Shown here: positions 1 through 64,000 of the stretch, one piece after another | How positions within the stretch are numbered: the first letter of the stretch is position 1 | Layout: each line of letters begins with the position of its first letter | Source of the DNA: Pseudomonas sp. sp1636 | GTDB taxonomy: Bacteria; Pseudomonadota; Gammaproteobacteria; Pseudomonadales; Pseudomonadaceae | Direction of reading: 5' to 3' | Assembly: GCF_030376615.1 (NCBI RefSeq) | Contig: NZ_JARRAB010000004.1 | Span: 62,001 to 126,000 of the forward strand | DNA length: 64,000 nt | Translations under genes and position numbers: made by a program | The notes under the pieces: generated by a model | Databases searched by the model: none | What the model saw: the letters and a program-made list of their open reading frames with translations, nothing else | Told to the model about the DNA's origin: nothing

Positions 1-2
1 TG

Positions 3-1385
3 CAGCAGCGCGCCAGCTTCATCTTCGGTCTGTTGTTGCAGCTGTTCGGCGGCCTGTCTTTCCTGGTCGCCAGCCCGCTGCTGTTCGCCTCGTTCGCCAG
101 CGAAGGCCTGCGTCCGCTGGCCCACGCCGGGTTCTGGACGCCCGCCGTGCTGGCCATTGCCGCCTTGATCGGTGCCTGGCGACTGCAGCAGGTGGCGCGC
201 CGTGAGCAGGCCGCCACGCTGTCTGCCCGGAGCCTGCAGCGCTTGTCGCAACTGTTGCTGGTGTGGGGCGGCGGCTGGTGGGTGCTGACCCTGAGTGGCG
301 AAATTGTCCGGTTCGCCGCGGCCGAGGTGCAGGCGTCGCTGTTGTTGCTCGGCGCGGCCCTGAGTGTGGCGCTGTGGTTGTTGCTTGCCGCGCGCCTGCA
401 GTGGCGGGCGCTGGCGCTGCTATGCACGCTGCTGATTCCCGCGGCCGCGCTAATCCTGCTGTCTGCCTGGCACCTCGAGTATCACCCGTTGGCGAACTTC
501 GGTTGGCTCGGCTGGGGCGCCCTGTTCGCCGTGCACCTACTGGCGCTGCGGCGCCTGAGCGGCCTGCTGCCGGCCGGGGTGTTGAGTGCCGCCCATGTGC
601 TGGGCTGTTGGCTGCTTCTCGGGGTCTTGGCCCTTGAGCTGCGCTACCTGCTCTATCTGCTGGCGGAGCACTACAACGCCTGGCGTTGGCTGGGTTGGGC
701 GTTGCTGCCAAGCCTGTATCTGCTGCTGATGGCGGCACCCCGTCAGTGGCCGTGGCCGATAGCGGCGTATGCGCGCGAATACCGTCTGTTGGCGGCGGCG
801 CCGCTGGCGCTGCTGATGCTGGCCTGGTTCTGGCTGGCCAATATCGCCAGCGATGGCGGTGCCGAGCCGTTGCCTTATCTGCCCTTGCTCAATCCGCTGG
901 AGCTGGGCTTGCTGATTGCCCTGTTCGCGGTGTTCCACTGGCTGCGCGGTGCCTTGGCGCAACTCGGCCTGGCGAGTATGGCGCGGGGCCAACTGGCCCA
1001 GTTGCTGGCGGGCGTTTCGCTGTTTGCCCTGCTCACGGCGGCGGTGCTGCGCGCGGCCCACCATTGGGGCGATGTGCCTTACCGGTTGCCGGGGTTGCTC
1101 GAATCGATGCGGGTGCAGGCGGGGTTGTCCATCGTCTGGACGCTGATCGCCCTGGCGCTGATGATCGGCGGCCACCTGCGTGCGCGGCGCGAGCTGTGGC
1201 TGGTCGGTGCGAGCCTGATCGGCGTGGTGGTGGCCAAGTTGTTCTTCGTCGAACTGGGCAATCAGGGCGGGCTGGAGCGCATCGTCTCCTTTATCGGGGT
1301 GGGCGTGTTGTTGTTGATCGTCGGTTATTTCGCGCCGCTGCCGCCCCGGCAGTCGGTGCCTGAAGCGGAGCAGGTGCAGCTATGA
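3..1385 (+). CDS. DUF2339 domain-containing membrane protein, C-terminal part
   Basis: The frame is open from the left edge, so only the last 460 or so residues are present and the start lies outside the window. The protein is almost entirely alternating hydrophobic stretches, at least a dozen predicted membrane segments rich in Leu, Ala and Trp with short loops, as in the large DUF2339 inner-membrane proteins. The cytosolic tail is short and polar. The stop overlaps the ATG of the next gene (ATGA), so the two are co-transcribed and probably translationally coupled. DUF2339 followed by DUF3999 is a recurrent pair in Pseudomonas. Function is not established. Confidence 0.8.
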   Translation, partial: QQRASFIFGLLLQLFGGLSFLVASPLLFASFASEGLRPLAHAGFWTPAVLAIAALIGAWRLQQVARREQAATLSARSLQRLSQLLLVWGGGWWVLTLSGEIVRFAAAEVQASLLLLGAALSVALWLLLAARLQWRALALLCTLLIPAAALILLSAWHLEYHPLANFGWLGWGALFAVHLLALRRLSGLLPAGVLSAAHVLGCWLLLGVLALELRYLLYLLAEHYNAWRWLGWALLPSLYLLLMAAPRQWPWPIAAYAREYRLLAAAPLALLMLAWFWLANIASDGGAEPLPYLPLLNPLELGLLIALFAVFHWLRGALAQLGLASMARGQLAQLLAGVSLFALLTAAVLRAAHHWGDVPYRLPGLLESMRVQAGLSIVWTLIALALMIGGHLRARRELWLVGASLIGVVVAKLFFVELGNQGGLERIVSFIGVGVLLLIVGYFAPLPPRQSVPEAEQVQL

Positions 1386-2743
1386 GTGGATTGATCGGTA
1401 TGCGCGGCTTGCTGCTGACGTTGCTGGCCTTGCTCGCCCCTCTGGCGCTGGGTCAGGAAAACGCCAGCGACTATGCCCTCAAGGTGCCGCTGAGCCTGAG
1501 CGGCGAGGGCCCCTGGTACCGCCTGGAACTGCCGATGGCCGCGCATCTGGCCGCGCGTTACGCCGACCTGCGCGACCTGCGGGTGTTCAACGGCGAAGGC
1601 GAGGCCCTGGCTTATGCCCTGACCCTGGGCAGTGCCCGGCAGAGTGAGACGAAGGACACGGCGGTGAAGTGGTTCCCCTTGCGCGGCCCGTTGAGTGCCG
1701 AACAGGCCCCGAACGTGCGTGTGCAGCGCAGCAGCAGTGGCACCCTGGTCGAGGTGCTGGGGGAGGCGGCAGCGGATGCCCAGGCAGAGGTGCTGCGCGG
1801 CTGGTTGCTCGATACCAGCGGCATCGAGGCGCCATTGCACCGGTTGATTCTCGATTGGAGCTCCGGGGACGAAGGCTTTCAGCGCTTTTCCATCGAGGCC
1901 AGCGACGACCTGCAGCAGTGGCGCGCCTGGGGCGATGGGCAGATTGCCCGGCTGTCGTTTGCCGATGAGCGTATCGAGCAGCGCGAAATCCGCCTGCCGG
2001 GCCAGTCCGCCCGTTACCTGCGCCTGCTCTGGAGCAGCCCTCGGCAGGCTCCGCAGCTGTTGTCCGCGCGGCTGCTGAGTGCCCGCAGCGACATGCTGGC
2101 GGCGCCCCTGACCTGGTCGGCCGCGTTGTCGCCGAGCAGTGCCAAGGCCGGGGAGTACAGCTGGAACCTGCCCCTGGCCTTGCCGTTGCAGCGCTTGCGG
2201 GTCGAGCTGGGGCAGGCCAATACCCTGGCGCCGGTAAGCGTCGCGGGCCGGCGTGAAGGCCGGGTACAGTGGCAGCCGCTGGCGCGCGGTCTGCTCTATC
2301 GCCTGCCGCAGGATGGCAAAGAGGTCGTGCAGGATGAGTTGGAACTGCAGGGTGCGCCGGTGCAGCAGCTGCGTGTGCAGGTGGATGAACGTGGCGGCGG
2401 CCTGGGCGGCGACGCACCGACCATCAGGGTCGGCATCCGCGCGACCCAGGTGGTCTTTCTCACCCGCGGCACGCCGCCCTATGTGCTGGCTATCGGCAGC
2501 CCAGGCGGCAAGTCGGCCAATCTGCCGCTGAGCACCTTGATTCCGGGCTATGACGACCAGCGCTTGGCCACGCTGGGGCTGGCGACTGCGGTTGAGCCGA
2601 AACAGGTCGAAGCGGCGGCAAGCGCCGAGCCGGCGGGTTGGGACTGGAAGCGCCTGGCGCTATGGGGCGTTTTGTTCGCCGGGGTCGGCCTGCTGGTGCT
2701 GATGGCCCTGAGTCTGCTGCGGACCAGGCCCGCCGCGCCCTGA
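1382..2743 (+). CDS. DUF3999 domain-containing protein
   Basis: A 453-residue protein with an N-terminal signal peptide (hydrophobic residues about 7-22, then an Ala/Leu-Gly site), a long mostly beta-type periplasmic domain, and one transmembrane helix near residues 428-446 followed by a basic tail. This matches DUF3999 proteins: a periplasmic domain anchored by a C-terminal helix. It overlaps the upstream DUF2339 gene by 4 bases. A partnership between the two at the inner membrane is inferred from the conserved pairing. A strong terminator follows the stop codon. The biochemical role is unknown. Confidence 0.8.
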   Translation: MSGLIGMRGLLLTLLALLAPLALGQENASDYALKVPLSLSGEGPWYRLELPMAAHLAARYADLRDLRVFNGEGEALAYALTLGSARQSETKDTAVKWFPLRGPLSAEQAPNVRVQRSSSGTLVEVLGEAAADAQAEVLRGWLLDTSGIEAPLHRLILDWSSGDEGFQRFSIEASDDLQQWRAWGDGQIARLSFADERIEQREIRLPGQSARYLRLLWSSPRQAPQLLSARLLSARSDMLAAPLTWSAALSPSSAKAGEYSWNLPLALPLQRLRVELGQANTLAPVSVAGRREGRVQWQPLARGLLYRLPQDGKEVVQDELELQGAPVQQLRVQVDERGGGLGGDAPTIRVGIRATQVVFLTRGTPPYVLAIGSPGGKSANLPLSTLIPGYDDQRLATLGLATAVEPKQVEAAASAEPAGWDWKRLALWGVLFAGVGLLVLMALSLLRTRPAAP

Positions 2744-2745
2744 GC

Positions 2746-2783
2746 CTAAAAGCCCCGTCAGCCCGGCTGGCGGGGGCTTTTAG
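2746..2783. terminator. Bidirectional intrinsic terminator
   Basis: An inverted repeat, CTAAAAGCCCCG against CGGGGGCTTTTAG with one bulged base, with A and T runs on the outside of both arms. It lies between the DUF3999 gene and the convergent YkgJ-family gene and can end transcription from either side. Confidence 0.85.
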
Positions 2784-2793
2784 CTGGCACTAT

Positions 2794-3195
2794 TCAGCTC
2801 AGCGCCTTCGGCTTGTACGCACAGTAGCCGGGCCGTGGGCCGACTTTCGGGTGGTTGCGGCAGGTGTCCGGGCGTTTGTCGTAGATGGTGCACAGGCGGC
2901 TCTTGCGATCCAGGTACAGGCAGTCGTTGTTGCTCATGCGGATCAGGGTGAAGATCCCCGACTTCTGGTTGAAACGCTCGACGATGCCCTCTTTTTGCAG
3001 GCGCTTGGCGATATTCTTCGGCGGATCGCCGCGCTCGAAATCGTCGACCACGCCGATGCGGATCAGGTCGCCGATGCGCACCTCGACCGGCAGCGTGCAG
3101 CAGCTGGAGATGCAGCTGTGGCACATGTCGCTGGTGTATTTGGCCCAGGTGTCCAGGCGGTCGAGTTCGGCGGCGGCGATCAGGTTGTTCTTCAT
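2794..3195 (-). CDS. YkgJ family cysteine cluster protein
   Basis: A 133-residue cytosolic protein. Cysteines are arranged as CHSCISSCC near residues 24-32, a CLY motif near residue 93, CTIYDKRPDTC around 102-112 and a last Cys near 125. This is the pattern of the CxxCxxxCC (YkgJ/UPF0153) family, thought to chelate zinc or an iron-sulfur cluster. I chose the ATG at 3195, which gives MKNNLIAAAELDR. The frame stays open a further 270 bases upstream, but that part is Pro/Arg-rich and looks like non-coding extension. Function unknown. Confidence 0.8.
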   Translation of the reverse strand: MKNNLIAAAELDRLDTWAKYTSDMCHSCISSCCTLPVEVRIGDLIRIGVVDDFERGDPPKNIAKRLQKEGIVERFNQKSGIFTLIRMSNNDCLYLDRKSRLCTIYDKRPDTCRNHPKVGPRPGYCAYKPKALS

Positions 3196-3454
3196 GGGGC
3201 TATGGGCGCGTGTTGGCTGGGCAGCGGGCGATGATAACGGCGTTGACGGATTTGTGAACCAACATCTGCCGGCTGGTCGGTTTTCTTGGCTAAAGCCGCT
3301 GCCGGGTTGCGACAGGTTGCCAGAGCCCGCGTAGGGGGCGGTGTCGGTCTGTCGCCGGCTTGGGGCGGATGGCAACCGACGGGCGGCGGCAGGAGGCGCC
3401 GGCGCCCGTAACCGGTTAAACTGCGCACGATTTCTTTCCTTCCCGGAGCCATCC

Positions 3455-4462
3455 ATGTCCCGCATTACCCTGAGCCGCTATCTGATCGAGCAGACCCGCA
3501 GCCATAACACCCCCGCCGATCTGCGCTTCCTTATCGAAGTGGTGGCGCGGGCTTGCAAGGCCATCAGCCATCAGGTTTCGAAGGGTGCCCTGGGCGGCGT
3601 ACTCGGCAGCATGGAAACCGAGAACGTGCAGGGCGAAGTGCAGAAGAAACTCGACGTGCTGTCCAACGAAATCCTCCTCGAGGCCAACGAGTGGGGCGGC
3701 CACCTGGCCGGCATGGCCTCGGAAGAAATGGACAAGGCTTACCAGATTCCCGGTCGCTACCCGAAAGGCGCTTACCTGCTGGTGTTCGACCCGCTGGATG
3801 GCTCGTCCAACATCGACGTCAACGTCTCGGTGGGCACCATCTTCTCGGTGCTGCGTTGCCCGGATCGCAACGGCGCCACGGGCGACCTGGGTGAAGAAGC
3901 CTTTCTTCAGCCTGGAACCCAGCAGGTTGCCGCCGGTTATGCGATCTATGGCCCGCAAACCATGCTGTTGCTGACCCTGGGCGAAGGCGTCAAGGGCTTC
4001 ACCCTGGATCGCGAGCTGGGCAGTTTCGTGCTGACCCACGACGACATCAAGGTGCCGGAAACCACCCAGGAGTTCGCCATCAACATGTCCAACCAGCGCC
4101 ACTGGGAAGCGCCGGTGCAGCGTTATGTGGGCGAGCTGCTGGCCGGCGAAAGCGGGCCGCTGGAAAAGAACTACAACATGCGCTGGATCGCCTCCATGGT
4201 GGCCGACGTGCACCGTATTCTCACCCGTGGCGGCCTGTTCATGTACCCGCGCGACAGTCGCGAGCCGGAGAAACCTGGCAAGTTGCGCCTGATGTACGAA
4301 GCCAATCCGATGTCCTTCATCATCGAGCAGGCGGGAGGCGCGGCGACCAATGGCACCCAGCGCATTCTCGATATCCAGCCGACTTCCCTGCATCAGCGGG
4401 TGGCGGTCTTCCTTGGCTCCAAGGAAGAAGTCGCGCGGGTGACCGCTTACCATCAGGAGTGA
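3455..4462 (+). CDS. fbp: Fructose-1,6-bisphosphatase class I
   Basis: 335 residues, the usual class I length. The enzyme hydrolyses fructose 1,6-bisphosphate to fructose 6-phosphate in gluconeogenesis, the only direction in which pseudomonads use this step since they lack phosphofructokinase. The metal- and phosphate-binding motif [10 protein letters not shown] lies at residues 112-121, and the later GGLFMYP substrate-loop motif is present. The start at 3455 follows a GGAG box 6 bases upstream. The frame extends upstream with no family similarity. The DUF924 gene begins 3 bases after the stop. Location and order match the Pseudomonas fbp region. Confidence 0.97.
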
Positions 4463-4465
4463 GTC

Positions 4466-5068
4466 ATGAGCAAACCTTGGCAGCCGTTGTTCGACTGGTG
4501 GTTCGGTACCGGGACAGCCGCCGTCGAGGTGGCGGCGACGCGCTCTGCGCTGTGGTTCGGCAAGCAGGATAGCCAGGACGCCGAGGCACGTGAGCGCTTC
4601 GGCGGGCTGGTGGCGCAGGCGCTGGCCGGCGAACTGGATGGCTGGGCGGAGTCGGCGCACGGCTGGCTGGCGCTGATTTTGCTGCTCGACCAGTTGCCGC
4701 GGATGATCTTTCGCGACAGTCCGCAGGCGTTTGCCGGCGACGGCCGAGCCCGGCAATTGGTGCTCGGGGGGTTGGACGGGGAGCGGGAAGAGGCGCTGGC
4801 GCCGATCCAGCGGGTGTTCGTCTACCTGGTTCTGGAGCATGCCGAAGACCTGCTCCTGCAAGACGAAGCGGTGCGCCGCTTCACTCAGCTACTGTCCGTC
4901 GCGGCGCTTGCCGAGCGTGGATTGTTTGCCGATTACCTGGATTACGCCGAGCGGCATCGGCGGGTGATTGAGCGGTTTGCCCGCTTTCCCCATCGTAATG
5001 ACGTGTTGGGTCGATCTTCGACCCCGCAAGAATTGGCCTTCCTGCAGGAACCCGGGGCGCGTTTCTGA
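4466..5068 (+). CDS. DUF924 family protein
   Basis: A 200-residue predicted all-helical cytosolic protein with family features: an N-terminal FDWWFG-type segment, the LILLLDQLPRMIFRD motif (about residues 72-86) and a C-terminal HRNDVLGRSSTPQE-like stretch. DUF924 proteins resemble tetratricopeptide-like helical bundles, and no enzymatic role is firmly established. It starts 3 bases after fbp and is most likely co-transcribed with it. Confidence 0.85.
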   Translation: MSKPWQPLFDWWFGTGTAAVEVAATRSALWFGKQDSQDAEARERFGGLVAQALAGELDGWAESAHGWLALILLLDQLPRMIFRDSPQAFAGDGRARQLVLGGLDGEREEALAPIQRVFVYLVLEHAEDLLLQDEAVRRFTQLLSVAALAERGLFADYLDYAERHRRVIERFARFPHRNDVLGRSSTPQELAFLQEPGARF

Positions 5069-5138
5069 CGTCCTATCGCACGGCTGCTGCGGCACTGTGC
5101 CAAGCTTGCCCGCCCTTTGCCATTCTGGAGCCTGCGCC

Positions 5139-5393
5139 ATGTCGTTGCGCTATTTCGCCGTGCTGTTGTGTTGTCTGTTGCTGGCTGCCTGCAGCAAGGT
5201 CAATCAGGACAATTATTCCAGGCTCAAAGCCGGGATGAGCAAGCCGGAGGTCGAGCAGTTGCTCGGCGCGCCCAGCGAGTGCACGGGCGTCTTGGGCCTC
5301 AGCAGTTGCACCTGGGGCGACGAGCAGAGTTTCATCAGCGTGCAGTACGCCGGCGACAAGGTGCTGATGTTCTCGGGCAAGGGGCTGAAATAA
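5139..5393 (+). CDS. Small SmpA/OmlA-like lipoprotein (DUF3862-type)
   Basis: An 84-residue lipoprotein. Residues 1-18 form a signal peptide ending in the lipobox LAAC (Cys18). The mature part carries YSRLKAGMSKPEVEQLLG, the helical motif shared by SmpA/BamE-like and DUF3862 proteins, then two Cys (SECTGVLGLSSC) that could form a disulfide. The start is the ATG at 5139 with CTGGAG 8 bases upstream. The frame is open further upstream but overlaps the DUF924 gene and lacks a signal sequence. Likely outer-membrane attached; specific role unknown. Confidence 0.75.
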   Translation: MSLRYFAVLLCCLLLAACSKVNQDNYSRLKAGMSKPEVEQLLGAPSECTGVLGLSSCTWGDEQSFISVQYAGDKVLMFSGKGLK

Positions 5394-5472
5394 GGCGCCG
5401 CGCCTATGTGTGGGGTTGTCAGCCATCGCCTTGCAGGTTTTGTAGCCTGGATAAGTCGCGGTACGCGGCGCA

Positions 5473-5494
5473 ATCCGGGATAGCGATCCCGGAT
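5473..5494. repeat. Hairpin repeat ATCCGGGAT/ATCCCGGAT inside a repetitive intergenic element
   Basis: Perfect 9-bp inverted repeat with a 4-base loop between the lipoprotein gene and the convergent hutF. It sits in a longer stretch (about 5441-5515) beginning TGTAGCCTGGATAAG, with GCGCAATCC before the hairpin. A related stretch (CTGGATAAG ... GCGCAATCC) recurs near 51926-51946, so this is probably a REP-type repeat that also acts as a bidirectional transcription barrier. Confidence 0.55.
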
Positions 5495-5522
5495 CAACGC
5501 CGCTGCAGCGTGGCCGATGCGG

Positions 5523-6887
5523 TTAACCCAGCAGCTCGCGCAGCACCCCGGCGAAGGCGCGGGCGGTTGCCGCTTCGCCGGGGTGCTGGCCGTTGCGAAC
5601 CACCCAGCGGCCGCCGACCATGACATCGCGGATCTGTCGCGCGCTGCCGGCGAACAGCCAGCGACCGAGCAGGGCATCGTCGCTGGCCGTGGCGATATAG
5701 GGGTCATCGCCATCCAGTACCAGCCAGTCGGCGCGCTTGCCGACGGCCAGTTCGCCCACCGGCTGGCCGAGCGCCTGGGCGCCGCCGGCCAGGGCCGCGT
5801 CGTACAGGCTACGGCCGATCAGCGGCTGGTCGCTGCGGTACAGGCGGTTGCGCCGCTGGTCGCGCAGGCGTTGGCCGTACTCCAGCCAGCGCAGCTCTTC
5901 GCTCATGCTGACCGAGACATGGCTGTCCGAACCGATGCCCAGGCGACCGCCCTGGGCGAGAAAGTCCACCGCCGGAAAGATACCGTCGCCGAGGTTGGCC
6001 TCGGTGCTCGGGCAGAGTCCGGCCACGGCGCCGCTGCGCGCCATCAGGCTGACTTCGTCGGCCTGCGCATGGGTGGCGTGCACCAGGCACCAGCGTTGAT
6101 CCACCGGCGCGTTCTCGTACAGCCATTGCAGGGGGCGGCGGCCACTCCAGGCCAGGCAGTCGTCGACCTCCTTCTGCTGCTCGGCGATATGGATATGGAT
6201 CGGACTGTCGCTGGTGTGCGCCGCCAGCACCGTCTCGATCTGTTCCGGGGTTACCGCGCGCAACGAATGGAAACACAGGCCCAGGCGCTGCGCCGGACGC
6301 TGTTCGAGCAGGGGCTGCAGGCGCTGGTGCAGGGCCAGGTAGCTGTCGCTGCTGTGGATAAAGCGCCGCTGCCCGGCATTCGCCGGTTGCCCGCCGAACC
6401 CCGAGTGGCTGTAGAGCACCGGTAGCAGGGTCAGGCCGATGCCGGCATCCAGGGCGGCCTGGCTGATGCGCAGGGCCAGCTCGGCCGGGTCGGCATAGGC
6501 CTGGCCCTGCGGGTCATGGTGCACGTAATGGAACTCGGCCACCGAGGTGTAGCCGGCCTTGAGCATCTCGATATACAGCTGGCGGGCGATCACCTCGACC
6601 TGTTCGGGGCTGAGCTGGCCGACCAGGCGGTACATCAGTTCGCGCCAGGTCCAGAAGCTGTCGTTGGGGTTGCCAGCCACTTCGGCGAGGCCCGCCATGG
6701 CGCGCTGGAAGGCGTGCGAGTGCAAGTTGGGCATGCCCGGCAGCAGCGGGCCGCACAGGCGTTCGGCACCCGCGGCCGAGGCGCCGACGCTGATGCTTTG
6801 CAGGATGCCGGAGGCGCAGACCTCTAGGCGGACGTTCTGTGCCCAGCCTTGGGCGAGCAGGGCGCGGGGGGCGAAGAATGCAGGCAT
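5523..6887 (-). CDS. hutF: Formimidoylglutamate deiminase HutF
   Basis: 454 residues. Converts N-formimino-L-glutamate to N-formyl-L-glutamate and ammonia, the fourth step of the five-step histidine pathway of pseudomonads, which hutG then completes. An amidohydrolase-superfamily metalloenzyme: MPNLHSHAFQRAM carries the metal-binding HxH, an FHSLRAVTP segment and a later HIAEQQKEVDDC strand follow, and LGIGSDSHVS supplies the catalytic Asp. The start at 6887 (MPAFFAPRALLAQG) is preferred because the upstream extension runs through the HutC operator. Transcribed divergently from hutC with the operator between them. Confidence 0.95.
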   Translation of the reverse strand: MPAFFAPRALLAQGWAQNVRLEVCASGILQSISVGASAAGAERLCGPLLPGMPNLHSHAFQRAMAGLAEVAGNPNDSFWTWRELMYRLVGQLSPEQVEVIARQLYIEMLKAGYTSVAEFHYVHHDPQGQAYADPAELALRISQAALDAGIGLTLLPVLYSHSGFGGQPANAGQRRFIHSSDSYLALHQRLQPLLEQRPAQRLGLCFHSLRAVTPEQIETVLAAHTSDSPIHIHIAEQQKEVDDCLAWSGRRPLQWLYENAPVDQRWCLVHATHAQADEVSLMARSGAVAGLCPSTEANLGDGIFPAVDFLAQGGRLGIGSDSHVSVSMSEELRWLEYGQRLRDQRRNRLYRSDQPLIGRSLYDAALAGGAQALGQPVGELAVGKRADWLVLDGDDPYIATASDDALLGRWLFAGSARQIRDVMVGGRWVVRNGQHPGEAATARAFAGVLRELLG

Positions 6888-6915
6888 AATGCTAGTCCAC
6901 TTGCTGGTATTTATT

Positions 6916-6925
6916 TGTATATACA
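6916..6925. promoter_or_regulatory. Candidate HutC operator (hutF/hutC divergent promoter)
   Basis: The perfect palindrome TGTATATACA, whose core GTATATAC fits GT-N-TA-N-AC, the operator pattern described for HutC-subfamily GntR regulators. A second half-overlapping ATAC run follows to 6931. It lies in the 93-bp gap between hutF and hutC, so HutC could repress both directions. The same decamer recurs upstream of hutU. Confidence 0.75.
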
Positions 6926-6980
6926 TATACAGGTGTTTGCGTCGAGGGTAAACTACCGATCAGGCGACAAGGAGAGATGC

Positions 6981-7733
6981 ATGGTAAAAACATTGTCGAA
7001 GCCGTCCGCTCTTGCCGGTCAGCTCAGTGAAGCACCGGCACCGCTGTATGCCCAGGTCAAGCAGATGATCGTCCAGCAGATCCACAGCGGCGCTTGGCCG
7101 GCGCACCACCGGGTGCCCTCGGAAAGCGAGCTGGTGGAGCAGCTGGGTTTCAGTCGCATGACCATCAACCGCGCCTTGCGCGAGTTGACCAATGACGGCC
7201 TGCTGCTGCGCATGCAAGGCGTGGGCACCTTCGTCGCCGAGCCCAAGGGGCGTTCGGCCTTGTTCGCGGTGAACAACATCGCCGACGAGATTGCCGCGCG
7301 CGGCCATCGTCACCACAGCAAGCTGATTCGCCTGGGCGAGGAGCTGGCCAGCCCGGAGCGGGCCATGGCGCTGGATCTGCGCGAAGGCCAGCGGGTATTC
7401 CACTCGCTGATCGTGCACTACGAGAACGATGTGCCGGTGCAGCTGGAGGATCGCTACGTCAATGCGGCCGTGGCGCCGGATTACCTCAAGCAGGATTTCA
7501 CCCAGCTCACGCCCTACGCCTACCTGTCGCGCGTCGCGCCGCTGAGCGAGGGCGAGCACGTGGTCGAGGCGATTCTCGCCGAGGCCGAGGAGTGCCGGCT
7601 GTTGCAGATCGAGCGCGGCGAACCCTGCCTGTTGATTCGCCGGCGCACCTGGTCCGGTTCCCAGGCCGTAACCTCGGCGCGCCTGCTGCATCCGGGCTCG
7701 CGCCATCGCCTGGAGGGGCGTTTCAGTTCATGA
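6981..7733 (+). CDS. hutC: Histidine utilisation repressor HutC (GntR family)
   Basis: 250 residues. The N-terminal winged helix of the GntR/HutC type (about residues 22-90: PLYAQVKQMIV ... VPSESELVEQLGFSRMTINR ... GVGTFVAEPKGRS) is followed by a UTRA ligand-binding domain (about 110-245). HutC represses hut genes and is released by urocanate. The start at 6981 has AAGGAGAG upstream. The longer frame reads through the operator region. Its stop overlaps the hutD start (ATGA). Autoregulation is suggested by the operator immediately upstream. Confidence 0.95.
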   Translation: MVKTLSKPSALAGQLSEAPAPLYAQVKQMIVQQIHSGAWPAHHRVPSESELVEQLGFSRMTINRALRELTNDGLLLRMQGVGTFVAEPKGRSALFAVNNIADEIAARGHRHHSKLIRLGEELASPERAMALDLREGQRVFHSLIVHYENDVPVQLEDRYVNAAVAPDYLKQDFTQLTPYAYLSRVAPLSEGEHVVEAILAEAEECRLLQIERGEPCLLIRRRTWSGSQAVTSARLLHPGSRHRLEGRFSS

Positions 7734-8320
7734 GCCAGATTCATCTCCATCGAGCCGCCGACTATCCGCGCATGCCCTGGAAGAACGGCGGCGGCAGTAC
7801 CCTGGAAATCGCCCGCGACCAGGGCGAAGGCCTGGAGGGGTTCGGTTGGCGCCTGTCGCTCGCCGATATCGGCGAGTCGGGCGGCTTTTCCGCCTTTGCC
7901 GGCTACCAGCGCATCATCACCGTGCTGGAAGGCGCGGGCATGCAGTTGCAGGTGGACGGCGTGCCGTCGCGGCCGCTGTTGCCGTTCGATCCCTTTGCCT
8001 TCAGTGGCGACAGCCGGGTGCAGTGCCAGTTGCTGGCCGGCGCCATCCGCGACTTCAACCTGATCTATGCGCCGCAGCGCTACCGCGTGCGCTTGCAGTG
8101 GTTGGCGTTGGCGCGGTCGCAGCGCCTGTTCAGCTCGGCCAGCACGCTGCTGTTGTTCGGTGCGGTCGATGCGCTGCAGGTGACGGTCGATGACGCCGAC
8201 TGCGCGCTGCTGGGGCGCTACGACTGTCTGCAGATCGAGCGCGCCATCGGCCTGGTCGAGTTGCAATTGGCGGCGGATACGCCGGGGGCGTGCTGCCTGA
8301 TCGAATTGATCGCGCTTTAG
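7730..8320 (+). CDS. hutD: HutD family protein
   Basis: A 196-residue cupin-fold protein with the HutD/Ves signature: PWKNGGGSTLEIA near residues 17-29, FGWRLSLADIGESGGFSAF and the LEGAGMQL strand. Studies of Pseudomonas HutD suggest it tunes hut expression, perhaps by binding formylglutamate; this is known of the family, not shown here. It overlaps hutC by 4 bases, so the two form one transcript, and a hairpin follows the stop. Confidence 0.9.
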   Translation: MSQIHLHRAADYPRMPWKNGGGSTLEIARDQGEGLEGFGWRLSLADIGESGGFSAFAGYQRIITVLEGAGMQLQVDGVPSRPLLPFDPFAFSGDSRVQCQLLAGAIRDFNLIYAPQRYRVRLQWLALARSQRLFSSASTLLLFGAVDALQVTVDDADCALLGRYDCLQIERAIGLVELQLAADTPGACCLIELIAL

Positions 8321-8334
8321 CGCCTCGCGGGAGT

Positions 8335-8356
8335 GGGAGCCCCCGGCGGGGCTCCC
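8335..8356. terminator. Hairpin between hutD and the convergent ABC-transporter operon
   Basis: GGGAGCCCC and GGGGCTCCC form a 9-bp stem with a short loop between two convergent genes. No T tract follows, so it is a probable but weak bidirectional terminator. Confidence 0.6.
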
Positions 8357-8364
8357 GCTAGGGC

Positions 8365-9099
8365 TTACAGCACCTGGCGCAGGAAGGCCTGGGCGCGCGG
8401 ATCCTGGGGTTGCTGGAAGAATTGCGCGGGGGCGGCATCCTCCAGCAGCTTGCCGTGGTCGAAGAACAGCACGCGGTCGGCCACTTCGCGGGCGAAGCCC
8501 ATCTCGTGGGTCACGCAGACCATGGTCATGCCTTCCAGGGCCAGGGTCTTCATCACGTCCAGCACCTCGCCGACCATCTCCGGGTCGAGCGCCGAGGTGG
8601 GCTCGTCGAACAGCATCACCTTGGGCTCCATGCACAGTGCGCGGGCGATGGCCACCCGCTGTTGCTGGCCGCCAGACAGGTGCGAGGGGTACTCGTTGGC
8701 CTTCTGCGCGATGCCGACCTTGTCCAGCAGGGCACGGGCCTTGTCCTCGCACTCGCGCTTGCTGCGCTTGCGCACCACCTTCTGCGCCAGACAGAGGTTC
8801 TCCAGCACGGTCATGTGCGGGAACAGGTTGAAGTGCTGGAACACCATGCCGACCTCGCGGCGGTAGGCGTTGACGTCGGTTCTGGCGTCGGCCAGGTCGA
8901 CGCCGTCGATGCTCACCGAGCCGGAGTCCAGGGTTTCCAGGCCGTTCAGGCAGCGCAGGAAGGTCGACTTGCCGGAGCCGGACGGGCCCAGCACCACCAG
9001 CACTTCGCCCTTGGCGACCTCGGTGTCGACGTTGTCCACCGCGCGCACCAGCTGGCCGCGGGCGTTGAAGGTTTTAACCAGTTCTCGGACTTTAATCAC
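8365..9099 (-). CDS. Polar amino acid ABC transporter, ATP-binding protein (hut locus)
   Basis: 244 residues, the standard size of GlnQ/HisP-type ATPases. Walker A is GPSGSGKS (about 38-45), the signature is LSGGQQQR, Walker B is [12 protein letters not shown] and the H-loop is CVTHEMGF. It powers import by the permease and binding protein encoded just upstream (8-bp overlap with the permease gene). Position inside the hut cluster and a HutC-like operator ahead of the binding-protein gene make histidine or urocanate the likely substrate. That is an inference; sequence alone does not fix specificity. Confidence 0.9.
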
Positions 9100-10114
9100 T
9101 TTGCGCGAGCCTCCGCTCCAGACGGTTGGCGATCTGCGACAGCGGCAAGTTGATCAGCAGGTACAGGGCCGCGACGCAGAACCAGATTTCGAAAGTGGAA
9201 AACGAGGTGGTGATCGCCTCGCGGCCGCTCTTGGTCAGCTCGGTGATGGCGATCACCGACACCAGCGAGGTGTCCTTGACCAGGCTGATGAACTGGCCGG
9301 CCAGCGGTGGCAGCACCCGTTTTAAGGCCTGCGGCAGAATCACGTGGCGCATCGCCTGCGGCGCGCTCAGGCCCAGGGAGCGGGCGGCTTCGTTCTGGCC
9401 CTTGGCAATCGACTGCACCCCGGCGCGGACGATCTCGCCGACGTAGGCGCCGGTGAACAGCGCCAGGGCGGCGACCCCGGCGAACTCGCGGGACAGGTTG
9501 AGCACGGTGCCGATGAAGAAATAGAAGATGAAGATCTGCACCAGCAACGGCGTGCCGCGCACCACTTCGACGTAAACCGTCGACAGGTCGCGCAGGGTCG
9601 GGTTGGGCGACAGCCGGCAGAGTCCGGTGAGCATGCCGATCAGCAGGCCGGCGGCGCCGGACGCTACCGAAATCCACAGGGTGTTCCACAGCCCCCAGAG
9701 CAGCGGGCCGGCCGTCCAGTGGCGGTTGAAGCCCAGCGCATCGCCTTCGTCGACCTCATCGCCCTCGCCCAGCAGCAGGCTGTCGGCGGCCACCGTCAGC
9801 ACCTGCTGGCTGCCGCCGTCGCTGGCCAGGGTCACGCGGGCGGTTTTCCCGAGCGTTTCGATCGAGTCGATGCGGCCGGGCTCGTTGGCGCGCTCCATCT
9901 CCTCGGCCTGGTAGACGAAATACTGGGGAATGCGATTCCAGCGCCATTCGTAGGCGATCATCGAGGTGGACAGCCAGATGCAATAGATCAGGGCGATCAG
10001 GCTCAGCACGGTCAGCGCGTGCCAGGGCCACTGCCGCGGACGCCGCCGCTTGCGCGCCGCGGGCTGGCGAGTCAGTGCCTGCCGGGGCAGGGCGAGTACT
10101 TTCTGCATATTCAT
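9092..10114 (-). CDS. Polar amino acid ABC transporter permease with extra N-terminal periplasmic segment
   Basis: 340 residues in the chosen frame, about 100 more than a HisM/GlnP permease. The C-terminal ~220 residues hold the usual His/Glu/Gln permease core, including the [14 protein letters not shown]ase-contact loop. The N terminus is basic (KRRRPR), then one transmembrane helix (about 30-50) and a soluble, mostly beta stretch of about 65 residues rich in Asp/Glu and Ser before the core begins at [10 protein letters not shown]. Only one permease gene is present, so it probably works as a homodimer. The start could be 10114 or 10108; neither has a strong ribosome site. Confidence 0.88.
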
Positions 10115-10199
10115 GGGGAGGATCTCGGTCGCGGGCTTACTTAAAGGTCGCAAGCCGCCGAACCAGGGCAGGCCGCGGTTCGGCGGCGGGTTTGACTGG

Positions 10200-10994
10200 C
10201 TATTCCATGTCCTTCAGCCAGGCGACGCTCTTGAACCACTTGGCGTGGATGCGCGCGTAGGTGCCGTCTTCCCTGGCCTGGTGCAGGTAGTTGTTGATCC
10301 AGTTGAGGCTGTCGTAGTCGCCGCGCTTGAGGCCGAAGGCCAGGGGCTCGTAGGTGAAGGGTTGGTCGAGGTACACCAGCTTGCCGGCGCCGGCCTTGTT
10401 CACTGCCACGGCGTTGTAGGGCGCGTCGTAGATGAAGGCATCGGCCTTGCCGTTGACCACGTCGAGCAGGGCTTCCTGCTCGTTGTCGAAACCGTGGTAC
10501 TGGGCCTTGCCGATCAGCTTCTTGGCGACCATCTCGCCGGTGGTGCCGATCTTCGAGGTGATCCGGTACTGGCCGTCATTCAGATCCTTGTAGGACTTGA
10601 TCTTGCCCTCCAACGCCTTGTTGATCAGCAGGGTCTGGCCGACCACGATGAAGGGGTCGGAGAAGTTGATGCGCAGGTTGCGTTCCTGGGTCAGGGTCAT
10701 GCCGCTGCCGATGATGTCGAACTTGTCGGTCAGCAGGGCCGGGATGATGCCGTCGTAGGAGGTGGAGACGACTTCCAGCTTGACCCCGGCGGACTTGGCC
10801 ATGGCCTTCAGCAGATCCACCTCGAAGCCGACGATCTCGCCGCGCTTGTTGGTCATCTCGAAGGGCATGTAGGTCGGATCCATGCCGACCCGCAGGCTGC
10901 CGCGCTTGACGGCGTCGTCGATGGCGCCGGCATGGGCGTTGAGGCCGCTGAAGGCGGTGGCGGTGAGCAGCAGTGCGGAAAAGAGCTTTTTCAT
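10200..10994 (-). CDS. Polar amino acid ABC transporter, periplasmic binding protein
   Basis: 264 residues of the SBP family 3 type. The signal peptide is residues 1-22 (MKKLFSALLLTATAFSGLNAHA). The mature part has RVGMDPTYMPFEM, GFEVDLLKAMAKSAG, the IGSGMTLTQERN ligand-contact motif and IGTTGE. It would capture the ligand for the permease and ATPase encoded downstream. It is the first gene of its operon and is preceded by a HutC-like palindrome at 11061-11074, tying the importer to histidine catabolism. Pseudomonas hut loci differ in which importer they carry. Confidence 0.92.
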   Translation of the reverse strand: MKKLFSALLLTATAFSGLNAHAGAIDDAVKRGSLRVGMDPTYMPFEMTNKRGEIVGFEVDLLKAMAKSAGVKLEVVSTSYDGIIPALLTDKFDIIGSGMTLTQERNLRINFSDPFIVVGQTLLINKALEGKIKSYKDLNDGQYRITSKIGTTGEMVAKKLIGKAQYHGFDNEQEALLDVVNGKADAFIYDAPYNAVAVNKAGAGKLVYLDQPFTYEPLAFGLKRGDYDSLNWINNYLHQAREDGTYARIHAKWFKSVAWLKDME

Positions 10995-11060
10995 GAAGGT
11001 TCTCTTTTTATTGGATGGGGGAGGCCGAAGCCGCAGGCAGGTATACCCCTATATGCCATA

Positions 11061-11074
11061 CATGTATAGACATG
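11061..11074. promoter_or_regulatory. Candidate HutC operator upstream of the importer operon
   Basis: CATGTATAGACATG is an imperfect palindrome with core GTATAGAC, fitting GT-N-TA-N-AC. An adjacent overlapping palindrome ATACATGTAT occupies 11058-11067. It lies about 70 bases upstream of the binding-protein start codon, a position compatible with repression of the importer. Confidence 0.6.
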
Positions 11075-11267
11075 CATGGATGAAAGACCTGTTTCCAGAC
11101 CGGAATTGCTCCGCGCGCGGCGCGCGGAGAGGGCGGCAGGGCCGCGTTGAAGGCCCGTGGCTATGGTCTAAACATCAGGTGGCGGGTTTGACTCAGGCTC
11201 GTTTCGGCAGTGGGGAGGCAGCGTTTACTCACTGGATGTCGCGTAATTGCTGGGCAAAAGGCGTTCG

Positions 11268-11283
11268 TGGCGGCGTTGTTGCT
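11268..11283 (+). promoter_or_regulatory. Sigma-54-type (-24/-12) promoter for hutU
   Basis: TGGCGGCGTTGTTGCT matches the TGGCAC-N5-TTGCA pattern with correct spacing between the GG and GC doublets. It reads towards hutU, whose start is about 180 bases downstream. Sigma-54 dependence of hutU with CbrB/NtrC activation is established in P. fluorescens, which supports the call. The HutC palindrome at 11379 would then lie in the transcribed leader. Confidence 0.6.
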
Positions 11284-11378
11284 GGTGCGGGCGGCGATCC
11301 TGCGCTGTCGTTTTTGCCAAGGGCGGGCGGACGTCGCAGATTGCTCGACGAGCGGAGAGAATTTTGCTTGATCCAGGT

Positions 11379-11388
11379 TGTATATACA
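11379..11388. promoter_or_regulatory. Candidate HutC operator upstream of hutU
   Basis: Perfect palindrome TGTATATACA, identical to the one between hutF and hutC, 79 bases before the hutU start codon. The same decamer at two hut promoters strongly suggests a common regulator. Confidence 0.78.
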
Positions 11389-11466
11389 TGTTTATATTTA
11401 CGCATGCCCAGCCGTAACGCGCCAAACTACTCAGGCTGACGGCGGTTTTTCCCTGGAGGATTTCTT

Positions 11467-13152
11467 GTGAGTAACCCCACCCGTTTCCGTGACACCGAAA
11501 TCCGCGCCCCGCGCGGCACCCAGCTGACCGCCAAGAGCTGGCTGACCGAGGCGCCGCTGCGCATGCTGATGAACAACCTCGACCCCGAAGTGGCCGAGAA
11601 CCCCAAGGAGCTGGTGGTGTACGGCGGCATCGGCCGCGCCGCGCGCAACTGGGAGTGCTACGACCAGATCGTCGAGAGCCTCAAGCAACTGAACGACGAC
11701 GAAACCCTGCTGGTGCAGTCCGGCAAGCCGGTCGGCGTGTTCAAGACCCACAGCAATGCGCCGCGCGTGCTGATCGCCAACTCCAACCTGGTGCCGCACT
11801 GGGCGACCTGGGAACACTTCAACGAACTGGATGCCAAGGGCCTGGCCATGTACGGCCAGATGACCGCCGGCAGCTGGATCTACATCGGCAGCCAGGGCAT
11901 CGTCCAGGGCACCTACGAAACCTTCGTCGAAGCCGGCCGCCAGCATTACCAGGGCAGCCTCAAGGGCCGTTGGGTACTCACCGCCGGTCTGGGCGGCATG
12001 GGCGGCGCCCAGCCGTTGGCCGCGACCCTGGCCGGTGCCTGCTCGCTGAACATCGAATGCCAGCAAAGCCGCATCGACTTCCGTCTCAGCAGCCGTTACG
12101 TCGACGAGCAAGCCCGCGACCTGGACGACGCCCTGGCACGTATCGCCAAGTACTGCGCCGAAGGCAAGGCCATCTCCATCGCCCTGCTGGGCAATGCCGC
12201 CGAGATTCTCCCGGAACTGGTCAAGCGCGGCGTGCGCCCGGACATGGTCACCGACCAGACCAGCGCCCACGACCCGCTCAACGGCTACCTGCCGATCGGC
12301 TGGAGCTGGGAACAGTATCGCCAGCGCGCGCAGAGCGAGCCGGCGGCGGTGGTCAAGGCGGCCAAGCAGTCGATGGCGGTGCACGTGCAGGCCATGCTCG
12401 ACTTCCAGCAGCAGGGCGTGCCGACCTTCGACTACGGCAACAACATCCGCCAGATGGCCAAGGAAGAGGGCGTGGCCAATGCCTTCGACTTCCCCGGCTT
12501 CGTTCCGGCCTATATCCGCCCGCTGTTCTGCCGCGGTATCGGTCCGTTCCGCTGGGCCGCGCTGTCCGGCGATCCGCAGGACATCTACAAGACCGATGCC
12601 AAGGTCAAAGAACTGATTGCCGATGACGCCCACCTGCACAACTGGCTGGACATGGCCCGCGAGCGCATCAGCTTCCAGGGTCTGCCGGCCCGTATCTGCT
12701 GGGTCGGCCTGGGCCAGCGCGCCAAGCTCGGTCTGGCGTTCAACGAGATGGTGCGCAGCGGCGAGCTGTCCGCGCCGGTGGTGATCGGTCGCGACCACCT
12801 CGACTCCGGCTCGGTGGCCAGCCCCAACCGCGAAACCGAAGCCATGCAGGACGGCTCCGATGCCGTATCCGACTGGCCGCTGCTCAACGCCCTGCTGAAT
12901 ACCGCCAGCGGCGCCACCTGGGTCTCGCTGCACCACGGCGGCGGGGTCGGCATGGGCTTCTCCCAGCACTCCGGGGTGGTCATCGTCTGCGACGGCAGCG
13001 ATGCAGCCGCCGAACGCATCGCTCGGGTGCTGCATAACGACCCGGCCACCGGGGTGATGCGTCACGCCGATGCCGGTTACCAGATCGCCATCGATTGCGC
13101 CAAGGAGCAGGGTCTCAACCTGCCGATGATTACCCCGGTTAAAGGAGCCTGA
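11467..13152 (+). CDS. hutU: Urocanate hydratase
   Basis: 561 residues. Converts urocanate to imidazolonepropionate using tightly bound NAD as an electrophile. Seen here: [15 protein letters not shown], the glycine-rich [10 protein letters not shown] at residues 174-183, and Cys411 in [10 protein letters not shown], equivalent to the active-site region Cys410 of the P. putida enzyme. Translation starts at GTG 11467, preceded by GGAGGA at 11455-11460. hutH begins 2 bases after the stop, so hutUH form an operon controlled by the region above. Confidence 0.97.
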
Positions 13153-13154
13153 AC

Positions 13155-14690
13155 ATGAACACCCTGAATCTGCTGCCCGGCCAACTGACCCTGGCCCAAC
13201 TGCGTCAAGTCCACCAGGCACCGATCCGCGTAACCCTGGATAACAGCGCCTGTGCAGGCATCGAGGCCAGCGTCGCCTGCGTCGAGCAGATCCTCGCCGA
13301 GAACCGCACCGCCTACGGCATCAACACCGGTTTCGGCCTGCTGGCGTCGACCCGCATCGCCAGCGAAGACCTGCAGAATCTGCAGCGTTCCCTGGTGCTG
13401 AGCCACGCCGCCGGCGTCGGCCAGCCGCTGGACGACGATTTGGTACGGCTGATCATGCTGCTCAAGGTCAACAGCCTGAGTCGTGGCTTCTCCGGTATCC
13501 GTCGGCTGGTGATCGACGCGCTGATCGCCCTGATCAATGCCGAGGTCTATCCGCACATTCCGCTCAAGGGCTCGGTCGGCGCCTCCGGCGACCTGGCACC
13601 TCTGGCGCACATGTCGCTGGTGCTGCTCGGCGAGGGCAAGGCGCGCTATCAGGGCGAATGGCTGCCGGCCACCGAGGCGCTGGCCAAGGCCGGCCTCGAG
13701 CCGCTGACCCTGGCGGCCAAGGAGGGTCTGGCGCTGCTCAACGGCACCCAGGTCTCCACTGCCTACGCCCTGCGCGGCTTGTTCCAGGCCGAAGACCTGT
13801 TCGCTGCGGCGCTGGTCTGCGGCGGCCTCAGCGTGGAGGCCATGCTCGGCTCGCGCGCCCCGTTCGACCCGCGCATTCACGCGGCCCGTGGCCAGCGTGG
13901 GCAGATCGATGCGGCGGCGGCCTATCGCGATCTGCTCACCGCCAGCAGCGAGATTTCCCGCTCCCATGAACAGTGCGACAAGGTGCAGGATCCGTATTCG
14001 CTGCGTTGCCAGCCGCAGGTCATGGGTGCCTGCCTGACCCAGATTCGTCAGGTTGCCGAGGTGCTGGCGGTCGAGGCCAATGCGGTGTCGGACAATCCGC
14101 TGGTGTTCGCCGCCGAAGGCGATGTGATTTCCGGCGGTAACTTCCACGCCGAACCGGTGGCCATGGCCGCCGACAACCTGGCCCTGGCCATCGCCGAGAT
14201 CGGCGCGCTGTCCGAGCGGCGCATCTCGCTGATGATGGACAAGCACATGTCGCAGCTGCCGCCGTTCCTGGTGGCCAATGGCGGGGTCAACTCCGGCTTC
14301 ATGATCGCCCAGGTCACCGCCGCCGCCCTGGCCAGCGAGAACAAGGCGCTGGCCCATCCGCACAGCGTCGACAGCCTGCCGACCTCGGCCAACCAGGAAG
14401 ACCACGTGTCCATGGCCCCGGCTGCCGGCAAGCGCCTGTGGGAGATGGCCGACAACGTGCGCGGCATCCTCGCGGTCGAGTGGCTGGGCGCCTGCCAGGG
14501 CCTGGATTTCCGCGAAGGGCGCAAGACTTCGGCGAAGCTGGAGCAGGCGCGCGCGGCGCTGCGCGAGCGCGTCTCGCACTACCAGCAGGATCGCTTCTTC
14601 GCCCCGGATATCGAGGCGGCCAGCGAACTGTTGGCGTCGCGCTGCCTGAGCGGCCTGCTGCCGGCGCAGTTGCTGCCGTCCCAGGCCTAA
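13155..14690 (+). CDS. hutH: Histidine ammonia-lyase
   Basis: 511 residues. Deaminates L-histidine to trans-urocanate, the first step of the pathway. The Ala143-Ser144-Gly145 triad that cyclises into the MIO cofactor is present in [16 protein letters not shown], as are YGINTGFG at the start of the active site and the NQEDHVSM motif near the C-terminal third. A very stable terminator follows, separating hutUH from hutIG. Confidence 0.98.
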
Positions 14691-14702
14691 GCCCGCCGGA
14701 TG

Positions 14703-14746
14703 CGCGCCCCTGCCCCGTCGATTGCGACGGGGCAGGGGCGCGTTTT
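14703..14746 (+). terminator. Strong intrinsic terminator after hutH
   Basis: A perfect 18-bp GC-rich stem (14703-14720 with 14725-14742), a 4-base ATTG loop and a short TTTT run. It lies between hutH and hutI, so hutIG need either read-through or their own promoter in the remaining ~190 bases. Confidence 0.85.
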
Positions 14747-14934
14747 GGCTATTAACCGGCCGTGCTAACACGTTCAGTCGGGCTGGCGCTGGCGGTTTTA
14801 CCCGCATTTCAAGCGGGCCGCGATTGCCTTTGCCGAGGCGGCGGCCATGCTTGTGGTAAAGGCCATCCCGGTTCGGATGCTGATCATTGCAGCAGGCGGC
14901 TGGCCGCCATGCACCGCGAGGAGGAACACCCCTT

Positions 14935-16143
14935 ATGCAACGCCTCTGGCTCAATTGCCATGCCGCCACCCTGGCCGGCGGGCGCTACTCGATCATCGAG
15001 GACGCCGCGCTGGTTACCAAGGGCGCGCATATTGCCTGGATCGGCTCGCGCGCCGAACTGCCCGCCGGCGACTATGCCGAAACCCACGACCTCGGCGGCG
15101 CCTGGCTGACCCCCGGGCTGATCGACTGCCACACCCACCTGGTGTTCGGCGGCGACCGCAGTGGCGAGTTCGAGCAGCGCCTCGAGGGCGTCAGCTATGC
15201 CGAGATCGCCGCAAACGGCGGCGGCATCGCCAGCACCGTGCGCGCCACCCGCGAGGCCAGCGAGGGCGAGTTGTTGACCGGCGCGCTGCGGCGGGCGCGG
15301 CAACTGCTGCGCGAAGGCGTCACCACCCTGGAGGTGAAGTCCGGCTACGGCCTGGATCTGGCCAGCGAGCGCAAGATGCTGCGGGTGATCCGCCGTCTCG
15401 GCGAGATGCTGCCGCTGACCGTGCGCGCCACCTGCCTGGCGGCTCACGCCGTGCCGCCGGAATATGCGGGTCGGGCCGACGCCTATATCGAGCGGGTCTG
15501 TCGCGAGATCCTGCCGGAGTTGGCGGGCGAAGGACTGGTGGATGCGGTGGATGCCTTCTGCGAGCACCTGGGCTTTTCCCCGGCCCAGGTCGAGCGGGTG
15601 TTCGTCGCCGCCCAGGCGTTGGGGCTGCCGGTCAAGCTGCACGCCGAACAGCTGTCCTCGCTGCACGGCTCCAGCCTGGCGGCGCGCCACCGGGCGCTGT
15701 CGGCCGATCATCTGGAGTACATGGACGAGTCCGACGTGATCGCCATGGCCAAGGCCGGCAGCGTGGCGGTGCTGCTGCCCGGCGCCTTCTACCTGTTGCG
15801 CGAGACCCGAGTGCCGCCGATCGAGTTGCTGCGCCGCCATGGCGTGGCCATGGCGGTGGCCAGCGACCTCAATCCCGGCACCTCGCCGGCGTTGTCGCTG
15901 CGCCTGATGCTGAACATGGCCTGCACCTCGTTCCGCCTGACCCCGGAGGAGGCCCTGGCCGGGGTGACCCTGAATGCCGCCAAGGCCTTGGGCCTGGCGG
16001 CCAGTCGCGGTAGCCTGGAGGTGGGCAAGCTCGCCGATTTCGTTGCCTGGGACATTCAGCGGCCGGCGGAGCTGGCCTATTGGTTAGGTGGCGATCTGCC
16101 CAAGCGGGTGATCCGCCACGCGCAGGAGATCGAGCATGAATAA
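14935..16143 (+). CDS. hutI: Imidazolonepropionase
   Basis: 402 residues. Hydrolyses imidazolone-5-propionate to N-formiminoglutamate. Amidohydrolase fold with metal ligands His66 and His68 ([10 protein letters not shown]), KSGYGLD, the KLHAEQLS strand and [10 protein letters not shown] carrying the catalytic Asp. The start at 14935 has GAGGAGGA about 10 bases upstream. The final 8 bases overlap hutG, so the two are coupled. Confidence 0.97.
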
Positions 16144-16939
16144 CGTACTCAGTTTCAGTCGCGGTAGCACACCGCTGCTGATCAGCATGCCGCACCCCGG
16201 CATCCTGCTGACGCCTGCCGTTGAGGCCGGCCTGGTGGCGCAGGCGCAAGAACGCCCGGATACCGACTGGCATATCCCGCTGCTGTATGACTTCGCCGAT
16301 GAGTTGGGCGCCAGCACCCTGGAGGCCTACTACTCGCGCTATGTCATCGACCTCAACCGCCCGGAGGACGACCAGCCGCTCTACGCCAGCGCAACCACCG
16401 GACTGTTTCCGGCGACCCTGTTCACCGGCGAGCCGCTGTACCGCGCAGGGCTCGAGCCGTCCAGTGCGGAGCGCGCGCGCTATCTGGCCGAGATCTGGCA
16501 GCCCTATCACCAGACCCTGGCCGCCGAACTGGCGCGGATCAAAGACGAGTTCGGCTATGCGCTGCTGTTCGATGCGCACTCGATCCGCTCCTGCGTGCCG
16601 CACCTGTTCGACGGCCTGCTGCCGGACTTCAACCTGGGCAGCAATGCCGGCGCCAGCTGCGACCCGCAACTGAGCGAGCGTCTGCTGGCGGTCTGCGCCG
16701 GAGCCAAGGACTACAGCCACGTGCTCAACGGCCGCTTCAAGGGCGGCCATATCACCCGCCACTACGGCCAGCCGCAGGCGCATGTACATGCCGTGCAGCT
16801 GGAGTTGGCGCAGTGCACGTACATGGAAGAACAGCTGCCCTTCGACTATCGCCAAGACCTCGCCGAGCCGACCCGGGCGGTATTGCGCCAGTTGCTCCAG
16901 GCCATGCTCGACTGGGGAAGAGAGCGCTATGGCGCTTAG
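16136..16939 (+). CDS. hutG: N-formylglutamate deformylase
   Basis: 267 residues of the N-formylglutamate amidohydrolase family. Releases formate and L-glutamate in the last step, completing the route that uses HutF. Motifs visible: LLISMPHPG near the N terminus, [11 protein letters not shown], a [11 protein letters not shown] strand, [10 protein letters not shown], and [13 protein letters not shown]. The ATG at 16136 overlaps the 3' end of hutI. No terminator is evident before estA. Confidence 0.95.
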
Positions 16940-17051
16940 CCACAAGCCGTTCCCGCTCGTGGCGTTCACCCATTTGGGGGAGCGTCGAAACTGAACTTAC
17001 TGGCTACTCTGCCGCGCTTGCCTACCGGCAAGACAACAAGACGGAGTAGCC

Positions 17052-18995
17052 ATGACTTTCCCCATCAAAGCGTTGACCGCGGCAGTACTCTTGGCCGGCC
17101 TGCCAGCCGCCGCCCACGCCATGCCGTATTCACAACTGATCATCTTCGGCGACTCGCTGAGCGACAGCGGCCAGTTTCCCGATATCGGCAGCCCGCTGTT
17201 GGCGGGTAACCCGACTGGCGGCACGCGCTTTACCAACCGCACCGGGCCGACGTATCGGCACAACGGCAGCGAGTATTACGCGGAGGTTTCTACGCAGCGC
17301 TTGGCTGGTCTGCTGGGTCTGCAGGCCTTGCCTTCCACACCGGTACTGCCGCAGGTTTTGACCGGCAACCCGGACGGCACCAACTATGCGGTGGGCGGCT
17401 ATGAAACTGCCGCCATCTTGGCATCGGTCAAAGACCCCGGCGGTTCGGTGGTCAATGCCGGCGGGCCCTTCGTTCGCACCCGCAACGGTTACCTGGTGGA
17501 TGTGCCGCGGGTCGATCCCAACGCCTTGTTCTACGTCAACGGCGGCGGCAACGACGTGCGCAATGGTGTGGTCGTCGATCAGGCCAGTGCGGCAGTTTCC
17601 GCCAGCAACCTGGTGGCCGCCGTAGCGGCGCTGCAGGCCGCTGGCGCACGGGCGATCATTGTCTCCGACCTGCCCGATGTGGGCATGACGCCTGAAAGCG
17701 CGATGCTTGGCGCCGGCACCGTTGCCACCCGCTCGGCAAACTCGGCATTGTTCAATCAGGCGCTGAATGCCCAACTCTCCGCGTTGGGCGGCAATCTCGT
17801 GCGTCTGAACGTGCGTGGCCTGCTGGCCGAGGTGCAAGGCGATCTGGCCGCGTATGGCTTCGACCCCAGCGTCGTGCAAACAGCGGTCTGTTTTGATGGC
17901 GCCCCCATCGCCGGTGTGAACTGCAATGCAGACCCCACCTGGGGCATCGCTAGCCTCAGCGCCGATCCGAGTAAGCTGCTGTTCAACGATGGCATTCACC
18001 CATCGGGCGCCACCCAGCAAATCACCGCCGATTACATCTATTCGATCCTCTCGGCGCCTTGGGAAGTGTCGCTGCTGCCGGAAATGGCCATGGCCAGCCT
18101 CAACGGCCACCAGCAACAGCTGCGCAGCGAATGGCAGGCCGACCGCGGTGCCTGGCAAGCCGTGGGCCAGTGGCGCAGCTTCGTCGGCGCCAGCGGTCAG
18201 CGCCAGCAGTTCGAGCGTGGCGAGGCGGTGGCCAGCGGCGACAGCGATGGCCTGGGCGTTAACCTGGGCAGCAGCTACCGGCTGAGCGAACAGTGGCGCC
18301 TGGGCCTGGCCCTGGGCCTGCAGCAGCAGACCCTCGAGGTGGGCGCGGCCGACTCCGAATACGACCTGCGCAGCTACCTGCTCAGTGCCTTCGCCCAATA
18401 CCAGCAGGATCGCCTGTGGGCCGATGCCAGTCTCAGCCTGGGCCACCTGGACTACAGCGACCTCAATCGGCAGTTCGCCCTGGGCGTCACCGAACGCAGC
18501 GAGAAGGGCGATAGCGATGGCCAGCTCTGGGCGCTGTCCGGGCGTCTGGGCTATGACCTGGCCAATGCCGACACCGGCTGGCGGGTCAGCCCGTTCATCA
18601 GTGCCGACTATGCCAAGGTCGATGTGGACGGCTATCGCGAGCGCGGCTCCAGTTCGACGGCGCTCAACTACGACGATCAGCAGCGCGACAGCACGCGGCT
18701 GGGCCTGGGCCTGCAAGCCAATTACCGGCTAAGCCCGGCGACCCAGGTGTTTGCCGAGATCGCCCGTGAACGTGAGTTCGAGGACGATAGCCGCGATCTG
18801 CGCATGGGCCTCAATTCGGTTGCCGGCAACAGCTTCGAGCTGCAGGGGCATACCCCGGCCAGTGGCCAGACCCTCGCCGGAGTGGGCATCAGTCATGCGT
18901 TAGCCGAGGAGCTGCAGCTGCGTGCGGCTTATCAGTTCCGCGGCACCGACGACCGTCAGCATGGCGTCAACCTGTCCCTCAGTTGGGATTGGTAG
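17052..18995 (+). CDS. estA: Autotransporter esterase EstA (GDSL family)
   Basis: 647 residues. Signal peptide 1-23, then a GDSL lipase passenger domain: nucleophile Ser35 in IFGDSLSDSG, block III in VNGGGND, and Asp313/His316 in FNDGIHPS. The C-terminal ~280 residues form an autotransporter beta-barrel of alternating strands ending LSLSWDW, with the terminal aromatic expected for Bam recognition. EstA is displayed on the outer membrane; in P. aeruginosa it affects rhamnolipid production, motility and biofilm. The ATG at 17052 follows a GGAG box. It lies outside the hut regulon despite its position. Confidence 0.95.
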   Translation: MTFPIKALTAAVLLAGLPAAAHAMPYSQLIIFGDSLSDSGQFPDIGSPLLAGNPTGGTRFTNRTGPTYRHNGSEYYAEVSTQRLAGLLGLQALPSTPVLPQVLTGNPDGTNYAVGGYETAAILASVKDPGGSVVNAGGPFVRTRNGYLVDVPRVDPNALFYVNGGGNDVRNGVVVDQASAAVSASNLVAAVAALQAAGARAIIVSDLPDVGMTPESAMLGAGTVATRSANSALFNQALNAQLSALGGNLVRLNVRGLLAEVQGDLAAYGFDPSVVQTAVCFDGAPIAGVNCNADPTWGIASLSADPSKLLFNDGIHPSGATQQITADYIYSILSAPWEVSLLPEMAMASLNGHQQQLRSEWQADRGAWQAVGQWRSFVGASGQRQQFERGEAVASGDSDGLGVNLGSSYRLSEQWRLGLALGLQQQTLEVGAADSEYDLRSYLLSAFAQYQQDRLWADASLSLGHLDYSDLNRQFALGVTERSEKGDSDGQLWALSGRLGYDLANADTGWRVSPFISADYAKVDVDGYRERGSSSTALNYDDQQRDSTRLGLGLQANYRLSPATQVFAEIAREREFEDDSRDLRMGLNSVAGNSFELQGHTPASGQTLAGVGISHALAEELQLRAAYQFRGTDDRQHGVNLSLSWDW

Positions 18996-19002
18996 AGCGT
19001 CA

Positions 19003-19030
19003 GCCAGCCGCGCGCCAAGGCGCGGCTGGC
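19003..19030. terminator. Hairpin between estA and the convergent lipoprotein gene
   Basis: GCCAGCCGCG and CGCGGCTGGC form a 10-bp perfect stem with an 8-base loop. It lies in the 36-bp gap between convergent stops and probably ends transcription both ways. It lacks a T tract. Confidence 0.6.
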
Positions 19031-19031
19031 C

Positions 19032-19466
19032 TCACTGCCAGCTCAAGCGCGCGAGCTGCCATTCATCGTCTTCGCGCCACCACTCCAGCTTGACCGCATA
19101 GTGCCGCGCGCTGTCGGGGATCAGCCCTTCGGCGCCGGTCAGCGCCACCTGGGCTTCAGTGTGGCCTTTCTCGCGGTAAGTCGGGTCGAGCTGGCTAGTC
19201 TTGCTCAGGGCGAGCACCCTGACGTGCTTGTGCCGCAGAAACAGCAGGGTCATGGTGCGTTTGGCCCAGTCGCGGTCGAATTCCTGCTGGGCGGAAAATT
19301 GCGGGTGCAGTTGCTCGAGAACGGCACCGGTGCGTTTCGCTTCCAGGTTGTCCTGCAGGCGCTGTACCGCCGCTTCCAGGCTCGCCTGTGGGTCATCCTT
19401 GGCGCCACAAGCGCTCAACAGAATCAACGGTATGACTAAAAGTAAGGCAAATCGCCGAGCTGACAT
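19032..19466 (-). CDS. Uncharacterised lipoprotein
   Basis: 144 residues. Signal peptide with lipobox LLSAC (Cys20), followed by a short helical region (QASLEAAVQRLQDNLEAKR) and a beta-rich domain resembling NTF2/DUF4440-like folds, ending KLEWWREDDEWQLARLSWQ. It is found near pip in Pseudomonas genomes. I do not recognise a function. The residues after the lipid-modified Cys are GAKD; the Asp is not at position +2, so outer-membrane sorting is plausible. Confidence 0.75.
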   Translation of the reverse strand: MSARRFALLLVIPLILLSACGAKDDPQASLEAAVQRLQDNLEAKRTGAVLEQLHPQFSAQQEFDRDWAKRTMTLLFLRHKHVRVLALSKTSQLDPTYREKGHTEAQVALTGAEGLIPDSARHYAVKLEWWREDDEWQLARLSWQ

Positions 19467-19574
19467 GCTGAATTCCTTTTACATGGTTATGATGCGAGGC
19501 AGAGCGGGAAGCGCTATCGGGCCGTTTGCACACGAGTTGGCGCCGTACCCTACGTATACATCCAGGAGCGCACC

Positions 19575-20546
19575 ATGCAGACTTTGTATCCGGAGATCAA
19601 ACCCTACGCTCGCCACGAGCTGGCGGTAGAGGCGCCGCATGTGCTCTATGTGGACGAGAGCGGCACGCCGGAGGGGTTGCCGGTGGTGTTCATCCACGGC
19701 GGTCCGGGCGCGGGTTGCGATGCCCTGAGCCGGCGCTTCTTCGACCCCAACCTGTACCGCATCGTCACCTTCGATCAGCGCGGCTGCGGGCGCTCCACGC
19801 CCCATGCGAGCCTGGAAAACAACACCACCTGGGATCTGGTCGCCGACCTGGAGCGTATCCGCGAGCACCTGGGCATCGACAAGTGGGTGCTGTTCGGCGG
19901 CTCCTGGGGCTCGACCCTGGCGCTGGCCTACGCCCAGCGCCACCCCGAGCGGGTGCAGGCGCTGATCCTGCGCGGCATCTTCCTCTGTCGTGCGCAGGAG
20001 TTTCACTGGTTCTACCAGGAAGGCGCCAGCCGCCTGTTCCCCGACTACTGGCAGGACTACCTGGCGCCGATTCCGCCGGAGGAGCGTGGCGAACTGATCC
20101 AGGCGTTCTACAAACGCCTGACCGGTTCCGACCAGATCGCCCAGATGCACGCGGCCAAGGCCTGGTCGACCTGGGAAGGCCGCACCGCCACGCTGCGGCC
20201 GAACCCGCACGTGGTGGAGCGCTTCAGCGATTCGCACCGGGCGCTGTCGATTGCCCGGATCGAGTGCCACTACTTCATCAACAACGCCTTCCTCGAAGCC
20301 GACCAGCTGCTCCGCGACATGCCGAAAATCGCCCACCTGCCGGGGGTGATCGTGCATGGCCGCTATGATCTGATCTGCCCCTTGGACAATGCCTGGGAGC
20401 TGCACCAGGCCTGGCCCAACAGCGAGCTGCAGATCATCCGCGACGCCGGCCACGCCGCCTCCGAGGTGGGCATCACCGACGCCCTGGTGCGTGCCACCAA
20501 GCAGATCGCCCGGCGCCTGCTCGACCTGTCGCCCGACGAAGCATGA
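19575..20546 (+). CDS. pip: Proline iminopeptidase
   Basis: 323 residues, alpha/beta hydrolase of the S33 family. Cleaves N-terminal proline from peptides. The oxyanion region HGGPGAG and nucleophile Ser110 in [10 protein letters not shown] are visible, with a cap domain of helical segments, [10 protein letters not shown] (catalytic Asp) and GHAASEVG (catalytic His) near the end. No signal peptide, so cytosolic. The stop overlaps the dtd start (ATGA). Confidence 0.96.
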
Positions 20547-20980
20547 AGGCGCTGATCCAGCGCGTCAGCGGCGCGCGGGTGGAAGTGGGCGGCGAGGTGG
20601 TCGGCGCCATCGATCGGGGCTTGCTGGCCCTGGTCGCGGTCGAGCCGCAGGACGACCCGGCCAGCGTCGCCAAACTGCTGCACAAACTGCTCAACTACCG
20701 GGTGTTCGGCGACGCCGACGGCAAGATGAATCGCTCGCTCGGCGATGTCGCCGGCGGTCTGCTGCTGGTCTCGCAGTTCACCCTGGCGGCGGACACGCGC
20801 AACGGCCTGCGTCCGAGTTTTTCCAGCGCCGCGCCGCCGGCCCTGGGCGCCGCGTTGTTCGAGCTGTTGGTCGAGCAGGCCCGGAGCAAGCATGCGCAGG
20901 TCGCCTGCGGCCGCTTCGGCGCCGAGATGCAGGTGCATCTGGTCAACGATGGCCCGGTGACCTTTCTCCTCGAGGTCTGA
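20543..20980 (+). CDS. dtd: D-aminoacyl-tRNA deacylase
   Basis: 145 residues, the exact family size. Hydrolyses D-aminoacyl-tRNAs, proofreading chirality. The two active-site motifs are present: SQFTLAAD and the C-terminal NDGPVTF containing the Gly-Pro pair that reads the amino acid chirality. It is translationally coupled to pip by a 4-base overlap. A short hairpin (21051-21076) follows. Confidence 0.96.
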
Positions 20981-21050
20981 AGGGCGTGTCTTGGCCGGCG
21001 GCGATGAGCGTCCGCCGGGCCCTGCCGGTTGCGCCGGTAAATCCGCCGAG

Positions 21051-21076
21051 ATGACGGCTCGCTGGCGCGCCGTCAT
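21051..21076 (+). terminator. Probable terminator after dtd
   Basis: ATGACGGC and GCCGTCAT form an 8-bp stem around a 10-base loop, with a weak T-containing tail. It is the only hairpin that could separate pip-dtd from the sensor kinase gene. Confidence 0.45.
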
Positions 21077-21107
21077 GCTTTGCTAAAATCCCACGCGCCA
21101 TCCGCCT

Positions 21108-21132
21108 GCGGCTACGCAGGCAACGTAGCCGC
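21108..21132 (+). promoter_or_regulatory. Leader hairpin upstream of the sensor kinase
   Basis: Perfect 9-bp inverted repeat GCGGCTACG/CGTAGCCGC with a 7-base loop, ending 19 bases before the kinase ATG. It could act as an operator or mRNA hairpin; no function is known. Confidence 0.4.
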
Positions 21133-21151
21133 ACCGCCACCAACGGATCCT

Positions 21152-22501
21152 ATGCCGCTCAAACAAAAGATCGTCGCCCTCGCCATTCTGCCGCTGCTGC
21201 TGGCCATTGCCGTGATCGGCGCGCTGCTGCTGTCGCACGCCAAGCGCTTGGGCGAGCAGCAGGAGCGGCTGATCGAAACCAGCATCATCGCCAGCAAGAA
21301 GGCCGAGCTGCAGCACTACGTCGAGCTGGGCTTGAGCGCTGTCGCGGCGCAATATGCCAGCGACCGCGACGATGCGGTCACCCAGCAGCAGGTGCTGAGC
21401 ATCCTGCGCGGCCTCGACTATGGCAGCGATGGCTATTTCTTCGTCTACGACGGCAAGGGCCGCAACCTGATGCACCCGCGCCAGCCGGAGTTGACGGGGC
21501 GCGACCTGGTGAACATGAGCAACCCGCACTGGGTGCAGGCGATCCAGGCGCTGCTGCTCAGCGCACGTAGCGGCGATGGCTTTCAACGCTATCAATGGGA
21601 GAAACCCTCCTCCGGTCAGTTGACCGAAAAGCTCGCCTACGTGGTGATGCTCGAGCGCTGGGACTGGATGATCGGCACCGGCCTCTATCTCGATGATGTC
21701 GAACAGGCCACCCAGCAGGCACGGGCCAAGGTGGCGGAGAACATCCGCAGCACCATGTGGGTGCTGGCCGGCGTGGCGCTGGTGGCGGTGTTGCTGGTGT
21801 CCGCTGCTGGGCTGATGCTCAACGTCAGCGAGCAGCGCCTGGCCGACCGCAAACTGCAGCTGTTGGCGCAACGCATCGTCAGTTCCCAGGAGGAAGAGCG
21901 CTCGCGGGTTTCCCGCGAGCTGCACGACGGCATCAGCCAGTTGCTGGTGTCGGTCAAGTTCCGCCTCGAACTGGCCTGTCACGAACTGGAACACGGCCGC
22001 AGTCAGGCGCTGGAGACCCTGCGCGGCGGGCTGGCGCGGCTGGCGGGGGCCATCGCCGAGGTGCGGCGTATCTCCCATGACCTGCGTCCTTCTCTGCTGG
22101 ACAGCTTCGGCCTGCCGGCGGCCATCGGCCAGTTGGCGATCGAGTTCGAGCAACGCAGCGGGCTGCCGGTCGAGTACCAACAGAATCTGGGGATGCTGCG
22201 GTTGGCCGATGCCGAGTCGGTCGCGTTGTTTCGCATCGTGCAGGAGGCGCTGGCCAATATCGCGCGGCACGCCCAGGCCCGCCGGGTCGGCATCAGCCTG
22301 GCCCAGCATGGGCCGACGGTGCAGCTGAGGGTGCGCGATGACGGCATCGGCTTCGACATCGCCCGGATCGAGCAGACGCGCAGTAGCGGCATCGGCCTGC
22401 GCAACATGCGCGAACGAGTCGAGCATCTGGGCGGCCGTTTCAGCCTATCTTCAACGCCAGGCCGCACCGAGCTTACGGTGAGTCTGCCGCTACCGGGTTA
22501 A
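21152..22501 (+). CDS. Cache-domain sensor histidine kinase (NarL-type, HisKA_3)
   Basis: 449 residues. Transmembrane helices at about 5-28 and 201-223 bracket a periplasmic single-Cache domain (about 50-190, with DGYFFVYDGKGRNLMHP and a WDWMIGTGLYLDDV end typical of sCache_2). The dimerisation/phosphoacceptor region reads SQEEERSRVSRELHDG with His258, followed by an HATPase domain (N box ANIARHA, DDGIGFD, GIGLRNMRERVE). Cache_2 domains often bind small carboxylates, so a metabolite signal is plausible but not shown. Start at 21152 is chosen because the helix begins there. The response regulator gene follows 3 bases later. Confidence 0.9.
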   Translation: MPLKQKIVALAILPLLLAIAVIGALLLSHAKRLGEQQERLIETSIIASKKAELQHYVELGLSAVAAQYASDRDDAVTQQQVLSILRGLDYGSDGYFFVYDGKGRNLMHPRQPELTGRDLVNMSNPHWVQAIQALLLSARSGDGFQRYQWEKPSSGQLTEKLAYVVMLERWDWMIGTGLYLDDVEQATQQARAKVAENIRSTMWVLAGVALVAVLLVSAAGLMLNVSEQRLADRKLQLLAQRIVSSQEEERSRVSRELHDGISQLLVSVKFRLELACHELEHGRSQALETLRGGLARLAGAIAEVRRISHDLRPSLLDSFGLPAAIGQLAIEFEQRSGLPVEYQQNLGMLRLADAESVALFRIVQEALANIARHAQARRVGISLAQHGPTVQLRVRDDGIGFDIARIEQTRSSGIGLRNMRERVEHLGGRFSLSSTPGRTELTVSLPLPG

Positions 22502-22504
22502 GCC

Positions 22505-23152
22505 ATGTCCAAGTTGCCCCTGCATTCCGAGCGTATCCGTGTTGCCCTGGTCGATGACCACGAACTGGTGCGCGATGGCCTGCGTGCGCTGTTGACGGCC
22601 ATGCCGCAGCTGGAGGTGGTGGGCGAAGCCAGTAGCGGTGCCGAGGCGCTCACCCTGGTCAGCCGGATTCGCCCCGATCTGTTGCTGGTCGACATCGGCA
22701 TGAAGGACATGACCGGCCTGCAGCTGACCGAGATCCTCTGCCGCGACTACCCCGGCATTCAGGTTTTGATCCTGAGCATGTACGACCACGCCGAATACGT
22801 GACCAGCTCGATTCGTGCCGGTGCGCGCGGCTATGTGCTGAAGGATGCGGCCTCGCGGGAAATAGTCGCCGCCATCGATGCGATTGCCGCCGGCGCGACC
22901 TACTACAGCGCCGACTTGCTGGAAAAGACCGTTAGCCTGCCGGCCGTCGCCGCCGACGAACTGACTCCGCGTGAGCGCGAGGTGTTGCAAATGCTCGTGC
23001 AGGGCCTGAGCAATAAGGCCATCGCCCGCACGCTGGAGATCAGCGTGCGCACCGTCGAAACCCACAGGCTCAGCATTCGCCGCAAGCTGGGCATCGATAC
23101 CCCGGCCGGACTGGTTAAATACGCACTGGAGCGCGGCTGGTTAAGCATCTGA
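22505..23152 (+). CDS. NarL/LuxR-family response regulator
   Basis: 215 residues. Receiver domain with acidic pocket Asp17-Asp18, phosphoacceptor Asp63 (LLVDIGM) and Lys113, followed by a LuxR-type helix-turn-helix (LTPREREVLQMLVQGLSNK ... VRTVETHRLSIRRKLG, about 152-210). It forms a two-component pair with the adjacent Cache kinase. Target genes are not visible; no conserved repeat points to a local regulon. The pair stands where P. aeruginosa, as I recall, has other genes, so it may be lineage-specific here. Confidence 0.92.
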   Translation: MSKLPLHSERIRVALVDDHELVRDGLRALLTAMPQLEVVGEASSGAEALTLVSRIRPDLLLVDIGMKDMTGLQLTEILCRDYPGIQVLILSMYDHAEYVTSSIRAGARGYVLKDAASREIVAAIDAIAAGATYYSADLLEKTVSLPAVAADELTPREREVLQMLVQGLSNKAIARTLEISVRTVETHRLSIRRKLGIDTPAGLVKYALERGWLSI

Positions 23153-23207
23153 GCAGCCCGCTGGTCTCTCGGGGATTCCGGGCTCCCGCGTCGCCATGCC
23201 GCCCTGG

Positions 23208-23624
23208 CTAGTCCGCCGCTTCGAGGCCATTGGCCTGCAGCCACTCGAGCGCCAGTTCGCGTATTTGTTGTGCCTGATAGGCCTGCCAGGTGCGCTGCAG
23301 CTGCGGCAGCTTTTCCAGCTCATAGTCGAAGGTGCGCAAGGCTCTGCGCCCGCTCAGGGCATGGCTGAGCAGGGTATGCGTGTGCGGGTCGGGCAGGCTG
23401 AACAGAAAGGCTGCGCGCATGGCCAGCAGATCGTCCAGTGCCAAGGGGGCTATGGCCAGGTAGCGATCCGGCTGAACAGCGTATTTTTCTTCGGCCCCCG
23501 GGGCCGGCGCACCGGGGGCGAGGCGCCGCAGCGTGCCGGTTTCAAGATCCAGGTACTGCTCGGCGTCGTCCTGGTTGAGCAGTGCCTGTTCGAGGCTCTG
23601 TAGATCGATGGTCAGGGGGTGCAT
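23208..23624 (-). CDS. UPF0158 family protein
   Basis: 138 residues, with the family's features: an N-terminal LEQALLNQDDAEQYLDLETG, the phrase DRYLAIAPL, a central DLLAMRAAFLFSL, and LSHALSGRRALRTFDYEL ... ALEWLQANGLEA at the C-terminal end. UPF0158 proteins are cytosolic and uncharacterised. It runs opposite to the two-component genes and is separated from rsmE by about 220 bases with no confident gene. Confidence 0.85.
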   Translation of the reverse strand: MHPLTIDLQSLEQALLNQDDAEQYLDLETGTLRRLAPGAPAPGAEEKYAVQPDRYLAIAPLALDDLLAMRAAFLFSLPDPHTHTLLSHALSGRRALRTFDYELEKLPQLQRTWQAYQAQQIRELALEWLQANGLEAAD

Positions 23625-23848
23625 GGCCGTTGGCTCCAGGTGGCGACTGATTGACCCTAACGCCGCTGTCGCGGCATTGCACCTCGCGGCTGCCGGGCGC
23701 CGAAGTCGAGGCGATCCTGGGAAAACCTCGAGCTGCCGACAAACAGGGCGTGCCGGTGTGTTCCGGCGGCGACGAGCCGCAGGCTGCCCTGCTGCAAGCT
23801 AAGGGCCAGTTGCTCTCGGCGCATTGGCACGCCCAGCCGGCTACGAAC

Positions 23849-24556
23849 TCAGAATAAACGTGCCAGCAGGGCGGTGACGGCGGTTTCCACCCGCAGAATG
23901 CGCTCGCCCAGCTGCACCGGTTGCAGCCCGGCGTTGTGCAGCAGCTCGACTTCGTAGGGAATCCAGCCGCCTTCCGGGCCTATGGCCAGGGTCACGGCCT
24001 GTTCGACGGCGCGGGGGCAGGGCGGATGGCCCCCGGGGTGAGCGATCAGGCCGAGGCTGCCGGCGGCCAGCGCCGGCAGGCGGTCTTCGACGAAGGGTTT
24101 GAAGCGCTTCTCGATGATGATTTCCGGCAGCACGGTATCGCGGGCCTGCTCCAGGCCGAGGATCAGTTGCTCGCGAATCGCCGCCGGCTCGAGAAAGGGC
24201 GTCTGCCAGAAGCTTTTCTCGACCCGATAGCTGTTCAGCAGCACCACTCTGGGTACGCCCATGGCGCTGACGGTTTGCAGCACGCGGCGCAGCATCTTCG
24301 GTCGCGGCAGAGCCAGCAGCAGGGTGAGCGGCAGTTTGCTCGGCGGGGCGTGCTCAAGGCGGATCGACAGCTCGGCGTGATCGGGCTCCAGGCACTGCAA
24401 GGTGCCGCTGCCCATCAGGCCATTCAGGCGCCCCACCCGCAGGCTGTCGCCAGTTTCGGCGCGATGCACTTCATGCACATGCTTGAGGCGGCGGCCACTG
24501 AGGCGCACGCGGTCGGCGGCGATAAAGTCGCCGTCTTCCAGCAGCAGCAGGTTCAC
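23849..24556 (-). CDS. rsmE: 16S rRNA (uracil-1498-N3)-methyltransferase RsmE
   Basis: 235 residues. SPOUT methyltransferase that modifies U1498 of 16S rRNA on the 30S subunit. The knot region includes [17 protein letters not shown] and [12 protein letters not shown] near the C terminus, and the N-terminal PUA-like part begins [10 protein letters not shown]. It overlaps tatC by 4 bases at its start, so it is the last gene of the long ubi-his-tat transcript. Confidence 0.95.
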
Positions 24557-25347
24557 GGTTGGGTGCTAGGCGGCTGGTCGTTGTGCTCTTGCCCGGCGGC
24601 TTCGGCGTCGTGTTCGTCACGGCGTTTGACCAGGCTGCCGCAGAGCAGGCCCGCCTCGAACAGCAGCCACATGGGCACGGCCAGCAGGGTCTGCGAGAAC
24701 ACATCGGGCGGGGTCAGCACCATGCCCACGGCGAAGCAGCCGACGATCACATAGGGACGGCCTTTGCGCAGGGCGGCGACATCGACGATGCCGACCCAGA
24801 TCAGCAGGAAGGTCGCCACCGGGATCTCGAAGGCCACGCCGAAGGCGAAGAACAGGGTGAGGACGAAGTCCAGGTATTGGCCGATATCGGTCATCATCGC
24901 CACGCCTTCCGGGGTCACGCTGGCGAAGAAGCCGAACATGATCGGGAACACCACGAAGTAGGCGAAGGCCATGCCGCCGTAAAACAGCAGGATGCTGGAA
25001 ATCAGCAAGGGGATGGCGATGCGCTTCTCGTGCTTGTACAGGCCCGGCGCGATAAAGCCCCAGACCTGATGCAGGACGATCGGCATCGAGAGAAACAGGG
25101 CGACCATCATGGTCAGCTTGAACGGTGTCAGGAAGGGCGAGGCCACGCCCGTGGCGATCATGGTCGCGCCTTCCGGCAGATAAGCCCGCAGGGGCGCGGC
25201 GACCAGCGCGTAGATCTCCTGGGAGAAGTAGAACAACCCGGCAAACAGCAGCAGCACGGCCCCGATAATACGTAGCAGGCGCGTGCGCAATTCGGTCAGG
25301 TGCGAGACCAGGGGCATTTCCTGATCGCTGTCGGAAGCTTGGCTCAT
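24553..25347 (-). CDS. tatC: Twin-arginine translocase subunit TatC
   Basis: 264 residues with six predicted membrane helices. TatC with TatB forms the receptor for twin-arginine signal peptides. The N-terminal [16 protein letters not shown] motif is the conserved cytosolic binding site, and [13 protein letters not shown] and the [13 protein letters not shown] loop are typical. The C-terminal tail is Glu/His/Asp-rich. Genes overlap by 4 bases on both sides (tatB and rsmE). Confidence 0.97.
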
Positions 25348-25694
25348 GGTTGCGGGTTTTTATCCTGGCTGGTGCTGGTGCCTGTCTCGGCCTTGGCAGC
25401 GGCTTCGCCCGCAGGGCCGGGTTCGATCAGGCTACTGAGGGGCGCGTTAACGCTCTGTTTCATCGCCTTCATTTCGCGCTCAAGCTCGAGAATCTGCTCG
25501 TTATGCAATTGCCGGCGAATTTCGTCGGCACCGATCTCGCGCTCGACTTCCGCCTTGATCGTGCTGAAGCTGTGCTTGATCCGGCCGATCCATAAGCCGG
25601 CCGTGCGCACGGCGCCGGGCAGGCGGTCAGGGCCCAGCACGACCAGGGCGACCACGCCGATCAGCAGCAGCTCGGTAAAGCCTATGTCGAACAT
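25344..25694 (-). CDS. tatB: Twin-arginine translocase subunit TatB
   Basis: 116 residues. A single N-terminal helix beginning [21 protein letters not shown], the invariant Glu8 and the GP hinge of TatB, an amphipathic helix ([20 protein letters not shown]), then an acidic coiled-coil and Ala/Glu-rich tail. It lies 3 bases after tatA and overlaps tatC by 4 bases. Confidence 0.96.
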
Positions 25695-25697
25695 GGC

Positions 25698-25931
25698 TCA
25701 GTCTTTTTTCGTCGGGTCTTCGACCTTGCGCGCCTGGGCGTCGATGGTCTGGCCCTTGGGCTCTTCCACCGCAGGCTTGTCGCCGTCGTCGTTACCCATG
25801 GATTTCTTGAAGCCCTTGATCGCGTCGCCGAGGTCGGAGCCCAGGCTTTTGAGGCGCTTGGTGCCGAACAGCATGACCACGATCAGCAGGATTATCACCA
25901 GTTGCCAAATGCTAATGCCACCGAAACCCAT
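25698..25931 (-). CDS. tatA: Twin-arginine translocase subunit TatA
   Basis: 77 residues. N-terminal membrane helix [16 protein letters not shown], the FG hinge and the amphipathic helix [20 protein letters not shown], then a charged tail. TatA oligomerises to form the protein-conducting element. The absence of an acidic residue in the membrane helix separates it from TatB. A ribosome site (GAGGAG) lies just upstream on the minus strand. Confidence 0.97.
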
Positions 25932-25992
25932 GATGCGTACTCCTCAGTGATAAGTTGATCGGGATTGTAAGCCGGCTTGGATTGTAAGTCGG

Positions 25993-26325
25993 TCAGGGTT
26001 GCGGGCGTGCGGCTTTCTCCGCATGCCCGGACAGGCCGAAGCGGCGATCCAGCTCGTCTAGCACCGCTTGCGGATGCTGGCCGAGGGCGGCGAGCATGAT
26101 CAAACTGTGGAACCACAGGTCGGCGGTTTCGTAAATCAGTTCGCTGCAGTCGCCGCTGACGGCGGCGTCCTTGGCGGCGAGAATGGTTTCCACCGACTCC
26201 TCGCCGACTTTTTCGAGAATCTTGTTCAGGCCCTTGTGGTACAGGCTGGCGACATAGGAGCTGTCGGGCGCGGCATCTTTGCGCGCCTCCAGAACCTCGG
26301 CCAGGCGGCTCAGGGTGTCAGTCAT
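25993..26325 (-). CDS. hisE: Phosphoribosyl-ATP pyrophosphatase
   Basis: 110 residues. Second step of histidine synthesis, hydrolysing PR-ATP to PR-AMP and PPi. All-helical MazG-like fold with the [15 protein letters not shown] metal-binding segment and [16 protein letters not shown]. The start at 26325 ([17 protein letters not shown]) overlaps the 3' end of hisI by 8 bases; the longer frame reads into hisI. hisIE here are separate genes, as in other pseudomonads. Confidence 0.95.
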
Positions 26326-26719
26326 GGCGGTGTCCTTTGGCGTAGATGGCGTGCGGGTCTTTGAGCACCGCATCGACGGTTTTCCAGACGCCGTTGTCGA
26401 ACACCCGATAGAAGCAGCTTGGCCGGCCGGTGTGGCAGGCGATGCCACCCAACTGCTCGACTTTGAGGATGATCACGTCGGCGTCGCAGTCGAGGCGCAA
26501 TTCATGCAGTTTTTGCACATGCCCGGACTCCTCGCCCTTGCGCCACAGCTTGCCGCGCGAGCGTGACCAATAGATCGCGCGCTGCTCGCTGGCGGTCAGG
26601 GCCAGGGCTTCGCGGTTCATCCAGGCCATCATCAGCACGCGGCCGGTTTGGTGATCTTGGGCAATCGCCGGCACCAGGCCGTCGCTGTTCCAGTTGATTT
26701 CGTCGAGCCAGTCGTTCAT
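26318..26719 (-). CDS. hisI: Phosphoribosyl-AMP cyclohydrolase
   Basis: 133 residues. Third step of histidine synthesis, opening the adenine ring of PR-AMP with Zn and Mg. Visible motifs are [43 protein letters not shown] and [10 protein letters not shown], the Cys/His set that binds zinc. I chose the ATG at 26719 (MNDWLDEI), matching the usual Pseudomonas N terminus. An ATG at 26725 adds two residues. It lies 60 bases after ubiB on the same transcript. Confidence 0.94.
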
Positions 26720-26785
26720 CGCCATTTCCGCTGGTTGCGGGCCTTCTCGGTAGAGTCCTAGTGTGCCAGTGCGGCTCGGGCGTGG

Positions 26786-28375
26786 CTATCGGTGCATGAC
26801 CAGATACACCCCGCCTGCGAGCATCGCCCAGCTTGGCCAGGCGGCCAGGCTGAGCAGCAGACCCTGAGTGGCCGCTCCGCCAATCAGCACGACGCCGAGC
26901 AGGCGCACCGGCCAATGCGGCTTGTCGCTCGATTCGGCGGGCTTGTCCTGGGGCTGCTGGTTGAGCCGTTCCAGGGTGTCGCGGGCCATCTGCGACAGGT
27001 ACGGCACCTGCTCGGCCTGCTGTTGCAGGTTGCGCAGCAAATGCAGCGGGCTGACCCGTTCGCGCATCCAGCGTTCGAGGAAGGGCTGGGCGGTCGTCCA
27101 CAGATCCAGCTCCGGGTAGAGCTGGCGGCCCAGGCCTTCGATATTCAGCAGGGTCTTCTGCAACAGCACCAGCTGCGGCTGCACCTCCATGTTGAAGCGC
27201 CGCGCGGTCTGGAACAGGCGCAGGAGCAACTGGCCGAAGGAGATGTCTTTCAGCGGCCGCTCGAAGATCGGCTCGCAGACGGTGCGGATCGCCGCCTCGA
27301 AGTCGTTGACCCGGGTCTCGGCCGGCACCCAGCCGGAGTCGATGTGCAACTGCGCCACGCGGCGGTAATCGCGCTTGAAGAAGGCCAGCAGGTTGCGCGC
27401 CAGGTAGTCCTGGTCTTGCGCGGTGAGGCTGCCGATGATGCCGCAGTCGATGGCTATGTACTGCGGGTTCCAGGGCTGGCGAGTGCTGACGAAGATGTTG
27501 CCGGGGTGCATGTCGGCGTGGAAGAAGCTGTCGCGGAACACCTGGGTGAAGAAAATCTCCACGCCGCGCTCGGCCAGCAGCTTCATGTCGGTGCGCTGGT
27601 CGGCGAGGCTGGCCAGGTCGGTGACCTGGATGCCGTAGATCCGTTCCATCACCAGCACCTTGGGCCGGCACAGTTCCCAGTACACCTGGGGTACATAGAG
27701 CAACGGCGAGCCTTCGAAGTTGCGCCGAAGCTGGCTGGCATTGGCCGCCTCGCGCAGTAGATCGAGTTCGTCGTAGATGGTTTTTTCGTAGTCGCCGACC
27801 ACTTCCACCGGGCGCAGGCGGCGCGCATCGGCAGAGGCTTTTTCGGCCAGTTTGGCGAGCAGGAACAGCCAGGCCAGATCCTGGCGGATCACCGGTTCGA
27901 GACCGGGGCGGATTACCTTGACCACCACTTCTTCGCCGCTCTTCAGTTGCGCGCCATGCACTTGCGCCACCGAGGCGGAGGCCAGCGGCTGGGCGTCGAA
28001 ACGGGCGAACAGATCGCTGACCTTGGCGCCGAGTTGCGCTTCGATCAGCGCCCTCGAGTGTTCCGGATCGAACGGCGGCACCTGATCCTGCAGCTTGGCC
28101 AGCTCATCGGCGATATCCGCCGGCAGCAGGTCGCGGCGGGTGGAGAGCAACTGGCCGAATTTGATGAAGATCGGCCCCAGCTCTTCCAGGGCCAGGCGCA
28201 GGCGGGTGCCGCGCGACAAGTGCAGGGCTTTGCGCGGCAGCCAGTGCCACGGCAGGGCATAACGCAGGGCGCGCAGCCATAGCGGCAAGGGTTGGGCGAA
28301 CAGCAGGTCATCCAGTTGGTAGCGGATGACCACGCGTTGAATACGCAGCAGACGACGAACGGCGAGCAGCTTCAT
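26786..28375 (-). CDS. ubiB: Ubiquinone biosynthesis ATPase/kinase-like protein UbiB
   Basis: 529 residues. ABC1/ADCK family, required for the hydroxylation steps of ubiquinone synthesis. The hallmark [15 protein letters not shown] (the KxGQ motif), the Ala-rich loop [11 protein letters not shown], the metal motif [10 protein letters not shown] and the catalytic IAIDCG are present. The C-terminal ~40 residues form two membrane helices with MHR at the end. The gene overlaps ubiJ by 4 bases. Confidence 0.96.
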
Positions 28376-28989
28376 GCGTTGGGCTTATGCGATTGGATGA
28401 GGTGCTCGATGCGGGCATCGAGACGGTCGAGGTCGAGTTTGAGTCGATCCAGTTCGGCGAAGCGGGCATCGGCCTCCCGTTGGCCGACCAGACTACGCGA
28501 TTCTTCGCTGAGGTAGTCGGCCAGATTCAGGCGCAGGCTGTCGAGGGTCTGGCCGGCCCAGTTGGCCCGGCTGCGGATATGGCTGCCCAGCAGTTGGCTG
28601 GCGACCGGGCCGAGCCAGCGCGACAGCTCGTACTCCCAGTCCAGCTCCAGATCCTGAAGGATGCCGGCCAGTTCCAGCAGGGCGGCGCTGTCGCCGTCCA
28701 GTTCGACTTGCGGGCTATGCAGCAGCGCCGTTTTGTCCTTGCCGGTGACCAGGCGCACCAGGCTCGTGGCGGGTGCGCGCAGGCGGCAATCGACCGCACC
28801 GGCCCATTGCCCGGCCAGCTGCAAGCCTTCGCCGCTGGGCAGGATGAACAGCTGCAGCGCCGGTGCCGTGCAGTCCACGGCGATGATCCGACCGCCCAGG
28901 CGTGCCAGGCGCGGCAGCGCCGTGCTGTCCAGGGCCAGCACCCGGTTGAGGCCGAGTTCGATGCCGGCCAGCAGGGCGGTGCTGAGCAT
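28372..28989 (-). CDS. ubiJ: Ubiquinone biosynthesis accessory factor UbiJ
   Basis: 205 residues. N-terminal SCP2-type lipid-binding domain (about 10-110) and a C-terminal coiled coil ([22 protein letters not shown] split by a turn). UbiJ with UbiK organises the Ubi enzyme complex and probably holds the hydrophobic intermediates. It sits between ubiE and ubiB with an end-to-end overlap of 1 base with ubiE and 4 bases with ubiB, as in other proteobacteria. Confidence 0.92.
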
Positions 28990-29759
28990 CAGGGTTTGAT
29001 GCCGCGGTGCAGGGCGACGATGCCGCCGGTCATGTTGTGGTAGGTCACGCGCTCGAAGCCGGCCTCGACCATCATCGCCTTGAGGGTGTCCTGATCCGGG
29101 TGCATGCGGATCGACTCGGCCAGGTAGCGGTAGCTCTCGGCATCGTTGGTGATCAACTTGCCCATCAGCGGCATGAAGTTGAACGAGTAGCTGTCGTAGA
29201 CCTTCGACAGCAGGCTGCTCGAGGGCTTGGAGAACTCCAGCACCAGCAGGCGGCCGCCGGGCTTGAGCACGCGCAGCATGGAGCGGATGGCGTCGTCTTT
29301 ATGGGTGACGTTACGCAGGCCGAAGGCGATGGTCACGCAATCGAAATGGTTGTCCGGGAACGGCAGCTTCTCGGCGTCGGCCTGGACAAAACTGATATTG
29401 CCCGCCACGCCGCGGTCGAGCAGGCGGTCGCGACCGACCTTGAGCATCGATTCGTTGATGTCGGCCAGCACCACTTCGCCCGTGGGCCCGACCAGGCTGG
29501 CGAATTTGCGCGCGAGGTCGCCAGTGCCACCGGCGATATCGAGCACCCGGTTACCCGTGCGTACGCCGGACAGTTCGATGGTGAAGCGTTTCCACAATCG
29601 ATGCAGGCCGCCCGAGAGCAGATCGTTCATCAGGTCGTATTTGGCCGCCACCGAATGAAACACTTCGGCGACTTTCTGCGCCTTCTGGCTTTCCGGCACA
29701 TCCTGGAAACCAAAATGCGTGGTGGGTTCGCTGTCGCTGTTCTTGCGCGGGTCGTTCAT
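28989..29759 (-). CDS. ubiE: Ubiquinone/menaquinone C-methyltransferase UbiE
   Basis: 256 residues. SAM-dependent C-methylation of the quinone ring. Motif I is [15 protein letters not shown], and the UbiE signatures [18 protein letters not shown] and [15 protein letters not shown] are present. First gene of the minus-strand ubiEJB-hisIE-tatABC-rsmE run. Its promoter must lie in the 180-bp gap that also serves the divergent PHA-locus gene. Confidence 0.97.
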
Positions 29760-29820
29760 CTCGCCCTTACCTGAATATAGAGAGGCTGAATCAAAGTGGC
29801 GGCTATTCTAAACCGAAAAG

Positions 29821-29878
29821 GTAGCGGCAAGCTGCAAGCCATAAGCGTGAGCTTGGCCCGGCCGCACACTGATTCGAG
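29821..29878. repeat. REP-like element between ubiE and the PHA-locus gene
   Basis: AGCGGCAAGCTGCAAGCC near 29823 and GAGCTTGCCGCCTCGC near 29876 are near-complementary arms around a GC-rich centre. The same AGCGGCAAGC-type arm occurs at 40894 and 45523. Confidence 0.5.
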
Positions 29879-29945
29879 CTTGCCGCCTCGCTCTTGCTAT
29901 AGTCGCGCGACTTAAGGTCGCAGTTAGTCTGTCAGGAGAGACGTG

Positions 29946-30224
29946 ATGGCCAGAATTGATGTGCAACGCCCCCATTCGCTCGGTCGCGAGGTCGCCCGGG
30001 CAAAAGCCGAGCAGTTGGCCGAACGCCTGGCCCGCGAGTACGCCGTGCGTTACAGCTGGAACGGCGACACCCTGGAGTTCAAACGCAGCGGTGCCGATGG
30101 TCGCATCGAGGTGGCCGAGGATCGGGTGCGGGTGCAGCTCAACCTCGGCCTGCTGTTGTCGGCCATGAGCGGCAGCATCAAGCGTGAAATCGAAGAAGTG
30201 CTGGATAAGAGCCTCAAGGCCTGA
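29946..30224 (+). CDS. Polyhydroxyalkanoic acid system family protein
   Basis: 92 residues. Conserved small protein next to phaIF in Pseudomonas, family PHA_gran_rgn. It begins MARIDVQRPHSLGREVARAKAE, has a central beta-hairpin (YSWNGDTLEFKRSGADG) and ends with a helix IKREIEEVLDKSLKA. It resembles START-like/putative granule-region proteins; a role in PHA granules is inferred from its neighbours. I prefer the ATG at 29946 (AGGAG 7 bases upstream) over the GTG at 29943. Confidence 0.85.
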   Translation: MARIDVQRPHSLGREVARAKAEQLAERLAREYAVRYSWNGDTLEFKRSGADGRIEVAEDRVRVQLNLGLLLSAMSGSIKREIEEVLDKSLKA

Positions 30225-30248
30225 GGCGCGGGTTGCATTTTTTTGCGA

Positions 30249-30266
30249 CTAGTATGTGGTTTCTAA
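30249..30266. promoter_or_regulatory. Candidate PhaD-type operator upstream of phaI
   Basis: CTAGTATGTGGTTTCTAA matches 11 of 18 positions of the reverse complement of the phaC1-promoter palindrome at 40401-40418, with identical spacing and a shared GTTTCTAA/CTTTCTAA-like right arm. PhaD is known to act at both phaC1 and phaI promoters in P. putida. The match is suggestive only. Confidence 0.4.
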
Positions 30267-30339
30267 TTTTCCCCGATACCGTGCAGTCAAGCCTGCATCC
30301 CGTGGGCGTTTCCTCAAACCACTGCGCGTGAGGTGCACC

Positions 30340-30798
30340 ATGTCGAAAGTTATCGTGAAGAAGAAAGTCGAAGCCGAAGCCGAAGCCGAAGCCGAAGATA
30401 AAGCCACCGTGCTGACCGACGTCAAAGGTTATGCCCGCAAGATCTGGCTGGCCGGTCTGGGTGCCTATGCCAAGGCCGGGCAGGAGGGCGCCGAGTATTT
30501 CAAAGAGCTGGTCAAGAGCGGCGAAAGCGCCGAGAAGCAAGGCAAAACGCTGGTCAATGAGCAGGTCGAAGCAGCCAACAGCCAGATCGACAGCGTCAAG
30601 ACCAGCGTGACCAGCAACGTCAATAGCGTGAAAGGCAAAGTCGAAGTGCAGCTCGATAAAATCGAGAAGGCTTTCGACAACCGCGTGGCCTCCGCACTCA
30701 ACCGTATCGGTATCCCGTCCAAGCAGGATGTTGCCGCACTCTCTGCTAAGCTTGATCAGCTGAGCGAGTTGCTCGAACACGCCGCGCGCACCAAATAA
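30340..30798 (+). CDS. phaI: Phasin PhaI
   Basis: 152 residues. Granule-associated phasin that coats medium-chain-length PHA inclusions. The N terminus has a short alternating Glu-Ala run (EAEAEAEAED) after KVIVKKKV, then the conserved DVKGYARKIWLAGLGAYAKAGQEG amphipathic start split over two turns, a heptad coiled-coil region and a C-terminal DKLSEL-type helix. The start at 30340 is the ATG with AGGTG upstream. It is immediately followed by phaF (10-base gap). Confidence 0.93.
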   Translation: MSKVIVKKKVEAEAEAEAEDKATVLTDVKGYARKIWLAGLGAYAKAGQEGAEYFKELVKSGESAEKQGKTLVNEQVEAANSQIDSVKTSVTSNVNSVKGKVEVQLDKIEKAFDNRVASALNRIGIPSKQDVAALSAKLDQLSELLEHAARTK

Positions 30799-30808
30799 GG
30801 AGAACAGC

Positions 30809-31522
30809 ATGGCCGTTAAGAAGAAAACCGAAAAGCAGACCAGCTCCTGGATCGGTGAGGTTGAGAAATACTCGCGGCAGATCTGGTTGGCAGGTTTGGG
30901 TGCTTACTCCAAGGTCAGCAAGGATGGCACCAAACTGTTCGACACTCTGGTCAAGGACGGCGAAAAAGCCGAGAAACTGGCCAAGAGCGAAGTCGAGAAA
31001 CAAGTCGATGCCGTGAAGTCCACTGTCGAGTCGAAAGTGGGCAGCACCAAGTCCAAGGTCGACGAGGTCAAGGATCGGGCGCTTGGCAAGTGGGGCGAGC
31101 TGGAAGAGGCTTTCGACAAGCGTCTGAACAACGCCATTTCGCGTCTCGGCGTACCGAGCCGTAATGAAGTGAAAGCGCTCAACGCCAAGGTCGAAAGCCT
31201 GACCAAGCAGGTCGAGCAACTGACCGGTGTTTCGCTCAAGGCGGTCAAACCCGCCGCCAAACCTGCAGTCAAGGCCGCCGCTAAACCGACTGCTAAAACT
31301 GCAGCCAAGCCTGCGGCCAAGACCGCCGCTAAACCGGCCGTCAAGGCTGCGGCCAAGCCGGCCGCTAAATCCGTCGCCAAGCCTGCGGTAAAAGCCGCTG
31401 CCAAGCCGGCGGTAAAACCTGCCGCCCCGGTTGCCCCTGAGGCAGCTGCTGCTCCTGCTCCTGCTCCTGCGCCGACTCCGACGCCCGTAGCGGCGCCAGC
31501 AACGCCGGCCAGCCAGTCCTAA
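30809..31522 (+). CDS. phaF: Phasin/nucleoid-associated protein PhaF
   Basis: 237 residues. The N-terminal ~140 residues are a phasin domain homologous to PhaI (YSRQIWLAGLGAYSKVSKDG, then a coiled coil). Residues 144-206 are an Ala/Lys/Pro repeat region (AAKPA/VKAAAKPA units) like histone H1 tails; in P. putida this half binds DNA and spreads granules at cell division. The last 30 residues are Ala/Pro-rich without Lys. A perfect terminator follows. In-frame repeats make the repeat number prone to change. Confidence 0.95.
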   Translation: MAVKKKTEKQTSSWIGEVEKYSRQIWLAGLGAYSKVSKDGTKLFDTLVKDGEKAEKLAKSEVEKQVDAVKSTVESKVGSTKSKVDEVKDRALGKWGELEEAFDKRLNNAISRLGVPSRNEVKALNAKVESLTKQVEQLTGVSLKAVKPAAKPAVKAAAKPTAKTAAKPAAKTAAKPAVKAAAKPAAKSVAKPAVKAAAKPAVKPAAPVAPEAAAAPAPAPAPTPTPVAAPATPASQS

Positions 31523-31536
31523 AGACCCGCAGCCGC

Positions 31537-31575
31537 AAACGCCAACGCCCGGCCCCGTGCCGGGCGTTGGCGTTT
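31537..31575. terminator. Terminator after phaF, copy 1 of a duplicated terminator
   Basis: Perfect 16-bp stem AAACGCCAACGCCCGG/CCGGGCGTTGGCGTTT with a 7-base loop, followed by TT. Thirty bases within it (from 31546) match the hairpin at 34577 with 2 differences. See the finding on the duplicated terminators. Confidence 0.9.
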
Positions 31576-31720
31576 TACGGCCTTAGCAGGGCGTTGAAGG
31601 GGGGGGCGAGCGGGGGCAGGGCAAGGTCACCCGCTTGGCTCGCCCCGCGATCCAGCCTGCTCCTGCGCTTCGCTGCGTTGCAACGCGGCATCACCAGGCG
31701 CCGTAGTTGTTCAACGGCCG

Positions 31721-31769
31721 GTTAGCAGGCTGTCGAACAACGTAGGTAGTTTTTCAACAGCACTGTTAG
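31721..31769. repeat. Degenerate palindromic repeat, copy A
   Basis: CAGGCTGTCGAACAA facing TTTTTCAACAGCACTG forms an imperfect inverted repeat of the kind CAGGCTGTTGAAAAA, a repetitive element family common in Pseudomonas. A related copy lies at 37309-37368. Probably a remnant of an insertion sequence end or a MITE. Confidence 0.5.
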
Positions 31770-31938
31770 TGCTGCAGTGGGTCGTCGGAGCCTGGCAGGC
31801 CTCGAACCCATGCCGCGTCGGATGTGCGGGCATTCGCTCTCCGCCTGGAAGTTGCCCTGCGGCGCCTCGAAGTGCACCTGCCGATCATCATACTGGCCGG
31901 CACCTGATCTGCCGTTTGTCGGCAGATTTGATCAAAAA

Positions 31939-31955
31939 ATGAACATAGTGCTCAT
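31939..31955. promoter_or_regulatory. Operator-like inverted repeat upstream of the rnfC-like gene
   Basis: ATGAACATAGTGCTCAT, 6-bp half-sites (ATGAAC and the complement of ATGAGC) around a 5-base centre, as in TetR/MarR-type operators. A second repeat CTCAC-N8-GTGAG lies at 31962-31979. Both lie 108-148 bases before the start codon of the rnfC-like gene. Confidence 0.5.
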
Positions 31956-32086
31956 TATTCGCTCACATAATCTCGTGAGTGATTGAGTGTCCTGCCTCGC
32001 TTTTCCCTCAAATACCCGGAGCAAAACTCTCTTATGTGCATTGCCGCGCAGGGGGTGTTTTATGCCAAAAAATTGAAGGACGGAAA

Positions 32087-33487
32087 ATGTCTAGTCATTC
32101 GTTTCAGAGCGCCGAGCGCATGCAGCCAGCGTTGCTAAGCCAGCGCCAGTCGCCAGCGAAGCCCTTCTGGCGCCGCCTGTTCGCCATCGCCACGCCTGCA
32201 CAACGTAGCTGGCGCGGCGGCCTCAAGCTCAGAGGCTACAAGCAATTATCCAACACCACGCCGATTGCCCCGGTCGCGGTCGGATCAATACAGCTGGCGA
32301 TCCCGCTCGAGCGGGGGCGCCGATGCGCTCAGCCCTGCGTGCAGCCGGGGCAGTATGTGCGCAAGGGCGAGGTGATCGGCATGGGCGATGGCAACACCCC
32401 CTGGGTGCATGCCAGCACCTCCGGCACCGTGGTACAGATCGGCCCCGCCTTCGCGGCCGACTCAGCCGAGCCGGTTATGGCGGTCATGCTGCACGCAGAC
32501 GGTCTGGATGAGTGGCTCGTGCGTCCCGTGCTGACGCCACCGCAATCGCCCGAGTCGCTGGTCGAACGGGCTTTGCAGATGGGCATCGTTGGCCTGGGTG
32601 GGGCGGGCTTCCCCACAGGCCTCAAGCTGGCCGGTGCCCAGCAGCCCGACCTGTTGCTGATCAACGGTGCCGAATGTGAACCCTTCCTGACCTGCGACGA
32701 TCGACTCATGCGCGAACGTGCCGAGGCGCTGATCGAGACCGCCGACTATCTCGCCAGCCTGCTGGGCATCGCGCAGACCCGCTTCGGCATCGAAAGCAAC
32801 AAGCCGGAGGCGATGGCGGCGTTGCGCGACGCCTCCCGTCAGGCGCGCACCCAGGTCGAGATTTGCCCGCTGCCGACGCGCTACCCGGCAGGCGGCCAAC
32901 CGTTGATGATCAAGAGCCTGAGCGGCCGTAATCTGGCGCCGGGTGCCCGGCCGGCCGAGATCGGCGTGCTGGCGCTGAATGTCGCGACGCTTTATGCACT
33001 GGGACGCGCCGTGTTCCACGGCGAGCCGCTGATCACGCGTGTACTGACGCTGACCGGGGGCTGTGAACGCCCCGGCAACGTCGAGGTGCCGGTGGGTTAT
33101 CCGGTCAGCGCACTGCGCAAGATTGCCGGCGCCGATCCCGAAGGCCAGCTGACCCAGGTCGGCGGCCCGATGATGGGACAGCCGTTACCGGATCCCGCCG
33201 CGGTCATCAGCAAGACCAGTAGTTGCCTGATCTTTGCCGCCGAGCGCTACCTGCCGGCCGCCGAACCCGCGGGCAGTTGCATTCGCTGTACACGCTGCGT
33301 CGACGTCTGCCCGATGTCGTTGCGCCCCCTGGATCTCTACGCCGCTGCCGAACGCGATGACCACGCGACCCTGCAGACGCTGCGCCTGGATGCCTGCATC
33401 GAGTGCGGCAGCTGCAGCAGCACCTGCCCCAGCAACCTGCCGCTGCGCGAGCGCTTTCGCCAGAGCAAGATGGAGATGTCCCAATGA
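32087..33487 (+). CDS. RnfC-like electron transport subunit (orphan)
   Basis: 466 residues. The order matches RnfC: a basic 45-residue N-terminal leader, a barrel/lipoyl-like domain (about 55-140, CVQPGQYVRKGEVIG), an NADH/FMN-binding Complex I 51-kDa-like domain with GLGGAGFPT (169-177) and INGAECEP (192-199), an SLBB-type region, and two 4Fe-4S clusters: Cys398/401/404/408 and Cys437/440/443/447. RnfC passes electrons from NADH in Rnf complexes. The start at 32087 has GAAGGA upstream; the GTG at 31979 lacks support. It overlaps the rnfD-like gene by 4 bases. No rnfA, B, E or G is present in the window. Confidence 0.85.
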   Translation: MSSHSFQSAERMQPALLSQRQSPAKPFWRRLFAIATPAQRSWRGGLKLRGYKQLSNTTPIAPVAVGSIQLAIPLERGRRCAQPCVQPGQYVRKGEVIGMGDGNTPWVHASTSGTVVQIGPAFAADSAEPVMAVMLHADGLDEWLVRPVLTPPQSPESLVERALQMGIVGLGGAGFPTGLKLAGAQQPDLLLINGAECEPFLTCDDRLMRERAEALIETADYLASLLGIAQTRFGIESNKPEAMAALRDASRQARTQVEICPLPTRYPAGGQPLMIKSLSGRNLAPGARPAEIGVLALNVATLYALGRAVFHGEPLITRVLTLTGGCERPGNVEVPVGYPVSALRKIAGADPEGQLTQVGGPMMGQPLPDPAAVISKTSSCLIFAAERYLPAAEPAGSCIRCTRCVDVCPMSLRPLDLYAAAERDDHATLQTLRLDACIECGSCSSTCPSNLPLRERFRQSKMEMSQ

Positions 33488-34512
33488 GCCTGGTACGCCG
33501 TCCTACCCCGCAGCGACTCAGCACGCTGATGCTGCTGGTCAGTCTGTGCCTGCTGCCGGGCACCGTTCTTTATGCCTGGCAATTCGGTGTCGTGGTCTGG
33601 CTGCAGACCTTCTGGTGCGTGCTGCTGGCTTTTGGCTTCGAAGCCGGTCTGCTGCGTCTGCGCGGACGTAATGTACGCGAGGGCTTGAGCGATCTGAGCT
33701 GGCTGGTGCTGGGCCTGATTCTGGCTCGGGCACTGCCGCTGCTGGTGCCGCTGTGGATGATCGCGCTGGCCAGCTTTGCCGCCCTCGCATTGTGTAAACA
33801 CGGCAGTGGGGGGCTTGGCCGCAACCGTCTCAATCCCGCCATGGTTGGCCTGGGAATCATCGCCATCTGCTTTTACCAACAGCTGTACCCCGCGCCATCG
33901 AATCAGGCCCCATGGACCTTCGCCCTGGACGCTAAAGAGGTTCTTCTGCAGCAGTTGCAGCTGGCACCGCGCCTCAGCCTCGATGCGTTCGCTGGCGCCA
34001 CCCAGCTGGCCCTGGGGCAGTTCACTCCGACCACCCCCAATCTGTCGGGGCTCGGCTATGTCGCCGGCGGTTTAATACTGGCTGTCTTGCGGGTGATCCG
34101 CATCGAGATTCCGCTGGCGATGCTCGCCAGCACGGCATTGCTGTGCCTGGCAGCCGGCCATACCCTGCAGGAAAGCCTGTACAGCCTCAGCCTCGGCGGC
34201 TATCTGTTCACCGCCTTTTTCATCGCCACCGATCCGGTCACCAGTCCCGATACGCGTGCCGGGCGCATCCTGTTCGGCGCTGTCATTGGCGTGCTGACCG
34301 AATTGATTCGCGAATTCGGGCTGTACGCCGATGGTCTCTGCTTCGCCGTCCTCGCCGCCAACCTGCTGGTGCCGCAGATCGATGGCCTGGTGCAGCGCAT
34401 GCAACGCCCCTGGTATGACCAACGCACGGCACTGGCAAGCGGACGAAAAGCAGACGCGCATTCGTCGATCCCTGGTCATGACCGAAAGCATATTGGCCCT
34501 GCTGTTGCCTGA
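33484..34512 (+). CDS. RnfD-like flavinylated membrane protein (orphan)
   Basis: 342 residues with about nine predicted helices. The NRLNPAMVGLGI motif near 114-125 and IATDPVTSPDT, AGRILFGAVIGVL and FAVLAANLLVPQIDGLV near the end are typical RnfD/NqrB features. DAFAGATQL at 167-175 carries Thr173, the expected covalent FMN site (motif D-x-x-[AST]-G-A-T). It couples to the RnfC-like gene by ATGA overlap. RnfD normally lies beside RnfA, E and G; here none is present. The C-terminal tail after the last helix is polar (about 25 residues). Function as a two-subunit module is inferred. Confidence 0.82.
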   Translation: MSLVRRPTPQRLSTLMLLVSLCLLPGTVLYAWQFGVVVWLQTFWCVLLAFGFEAGLLRLRGRNVREGLSDLSWLVLGLILARALPLLVPLWMIALASFAALALCKHGSGGLGRNRLNPAMVGLGIIAICFYQQLYPAPSNQAPWTFALDAKEVLLQQLQLAPRLSLDAFAGATQLALGQFTPTTPNLSGLGYVAGGLILAVLRVIRIEIPLAMLASTALLCLAAGHTLQESLYSLSLGGYLFTAFFIATDPVTSPDTRAGRILFGAVIGVLTELIREFGLYADGLCFAVLAANLLVPQIDGLVQRMQRPWYDQRTALASGRKADAHSSIPGHDRKHIGPAVA

Positions 34513-34575
34513 CGGCTGATCCGGCCAAGGGCGAAGGTTTGCCCTGGCGCGATATGGCTCAGCCTGGACATCGAC

Positions 34576-34607
34576 ACGCCCGGCCTGGTGCCGGGCGTTG
34601 GCGTTTA
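34576..34607. terminator. Terminator copy 2, downstream of the rnfD-like gene and of phaD
   Basis: ACGCCCGG/CCGGGCGT stem with a 7-base loop CCTGGTG, followed by TGGCGTTTA. The 3' half (34591-34606) is identical to 31560-31575 in the phaF terminator, but the outer left arm has been lost, so the hairpin is shorter (8 bp). It sits between the convergent stop codons of the rnfD-like gene and phaD. Confidence 0.75.
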
Positions 34608-34629
34608 TCCCCGCATCGGGTTTGCAGCC

Positions 34630-35244
34630 TCAGGCTTCCAGGTAGCGTTGCGCCAGATGCTCGGCAGCGAAGCGTGATTCGCTAGTCAGGTGTGGCGCCA
34701 CCAGCATCATCACCTGATAGACCACCAGGCGGCTCTCGCCCTCGCGGCCGATGATGCGCTGATAGTCGAGGGAGAACAGCAGGGTTAGGGTGATCTGCTC
34801 GACCAACTGGCCGAGGGAGTGGGTGTCGCTGGCCAGCTGGTTTTCCGCTTTCAGTCGCGCCAACAGCGAGGCCAGGGTGCGTTTCAATGCGCTCAGCCAG
34901 TTGCGGATGCCGCGGGCCAGCTTGGGCAGGCGCCCTGCCAGATTGGACAAGTCCTGGAATAGAAAGCGGTAATGCGCCATGCGCTCGACGATCAAGTGCA
35001 GGAACAGCCAGTAGTCCTCGACATCCAGGCGTACATCGGCGGGCGGGTTGAGCAGTGGCGCCAGTTCCGCCTGGAAACGCTCGAACAGGCCGAGAATCAG
35101 CGGTTCCTTACCGTGGAAGTGGTAGTACAGGTTGCCCGGGCTGATCCCCAGTTCATTGGCGATCTCCAGGATGGAGACGTTCGGTTCGCCTTGCTGGTTG
35201 AACAGCATCAGCGCGCATTCGAGGATACGATCGCGGGTTTTCAT
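34630..35244 (-). CDS. phaD: TetR-family transcriptional regulator PhaD
   Basis: 204 residues. The N-terminal HTH reads MKTRDRILECALMLFNQQGE followed by SILEIANELGISPGNLYYHFHGK. The C-terminal half is an effector-binding helical bundle. PhaD of P. putida activates phaC1 and phaI promoters and is thought to respond to acyl-CoA. It is last in phaC1-phaZ-phaC2-phaD. A palindromic candidate site is present before phaC1 and before phaI. Confidence 0.92.
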   Translation of the reverse strand: MKTRDRILECALMLFNQQGEPNVSILEIANELGISPGNLYYHFHGKEPLILGLFERFQAELAPLLNPPADVRLDVEDYWLFLHLIVERMAHYRFLFQDLSNLAGRLPKLARGIRNWLSALKRTLASLLARLKAENQLASDTHSLGQLVEQITLTLLFSLDYQRIIGREGESRLVVYQVMMLVAPHLTSESRFAAEHLAQRYLEA

Positions 35245-35334
35245 CCGGTCTTCTTATGCTGGCAGGGGAGGCTGGAAGATAGCCGGCCGAAGGTGGCTTC
35301 GGCCAGTGTTCGGTGTGGTTCGCTTGCCGCTCTG

Positions 35335-37017
35335 CTAGCGCACGTGCACGTAGGTGCCGGGCGCCGCTTCCTGCGCCGGGTAATCCACGCTGCCCAGGGC
35401 CAGAAGGCTGTCGCGTTGCTCGCCGGCGTGTTCCTGAACCCAGCTCAGCCACTGCGGCCACCAGCTGCCGTCGTGCTTCTGGGCGTCATGGTACCAGGCG
35501 CGCGGGTCGCTGCTGAGTTTGCCGCTCTCGAGGTAGTTGGCCTTGGGGTTGCCCGGCGGGTTGAGAATGCTCTGGATATGCCCGCTGTTGGACAGGATGA
35601 AGCGCTTGTTGCCGCCGATCAGCAGGGCCGAGCGGTATACCGCGTCCCAGGGGGTGATATGGTCGTTGATCCCGGCGACGTTGAAGCTGTCGACCGTGAC
35701 TTTTTGCAGGTCGACCGGGGTGCCGCAGATTTCCAGGCCGCCGGCACGCAGCAAGGGGTTGTGTTTGAAGAAGTCGATCAGATCGCCATGCAAGGCCGCC
35801 GGCAGGCGGGTGTTGTCGTTGTTCCAGTAGAGAATGTCGAAGGCTGGCGGCTGCTTGCCGAGCAGGTAGTTGTTGATCCAGTAGTTCCAGATCAGGTCGT
35901 TGGGGCGCATCCAGGCGAATACCCGGGCCATGTCGCGGCCGTCCAGTACGCCTTGCTGGTAGGAGCGGCGTTTGGCGGCTTCCAGGGTTTTTTCGTCGGC
36001 GAAGAGCATGGCCGGGCTGTCGATCTGACTGTCCAGCAGGCTGACCATGTAAGTGGCGCTGGCAACTTTGCGCAATTGACGCTTGGCTTGCAGATGCCCC
36101 TGCAAGGCGGCGATGGTCAGGCCGCCGGCGCAGGCGCCCATCAGGTTGACCTCCTTGCTGGCGGTGATCGCCCGGCACACATCGACGGCCTCTTCGAGAG
36201 CCTGCACGTAGCTCGACAGGCCCCACTCGCGGTGCCGCGCATCGGGGTTGCGCCAGCTGACGATAAAGGTTTGCAGGCCGTTCTTCAGCGCGTACTGGAC
36301 GAAGCTCTTGTCGCTGGAGAGGTCGAAGATGTAGTACTTGTTGATCTGCGGCGGGACGATCAGCAGTGGCCGGGCGTATTGCTTCTCGCTCATCGGCTTG
36401 TACTGGATCAGCTCCAGTAGTTCGTTGCGAAACACCACCGCGCCGGGGGTGGCGGCCAGGCTGCGGCCGACTTCGAAGGCCCGCTTGTTGACCTGGCGGG
36501 GCAGGCCGTCGTTGTGCAGCAGGTCGTCAAACAGGTGGCTCAGGCCTTTGACCAGGCTGTTGCCGCCACTGTTGAACAGCTCCTTGAGCGCTACTGGATT
36601 GAGCAGGGTGTTGGAGGGCGACAGGGCATCGCCGAGGAGGCCGACGATGAATCGTGCGCGGCTGCGATCGTCGGCGCCCAGATCGCTCTCGTCGATCCAG
36701 CTACCCAGTTGGTTTTGCCAGGCCAGATAGGCCTGCAGGCTACGCCGGTAAAACGGATTGAGCTGCCAGGTCGGGTCGGCAAAGCGCAGATCTTTCGGGT
36801 TGACCTTGTACGGCGTGTCGCCGAGCAGGACGCGCCCCAGCTGTCCGCCCAGGGCCAGCACGTGACGGGCGCTGTGAACCGGCTGGCGCACGCCTTGGAA
36901 GGCCAGGTTGCGCAGGGTGGACAGCATGTCTCTGGCGCGCAGGCCCGCGGCGGCATTCTGGGCGTTCATCGAGCCGGCCGAGGCCGGAAGGCTGCGTGTC
37001 GGGAATTGTTTGTGCAT
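35335..37017 (-). CDS. phaC2: Class II poly(3-hydroxyalkanoate) synthase PhaC2
   Basis: 560 residues, the typical PhaC2 size. Polymerises (R)-3-hydroxyacyl-CoA of C6-C14 into PHA. The nucleophile Cys296 lies in the lipase-like box GACAGG. The N-terminal region KQFPTRSLPASAG differs from PhaC1, and NDHITPWDAVY and SNSGHIQSILNPPGNP supply the catalytic Asp and His. I chose the ATG at 37017 (MHKQFP). The frame opens 15 bases earlier from TTG, without support. A MITE-like element lies just upstream. Confidence 0.96.
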   Translation of the reverse strand: MHKQFPTRSLPASAGSMNAQNAAAGLRARDMLSTLRNLAFQGVRQPVHSARHVLALGGQLGRVLLGDTPYKVNPKDLRFADPTWQLNPFYRRSLQAYLAWQNQLGSWIDESDLGADDRSRARFIVGLLGDALSPSNTLLNPVALKELFNSGGNSLVKGLSHLFDDLLHNDGLPRQVNKRAFEVGRSLAATPGAVVFRNELLELIQYKPMSEKQYARPLLIVPPQINKYYIFDLSSDKSFVQYALKNGLQTFIVSWRNPDARHREWGLSSYVQALEEAVDVCRAITASKEVNLMGACAGGLTIAALQGHLQAKRQLRKVASATYMVSLLDSQIDSPAMLFADEKTLEAAKRRSYQQGVLDGRDMARVFAWMRPNDLIWNYWINNYLLGKQPPAFDILYWNNDNTRLPAALHGDLIDFFKHNPLLRAGGLEICGTPVDLQKVTVDSFNVAGINDHITPWDAVYRSALLIGGNKRFILSNSGHIQSILNPPGNPKANYLESGKLSSDPRAWYHDAQKHDGSWWPQWLSWVQEHAGEQRDSLLALGSVDYPAQEAAPGTYVHVR

Positions 37018-37101
37018 AAGGCGACACTCCAAAACTATCCGTGATCAAGGAGGCATGGCATACAGCAAGACTTATACCCAAAGGTGGCCAAGGCGCACCC
37101 A

Positions 37102-37265
37102 AGGAGGCTGTCGGACTTCACACTGTGCTACTGCGGAAAAGCCGGGTCTGCTCGTTTTTTGCGCGTGTTGCCGTTGCAGAAAGCGGCTATTCGCCTCGAA
37201 CGCGCGCATAACCACTTCAAACCGGGCTTTTCCACGCGGCGAACGGTCAAGTCCGACAGCCTCCT
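37102..37265. mobile_element. MITE-like element with 17-bp perfect terminal inverted repeats
   Basis: AGGAGGCTGTCGGACTT (37102-37118) and AAGTCCGACAGCCTCCT (37249-37265) are exact inverse copies bounding 164 bp with no transposase. Flanking bases show no convincing target duplication. A 62-residue ORF spanning it is a by-product of the repeat. The GGCTGTCGGACTT end sequence is of the kind seen at termini of Pseudomonas insertion sequences. Confidence 0.75.
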
Positions 37266-37308
37266 AGACTAGCGCAGGTTGTTCCCGGAGGGGCGACTGC
37301 TTCGGCAC

Positions 37309-37368
37309 TTAACAGGCCGTTTTGAACGGCGTATCGGCAACCTGGGTGGTTTTTCAACGGTCGCTTGA
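37309..37368. repeat. Degenerate palindromic repeat, copy B
   Basis: TTAACAGGCCGTTTTGAACGG facing GGTTTTTCAACGGTCGCTTG (given here in shortened parts) forms an imperfect inverted repeat around 20 bp. It resembles copy A at 31721-31769 in the phrase GGTTTTTCAACGG/AGTTTTTCAACAG. Confidence 0.45.
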
Positions 37369-37485
37369 GTGGCGACGCCATCAAGTTTGCACCGAGACGG
37401 GGCGCCAGGGTCGCGTCCATGCTCCCGTTGGCTCGGTGTTTGGGCAGGTGTCGAACGTCCTAGGCGAGCGTTTGCTCACCGCCAT

Positions 37486-38337
37486 TCAGTGTTGGCGAGC
37501 AGGCTGTGGATGCATGATGGCCCGTTGGCGTTCTTCGGCGAGAAAACTCATGATGATCGGCGCCACTGTTTCGGCGCGAGTCACCAGGAACAGGTGGCCA
37601 TCGTCGATTACGTGCAGTTCGGCGTTCGGGATACGCCAAGCCAGCAAGCGCATGTTGATCAATGGGATCAGTGGGTCGTCATCGCCGGCCAGTACCAGGG
37701 TCGGTTGGCGGATCCGGTGCAGCCAGTGGATGCTGGTCCAGCCGAGGCCGGCGAACATTTGCCAGTAGTAACCCATCTTGCCGCCCGAACGCACCTTGCT
37801 GGCGTGGGCCAGGGCCAGCTTGGGATCGCGGCGGAAGGCGCCACCATAGATGTCCGGAGCGATCTGTACGCCATACGACGGCTGCACATAACGCCGCGGG
37901 CTGGCCATGCGCCAGAGCACCTTGGGCTTGCCCGGCACCATCACCGCCCCGGCCGAGGTGGCGGCCAGCACCAGCTTCTTGCAGCGTTCCGGGTAGTCAT
38001 GGGCGAACTGTTGCGCCAGGGCACCGCCCCAGGACACGCCGATCACATTGACCTGGCCGTAGTCCAGGTAATCGAGCATGCGCGCGGCCAGTTTGGCCAG
38101 GCCGGGAAAGCGGAACGGCGTGCTGGGGGTCGAGGAACCACCCACCCCGGGTACGTCGAAGGCGATCACTTCAAGATCGCTGTCGAGTGCCCGAACGAAG
38201 GGCATGACCAGCTCCAGGTTGGCGCCGATGCCATTGAAAATCAGCAGTGGTGCCATCTTTCCGCTGCCTGGACGAACGGCGGTGCGGATGGTTTGGCCAT
38301 CCAGGTCGATGGTGCGAAAGGCAAATGGTAACGACAT
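37486..38337 (-). CDS. phaZ: Intracellular PHA depolymerase PhaZ
   Basis: 283 residues, the size of P. putida PhaZ. Alpha/beta hydrolase that releases 3-hydroxyacids from stored medium-chain-length PHA. Nucleophile Ser102 lies in GVSWGG, with AGDDDPLIP (catalytic Asp) and DDGHLFL (catalytic His) following. No signal peptide, consistent with granule association in the cytosol. It lies between the two synthase genes, separated from phaC1 by 153 bases with two hairpins. Confidence 0.96.
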   Translation of the reverse strand: MSLPFAFRTIDLDGQTIRTAVRPGSGKMAPLLIFNGIGANLELVMPFVRALDSDLEVIAFDVPGVGGSSTPSTPFRFPGLAKLAARMLDYLDYGQVNVIGVSWGGALAQQFAHDYPERCKKLVLAATSAGAVMVPGKPKVLWRMASPRRYVQPSYGVQIAPDIYGGAFRRDPKLALAHASKVRSGGKMGYYWQMFAGLGWTSIHWLHRIRQPTLVLAGDDDPLIPLINMRLLAWRIPNAELHVIDDGHLFLVTRAETVAPIIMSFLAEERQRAIMHPQPARQH

Positions 38338-38363
38338 GCGCGCAGGCCCTATCAGTTAAATCG

Positions 38364-38414
38364 CTGCGAGTGGCCTTCCCGGCCACTCGCAGAATCACCA
38401 GGCAAACGCCTGGT
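38364..38414 (-). other. Two adjacent hairpins between phaC1 and phaZ
   Basis: On the minus-strand transcript a 7-bp stem (38397-38414, ACCAGGC/GCCTGGT, loop AAAC) is followed by a perfect 12-bp stem (38364-38392, CTGCGAGTGGCC/GGCCACTCGCAG, loop TTCCC). There is no clear T tract, so partial attenuation or mRNA stabilisation is more likely than complete termination. Confidence 0.6.
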
Positions 38415-38490
38415 TGGTCGCCCGGCGGCCATGCCTGAGGCGAGCGGCACTTCCCCGTGCCGCGGGCGATGTTGCGCAATGCACGCTCTT

Positions 38491-40167
38491 CTAGCGCTCG
38501 TGGACATAGACCCCGGGGGCAGCTTCGGCGGCCGGGTAGCGCTTGTTGCCCAGGCTGTTCGGTGCCTTCTTGGTGGCGCCGGAGCGTTCGGCCAGCCAGG
38601 TCTGCCAATGCAGCCACCAGGAGTCGGTGTGCTTGGTCGAGCTGTCCTGCCAGTCCTTCGGCTCGAGCGGCATTTGCGTGTTGGTCATGTAGCGCGCCTT
38701 GGGGTTGCCCGGCGGGTTGAGGATGCTCTGGATGTGCCCGCTGTTGGACAGCACGAACTCGCACTTGCCGCCGAACAGGTGCGCCGACTTGTAGCAGGAG
38801 TCCCAGGGCGTGATGTGGTCGGTGGTGCCGGCGACGCAGAAGAAGTCGCAGGTGACCTGCTTGAGGTCGATCGGCGTGCCGCAGACTTCCAGGGCGCCGG
38901 GGCGGGTCAGTGGGTTGTTCTTGAACATCTCGATGAACTCGCCATGCAGCGCGGCCGGCAGGCGGGTGGTGTCGTTGTTCCAGTGGAGGATGTCGAACAC
39001 CGGCGGCTCGTTGCCGAGCAGGTAGTTGTTGACCCAGTAGTTCCAGATCAGGTCGTTGGGGCGCATCCAGGCGAACACCTTGGCCATGTCGCTGCCTTCC
39101 AGCACGCCGGCCTGATAGGAGCGGCGCTTGGCCGCTTCCAGGGTCTTCTCGTCGGCGAACAGCGCCACCTGGGTGTCCAGCTTGGTGTCCAGCACGCTGA
39201 CCAGCAGGGTCAGGGCGTGTACCTTCTGGTCGCCTAGCGCCGCATAGTGGCCGAGCAGCGAGGCGGTGGTCAGGCCGCCGGAGCAGGCGCCGAGCATGTT
39301 GATGTCCTTGCTGCCGGTGATCGCGGTGATCGCCTCGATGGCCTCCTTCAGCGCCTCGATATAGCTCGACAGGCCCCACTCGCGCTGCGCCTTGGTCGGG
39401 TTGCGCCAGCTGACCACGAAGGTCTGCACGCCATTGCGCAACAGGAAGCGCGCCAGGCTCTTCTCCGGCGACAGGTCGAACACGTAGAACTTGTTGATCT
39501 GCGGCGGCACCACCAGCAGCGGGCGCTCATGCACCTGTTCGGTGATCGGCCGGTACTGGATCAGCTCCAGCACCTCGTTGCGAAAGACCACCGAACCCTC
39601 GGTGGTGGCCAGGCTCTTGCCGACCTCGAAGGCGTTCATGTTGACCTGGCTGGGCATGCCGCCGTTGTGGACGATGTCCTTGGCCAGGTGCGAGAGGCCG
39701 TCGAGCAGACTCTTGCCGCCGGTTTCGAAGAAGCGCTTGACCGCCGCCGGGTTGGCCATGCTGTTGCTCGGGGCCATGGCCTCGGTCATCAGGTTGATCA
39801 CGAAATGGCCGCGGCTGGCGTCCTGCGCGGTCAGGTTGCTTTCCTCGACCCAGTCGTGCAGCTCCTTGCGCCAGGCCAGGTAGGTCTGCAGGTAGCGCTT
39901 GTACAGCGGGTTCTGGCTCCAGGCCGGATCGGCGAAGCGGCGGTCGCCGCCTTCGGGCTGCAGCTCGGACTGGCCGAATATGACGTTCTTCAACTCCACG
40001 CCGAAATGAGCCACGTGTTTGGCGCTGTGCAGCGGCTGCCGGATGGCCTGGGTGAGCACCATGCGCGCCGAGGTCAGCAGGTCTTTACCGCGGATGCCGA
40101 TGACCGGGTTCAGGCCGAGGGTGTTCTCCGACGCTTGCTGTTTCAGATCATCATTTTTTTCAGTCAT
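38491..40167 (-). CDS. phaC1: Class II poly(3-hydroxyalkanoate) synthase PhaC1
   Basis: 558 residues. First gene of the phaC1-phaZ-phaC2-phaD operon and probably the main medium-chain-length PHA polymerase. Cys295 lies in GACSGG, TTDHITPWDSCY carries the catalytic Asp and SNSGHIQSILNPP the His. It is closely related to PhaC2 in the catalytic half but differs in the N terminus (MTEKNDDLKQQASENTLG). A sigma-54-type promoter (40304-40319) and a palindrome at 40401-40418 lie upstream. Confidence 0.97.
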   Translation of the reverse strand: MTEKNDDLKQQASENTLGLNPVIGIRGKDLLTSARMVLTQAIRQPLHSAKHVAHFGVELKNVIFGQSELQPEGGDRRFADPAWSQNPLYKRYLQTYLAWRKELHDWVEESNLTAQDASRGHFVINLMTEAMAPSNSMANPAAVKRFFETGGKSLLDGLSHLAKDIVHNGGMPSQVNMNAFEVGKSLATTEGSVVFRNEVLELIQYRPITEQVHERPLLVVPPQINKFYVFDLSPEKSLARFLLRNGVQTFVVSWRNPTKAQREWGLSSYIEALKEAIEAITAITGSKDINMLGACSGGLTTASLLGHYAALGDQKVHALTLLVSVLDTKLDTQVALFADEKTLEAAKRRSYQAGVLEGSDMAKVFAWMRPNDLIWNYWVNNYLLGNEPPVFDILHWNNDTTRLPAALHGEFIEMFKNNPLTRPGALEVCGTPIDLKQVTCDFFCVAGTTDHITPWDSCYKSAHLFGGKCEFVLSNSGHIQSILNPPGNPKARYMTNTQMPLEPKDWQDSSTKHTDSWWLHWQTWLAERSGATKKAPNSLGNKRYPAAEAAPGVYVHER

Positions 40168-40303
40168 CTACGACGCTCCATTGTCCTGAGGCGAATACCG
40201 GCTGGTTGCTGTGCAAGGCGACAGAGGGCGCAGGCCGGGTATTGCTCGGGTTACCGGGGGCGGAGTTACTCCGCATCAAATCTATGCACCTGGCTTGGCC
40301 AAA

Positions 40304-40319
40304 TGCAGGGAACCTGCCA
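40304..40319 (-). promoter_or_regulatory. Sigma-54-type promoter upstream of phaC1
   Basis: On the minus strand the sequence reads TGGCAGGTTCCCTGCA, with GG and GC doublets at -24/-12 spacing. The gap to the phaC1 start is about 137 bases. Dependence of mcl-PHA formation on RpoN has been reported for P. aeruginosa, with a -24/-12 element proposed at phaC1, which supports this reading. Confidence 0.55.
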
Positions 40320-40400
40320 GTTCCTTGGTTACCCGAGTTTGTGAATTTGCGCAAGTTTGCCGCGATATGGGCACATGCACGCAGATTATGCCGAGATAGA

Positions 40401-40418
40401 TTAGAAAGTGCGCTCTAA
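40401..40418. promoter_or_regulatory. Candidate PhaD operator upstream of phaC1
   Basis: TTAGAAAGTGCGCTCTAA: half-sites TTAGA and TCTAA around 8 bases, with an outer CCGAG/CTCGG pair at 40391-40395 and 40420-40424 extending the symmetry. A related 18-mer occurs before phaI (30249-30266). PhaD is the obvious candidate ligand. Confidence 0.5.
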
Positions 40419-40501
40419 CCTCGGCGAGGGAAGGGCTTGCGCGTGAATCCGTCCACCCGTTGCAGGCGGCAGGAACAGGCGGAGAGGTTCTGGCACGCCT
40501 G

Positions 40502-40873
40502 CTAGAGCATCAACTTGACCACGAACTCGTCGGGGTCGCGGGATTTTCCGGCTGCGGCGAGCGCGGCCAGGTAGTCGGCCCACAGGCTGTCCTGATGGGT
40601 GGCCAGCCGATAGAGGTAGTCCCAGCTGAACAGCCCGCTGTCGTGGCCATCGTCGAAACAGAGTTTCAGGGCGTAATTGCCGGCCGGTTCGACGCCGCTC
40701 AGGGCGACGTGCAGCTTGCCGGTTTGCAGGATGGGCTTGCCATGGCCTTGCACCTCCGCAGAGGGCGAGTGTACGCGCAGGAACTCTGCCGATAGGCTGT
40801 AGCTGGCGCTGCCGTACTGCAGTTCCAGGGTTCGCGATGCCTTGTGCAGTTTGACTGCGCTGGGGATGTGCAT
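40502..40873 (-). CDS. DUF971 domain-containing protein
   Basis: 123 residues. Family features: AVKLHKASRTLELQYG near the start, SAEFLRVHSPSAEVQGHG, and LCFDDGHDSGLFSWDYLYRL (the conserved DGHDSGxFSW core). DUF971 proteins have a gamma-butyrobetaine hydroxylase N-terminal-like fold and may bind zinc, but no catalytic residues are apparent. It lies beside the hslUV genes with which it is commonly syntenic in Pseudomonas. Confidence 0.85.
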   Translation of the reverse strand: MHIPSAVKLHKASRTLELQYGSASYSLSAEFLRVHSPSAEVQGHGKPILQTGKLHVALSGVEPAGNYALKLCFDDGHDSGLFSWDYLYRLATHQDSLWADYLAALAAAGKSRDPDEFVVKLML

Positions 40874-40893
40874 GGGCTTGGCCTCAAGTAGCG

Positions 40894-40940
40894 AGCGGCA
40901 AGCTACAAGCGCTCTTACTGGCTGCTGGTAGCTTGCCGCT
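40894..40940. repeat. REP-like hairpin between the DUF971 gene and hslU
   Basis: Perfect 13-bp inverted repeat AGCGGCAAGCTAC (40894-40906) and GTAGCTTGCCGCT (40928-40940), with a 21-base loop. It shares the AGCGGCAAGC arm with elements near 29823 and 45523. Both flanking genes are read from the minus strand, and the hairpin could also stop hslU transcripts. Confidence 0.65.
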
Positions 40941-40950
40941 TTCCGCTACG

Positions 40951-42291
40951 TTAAAGAATATAACGCGACAGGTCTTCATCCTGGGCCAGTTCGCCGAGGT
41001 GGCCGTTGACGTAGTCGGCATCGATGCGGATCGGTTTCTCGTCATGCTGGGTGGCCAGGTCGCCGGCGCTGAAGGACACCTCTTCGAGCAGGCGTTCGAG
41101 CAGGGTGTGCAGGCGGCGCGCGCCGATATTCTCGGTCTTCTCGTTGACCTGCCAGGCGATTTCGGCGAGCCGCTTGATGCCGTCTGCGGCGAACTCGATG
41201 TTCAAGCCCTCGGTGTGGAGCAGGGCGATGTACTGCTCGGTCAATGAGGCATGCGGCTCGGTGAGAATGCGCTCGAAGTCTTCCGGCGACAGCGCCTTGA
41301 GCTCCACGCGGATCGGCAGGCGGCCTTGCAGCTCCGGCACCAGGTCGCTGGGCTTGCTCAGGTGGAAGGCGCCGGAGGCGATGAACAGGATGTGGTCGGT
41401 CTTGATCATGCCCAGCTTGGTGTTGACCGTGCAGCCTTCGATCAGCGGCAGCAGGTCGCGTTGCACGCCTTCGCGGGAGACATCGGCGCCGCCGACGTTG
41501 CCGCGCTTGGCCACCTTGTCGATCTCGTCGATGAAGACGATGCCATTTTGCTCCACCGCCTCCAGGGCGCGGGCTTTCAGCTCTTCCTCGTTGACCAGGC
41601 GCGCGGCCTCTTCGTCGCGCACCAGTTTCAGGGCTTCCTTGACCTTGAGCGTGCGGCTCTTCTTCTTGCCCTTGCCCATGTTGGAGAACAGGCTCTGCAA
41701 CTGACTGGTCATCTCTTCCATGCCCGGCGGAGTCATAATCTCGATACCGGCCGGACTGTCGGCCACCTTGATGTCGATGTCCTTGTCATCCAGCTGGCCT
41801 TCGCGCAGGCGCTTGCGGAACAGTTGGCGGGTATTGGAGTCGCCGCTCGGCGCCGGGTCTTCGTTGAAGCCGGCACGCGGAGGCGGCAGCAGGGCATCGA
41901 GGATGCGCTCTTCGGCGGCGTCCTCGGCGCGGTGGCGCACCTTGACCATCTCCTGCTCGCGGAGCATTTTCACCGCCGCGTCGGCCAGGTCGCGAATGAT
42001 CGATTCGACATCGCGGCCGACGTAGCCGACTTCGGTGAATTTGGTCGCTTCGACCTTGATGAAGGGGGCGCCGGCCAGTTTGGCCAGGCGCCGGGCGATC
42101 TCGGTCTTGCCGACGCCGGTCGGACCGATCATCAGGATGTTCTTCGGCGTCACTTCGGCGCGCAATTCCAGCGGCAGTTGCATGCGTCGCCAGCGGTTGC
42201 GCAGGGCGATGGCCACGGCGCGCTTGGCGTCGTCCTGGCCGATGATGTGGCGGTTGAGTTCGTGAACGATCTCGCGGGGCGTCATGGACAT
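40951..42291 (-). CDS. hslU: ATP-dependent protease ATPase subunit HslU
   Basis: 446 residues. AAA+ unfoldase that feeds substrates to HslV. Walker [16 protein letters not shown], the pore motif GYVGRDVE, Walker [10 protein letters not shown], the sensor arginine region and the C-terminal DLSRYIL tail that inserts into HslV are present. The I-domain occupies about residues 110-240. It follows hslV by 27 bases, as in the standard hslVU operon. Confidence 0.98.
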
Positions 42292-42318
42292 GGCAGGCGG
42301 CTCCGAACGGAAATCGGC

Positions 42319-42852
42319 TCAGATGGCCGAGTCCAATTCCTCGATGGTCAGGTTGTGATTGGTGAAGACACAGATGGACGCGGCAATGTTCAACGCCTTT
42401 TGCGCAATTTCGTGGGCCGACATCTGCTCGGTGTTCTCCAGCAAGGCCAATGCCGCCGCCTGGGCGAAGCCGCCGCCGGAGCCCATGGCGATCAGGCCGT
42501 GTTCCGGTTCCACCACGTCGCCATTGCCGGTGATGATCAGCGAGGCGTCCTTGTTGGCCACGGCGAGCATGGCTTCCAGACGGCTCAGCGAGCGGTCGGT
42601 GCGCCAGTCCTTGGCCAGTTCGACGGCGGCGCGCACCAGGTGGCCCTGGTGTTTCTCCAGCTTGCCTTCGAAGCGTTCGAACAGGGTGAAGGCATCCGCG
42701 GTGGCGCCGGCAAAACCGGCCAGCACTTGGCCGTGATAGAGGCGGCGAACTTTTTTCGCATTGCCTTTCATCACGGTGTTGCCCAGGGAAACCTGGCCGT
42801 CGCCGCCCATGACGACTTTGCCGTGGCGGCGCACTGAAACGATGGTGGTCAA
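42319..42852 (-). CDS. hslV: ATP-dependent protease subunit HslV
   Basis: 177 residues. Proteasome-like peptidase with N-terminal Thr as the nucleophile. I set the start at the TTG codon 42852, giving Met-Thr-Thr-Ile-Val-Ser-Val-Arg, because Thr1 must follow the initiator Met; an in-frame upstream ATG would add 33 residues and bury it. [14 protein letters not shown] and the [15 protein letters not shown] core are canonical. A GGAG lies 10 bases upstream of the TTG. Confidence 0.95.
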
Positions 42853-43049
42853 GGGGAGAGTCTCCACGCAGTGGGGCGAAAATGCCCAATGCAGATTCAG
42901 ATGGGGGGGCGTGGGCTGCTTTTCAACCGGCGGCGGATGATTCTCGACCAAACGCTATTGCCGCGGCTGTAACCGCAGATTGCCGCGGCAGGGTGCGGGC
43001 GATCGGGAAAAGTCCTGGCCGGCTCCTGTCGAACCGGTCGGGGCGAGGG

Positions 43050-43736
43050 TCAGCGGTTCTGGCGTTGCTGCAGCAGCAGATTGCTGAAGCCGTTGGCCGC
43101 CAGGGCTTTTTGCGAGACCGCGAGTTGTTCGCGGTTGGCGAAGGGGCCGACCAGCACGCGGTACCAGGTCTCCTCGCGCACCCTGCCGGACTCCACCCGC
43201 ACGTTCTGGCCGAGCAGGATGATCTGCGCGCGCACGCTTTCCGCATCGTCCTTGCGCCGGAACGAGCCGGCCTGGAGGAAAAACTGGGTGCTCAGCGGCG
43301 CCTGGGCAACTGGCGGGACGGGGGCTACCGGCGGTGCCGGTGGCGGTGTTTCGCCGTTGAGTGCGGCCTGGGCGCGCGCGGCGTCGATCTTCGCCGCTTG
43401 TTCCGGGGTCACCGGTTGCTGCACGGGGGCGGGTGGCGGCAGGGCGTCCGGCGGCACTATGACTTCCGACTCGGGCAGCAGGGTGTAGAAGTCGTATTTG
43501 GGCTTGCTCGGCGCCGGCGTGGCGGCTTTCGGTTTTGCCTGGCTGCTGGCGCGGGCGCTCTCGGCCTTGTTGCGTTTGACCGCATCGCCACCCGGCTGCA
43601 GGTTCATCAGCAACATGACGAACACGCCGACGACCAGGCCGCAGGCCAGCCAGATCCAGCCGGGCACCGGTTGCTTCGGCGGTGCCTTGTAGCGGCTGGC
43701 GCCGCGTTTGGCTGGGGGCTTTTTGCGCGCGGCCAC
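43050..43736 (-). CDS. SPOR domain-containing membrane protein (FtsN-like)
   Basis: 228 residues. A cytosolic Lys/Arg/Pro-rich N terminus (AARKKPPAKRGASRYKAPPK), one membrane helix (about 25-45), a long Pro/Ala-rich linker and a C-terminal SPOR domain (about 148-228) that binds glycan strands lacking peptide stems at the septum. The layout is that of FtsN. It lies 1 base after argS on the same strand and may share its transcript. Confidence 0.88.
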   Translation of the reverse strand: MAARKKPPAKRGASRYKAPPKQPVPGWIWLACGLVVGVFVMLLMNLQPGGDAVKRNKAESARASSQAKPKAATPAPSKPKYDFYTLLPESEVIVPPDALPPPAPVQQPVTPEQAAKIDAARAQAALNGETPPPAPPVAPVPPVAQAPLSTQFFLQAGSFRRKDDAESVRAQIILLGQNVRVESGRVREETWYRVLVGPFANREQLAVSQKALAANGFSNLLLQQRQNR

Positions 43737-45470
43737 TTACATGCGCTCCAGGGTTTCCAGACCGAGCAGTTCCAGGCCCTGCTTGAGCGTGCGGCCGCTG
43801 AGGGCGGCCAGGCGCAGGCGGCTCTGCTGGGTGGCCTGATCCTCGGCACTGAGGATCGGGCAGTGTTCGTAGAAGCTGGAGAACAGCCCGGCCACATCGT
43901 ACAGATAAGCACAGAGCAGGTGCGGTTCGCCCTTGTCGGCGACGTTATTCAGCACTTCGCCGAATTGCGCCAGTTTGCCGGCCAGCGCCAGCTCCTGTTC
44001 GGCCGCGAGGATGATCGGCCCCTCGATGGCGCTGTTGCCCAGCTTGCGGAATACGCTGGCGACCCGGGTGTAGGCGTACAGCAAATAAGGCGCGGTGTTG
44101 CCCTCGAAGCTGAGCATCTGCTCGAAGTTGAAGCGGTAGTCGCTGGTGCGGTGCTTGGACAGGTCGGCGTACTTCACCGCGCCGATGCCGACGGCGTGGG
44201 CGATGCTGCGCAACTCGCTTTCATCGAGCTCCGGGTTCTTGCCCTTGACCAGGCTGTAGGCGCGTTCTTCGGCCTCGTCGAGCAGGTCGATCAGCTTCAC
44301 CGTGCCGCCGTCGCGGGTCTTGAACGGGCGGCCGTCGGCGCCGTTCATGGTGCCGAAGCCCATGTGTTCGAGTTGCATGCCGTCATGCACGAAGCCGGCG
44401 CGGCGCGCCACTTCGAAGGCCATCTGGAAGTGCAGGGCCTGGCGCTGGTCGACGAAATACAGGGCGCGGTCGGCCTTGAGCGCCTGGCTGCGGTAGCGCA
44501 TGGCGGCCAGATCGGTGGTCGAGTACAGGTAGCCGCCGCCGGCCTTCTGCACGATCACCGGCAGCGGATTGCCTTCGGCGTTCTTGAACTCGTCCATGAA
44601 CACGCATTGGGCGCCGTCGCTCTCGCTGAGCAGGTTCTGGTCGCGCAGGGCGTCGATGATGCCGGGCAGTTCGGCGTTGTAGGCGCTCTCGCCCTTGACG
44701 TCGGCCGGGCTCAGCTTGACGCCCAGACGGTCATAGGCTTTCTGGCAGTGCGACAGGGAAATCGCGTTGAAACGGTGCCACAGGCGCATGCATTCGGCGT
44801 CGCCGGCTTGCAGCTGCACCACCAGTTCGCGGGCGCGCTCGGCGAACTCGCTGGAGTCGTCGAAGCACTTCTTCGCCGCGCGGTAGAAGCCTTCCAGATC
44901 GGCCAGCTCGCTCTCGGCGGCCGCCGGGTTGGCCTCCATAAAGGCCAGCAGCATGCCGAACTGGGTGCCCCAGTCGCCGACGTGGTTCTGCCGGATCACG
45001 CGGTCGCCGAGAAACTCCAGCACCCGTGCCACGGCGTCGCCGATGATGGTCGAGCGCAGGTGGCCGACGTGCATTTCCTTGGCCAGGTTCGGCGAGGACA
45101 GGTCGATCACCACGGTCTGCGGCTTGCCCGCCTTGCGCACGCCGAGCCGGCTATCGGCCAGCAGGGCGTCCAGGCGACCGGCCAGGGCCTGGCTGTTCTG
45201 GTAGAAGTTGAGAAAGCCTGGGCCGGCGATTTCGACCTTGCTGATCTGCTCGTCGCCGGGCAGCGCGGCGATCAGCTTTTCCGCCAGCTCGCGCGGTTTC
45301 AGGCCGGCCGGCTTGGCCAGCATCATGGCGATATTGCTGGCGAAGTCGCCGTTGGCCTTGTCCTTGGTGTTCTCCACCTGAATAGCCGGGCTCAGCCCTT
45401 CGGGCAGCACGCCTTCGGCGGTGAGGCGGGTCAGAGCTTGCTGGATCAGATGGCGAATAGTGTCTTTCAT
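43737..45470 (-). CDS. argS: Arginyl-tRNA synthetase
   Basis: 577 residues. Class I synthetase. The HIGH-like motif is [11 protein letters not shown], and the KMSK loop is replaced by the TRDGGTVKL stretch common to proteobacterial ArgRS. The N-terminal Add-1 domain and the C-terminal anticodon-binding region ([13 protein letters not shown] and [15 protein letters not shown]) are present. Length and order match the Pseudomonas gene upstream of the SPOR protein and downstream of priA. Confidence 0.97.
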
Positions 45471-45520
45471 GGTCTCTCGGATCGCCCATGGGCATTGGTC
45501 GAAAACTGCGCATTATAAGA

Positions 45521-45546
45521 GCAGCGGCAAGCGGCAAGCCACAAGC
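45521..45546. repeat. REP-like arm between argS and priA
   Basis: GCAGCGGCAAGCGGCAAGCC followed by ACAAGC. It contains two copies of GCGGCAAGC in tandem and shares the AGCGGCAAGC arm with 29823 and 40894. Only one arm is clear here, so the element may be incomplete. Confidence 0.4.
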
Positions 45547-45576
45547 AGCTGTAGAGTGCGCATGGCGCACCCTACC

Positions 45577-47796
45577 TTAGAACAGATCGATGGGGTCGAC
45601 ATCCAGCGACCAGCGCACGGCGCGAGCGCCGGGCATCTGCTCCAGGGCCGGCATCCAGGAGCTGAGCAGGCGGTGCAGCGGCGCGCGGGCGTTGGCTTGC
45701 ACCAGCAGTTGCGCGCGGTAACGGCCGGCGCGCCTTTCCATCGGTGCCGGTACCGGGCCAAGCAGTTCGATGCCGCTCAGCTTGAGTTCGTTTACCAGCA
45801 GTTCGGCTTCGCTGCAGGCCGCATCGAGAAAACCTTCGGCCTGTCCCGGCCTGTGCGCCTCGGCGCGCAGCAGGGCGAGGTGGCAGAACGGCGGCAGGCC
45901 GGCGCCGCGGCGCTCGCTGAGGGCTTGCTCGGCGAAGGCGAAGTAGCCCTGCTCGGTCAGCTGCACCAGTAACGGGTGGTCGGCCAGGTGGCTCTGGATG
46001 ATCACCTTGCCGGGTTCCTCGGCGCGGCCGGCGCGGCCGGCGACCTGGACGATCAGCTGGGCCATGCGCTCGCTGGCGCGAAAGTCGGCGGAAAACAGCC
46101 CGCCGTCGGCATCCAGGATCGCCACCAGGGTCACGCGGGGAAAGTGATGACCCTTGGCGAGCATCTGGGTGCCGACCAGGATGCACGGTTCGCCGCGTTG
46201 CACGGTGTTGAACAGCTTGGTCATGGCCTCCTTGCGCGAGGTGCTGTCGCGATCCACGCGCAATACCGACACCTGCGGGAAGAGAATGCCCAGGCGCTCT
46301 TCGGCGCGCTCGGTGCCGGCGCCGACCGGGCGCAGGTCGACGTTGTTGCAGGTCGGGCAGTTGCTCGGCTGGCGCTCGAGGTGCCCGCAGTGATGGCAGC
46401 GCAACTCGGCGGAGCGTTGGTGCACGGTCATCCGCGCATCGCAGCGCGGGCATTCCGACAGCCAGCCGCAGTCGTGGCAGAGCAGGGTCGGGGCGAAGCC
46501 GCGGCGGTTGAGAAACACCAGCACCTGCTGGCCGGCCGCCAGGGTCTGGCCGATGGCTTGCTGCATGGGGCCGGAAATGCCGGAGTCGAGCGGCCGGCTC
46601 TTCACGTCCAGGCGCAGAAAGCGCGGTTGCTGGGCGCCGCCGGCGCGCTGGTGCAGGTGCAGCAGGGCGTAGCGGCCGCCGTGGGCGTTGTGCAGGCTTT
46701 CCAGGGAGGGCGTGGCCGAGCCGAGCAGGATCGGGATGTTTTCCTGGTGCGCGCGCACCACCGCCAGGTCGCGGGCGTGGTAGCGCAGGCCTTCCTGCTG
46801 CTTGTAGGAGGCGTCATGCTCCTCGTCGATGATGATCAGGCCGGGGCGTTGCATCGGGGTGAACAGTGCCGAGCGGGTGCCGATGATGATGTCGGCCTCG
46901 CCGTCGCGGGCGGCCAGCCAGGCGTCCAGGCGTTCGCGGTCGTTGACCCCGGAATGCAGCAGGGCGATCCGCGCGTTGAAGCGCCGTTCGAAGCGCGCCA
47001 GGGTCTGCGGGCCGAGGTTGATCTCCGGGATCAGTACCAGGGCCTGTTTGCCGGCTTCCAGGGTCGCGCGGATCAGCTGCAGGTAGACCTCGGTCTTGCC
47101 GCTGCCGGTGACCCCGGCGAGGAGGAAGGCATTGAAGCGGCCGAAGCCGGTGCGAACCGCTTCGGCGGCCGCCCGCTGCTCCGGGTTGAGGGGCAGTTCC
47201 GCTTCCGCCAGCCAGTTGCGGTGGCGTGCGCTGGCGGCATGCCGGCGTATCTCGAGGCGCACCAGGCCTTTCTCGCGCAGCAGGCCGAGGCTTTCCTTGT
47301 TCAGTTGCAGCTGGCCCAGCAGCTGATGGGCGACGCCGTGCGGGTGCTGGGCGATGGTTTTCAGGGCCTCGCGCTGGCGCGGCGCACGGGCCAGGCGCGG
47401 GTCGTCCAGCTGGGCGCCTTCGCTCAGGTGCCAGAAGCGCTCCTGGCGAACTTCCGCCGGCTCGCCCTGGCGCAGCAGTACCGGCAGCGCCCAGCTGAGG
47501 GTGTCGCCCAGGCTGTGTTGGTAATACTGCGCTGTCCACAGGCACAGCTTGAACAGCGCCGGCGGCAACGGTGATTGGGCGTCGAGCAGTTGCAGGGCGG
47601 GTTTGAGCTTGTCGGCTGGAACCTCGCTGTGATCCGTCACCTCGATCAGGATGCCGATCAGTTCGCGCCGGCCAAAGGACACGCGCAGTCGTGCGCCCGG
47701 CTGCAGGGCGCTGCGCGGCACACCGGGCGGGGCACGGTAGTCGAACAGGCGGCGCAGCGGCGAGGGCAGAGCAATGCGCAAAATGGCGTCGGGCAC
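45577..47796 (-). CDS. priA: Primosomal protein N' (replication restart helicase PriA)
   Basis: 739 residues. 3'-5' DNA helicase that reloads the replicative helicase at abandoned forks. N-terminal 3'BD/WH domains, Walker A GVTGSGKTEVYL, Walker B IIDEEHDASY, and the zinc-binding region with CHDCGWLSECPRCD ... CHHCGHLERQPSNCPTC and helicase motif VAGRAGRAEEPG are visible. The C-terminal ARAVRWSLDVDPIDLF end is typical. It is transcribed away from rpmE. Confidence 0.97.
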   Translation of the reverse strand: MPDAILRIALPSPLRRLFDYRAPPGVPRSALQPGARLRVSFGRRELIGILIEVTDHSEVPADKLKPALQLLDAQSPLPPALFKLCLWTAQYYQHSLGDTLSWALPVLLRQGEPAEVRQERFWHLSEGAQLDDPRLARAPRQREALKTIAQHPHGVAHQLLGQLQLNKESLGLLREKGLVRLEIRRHAASARHRNWLAEAELPLNPEQRAAAEAVRTGFGRFNAFLLAGVTGSGKTEVYLQLIRATLEAGKQALVLIPEINLGPQTLARFERRFNARIALLHSGVNDRERLDAWLAARDGEADIIIGTRSALFTPMQRPGLIIIDEEHDASYKQQEGLRYHARDLAVVRAHQENIPILLGSATPSLESLHNAHGGRYALLHLHQRAGGAQQPRFLRLDVKSRPLDSGISGPMQQAIGQTLAAGQQVLVFLNRRGFAPTLLCHDCGWLSECPRCDARMTVHQRSAELRCHHCGHLERQPSNCPTCNNVDLRPVGAGTERAEERLGILFPQVSVLRVDRDSTSRKEAMTKLFNTVQRGEPCILVGTQMLAKGHHFPRVTLVAILDADGGLFSADFRASERMAQLIVQVAGRAGRAEEPGKVIIQSHLADHPLLVQLTEQGYFAFAEQALSERRGAGLPPFCHLALLRAEAHRPGQAEGFLDAACSEAELLVNELKLSGIELLGPVPAPMERRAGRYRAQLLVQANARAPLHRLLSSWMPALEQMPGARAVRWSLDVDPIDLF

Positions 47797-47865
47797 GCGG
47801 CGGGCTCCAGGCAGAAGGGCGCGATCTTAGCACGAGGCCCGGCGACGGCCGGCGTCAGCAGCGGC

Positions 47866-47893
47866 TTGCGTCGTGGCAGAGCTCTGGTATCAT
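47866..47893 (+). promoter_or_regulatory. Sigma-70-type promoter for rpmE
   Basis: TTGCGT (47866-47871), a 16-base spacer and TATCAT (47888-47893). A short palindrome CGACA-ATAG-TGTCG (47919-47932) follows in the leader of the mRNA and might play a part in L31 autoregulation, which has been described in E. coli. Confidence 0.5.
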
Positions 47894-47964
47894 CGCCGGC
47901 CTAATTCAGTGCGGTACTCGACAATAGTGTCGGGTGGCGGCATGTCAGCCCCGAGGAATACACC

Positions 47965-48180
47965 ATGAAAGCCGATATCCATCCGAACTACGAAGCCCTC
48001 ACTGCTACCTGCAGCTGCGGCAACGTGATCGAAACCCGCTCCACCCTGGCCAAGCCGCTGAGCCTGGACGTGTGCAACGAGTGCCACCCGTTCTACACCG
48101 GCAAGCAAAAAATGCTGGATACCGGCGGCCGCGTCGATCGCTTCAAGCAGCGTTTCGGCATGTTCGGCGCCAAGCAGTAA
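47965..48180 (+). CDS. rpmE: 50S ribosomal protein L31
   Basis: 71 residues. The zinc-binding C+ form: Cys16 and Cys18 (TCSCGN) with Cys37 and Cys40 ([10 protein letters not shown]), followed by VDRFKQRFG. It is a bridge component on the 50S subunit. A GAGGAA box precedes the ATG at 47965. The transcript ends at a hairpin embedded in the next gene. Confidence 0.97.
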
Positions 48181-48206
48181 GTTTGCGCGCAGCGACGGAT
48201 GCCCTG

Positions 48207-49007
48207 ATGGGTGGTTCCTCGCTAGTGAAAAAGGCGTCCCTGGTGGGCGCCTTTTTTGTGTCCGCGTTTTGCCTGGCCTCTGCCCAGGCGTTCTGCCCGG
48301 AGCCCGGCCAATTGCCGAGCTTCGGCGTGCAGCGGATCGTCGATGGCGACACCTTGCGCCTGGACGATGGCCGCAGTGTGCGCTTGATCGGTCTGAACAG
48401 CCCCGAACTCGGGCGTGAGGGGCGCAGCGCCGAACCCTTTGCCGAGGCCGCCCGCCGGCGCTTGAGCGAGCTGGTGGCGGCCAATGACGGGCGTGTCGGT
48501 TTGCAGCTTGGCGGTGAGGCGAAGGATCGCTACGGACGCACCCTGGCGCATGCCTACGACGGCCAGGGGCGCAACCTCGAAGCGCAACTGTTGGCCGAGG
48601 GGCTGGGCTATCTGGTGGCGATTGCGCCCAATGTGGCGCTGGTCGAGTGCCAGCAGGCGGCCGAACGGGTTGCCCGGCAGTCGCGCCTCGGTCTCTGGCG
48701 GCGCTCGCCGGTACAAACGCCCAGGCAGTTGAGTCGCGGCGGTTTTGCCCTGATCGAGGGGCGGGTCGCGCGAGTCGAGCGCAATCGCGGCGGGGTTTGG
48801 CTGGAGCTGGGCGATTCGTTGGTTCTGCGTGTGCCGCCGCAGGCGCTGAACGGCTTCGATATGCGTCAGTTGCAAGGCTTGGCTGGGCGCCAGGTCGAAG
48901 CCCGGGGCTGGGTGATTGACCGCTCCCGGCGCGCCGGGGTAAAACCAGGGCAGGCGCGCTGGATGTTGTCCGTGACCCATGAGGCGATGCTGGAGGTGCT
49001 GCCATGA
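48207..49007 (+). CDS. Secreted thermonuclease-family (SNase-like) nuclease
   Basis: 266 residues from ATG 48207, or 260 from the GTG at 48225. A signal peptide begins KKASLVGAFFVSAFCLASAQAF. The mature protein has the staphylococcal-nuclease fold: IVDGDTLRLDDGRSVRLIGLNSPE and KDRYGRTLAHAY carry the Asp, Arg and Glu-type catalytic residues of the family. The C-terminal ~90 residues form an extra OB-like domain. The start coincides with the rpmE terminator, so expression must come through read-through or from a site that tolerates it. Confidence 0.85.
   Translation: MGGSSLVKKASLVGAFFVSAFCLASAQAFCPEPGQLPSFGVQRIVDGDTLRLDDGRSVRLIGLNSPELGREGRSAEPFAEAARRRLSELVAANDGRVGLQLGGEAKDRYGRTLAHAYDGQGRNLEAQLLAEGLGYLVAIAPNVALVECQQAAERVARQSRLGLWRRSPVQTPRQLSRGGFALIEGRVARVERNRGGVWLELGDSLVLRVPPQALNGFDMRQLQGLAGRQVEARGWVIDRSRRAGVKPGQARWMLSVTHEAMLEVLP
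48228..48257 (+). terminator. rpmE terminator embedded in the next gene's 5' end
   Basis: AAAAAGGCGTCC and GGGCGCCTTTTT form a 12-bp stem (one G-U pair) with loop CTGGT, followed by T at 48257. It lies inside the signal-peptide codons of the nuclease gene, 48 bases after the rpmE stop. Confidence 0.7.
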
Positions 49008-50446
49008 GCGTGCGTTATTGGGCGGTAGGGCTGCTGATGCTCGGGCAACTGAGCGGTTGTGCGCTCAATCCGGCCACCGGGCGCAGCAATTTCGTGATGA
49101 TGAGTGAGCAGCAGGAGCTGGAGCTCGGCCGGCGCCATAATCAGGAAATCCTCAAGCAATACCCCCGTTACGCCGATGAGACATTGCAGGCTTACGTTCA
49201 GCAAGTCGGCGAGCGGGTGGCCAAGCACAGCCATCGCAGCCAACTCAATTACCAGTTCACCGTGGTGGACAGCCCGGATATCAACGCCTTCGCCCTGCCG
49301 GGCGGCTACATCTACATTCACCGTGGATTGCTCGCCTATCTCAACTCGGAAGCCGAGTTGGCCGCGGTATTGGGCCACGAGGTCGGGCATGTCACCGCGC
49401 GGCACAGCGTACAGCAGCAAAGTCAGGCGAGTGCCTGGGGCATTCTCGGCCAGGCGCTGGCCATCGGCACCGGAGTCGGGGCGGCGGCTGACCTGACCGA
49501 TGTGCTGGGTAGCGCCTTTGTGCGTGGCTACGGTCGCGACATGGAGCTGGAGGCCGACGGTCTGGGGGCTCAGTACCTGGCGCGCAGTGGCTATGATCCG
49601 CAGGCGATGAGCGAAGTGGTCAAGGTGCTGAAGAATCAGGAAGACTTCGCCCGTGAACAGGCGGCCAAGCGCGGTCAGGCGCAGCCGGCGGGCGGTTATC
49701 ACGGCGTATTCGATACCCATCCGGATAATGATCGACGTTTGCAGCAGGTTCTGGGGCCTGCGCGGGCGCTGGCGACCGGGCAGCAAGAGATTAATCGTGA
49801 TGCCTTTCTCAAGCGTTTGGATGGGCTGCCATTTGGCGACTCCGCCGCCAGTGGGGTACGCCGTGGCCAGCACTTCTACCATGCCGAGCTGGGCTTGACC
49901 CTGGCATTCCCGCAGGGCTGGAGCATGGTCAATCGACCGGATGCGCTGATCGGGCACAGTGCCGATCAGCAGGCCTTCATTGTCATGACCCAGCAGGCCA
50001 ATCCGCAGCGCCTCTCTGCGGCGCAACTGCTGCGCCAGCGCGTCGGTGGGCAGCGCCTGGAAGCTGAGGGCGAATTGCAGCAGGCCGGATTGCCAGGCTA
50101 CAGCGCCATCATCCCCGGTGCTGCCGCCAAGCGTGTCGCAGTGCTGCTGCACGGGCAGCGGGCTTACCTGTTTGTCGCGGCGCTGCGCGGGCGCGCATCG
50201 CTGGGCGCTCAGGATGACAAATTTCTCAAGGTGATCAATAGTTTGCGTCCGCTGACCGCGGCCGAACGGCGTCTGGCGGAGCCGCTACGCCTGCATCTGG
50301 TCAAGGCGCAAAGCGGGCAGGACATGGCGGCCCTGGCTAAGCAAAGCAAGTTGCCGGGCGATGCCCAGGCGACCTTGCGCCTGCTCAATAATCTCTACCC
50401 TGCGGGTGAGCCGGCCCCTGGCAGCTGGCTCAAGGTCGTGCGTTAG
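49004..50446 (+). CDS. M48 family metalloprotease lipoprotein
   Basis: 480 residues. Lipobox LSGC (Cys18), then an M48 peptidase domain with the zinc motif HEVGH at residues 125-129 followed by VTARHSVQQQ and a downstream ELEADGLGAQYL glutamate ligand. The C-terminal part (RDAFLKRLDGLPFG ... LNNLYPAGEPAPGSW) resembles the additional domain of BepA/YfgC-like quality-control proteases. Probably periplasm-facing and outer-membrane attached. It overlaps the nuclease gene by 4 bases. Confidence 0.9.
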   Translation: MSVRYWAVGLLMLGQLSGCALNPATGRSNFVMMSEQQELELGRRHNQEILKQYPRYADETLQAYVQQVGERVAKHSHRSQLNYQFTVVDSPDINAFALPGGYIYIHRGLLAYLNSEAELAAVLGHEVGHVTARHSVQQQSQASAWGILGQALAIGTGVGAAADLTDVLGSAFVRGYGRDMELEADGLGAQYLARSGYDPQAMSEVVKVLKNQEDFAREQAAKRGQAQPAGGYHGVFDTHPDNDRRLQQVLGPARALATGQQEINRDAFLKRLDGLPFGDSAASGVRRGQHFYHAELGLTLAFPQGWSMVNRPDALIGHSADQQAFIVMTQQANPQRLSAAQLLRQRVGGQRLEAEGELQQAGLPGYSAIIPGAAAKRVAVLLHGQRAYLFVAALRGRASLGAQDDKFLKVINSLRPLTAAERRLAEPLRLHLVKAQSGQDMAALAKQSKLPGDAQATLRLLNNLYPAGEPAPGSWLKVVR

Positions 50447-50549
50447 CGACGTGTAGCCAGGCAAGGCTCAACAGTCTTGTGCAGATGTATACAACTTGCG
50501 TATCCTCGGCCGCCTGCCTGTTCAACAGCCAAAAAGCGGAAATGCCCCT

Positions 50550-51818
50550 ATGTCTGATCTGAAAACTGCCGCTCTCGAATATCATGCCAAGCCCCGTCCG
50601 GGCAAGCTGAGTGTCGAGCTGACCAAGCCCACCGCCACTGCTCGCGATCTGGCACTGGCCTACAGCCCGGGTGTGGCCGAGCCGGTGCGTGAAATCGCCC
50701 GTGACCCTGAATTGGCTTACCGCTATACCGGTAAAGGTAATCTGGTCGCGGTGATTTCCGACGGCACTGCGATTCTCGGTCTGGGCAACCTCGGCCCGTT
50801 GGCCTCCAAGCCGGTTATGGAAGGCAAGGGCGTGCTGTTCAAGCGCTTCGCCGGTATCGACGTATTCGACATCGAAGTCGACGCGGAAAGCCCGCAAGCC
50901 TTTATCGACACGGTCAAGCGCATTTCCATCACTTTTGGCGGCATCAATCTGGAAGACATCAAGGCACCCGAGTGCTTCGAGATCGAGCGCACGCTGATCG
51001 AACAGTGTGACATTCCGGTGTTCCACGATGACCAGCACGGTACCGCCATCGTTACCGCCGCCGGCATGCTCAATGCCCTGGAGATTGCCGGCAAGACCTT
51101 GGAGCAGGCGCAGATCGTTTGCCTGGGCGCCGGCGCCGCGGCGACATCCTGCATGAAATTGCTGGTGAGCATGGGTGCCAAGGTCGAAAACATCTACATG
51201 ATCGACCGCAAGGGTGTGATCCACGCGGGTCGTGACGATCTGAACCAGTACAAGGCGATCTTCGCCACCGAAACCGACAAGCGCACGCTGTCCGAGGCTC
51301 TCGAGGGGGCCGATGTGTTCGTCGGCCTGTCCGGCGCCAATCTGCTCCAGGCGGAAGACCTCCAGCGTATGGCGGCCAACCCGATCGTATTCGCCTGTTC
51401 CAACCCCGATCCGGAAATCGCTCCGGAACTGGCCCATGCCGCGCGCAATGACGTGATCATGGCCACCGGTCGTTCGGATTACCCGAACCAGGTCAATAAC
51501 GTGCTGGGCTTCCCGTTCATCTTCCGCGGTGCCCTGGACGTTCGCGCCACGCGCATCAACGAAGAGATGAAGATCGCCGCCGCCCTGGCCCTGCGTGACC
51601 TGGCCAAGCTGCCGGTGCCGCAGGAGGTCTGTGATGCCTACGGCGGCATTGCGCTGTCGTTCGGTCGTGAATACATCATTCCCAAGCCGATGGATCCGCG
51701 CCTGATCACCCTGGTCTGCGATGCCGTGGCCAAGGCCGCCATCGAAAGCGGTGTGGCGACGCTGCCCTACCCGCAACACTATCCGCTGACTTCGGTGGAT
51801 GATGTGTTCAACGGCTAA
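50550..51818 (+). CDS. maeB: NAD(P)-dependent malic enzyme, short form
   Basis: 422 residues. Oxidative decarboxylation of malate to pyruvate. The malic-enzyme signatures LAYSPGVAEPVREIA, the HDDQHGTAIVTAAG metal and substrate region and a Rossmann VCLGAGAAATSC are present. The protein lacks the C-terminal phosphotransacetylase-like half found in E. coli MaeB, as in other Pseudomonas short forms. The start at 50550 follows GCGGAAATG. A terminator follows. Confidence 0.94.
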   Translation: MSDLKTAALEYHAKPRPGKLSVELTKPTATARDLALAYSPGVAEPVREIARDPELAYRYTGKGNLVAVISDGTAILGLGNLGPLASKPVMEGKGVLFKRFAGIDVFDIEVDAESPQAFIDTVKRISITFGGINLEDIKAPECFEIERTLIEQCDIPVFHDDQHGTAIVTAAGMLNALEIAGKTLEQAQIVCLGAGAAATSCMKLLVSMGAKVENIYMIDRKGVIHAGRDDLNQYKAIFATETDKRTLSEALEGADVFVGLSGANLLQAEDLQRMAANPIVFACSNPDPEIAPELAHAARNDVIMATGRSDYPNQVNNVLGFPFIFRGALDVRATRINEEMKIAAALALRDLAKLPVPQEVCDAYGGIALSFGREYIIPKPMDPRLITLVCDAVAKAAIESGVATLPYPQHYPLTSVDDVFNG

Positions 51819-51834
51819 GCCGGCCAGGAAAAAC

Positions 51835-51860
51835 AAAAAACCCGCTTCGGCGGGTTTTTT
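51835..51860. terminator. Terminator after maeB
   Basis: AAAAACCCGC-TTCG-GCGGGTTTTT, a 10-bp stem with a UUCG-type tetraloop and a T run of at least six. Strong intrinsic terminator; it works in both directions. Confidence 0.95.
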
Positions 51861-51925
51861 TATACTTCCAAGCCATGCGTCTGGCCTCAATCGGGCTGGC
51901 AGTCACCGTCCGCTGCGGAACCCTG

Positions 51926-51962
51926 GATAAGCCTGAGCGCAATCCAGGCCTCCGGATTCTTG
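51926..51962. repeat. Repeat element before ponA (sister of 5441-5515)
   Basis: CTGGATAAGCCTGAGCGCAATCCAGG shares CTGGATAAG and GCGCAATCC with the intergenic element near 5448-5478. Flanked by further REP-like GCTTGCGGCTTG sequence near 51978. Function unknown; probably a repetitive intergenic element. Confidence 0.4.
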
Positions 51963-52007
51963 GGTAGCGGGACTTATTGCTTGCGGCTTGTCGCTGTTTT
52001 TCGTTCT

Positions 52008-54443
52008 CTAGAACAAGTCGATCGGTGCCGATTCGTCGGCTGGTAGCGGGCTGCCCGGGGCGCGGAAGCCTGGATCGAGTTCGCTCATCGGTGGCGGCGA
52101 GTCTTCGCTCTTGAACAGCTCGAAGTAGGCGTCAGCGGTTCCAGGCATGGCCGCACGGCCGCTATAGGGGTCGATGCGCAGGGTCAGCAGGCCTTTGGGT
52201 TCCGCGGGGGGGTGGCTGGGGCTGTCTTTGAGGGCGCTGCCCATGTAGCTCATCCAGATCGGCAGAGCGATGGTGCCGCCGTACTCCTGTTTGCCGAGGC
52301 TTTCCGGTTGATCGAAGCCGGCCCAGACGGTGGTTACGTAATCGGCGTTGTAACCGGAGAACCAACTGTCCTTGGACTCGTTGGTCGTGCCGGTTTTCCC
52401 GGCCAGGTCATTGCGTCCCAAGGCCAGGGCTCTGCGCCCGGTGCCGCGCTTGATCACATCCTGCAGCATGCTGGTCATGATGTAGGCGGTGCGTTCGTCG
52501 ATGATCCGTTCGGCGGCAACCGGTTCGGCAACCAGCGCTTGCTCGGTGATGGTCTCGTGGCTGTTGCTGGCGATTATTGCATCGCCGTCATCGGGGGGCG
52601 GGGTGTCGGTGATTCTTGGAGTGCTTGCCGGGTTGGCGACAAACAGCGGTTCGCCGTGGCGGCTATCGATGCGCTCGATCAGGTAAGGCTGGGTTTTGTA
52701 ACCGCCGTTGGCGAATGCGGCCCAGCCGCCAGCAACTTCCAGTGGCGTCAGGTTGGCGGTGCCGAGTGCCAGGGACAGGTTGCGCGGTAGTTCCTGCTTG
52801 TCGAAGCCAAAACGACTGACATAGTCCAAGGCGTAGTCGATGCCGATGGCTTGCAGCAGGCGAATCGAAACCAGGTTGCGCGACTTATACAGGGCTTCGC
52901 GCAGGCGGATCGGGCCAAGGAAGGTGTTGTTGTCGTTTTTCGGTCGCCAGTCCTGGTCGAGGTATTCGTCGACGAACACGATCGGTGCATCGTTCACCAG
53001 GCTCGCGGCCGTGTAGCCGCGATCCAGCGCGGCGCTGTAGATAAAGGGCTTGAAGCTGGAGCCCGGCTGGCGTTTGGCTTGTGCTGCGCGATTATAGTTG
53101 CTCTGTTCGAATGAGAAGCCGCCGACCAGTGCGCGGATCGCCCCGTTGTGTGGGTCGAGTGACACCAGGGCGCTCTGCGCCAGTGGTAACTGGACGAAGC
53201 GCAGGCTGCCGTCGCCCTGGCGCTGCACGCGAATCAGGTCGCCAGTCTGGACGACGTCGCCTGGCCGCTGCGGGCGGGGGCCGAGGCTGTTGGTGTTGAG
53301 GAAGGGCCGGGCCCATTTCATGCTGTCCCAGGCGACCGCTTCTTCCACGCCGCTACGCAATAACACGAGGATGCCGCTTTTTTCGATTTGGCTGACGATT
53401 GCAGGTTCAAGCCCACCCAGCGAACTGTGCTTGGCCAGTTCGCTCAGCCAGGCTGGTTTGCCCATGTCGGGCAGCCGGCGTATCGGGCCGCGATAGCCAT
53501 GGCGCTGGTCATAGCTGATCAAGCCTTCGCGAACGGCAGTGTTGGCGGCGTTTTGCAGGCCGCTTGGGACGGTGGTGGTGACGTTGAATCCTTCGGTGTA
53601 GGCTTCGCTACCATAGCGGCCGACCATTTCTGCGCGAACCATTTCCGCCACATAGGGGGCGGTGACTTCGGGTGCAGCTACATGGAGGCTGGCGCCGCTC
53701 GGTTCGGCCAAGGCGGTTTCATAGCTCTGTTGATCGATGCGGCCGAGCATCTGCATGCGGCCGAGAATCCAGTCGCGGCGTTCTTTGGCGCGGCTGGGGT
53801 TGGTCAGCGGATTGAAGCGGGAGGGCGCTTTCGGCAGGCCTGCGATCATCGCCAGTTGGGCCAGGCTGAGCTGATTGATCGATTTGCCGTAATAGACTTG
53901 GGCGGCGGCTTCGATTCCGTAAGCGCGATGGCCGAGGTAGATCTTGTTGACATAGAGCTCGAGAATTTCATCCTTGCTCAGCTCGCGCTCGATCTGTAGC
54001 GCAAGCAGGATCTCATTGATCTTGCGCGAGAAGCTTCTCTCGTTAGACAGGAAGAAGTTCTTCGCCACCTGCATGGTGATGGTGCTGCCGCCACTCTGGA
54101 TGTGCCCGCTTTTCAATATTTGCGTGGCAGCGCGCATCAAGCTGGTAAGGTCGACGCCATAATGATTCGCAAAATTGTCGTCTTCAGCCGCAAGCAGGGC
54201 GCCGATGAAGTCAGGTGGGATATCGTCGAATTTGATCGGTGAACGGCGCATTTCGCCAAATTCCGCGATCAGCTTGGCGTCGCTGCTGTATACCCGCAGA
54301 GGGATCTGCAGCTGGATGCTGCGCAACGACTCAACAGATGGCAGGCTGGGGCTAAGATAGAGAAAGGCGCCACTGAAACTGAGTAGCAGCGCACAAAAAG
54401 TGGCGACACCAGACCAACAGAAGAACTTCAGCAGACGCATCAA
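52008..54443 (-). CDS. ponA: Penicillin-binding protein 1A
   Basis: 811 residues. Bifunctional class A PBP. A short cytosolic N terminus and membrane anchor precede the GT51 glycosyltransferase domain (EDDNFANHYGVD near residue 90 carries the catalytic Glu). The transpeptidase domain has S462-S463-F-K465 (SxxK) in QPGSSFKP, SRNLVS and a KTGTTNESKD motif. C-terminal region is Pro/Ser-rich. Transcribed divergently from pilM. Confidence 0.97.
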   Translation of the reverse strand: MMRLLKFFCWSGVATFCALLLSFSGAFLYLSPSLPSVESLRSIQLQIPLRVYSSDAKLIAEFGEMRRSPIKFDDIPPDFIGALLAAEDDNFANHYGVDLTSLMRAATQILKSGHIQSGGSTITMQVAKNFFLSNERSFSRKINEILLALQIERELSKDEILELYVNKIYLGHRAYGIEAAAQVYYGKSINQLSLAQLAMIAGLPKAPSRFNPLTNPSRAKERRDWILGRMQMLGRIDQQSYETALAEPSGASLHVAAPEVTAPYVAEMVRAEMVGRYGSEAYTEGFNVTTTVPSGLQNAANTAVREGLISYDQRHGYRGPIRRLPDMGKPAWLSELAKHSSLGGLEPAIVSQIEKSGILVLLRSGVEEAVAWDSMKWARPFLNTNSLGPRPQRPGDVVQTGDLIRVQRQGDGSLRFVQLPLAQSALVSLDPHNGAIRALVGGFSFEQSNYNRAAQAKRQPGSSFKPFIYSAALDRGYTAASLVNDAPIVFVDEYLDQDWRPKNDNNTFLGPIRLREALYKSRNLVSIRLLQAIGIDYALDYVSRFGFDKQELPRNLSLALGTANLTPLEVAGGWAAFANGGYKTQPYLIERIDSRHGEPLFVANPASTPRITDTPPPDDGDAIIASNSHETITEQALVAEPVAAERIIDERTAYIMTSMLQDVIKRGTGRRALALGRNDLAGKTGTTNESKDSWFSGYNADYVTTVWAGFDQPESLGKQEYGGTIALPIWMSYMGSALKDSPSHPPAEPKGLLTLRIDPYSGRAAMPGTADAYFELFKSEDSPPPMSELDPGFRAPGSPLPADESAPIDLF

Positions 54444-54512
54444 GATTTTTGGATTTCCAGATAAAAGAATGAGTTAAGCGAAGGGCAATGCTAAAAGGGG
54501 AAAACTGATCAC

Positions 54513-54518
54513 ATTATA
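54513..54518 (-). promoter_or_regulatory. -10 box for ponA
   Basis: On the minus strand the sequence reads TATAAT, preceded by AACGCT and, 18 bases upstream, by a poor -35 (TGGATC). It lies 70 bases before the ponA start. Confidence 0.45.
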
Positions 54519-54543
54519 AGCGTTTTTTTTCCCAGTGATCCAT

Positions 54544-54572
54544 TTGCGCTTCTGTCAAGACTGTTATTTAAT
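54544..54572 (+). promoter_or_regulatory. Candidate sigma-70 promoter for pilMNOPQ
   Basis: TTGCGC (54544-54549), a 17-base spacer and TTTAAT (54567-54572), reading towards pilM. The region also has a perfect 15-bp palindrome TCCGTAAGTTACGGA at 54591-54605, between this promoter and the ribosome site AGGAAA (54612-54617). Confidence 0.5.
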
Positions 54573-54597
54573 GTGAAAAAACATAAATAGTCCGTAA

Positions 54598-55688
<1,091 letters not shown>

Positions 55689-55689
<1 letters not shown>

Positions 55690-56276
55690 TGGCGCGGATT
55701 AACCTTCTTCCATGGCGTGAGCAGTTACGCGAGGAGCGCAAGCAGCGTTTTCTGGTGACTCTCGTCGGTGTCTTGATGGTCGCGGCCGGTGCGGTGTTCC
55801 TCGGTGATCAGTATCTAAGCGGCGCAATCGAACAGCAAAATGCACGCAACGAGTTCGTGCGCAAAGAAATTGCAGTGCTGGACGCGCGGATCAAGGAAAT
55901 CAGCGAGCTGAAAACCCGGCGCCAGCAGTTGCTGGAGCGGATGAAGATTATTCAGGACTTGCAGGGCAACAGGCCGATCATTGGGCGAGTATTCGATCAG
56001 TTGGTGAGAACCTTGCCGGATGGTGTTTATTTTACCGGTCTTAAAATGACCGATAAGGTTGTTGCTGTCGTTGGCGCGGCTGAATCAAATAATCGAGTTT
56101 CTAACTTGATGCGAAATTTTGATTCGTCGGATTGGCTAGAATCTCCCAACCTGACAGAGGTGAAGGCTGTAACGGCTGGTGCGGTCGATCAAGCAAATGT
56201 CTTCAAGTTAACTGTGCAGCAGACGCAGCCGCAGCCGCAGTCTGAGGCGGGGGAGATGAACAATGAGCCTGAGTGA
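55689..56276 (+). CDS. pilN: Type IV pilus assembly protein PilN
   Basis: 195 residues. The N-terminal MARINLLPWREQLREERKQR is the PilM-binding motif, followed by one transmembrane helix (FLVTLVGVLMVAAGAVFLG) and a periplasmic helical/ferredoxin-like domain. It pairs with PilO. Base composition becomes AT-richer from about 56030 onward. The last 14 bases overlap pilO. Confidence 0.94.
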
Positions 56277-56886
56277 ATCGCTAGACAACTTGCGTAAAAT
56301 CGAGCTCAGTGAGCTGGACGTGAACAATCTTGGTTCTTGGCCGGCTGCGGTGAAGTTTATTTCTGGGGTGTTGGTCGTAATTGTGGTGGTGGGGCTAGGT
56401 TATAACTTTCATTTGAAAGACTTGCAGGCACGGCTTGATCAGCAACACAGTGAAGAGGTTACGCTAAAGGAGCAATTTGCCAATAAGGCATTCCAGGCGG
56501 CTAACCTTGAGGCATACAAGGAGCAAATGAAGGAGATGGAGGTTTCGTTTGGTGCTTTATTGAAACAGTTGCCGAGCGATACTGAGGTGCCTGGCCTGCT
56601 TGAGGATATAACTCGCACTGGCCTCGGTAGTGGCCTGGAGTTTGAGGAGATCAAGTTGTTGCCGGAAGTGATCCAGCAGTTTTATATTGAGCTTCCTATT
56701 GAAATAAAAGTTGTGGGTGCCTATCACGATTTGGCGACTTTTGTGAGTGGCGTCGCTAGTCTTCCGAGAATTGTTACTTTGCATGATTTTGAACTTGTAC
56801 CGGCTACTGCAGAAACTACCTCCCAGTTACGTATGAGTATCCTGGCAAAGACGTATCGGTATAATGACAAGGGGGTGCAGCAATGA
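56263..56886 (+). CDS. pilO: Type IV pilus assembly protein PilO
   Basis: 207 residues. Short cytosolic N terminus (SLSESLDNLRKIELSELDVNN), one membrane helix (AAVKFISGVLVVIVVVGLGYN), a coiled coil (QQHSEEVTLKEQF) and a periplasmic domain. Forms heterodimers with PilN and links to PilP. The reading frame is full-length despite codon use that is distinctly AT-rich for this genome. Overlaps pilP by 4 bases. Confidence 0.94.
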   Translation: MSLSESLDNLRKIELSELDVNNLGSWPAAVKFISGVLVVIVVVGLGYNFHLKDLQARLDQQHSEEVTLKEQFANKAFQAANLEAYKEQMKEMEVSFGALLKQLPSDTEVPGLLEDITRTGLGSGLEFEEIKLLPEVIQQFYIELPIEIKVVGAYHDLATFVSGVASLPRIVTLHDFELVPATAETTSQLRMSILAKTYRYNDKGVQQ

Positions 56887-57404
56887 GGTTCTCCCTTCTA
56901 TTGTGTCTGATCGCTGTGGGGCTTACTGGTTGCGGCTCCAGTGGCGATTTTGATGATTTGCAAGCGTATATGGATGAGGTTAGGGCGCGGCCGAAAGGCT
57001 CCATAGAGCCGGCGCCAAAATTCCAGCCTTATGAAAGCTTTGCTTATAGTGCTGCATCTTTGCGTAGTCCGTTTCAGCCGCCGATCAAGATAGACATGGT
57101 GAGCCGCCAGAAAGGTTCGCGAGAAGTAAAGCCTGATGATGCGCGGGTCAAACAGTTTCTCGAAGGTTTCAATATTGAAGTTTTCGAGATGGTTGGCACT
57201 CTTGGTAACGAGCAAGGTATTTTTGCTTTGGTTAGTGGGGCTGGGGGAGTGCATCGAGTCAAGCCGGGAGACTATCTGGGCCGAAATCATGGTCGCATTC
57301 TTGCTGTCGATGAATCAAAAATCGATGTGGTTGAAATCGTTCCAGACGGAGAAGGCGGCTGGCTCGAACGGCCGCGTAGCGTCTCCCTCAAGGAGCGCTC
57401 TTAA
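56883..57404 (+). CDS. pilP: Type IV pilus assembly lipoprotein PilP
   Basis: 173 residues. Lipobox LTGC (Cys18), a linker, and a C-terminal beta-sandwich domain with FEMVGTLGNEQGIFALV and VHRVKPGDYLGRNHGR, the HR-like PilP fold that docks on the secretin N-domains. Codon use is AT-rich as in pilO. pilQ begins right after it (adjacent stop and start). Confidence 0.94.
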   Translation: MRFSLLLCLIAVGLTGCGSSGDFDDLQAYMDEVRARPKGSIEPAPKFQPYESFAYSAASLRSPFQPPIKIDMVSRQKGSREVKPDDARVKQFLEGFNIEVFEMVGTLGNEQGIFALVSGAGGVHRVKPGDYLGRNHGRILAVDESKIDVVEIVPDGEGGWLERPRSVSLKERS

Positions 57405-59534
57405 ATGAGCGGAGTGAACATGAAAAAAAATAACCAGTCTGCTCAACGGAACCTGAGAATGAATAGCCCCTTTTCGCACCTAGGTATTTCTCTATTAGCA
57501 CTGCTGCTATCGCCAGCATTGTTGGCAGCTAACTTGCAGGCGCTCGATGTTTCTGCGTTGCCTGGCGACCGTGTCGAGTTGAAGTTGGCTTTTGACGAGC
57601 CGGTGCTTGCCCCGCGCGGGTACACGATTGAGCAGCCAGCGCGTATTGCCCTGGACTTTCCCGGTGTTTCCAACAAGTTAGGCGCGAAAAATCGTGAGTT
57701 GGGGGTGGGGAATGCACGCAGTGTCACGGTGGTCGAGGCCAAAGACCGAACGCGGTTGATCATCAACCTGACCAACTTGGCTCCCTACAATACGCGGGTC
57801 GATGGCAACAACCTTTATGTCGTGGTTGGCGAGGGGGCATCTAGCGCGGCCGCCGTTCACCCTGTAGCGACGGCGGTGGCCAATACGGCTACGCCAGTAA
57901 AGAGCTATGTCGCACAAGGTAAGGCTATTAGCAATATTGATTTCCAGCGCGGCGAGCAAGGCGAAGGCAATGTGGTCATTACTTTGTCGGATGCTTCGGT
58001 AAGCCCTGATATTCAAGAGCAGAGCGGAAAAATTCGTTTGGATTTCGCCAAGACGCAACTGCCTGAGTCGTTGCGGGTTCGTCTCGACGTTAAGGATTTT
58101 TCCACGCCGGTGCAATTCGTCAGTGCGACTGGCTCGGCGGACAAGGCGAGTATCGTGATTGAGCCGACAGGTTTCTATGATTACTTGGCGTATCAAACCG
58201 ATAATAAACTCACGCTCAGCATCAAGCCGTTGACTCAAGATGAAGTCGATACGCGGAAAAGCGAGCGGTTTGCTTACAGTGGCGAAAAGCTGTCCTTGAA
58301 CTTTCAGAGTATCGATGTTCGTTCGGTGCTGCAGTTGATCGCAGATTTCACCGATCTAAACCTGGTGGCCAGCGACACGGTACAGGGTGACATCACCTTG
58401 CGCTTGCAGAATGTGCCTTGGGATCAAGCGCTGGATCTGGTGCTTAAAACCAAGGGGCTGGACAAGCGTAAAATCGGCAACGTGTTGTTGGTGGCGCCCG
58501 CCGATGAAATTGCCGCGCGCGAGCGTCAGGAGCTCGAGTCGCAGAAACAGATCGCGGAATTGGCGCCGCTGCGGCGCGAACTTATTCAAGTGAACTATGC
58601 CAAGGCCGCCGACATGGCCAAATTGTTTCAGTCTGTCACCAGTGCCGAGAGTTCTACTGATGAGCGTGGCACCATCACTGTAGATGATAGAACAAACAGT
58701 ATTATTGCCTACCAAACACAGGAGCGTTTGGACGAGCTGCGGCGGATTGTCGCTCAGCTGGATATACCCGTTCGTCAAGTTATGATCGAGGCGCGCATAG
58801 TTGAGGCCAACGTCGATTATGATAAAAGTTTGGGTGTGCGTTGGGGGGGGACAAAGATATTTAATGATAAGTGGCTGGCCTATGGTAATGATGATAGGGG
58901 GGATGAGGGAGGTAAGTCTGGTAAAGAAGCGAATGGAAATTTTCCCTTTGTCGATCTCGGTGTGACTAATAGTACGTCTGGTATTGGTATTGGTTTTATT
59001 ACCGATAATACAATTCTTGACCTGGAGTTGACGGCGATGGAGAAGACCGGTAACGGTGAAATTGTTTCTCAGCCTAAAGTCGTGACCTCTGATAAGGAAA
59101 CCGCCAAGATTTTGAAAGGTACGGAGGTGCCATATCAAGAGGCAAGCTCCAGTGGGGCTACCACGGTGTCTTTCAAAGAGGCCGCTCTGTCGCTTGAAGT
59201 AACCCCGCAGATTACTCCAGATAATCGTATTATTATGGACGTTAAGGTTAATAAGGATGAGCCTGATTATCCGAATGCCGTGCTTAATGTGCCGCCAATC
59301 AAGAAAAACGAGGTCAATGCCAAAGTGCTGGTCAGTGACGGTGAGACCATTGTGATAGGCGGTGTATTTTCCAATACTCAAAGTCGATCCGTTGAAAAGG
59401 TTCCATTTCTTGGCGACCTGCCATTTCTCGGGCGCATGTTTCGCCGCGATATTGTTCGGGATCAAAAATCCGAACTGCTGATCTTCCTTACTCCTCGAAT
59501 TCTGAATAACCAAGCGGTGGCGATAAATCGTTGA
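57405..59534 (+). CDS. pilQ: Type IV pilus secretin PilQ
   Basis: 709 residues. Signal peptide ending near residue 45 ([12 protein letters not shown]), two AMIN domains that bind peptidoglycan, N0/N1 domains and a secretin barrel ending [34 protein letters not shown] and [11 protein letters not shown] are secretin signatures. The start could be 57405 or the downstream ATG at 57420 (MKKNNQ), with AAGGAGC ahead of the first. The central part contains AT-rich segments unlike the flanks. Confidence 0.94.
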
Positions 59535-60058
59535 AATCTGTACGTAATGTAATCCTTGTTGGCCCGATGGGCGCGGGTAAGAGCACCATCGGGCGTTTGC
59601 TTGCCAAAGAGTTGCGACTGCTGTTCAAGGACTCCGACAAGGAAATAGAGCAGCGCAGCGGTGCCGACATTCCATGGATCTTCGATGTCGAGGGGGAGCA
59701 GGGCTTTCGCGAACGCGAACGAGCGGTGATTGCCGAGCTGTGCGAGCTGGACGGTCTGGTGCTGGCCACTGGCGGTGGTGCGGTGCTGCATCCGGACAAC
59801 CGCGCAGCACTGAGGCGTGGTGGTCGAGTGGTGTATCTGTACGCCTCGGTCGAGCAGCAGCTCGATCGTACTTCGCGTGACCGTAATCGCCCTCTGTTGC
59901 GCGCTGCCGACCCGGGCAAGGTGCTCGCTGATCTGCTGGCGATTCGCGATCCGCTGTATCGCGAAATTGCCGATGTCATCGTGCAAACCGACGAGCGTCC
60001 GCCGCGGCTGGTTGTGCAGGAAATATTGGAGTGTCTCGAAGAGCTTTCTCCCCGTTAA
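59531..60058 (+). CDS. aroK: Shikimate kinase
   Basis: 175 residues. ATP-dependent phosphorylation of shikimate. Walker [13 protein letters not shown], shikimate-binding [11 protein letters not shown] and the ATGGGAV motif are visible. Translation begins at TTG 59531, overlapping the pilQ stop by 4 bases (TTGA). This start is well supported by the family N terminus [14 protein letters not shown] but unusual. Confidence 0.95.
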
Positions 60059-60109
60059 AGCGCAGACCGAACTGCGCTATCCTAGAGCCCTTTTGACATC
60101 GGGGGCTCC

Positions 60110-61213
60110 ATGCAAACTCTTCAGGTCGATCTCGGTGAACGTCGCTATCCCATTTATATCGGTGCCGACCTATTGCGTCGTGCGGATTTGCTGGCGCCGC
60201 ATATCATTGGTCGCCAGGTGGCCATCGTTACCAATGAAACAGTCGCGCCGCTCTACCTGGATGCACTCAAGGCTGCACTTGGCGGTTATGCGGTAACCGC
60301 GATTGTCTTGCCGGATGGCGAGGCGTTTAAAACCTGGGAAACTTTGCAGGCAATTTTCGATGGCCTGCTTGGCGCACGGCATGATCGGCATACGACCGTG
60401 ATTGCACTGGGTGGTGGGGTTGTCGGTGATATGGCCGGTTTTGCTGCGGCCTGTTATCAACGCGGGGTCAATTTCATCCAGATCCCGACCACGTTGCTGT
60501 CCCAGGTCGATTCCTCGGTTGGTGGCAAGACCGGTATCAACCACCCGCTTGGAAAAAACATGGTGGGGGCGTTCTACCAGCCCCAGGCCGTGTTGATCGA
60601 TACCGCCAGCCTGGCCACTTTGCCGGCACGCGAGCTGTCGGCGGGCTTGGCCGAGGTGATCAAATATGGCTTGATCTGTGACGAGCCTTTTCTCTCTTGG
60701 CTGGAGCAGCACATGCCCGCACTGCGGGCACTCGATCAGGAGGCGTTGACTGCGGCGATTGAGCGCTCTTGTGCGGCCAAGGCGCGGATTGTCGGCGCGG
60801 ATGAGCGCGAGGCAGGGCTGCGTGCCACGCTCAACCTTGGGCATACTTTCGGTCATGCCATCGAGACGCAGCAAGGTTATGGTGTTTGGTTGCACGGCGA
60901 GGCGGTTGCGGCGGGTACGGTCATGGCGCTGGAGATGTCGCAGCGTCTGGGCTGGATCTCGCTGGCCGAGCGCAATCGCGGTATTCGCCTGTTGCAGGCG
61001 GCGGGCTTGCCCGTTGTGCCGCCAAAAGGCATGACGCCCGAGCACTTTTTGGCTCATATGGCGGTCGATAAGAAGGTGCTGGATGGCCAGTTGCGCCTGG
61101 TGTTGTTGCGGCACATCGGCGAGGCCGTGGTTACCGGGGAGTTCCCGCGCGAAATTTTGAATGCCACGCTGAGCGTAGATTACGCCGCGCTGGTGGATCA
61201 GCTTGAAAATTAA
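60110..61213 (+). CDS. aroB: 3-dehydroquinate synthase
   Basis: 367 residues. Second step of the shikimate pathway, using NAD and a divalent metal. Seen: [17 protein letters not shown] [50 protein letters not shown] and metal ligands in [10 protein letters not shown]. It follows aroK by 51 bases, and the order aroK-aroB-DamX-like is conserved in Pseudomonas. The ATG at 60110 lies downstream of GGGGGCTCC. Confidence 0.97.
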
Positions 61214-61223
61214 TGAGTGTCCA

Positions 61224-62813
61224 ATGACCAGTTTGCATGCTGACGAGGCTTTTCTCGATCACTACCAGTTCAGCCACGATCCCTTTGCGGCGCGAGTGCC
61301 GGGCTTCAAGTTTTTTCCGGCTCAGCGCAAGCCGGTATTGGGCCAGTTGCATCACCTTGCGCGTTACAGCCAGTTGCTGTTGTTGGTGTGCGGCCCTCTG
61401 GGCAGCGGCAAAACCCTATTGCGCCAGGCGCTGGTGGCCAGTACCAACAAGCAAACTGTGCATAGCGTGGTTGTTTCCGCCCAGGGTGCAGCCGATACGG
61501 CGGGCATTCTGCGTCAGGTGGCCCAGGGTCTGCAGGTGCAGCAGGCAGAGTCGCAGGCGATTCTGGCGCAAGTCGGGCAGTTGGCATTGACTGGGCAGGA
61601 CGTCTACTTGCTGGTCGACGATGCAGAGCAGTTGAGTGATGCGGCGCTCGCCAGCTTGCTGACTCTGGCGGCCGGCAACAGCGAAGGGCGGCCGCATGTT
61701 TTTCTGTTCGCCGAGCCGGGGTTGATTGCTCGGCTTGAGCTACTGGCCGATGGCGAGGAGTGTTTCCACGCCATCGAATTGCAGCCTTACGCCGAGGCTG
61801 AAACGCGTGAATACCTGACTCAGCGCCTAGAGGGCGCCGGGCGGGAACTCGAGTTGTTAACCGATGAGCAGATCGTCGCCATTCATGAGCAATCCGGGGG
61901 CTGGCCTGGGGTAATCAATCAGGTTGCCCGTGACGCCTTGGTCGAGGCCATGCTGATTCAGCGCGGCGCCGCCAAACGTGCAGGTTTTGTATTCAGTCTG
62001 CCGAGGAAGCATCTGCTGGCATTGGCTGTGGTGGGGCTTGGCGTATTGGCGGCCTGGCTGGTGCAAGGCCGCCCGGAGGGCGGGGCGCCCATGCCTGTTA
62101 CGACACAGTTGCCGCTGGGGCGAGTCGAGCAGCCTGTGGTTGATGTCCCTGTTCCTGCTTCCGGGGCTGTTGGTGCGGGCGCGCCGGCAATTGAGTTCGA
62201 GGGTGGCAGTCAGCCCGTCCCGCTGCCCTTGGTTGGCGAGGCTCAGCCGGTTATGCGTGAGCCTTTGGCTCGGGCTGCTGGTTTGAGCGGGGTCGAGGAG
62301 GCCGATGTCGTGGAGGTGGCGGGGGCGAGTGCTGTCGGTGTGCTGGTGGACGAGCGGCCTGCGCCGATTGCGTCAGTGGCTCCAGTTCCAGTTCCAGTTC
62401 CAGTTCCAGCTCCAGCTCCAGCTCCAGCTCCGGTGAAACCTGTTGCGCCGGTCGTTCAGCCCGCACCAGTGGTGGCGCCTGCGCCGAAGTCGCCAGCGCC
62501 AACAGCTGCGCCGGCGAAGGTGGCGGTCGATGATTGGTACGCCGCTCAGGCAGGCTCGCGCTATACCTTGCAGATACTCGGCGCGCGCGCAGAGGGCGGG
62601 GCTCAATCGTTTGTGCGCGAGTTCGGTGGGCAGTACCACTATTTCAAGAAGCAGCATCAAGGTCAGCCGCTGTACGTCGTGACCTATGGCAGTTTCGCCA
62701 CTCGCGAGGCGGCTCAGGCCGCCTTGAAAGGCTTGCCGGGCAAAGTGCAGGCAGGTAAACCCTGGCCGCGCACTTTTGCCAGCATCAAGCACGAGATTGC
62801 CCAGGCTCGCTAG
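61224..62813 (+). CDS. DamX-like protein: AAA ATPase domain plus SPOR domain
   Basis: 529 residues. N-terminal AAA domain (Walker A CGPLGSGKT about residue 60; Walker B VYLLVDDAEQ), one transmembrane helix near residues 257-275, a Pro/Val/Ala-rich periplasmic linker with VPVPVPVPAPAPAPAP, and a C-terminal SPOR domain (about 445-529). This matches the DamX-like division proteins near aroB in gammaproteobacteria. The linker is encoded by a tandem hexanucleotide repeat (62381-62428). Confidence 0.88.
   Translation: MTSLHADEAFLDHYQFSHDPFAARVPGFKFFPAQRKPVLGQLHHLARYSQLLLLVCGPLGSGKTLLRQALVASTNKQTVHSVVVSAQGAADTAGILRQVAQGLQVQQAESQAILAQVGQLALTGQDVYLLVDDAEQLSDAALASLLTLAAGNSEGRPHVFLFAEPGLIARLELLADGEECFHAIELQPYAEAETREYLTQRLEGAGRELELLTDEQIVAIHEQSGGWPGVINQVARDALVEAMLIQRGAAKRAGFVFSLPRKHLLALAVVGLGVLAAWLVQGRPEGGAPMPVTTQLPLGRVEQPVVDVPVPASGAVGAGAPAIEFEGGSQPVPLPLVGEAQPVMREPLARAAGLSGVEEADVVEVAGASAVGVLVDERPAPIASVAPVPVPVPVPAPAPAPAPVKPVAPVVQPAPVVAPAPKSPAPTAAPAKVAVDDWYAAQAGSRYTLQILGARAEGGAQSFVREFGGQYHYFKKQHQGQPLYVVTYGSFATREAAQAALKGLPGKVQAGKPWPRTFASIKHEIAQAR
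62381..62431 (+). repeat. Hexanucleotide tandem repeat in the DamX-like gene
   Basis: Eight hexamer units: four TCCAGT followed by four TCCAGC, then TCC. Encodes alternating Pro-Val and Pro-Ala. Because the unit is 6 bases, slippage changes linker length without a frameshift. Confidence 0.9.
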
Positions 62814-62925
62814 CGGGTGCGGCGGTTGCTCGCGCGCCTGGCGGGGGTGTGCTGATGACTCGTGGGTTGTTAGCATGACCTTCCGGTCTATGCCTTCGTT
62901 TTCGCGACATAAGTTTTCGGTGGTT

Positions 62926-62945
62926 CGTCACATGGATTTGTGACG
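62926..62945. promoter_or_regulatory. Inverted repeat over the gltB promoter
   Basis: CGTCACA and TGTGACG form a perfect 7-bp inverted repeat with 6 bases between, overlapping the -35 box of the gltB promoter. Confidence 0.6.
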
Positions 62946-62966
62946 ACCTTGGTGGATATGTACAAT
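62938..62966 (+). promoter_or_regulatory. Sigma-70 promoter for gltB
   Basis: TTGTGA (62938-62943), 17-base spacer and TACAAT (62961-62966). The ATG is about 108 bases downstream, so the mRNA has a leader of roughly 100 nt. Confidence 0.6.
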
Positions 62967-63074
62967 AACCTCCCTTTTGCCTGCGCTCAGCTGGGGCTAT
63001 GCCCTGCTTGCACGGTAAGTGTCTGAATTAGAAAGCAATTTGCCTCGTTGAGAGGCAGCCTGGTGAGAGTCCCT

Positions 63075-64000
63075 ATGAAAGCAGGTTTGTACCGTCCTGA
63101 TGAGTTCAAGGATAACTGCGGCTTCGGCCTGATCGCCCATATGCAAGGCGAGGCGAGCCATCACCTGCTGCAGACCGCTATTGAAGCGCTGACATGCATG
63201 ACCCATCGCGGCGGGATCAACGCCGACGGCAAGACGGGTGATGGTTGTGGTCTGTTGATTCAGAAGCCCGATGCCTTTCTGCGCGCCATGGCCCTGCAGC
63301 ACTTCGCTGTCGAGCTGCCCAAGCAGTACGCGGTGGGCATGGTGTTCTTCAATCAGGATCCGGTAAAAGCCGAAGCTGCGCGCGTGAACATGAACCGCGA
63401 GATTCTGGCTGCCGGCTTGACCCTGGTTGGCTGGCGCAAAGTGCCGATCGACACCAGCGTGCTTGGCCGTCTGGCCCTGGAGCGTCTACCGCAGATCGAG
63501 CAGGTGTTCATCAGCGGCGAGGGGCTCGCCGATCAGGAGTTTGCGATCAAGCTGTTCAGCGCCCGCCGGCGTTCGTCGGTGAGCAACGCCGCGGACAGCG
63601 ATCACTACATCTGCAGCTTTTCACCCAAGACCATCATCTACAAAGGCCTGATGATGCCGGCCGACCTGCAGCAGTTCTACCCGGATCTGGGTGACGAGCG
63701 CCTGCAGACCGCCATTTGCGTGTTCCACCAGCGTTTCTCGACCAACACCCTGCCGAAGTGGCCGCTGGCGCAACCGTTCCGGTTCCTCGCCCACAACGGC
63801 GAGATCAATACCATCACCGGCAATCGCAACTGGGCCCAGGCGCGTCGGTTGAAGTTCGCCAACGACCAGATCTTCGATCTGGAAGAGCTCGGCCCGCTGG
63901 TCAATCGCGTCGGTTCCGACTCCTCGAGTATGGACAACATGCTCGAACTGATGGTCACCGGGGGCATCGACCTGTTCCGCGGCGTGCGCATGATCATTCC
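63075..64000 (+). CDS. gltB: Glutamate synthase large subunit, 5' part
   Basis: First 308 residues; the gene runs off the right edge. Glutamine amidotransferase class-2 domain. The Ntn nucleophile is probably Cys15 in DNCGFGLIA, exposed after removal of a short propeptide. MTHRGGINADGKTGDGCG, ICVFHQRFSTNTLPKWPLAQP and FRFLAHNGEINTITGNRN are hallmark motifs. GltBD make two glutamates from glutamine and 2-oxoglutarate with NADPH. Confidence 0.96.
   Translation, partial: MKAGLYRPDEFKDNCGFGLIAHMQGEASHHLLQTAIEALTCMTHRGGINADGKTGDGCGLLIQKPDAFLRAMALQHFAVELPKQYAVGMVFFNQDPVKAEAARVNMNREILAAGLTLVGWRKVPIDTSVLGRLALERLPQIEQVFISGEGLADQEFAIKLFSARRRSSVSNAADSDHYICSFSPKTIIYKGLMMPADLQQFYPDLGDERLQTAICVFHQRFSTNTLPKWPLAQPFRFLAHNGEINTITGNRNWAQARRLKFANDQIFDLEELGPLVNRVGSDSSSMDNMLELMVTGGIDLFRGVRMII

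Follow-up and report, generated by a model that had tools for sequence, protein, structure and literature searches.

The gene pair analyzed here invites comparison with three described systems. The first is Rnf (RnfABCDGE; Rsx in E. coli), in which the solved electron path comprises a covalent FMN of RnfD near the periplasm, an RnfD riboflavin, two [4Fe-4S] clusters and an FMN in RnfC, and NAD (PMC12174285, as excerpted). The same excerpt reports that a C-terminal extension of RnfC contacts RnfB and RnfH in Azotobacter and that RnfC of C. tetanomorphum and of A. woodii, both from solved Rnf complexes, lacks this extension. The second is Na+-NQR (NqrA-F), of which NqrA is described there as free of redox cofactors. 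The third comprises the 'NQR/RNF-like' systems (Meheust et al. 2021, PMC8238504; PMC10979944), which the excerpted accounts portray as two-subunit, NqrB/RnfD-based and linked to flavinylation, and which are proposed to carry electrons in a single direction, from NAD(P)H to acceptors outside the cytosol. In these accounts NqrB/RnfD is fused to an NqrF-type PF00175 domain and accompanied by an FMN-bind subunit, and the RnfD part has lost its flavinylation site. Since the search by Meheust et al. defined RNF by RnfB, an RnfC-RnfD pair would not be filed as RNF. No RnfC-RnfD unit without other subunits is described in the literature that we surveyed by title and start of abstract, with subscription journals mostly outside the survey.

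We analyzed a window of 64,000 nucleotides of Pseudomonas sp. sp1636 that carries such a pair, here called rnfC2 and rnfD2 (Table 1). Current annotation labels the products RsxC and RnfD, as though a full Rnf were present. The first-pass annotation had described a complete RnfC-like protein whose gene overlaps by four bases that of an RnfD-like membrane protein with a flavinylation motif, and this description held up. RnfC2 contains GLGGAGFPT, INGAECEP and cysteines 398/401/404/408 and 437/440/443/447; RnfD2 contains DAFAGAT with Thr173; and the bases ATGA are common to the end of rnfC2 and the start of rnfD2.

Table 1. Features of the rnfC2-rnfD2 locus in the window
Feature	Positions	Strand	Remark
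rnfC2, RnfC-like NADH/FMN protein, 466 aa	32087..33487	+	ATG at 32087; stop ends at 33487
rnfD2, RnfD-like membrane protein, 342 aa	33484..34512	+	Overlaps rnfC2
RnfC2 codons 398-447, with the cysteines predicted to bind two [4Fe-4S] clusters	33278..33427	+	Cysteines at least 90% conserved
Predicted flavinylation motif DAFAGAT of RnfD2	33982..34002	+	Thr173 codon at 34000-34002
Probable promoter and 5' leader of the pair	31862..32086	.	Stretch kept with the pair in other Pseudomonas loci
Terminator-like hairpin repeat following phaF, left flank of the insert	31545..31575	+	94% identical to the copy at 34576
Second hairpin repeat copy, right flank of the insert, before the phaD end	34576..34606	+	94% identical to the copy at 31545

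Like Rnf, the locus encodes an RnfC and an RnfD homologue, which have the cofactor motifs of that complex; unlike Rnf, the pair has no neighboring rnf subunits, its proteins form clades of their own (long-stemmed in RnfD2), and RnfC2 has no C-terminal extension. NqrB belongs to the same PF03116 family as RnfD2 and has the same threonine for covalent FMN, but RnfD2 falls outside the NqrB clade (100/100), and RnfC2 keeps its redox motifs. The pair resembles the 'NQR/RNF-like' systems in principle, not in parts: its NADH module is an RnfC, no FMN-bind subunit is adjacent, and the RnfD2 flavinylation site is invariant. We propose, with a probability of about 60%, that this intact pair is a separate, conserved Rnf branch that likely works as a stand-alone two-subunit conduit from cytoplasmic NADH to an acceptor at the periplasmic face.

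Sequence features of RnfC2 and RnfD2

RnfC2 scored 392 bits against the TIGR01945 rnfC model (cut-off 246), and its closest PDB relative is Azotobacter RnfC (8ahx_C, E 4.4e-85). It is 44% identical to the RnfC encoded elsewhere in the same genome. All eight cluster cysteines are at least 90% conserved in RnfC2 rows and canonical RnfC rows alike, as are 78 positions across the two groups, which also have in common the principal glycines and acidic residues of GLGGAGFPT and NGAECEP. RnfC2 is thus predicted to hold the NADH/FMN domain and the two [4Fe-4S] clusters of an Rnf RnfC. The two proteins differ at their ends. The RnfC2 N-terminus is about 40 residues longer, and its C-terminus stops directly after the ferredoxin domain, so that RnfC2 (466 aa) lacks the long C-terminal extension present in the genome's own 754-aa RnfC. 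This absence says little, because C. tetanomorphum and A. woodii have RnfC proteins without it as well (PMC12174285, as excerpted).

RnfC2 passed the RsxC equivalog NF003454 (425 bits, cut-off 345). RnfD2 missed the RsxD equivalog NF002011 (192.7 bits, cut-off 415) and was narrowly above the cut-off of 207 for TIGR01946 rnfD, a broad subfamily model, at 216 bits. It also fell below the NqrB models NF003756 (100 of 414 bits) and TIGR01937 (94.5 of 349.9 bits). Its sole Pfam match is PF03116 (230 bits), a score that, like that of RnfC2 for TIGR01945, is far above chance, and hence the PF00175 fusion of the 'NQR/RNF-like' systems is not seen here. The closest PDB relative is RnfD of the Azotobacter complex (8ahx_D, E 7.8e-29); identity to the genome's own RnfD is 36%. 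At 342 aa, RnfD2 exceeds P0005 and P0010 (319 aa each), its nearest relatives, by approximately 23 residues. An AlphaFold model of RnfD2 was of mediocre confidence (pLDDT 69.7), with best PDB matches at TM 0.39-0.43, and served as a consistency check alone.

Thr173, Asn114 and Asn117 are kept in 27/27 RnfD2, 27/27 canonical RnfD and 8/8 NqrB rows. We take the two asparagines to be riboflavin contacts. The motif DAFAGAT fits the flavinylation consensus D-x-x-[S/T]-G-A-[S/T], as reported in an excerpt of PMC12052999, except for Ala at the fourth place; the genome's own NqrB, with DGFAGAT, has the same alanine. RnfD2 has the threonine that would carry covalent FMN, as in Rnf RnfD.

Might the RnfD2 riboflavin pass its electrons to ubiquinone in the membrane, as in NqrB, so that the pair would be an NADH:quinone oxidoreductase? 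RnfD2 and NqrB do share a fold family, and the added N-terminal segment on RnfC2 would be in keeping with such a role. However, RnfD is reported to lack the N-terminal amphipathic helices from which the quinone site of NqrB is built (PMC12174285, as excerpted), and RnfD2 is also short. The invariant covalent-FMN threonine points to periplasmic flavin use, though NqrB keeps this threonine too. We consider quinone reduction improbable.

Lineage and surroundings of the pair

In a protein search with RnfD2, 7999 candidates sharing most words were scored, and 120 of 126 matches were listed. Among the matches listed, relatives 52-100% identical occurred in scattered Pseudomonas, Vogesella, Crenobacter, Pseudogulbenkiania, Marinobacterium, an Oceanospirillaceae MAG and Photobacterium; the best 80 of 577 loci added Pontibacterium (61%) and Parachitinimonas (47%). 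RnfC2 relatives showed the same taxonomic spread among the matches listed (120 of 3557), and Chitinibacter has an RnfC2 candidate at 45% that lies outside the tree set. The pair was carried by 11/298 Pseudomonas genomes, the window's own included, by 5/116 genomes in the family of Pontibacterium and by 1/10 in the family of Parachitinimonas; across a sample of the class, the window's genome was the only carrier among 369. One database record, P0051 of Pseudomonas putida S11, fuses RnfC to RnfD and lists no ferredoxin domain.

The RnfD tree had 68 rows: 27 RnfD2, 27 canonical RnfD (26 of 75 canonical loci plus the genome's own copy), 6 divergent Pseudomonas proteins and 8 NqrB. Four of the RnfD2 rows (P0057-P0060, 39-42% identical) were proteins taken without a view of their neighbors. 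All 27 RnfD2 rows formed one clade (100/100) on a long stem of 1.46 changes per column, separate from both NqrB (100/100) and the RnfD of the window's genome. An NqrB origin of RnfD2 is ruled out by this tree. RnfD2 grouped weakly (86/83) with enterobacterial and Vibrio RnfD; hence, descent from Rnf is likely, with these RnfD as a possible sister group. The RnfC tree had 45 rows and no NqrA row; its 19 RnfC2 rows formed one clade (100/100) against 26 canonical RnfC (25 loci plus the own copy). This tree keeps a very long, probably misread canonical branch (L101), with which RnfC2 stays one clade.

When the window's genes were compared with those of relatives, dN/dS lay at 0.17-0.24 in seven comparisons of RnfC2 and at 0.14-0.25 in six of RnfD2. 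Both proteins are under purifying selection. The earlier statement that both frames are intact and that the pair is not a decaying operon agrees with the separate clades, this selection and the recurrence of the pair elsewhere.

Could the pair be the product of a contig error or a recent fragment of an Rnf operon? The same pair recurs in many genomes, including named isolates, and has its own deep clade, which rules this out. The first-pass annotation had named an assembled Rnf fragment and an Nqr affiliation as findings that would undo its reading; the phylogeny and the recurrence argue against both. A misjoin at the PHA placement, if any, would leave the nature of the pair unchanged.

We examined 19 loci: the window, the ten other carriers of the Pseudomonas sample (L123-L132), L041-L045 and L183-L185. 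In all 19, rnfC2 and rnfD2 are adjacent, although about 0.1 kb separates them in L045. The 18 other pair loci revealed no further rnf or nqr subunit within up to about 10 kb per side (far less at contig ends, e.g., L127 and L042), and thus RnfA, RnfB, RnfE and RnfG are encoded with RnfC and RnfD in 0/18. In contrast, the remaining 75 of the best 80 of 577 loci all lie among further rnf genes.

The 13 Pseudomonas copies occupy 10 different surroundings if flanks are called alike when 1500 or more of their bases align within 7 kb. Homology to the window nevertheless runs on upstream of the rnfC2 start, for 53 nt in one locus and for 108-228 nt in eleven. Hence, the pair behaves like a cassette that brings its leader along.

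Among the neighbors looked at, 20 of whose proteins were run against Pfam, no periplasmic partner or donor gene recurs beside the pair. The lack of a recurrent partner weighs against the conduit reading, and that of a donor bears on the direction of electron flow. Because Rnf is reversible (excerpts of PMC12174285 and PMC12052999), a periplasmic donor might feed RnfD2, RnfC2 and finally NAD+, driven by the ion gradient; with no donor protein recurring beside the pair, we regard this reverse direction as very unlikely.

A gene for a di-haem cytochrome c peroxidase/MauG lies upstream of the pair in L043, and a similar upstream ORF with CxxCH motifs is present in L184; the two are related marine loci.

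Other Rnf subunits and ApbE in carrier genomes

The window's genome (4.46 Mb, 58 contigs) encodes three PF03116 proteins, namely, RnfD2, one further RnfD and one NqrB, plus one further RnfC. These further copies belong to an rnfABCDGE-nth cluster (L121) and an nqrABCDEF cluster (L122) elsewhere in the genome. Within the clusters, RnfC, RnfD, NqrB, RnfA/E, NqrD/E, RnfG and NqrC were matched by profile, and rnfB, nqrA and nqrF were named from gene order, length and sequence. Genome-wide, PF02508 matches (RnfA/RnfE/NqrD/NqrE) are confined to contigs C57 and C12, and FMN_bind matches (RnfG/NqrC) to C57, C12, C7 and C23. The window's contig, C34, has neither in this profile search, which bears out the claimed absence of rnfA, rnfE and rnfG beside the pair. 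The genome's single ApbE gene adjoins nqrF (C12:238589-239431). An rnfABCDGE cluster and an ApbE are thus present elsewhere in this genome, and, as had been predicted for the pair, ApbE must act in trans.

Does the pair depend on the other Rnf subunits of its host? PF02508 was present in 15/16 carrier genomes searched and FMN_bind in 18/19; the exception was Parachitinimonas caeni both times. In this one draft genome, the profile search detected no RnfA/E, NqrD/E (PF02508) or FMN_bind protein. Bearing on INDEPENDENCE from Rnf, the P. caeni pair is 46-47% identical, keeps Thr173 and has apbE alongside, and within the RnfD2 clade the P. caeni row branches deepest. An FMN-bind partner is likewise missing from the window's contig, and no RnfG/NqrC relative was found in the 18 other loci. 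Since P. caeni has the pair and apbE but gave no match for RnfA/E, NqrD/E or FMN_bind, the pair cannot in general be an Rnf spare part; as judged by one draft genome, this removes the spare-part reading for the P. caeni lineage. In most carriers, RnfC2 or RnfD2 could dock with other Rnf subunits.

The pair might then be an exchangeable NAD-side module, replacing RnfC/RnfD in Rnf or giving an RnfC to the rnf operons of some Pseudomonas that have none. All 11 carrier Pseudomonas do have a further PF03116 protein, an RnfD by its operon where looked at, and in 5/11 RnfC2 is the only RnfC found. The lack of a C-terminal extension is also no obstacle, given the RnfC of the two solved complexes without one (PMC12174285, as excerpted). 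Against such exchange, RnfC2 brings its own RnfD2 in 19/19 loci, P. caeni has no detectable RnfA/E or NqrD/E with which to combine, and the extension that RnfC2 lacks, present in the genome's own RnfC, is the part reported to contact RnfB/RnfH in Azotobacter (same excerpt). Moreover, any RnfC occurs in only 43/298 Pseudomonas genomes versus an RnfD/NqrB relative in 216; therefore, most genomes that have such a relative but no canonical RnfC are also without RnfC2. We think exchange unlikely.

ApbE enzymes attach FMN to RnfD. A gene for ApbE is a recurrent neighbor of the pair, found in 8/19 loci; the window's own locus has none, and no apbE remnant was found in front of rnfC2 there. The pair thus shares the link to a flavinylation gene with the 'NQR/RNF-like' systems. 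The neighbor is divergent, upstream and within about 0.8 kb in L127, L129-L132, L041 and L042; in L045 it lies about 1.6 kb downstream, after two other genes. Three neighbor ApbE proteins matched PF02424 at 224-276 bits, and the genome search recovered the same neighbor apbE genes in G021, G057, G072, G093 and G103. In the ApbE tree, where the P. caeni row is a partial sequence (184 aa), six Pseudomonas neighbor copies formed one clade (98/100), and that of G093 was placed elsewhere, near nqr-type ApbE (88/96). Hence, apbE came beside the pair at least twice.

Neighbor apbE was seen in 6/6 Pseudomonas carriers without nqr and in 1/7 with nqr, counts that ignore shared ancestry. A perfect split, in which nqr-less genomes alone have apbE next to the pair, holds for 11 genomes (0/6 nqr, 5/5 nqr-less) and is broken by BN102 (G666), in which PF02508 and FMN_bind matches indicate nqr, yet apbE is adjacent. 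The pattern is consistent with the pair requiring ApbE, which the copy at the nqr locus could supply as well.

Proposed electron path and the PHA placement

The first-pass annotation had suggested that the pair passes electrons from NADH through a flavin in the membrane. This is still the best reading, as the cofactor residues are kept in RnfC2 and RnfD2. NADH would reduce the FMN on RnfC2, which would pass electrons to the two [4Fe-4S] clusters of RnfC2 and on to riboflavin in RnfD2; from there they would reach the FMN attached to Thr173 of RnfD2 and an acceptor at the periplasmic face. ApbE would attach this FMN, in trans from the nqr locus here and often from next door in relatives. The overall path would be the NAD-side half of Rnf, run in the NADH-oxidizing direction. 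Because this half needs RnfC and RnfD alone, the pair most likely carries NADH electrons to a periplasmic flavin. We infer the cofactor content, assembly, direction and acceptor of the conduit alike.

A more specific proposal, to which we would give slightly less than even odds, is that the pair is a minimal ApbE-dependent transmembrane NADH oxidase-conduit of two subunits, made from the NAD-side Rnf half only, without an FMN-bind shuttle, a [2Fe-2S] gate or RnfB input, and moving between genomes as a small cassette that includes its promoter region. A pair that works alone would mean that Rnf/Nqr electron paths still function when divided into halves, which bears on how the pumps were assembled. 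Such a pair would also be a two-gene system, in place of six subunits, for NADH-to-RnfD transfer and covalent flavinylation of RnfD, and a further route for cytosolic NADH into periplasmic redox chemistry.

Finally, the position of the pair between phaF and phaD had been taken to suggest a link to redox balance in PHA metabolism. The survey of Pseudomonas genomes found isolated pairs in 11/298, with varied neighbors and, outside the window, without pha genes nearby. We also searched 38 genomes, the window's own included, for PhaD and obtained matches in 24 others, of which 20 belong to the same genus and 4 are more distant (36-43% identical). Within the flanks examined, none of the 18 other pair loci is near pha genes, and none of the 24 other phaD loci holds the pair. 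A redox valve for PHA metabolism, for which the placement in this genome is the sole support, is thus scarcely credible, and the siting of the pair among PHA genes appears to be a chance feature peculiar to this genome.

In the same-genus loci, phaF directly follows phaD in 16/20; the contig ends in two, and phaF was not found within 1.5 kb of phaD in two. By eye, the first 200 nt of 12/16 phaF-phaD gaps contain a hairpin that resembles a terminator and includes GCCCG/CGGGC or a very similar run. In the window, the insert is flanked on both sides by a 31-bp hairpin of this type, the two copies being 94% alike.

A reduced rnf operon in Pseudomonas that carry the pair

In three Pseudomonas genomes that carry the rnfC2-rnfD2 pair (G103, G093 and G021), the interval between metG and nth houses a divergent rnf operon (loci L186, L187 and L188, respectively). 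This operon lacks rnfC in all three loci, and rnfB was likewise not found in that of L186. Both cysteines are gone from its RnfA, as is the first of the two cysteines of its RnfE; such cysteines are ligands of the [2Fe-2S] cluster. The flavin threonine is kept in both RnfD and RnfG. Among the 298 Pseudomonas genomes surveyed, only 43 have RnfC, whereas 216 have a relative of RnfD/NqrB. Hence, a reduced Rnf of this type may be common in the genus.

Flanks and leader of the pair

Two copies of a terminator-like hairpin flank the insert in the window, and a comparable hairpin was visible by eye in 12 of 16 relatives, within the printed part of the phaF-phaD gap. The rnfC2 leader contains a palindrome that is kept in most of the 13 Pseudomonas loci and is imperfect in the window. 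It is possibly an operator.

Features of the window and of other loci holding the pair
Feature	Locus	Position
Terminator-like hairpin, 31 bp, first copy	window	31545-31575
Terminator-like hairpin, 31 bp, second copy	window	34576-34606
TGTGCA-N-CGCACA-like palindrome, rnfC2 leader	window	about 32034-32055
C-terminal extension of RnfD2 frame	window	34440-34512
Di-haem cytochrome c peroxidase/MauG gene, immediately upstream of rnfC2	L043	7263-8429
ORF resembling the L043 peroxidase/MauG gene, also upstream of rnfC2	L184	6744-7919
Gene for protein with Cap15-like cyclic-dinucleotide receptor domain, downstream of pair	L123	11275-11928

Variant proteins and neighbours

One database record, P0051 from Pseudomonas putida S11, joins part of RnfC2 and part of RnfD2 in a single protein of 596 aa, and the ferredoxin domain is absent from the domains listed for it. 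This fusion may be a natural deletion or an assembly error. In the window, the RnfD2 frame extends about 23 residues beyond the stop of its nearest relatives (319 aa).

The peroxidase/MauG gene and the ORF resembling it occur in two related marine loci; the Cap15-like protein was seen in one genome.
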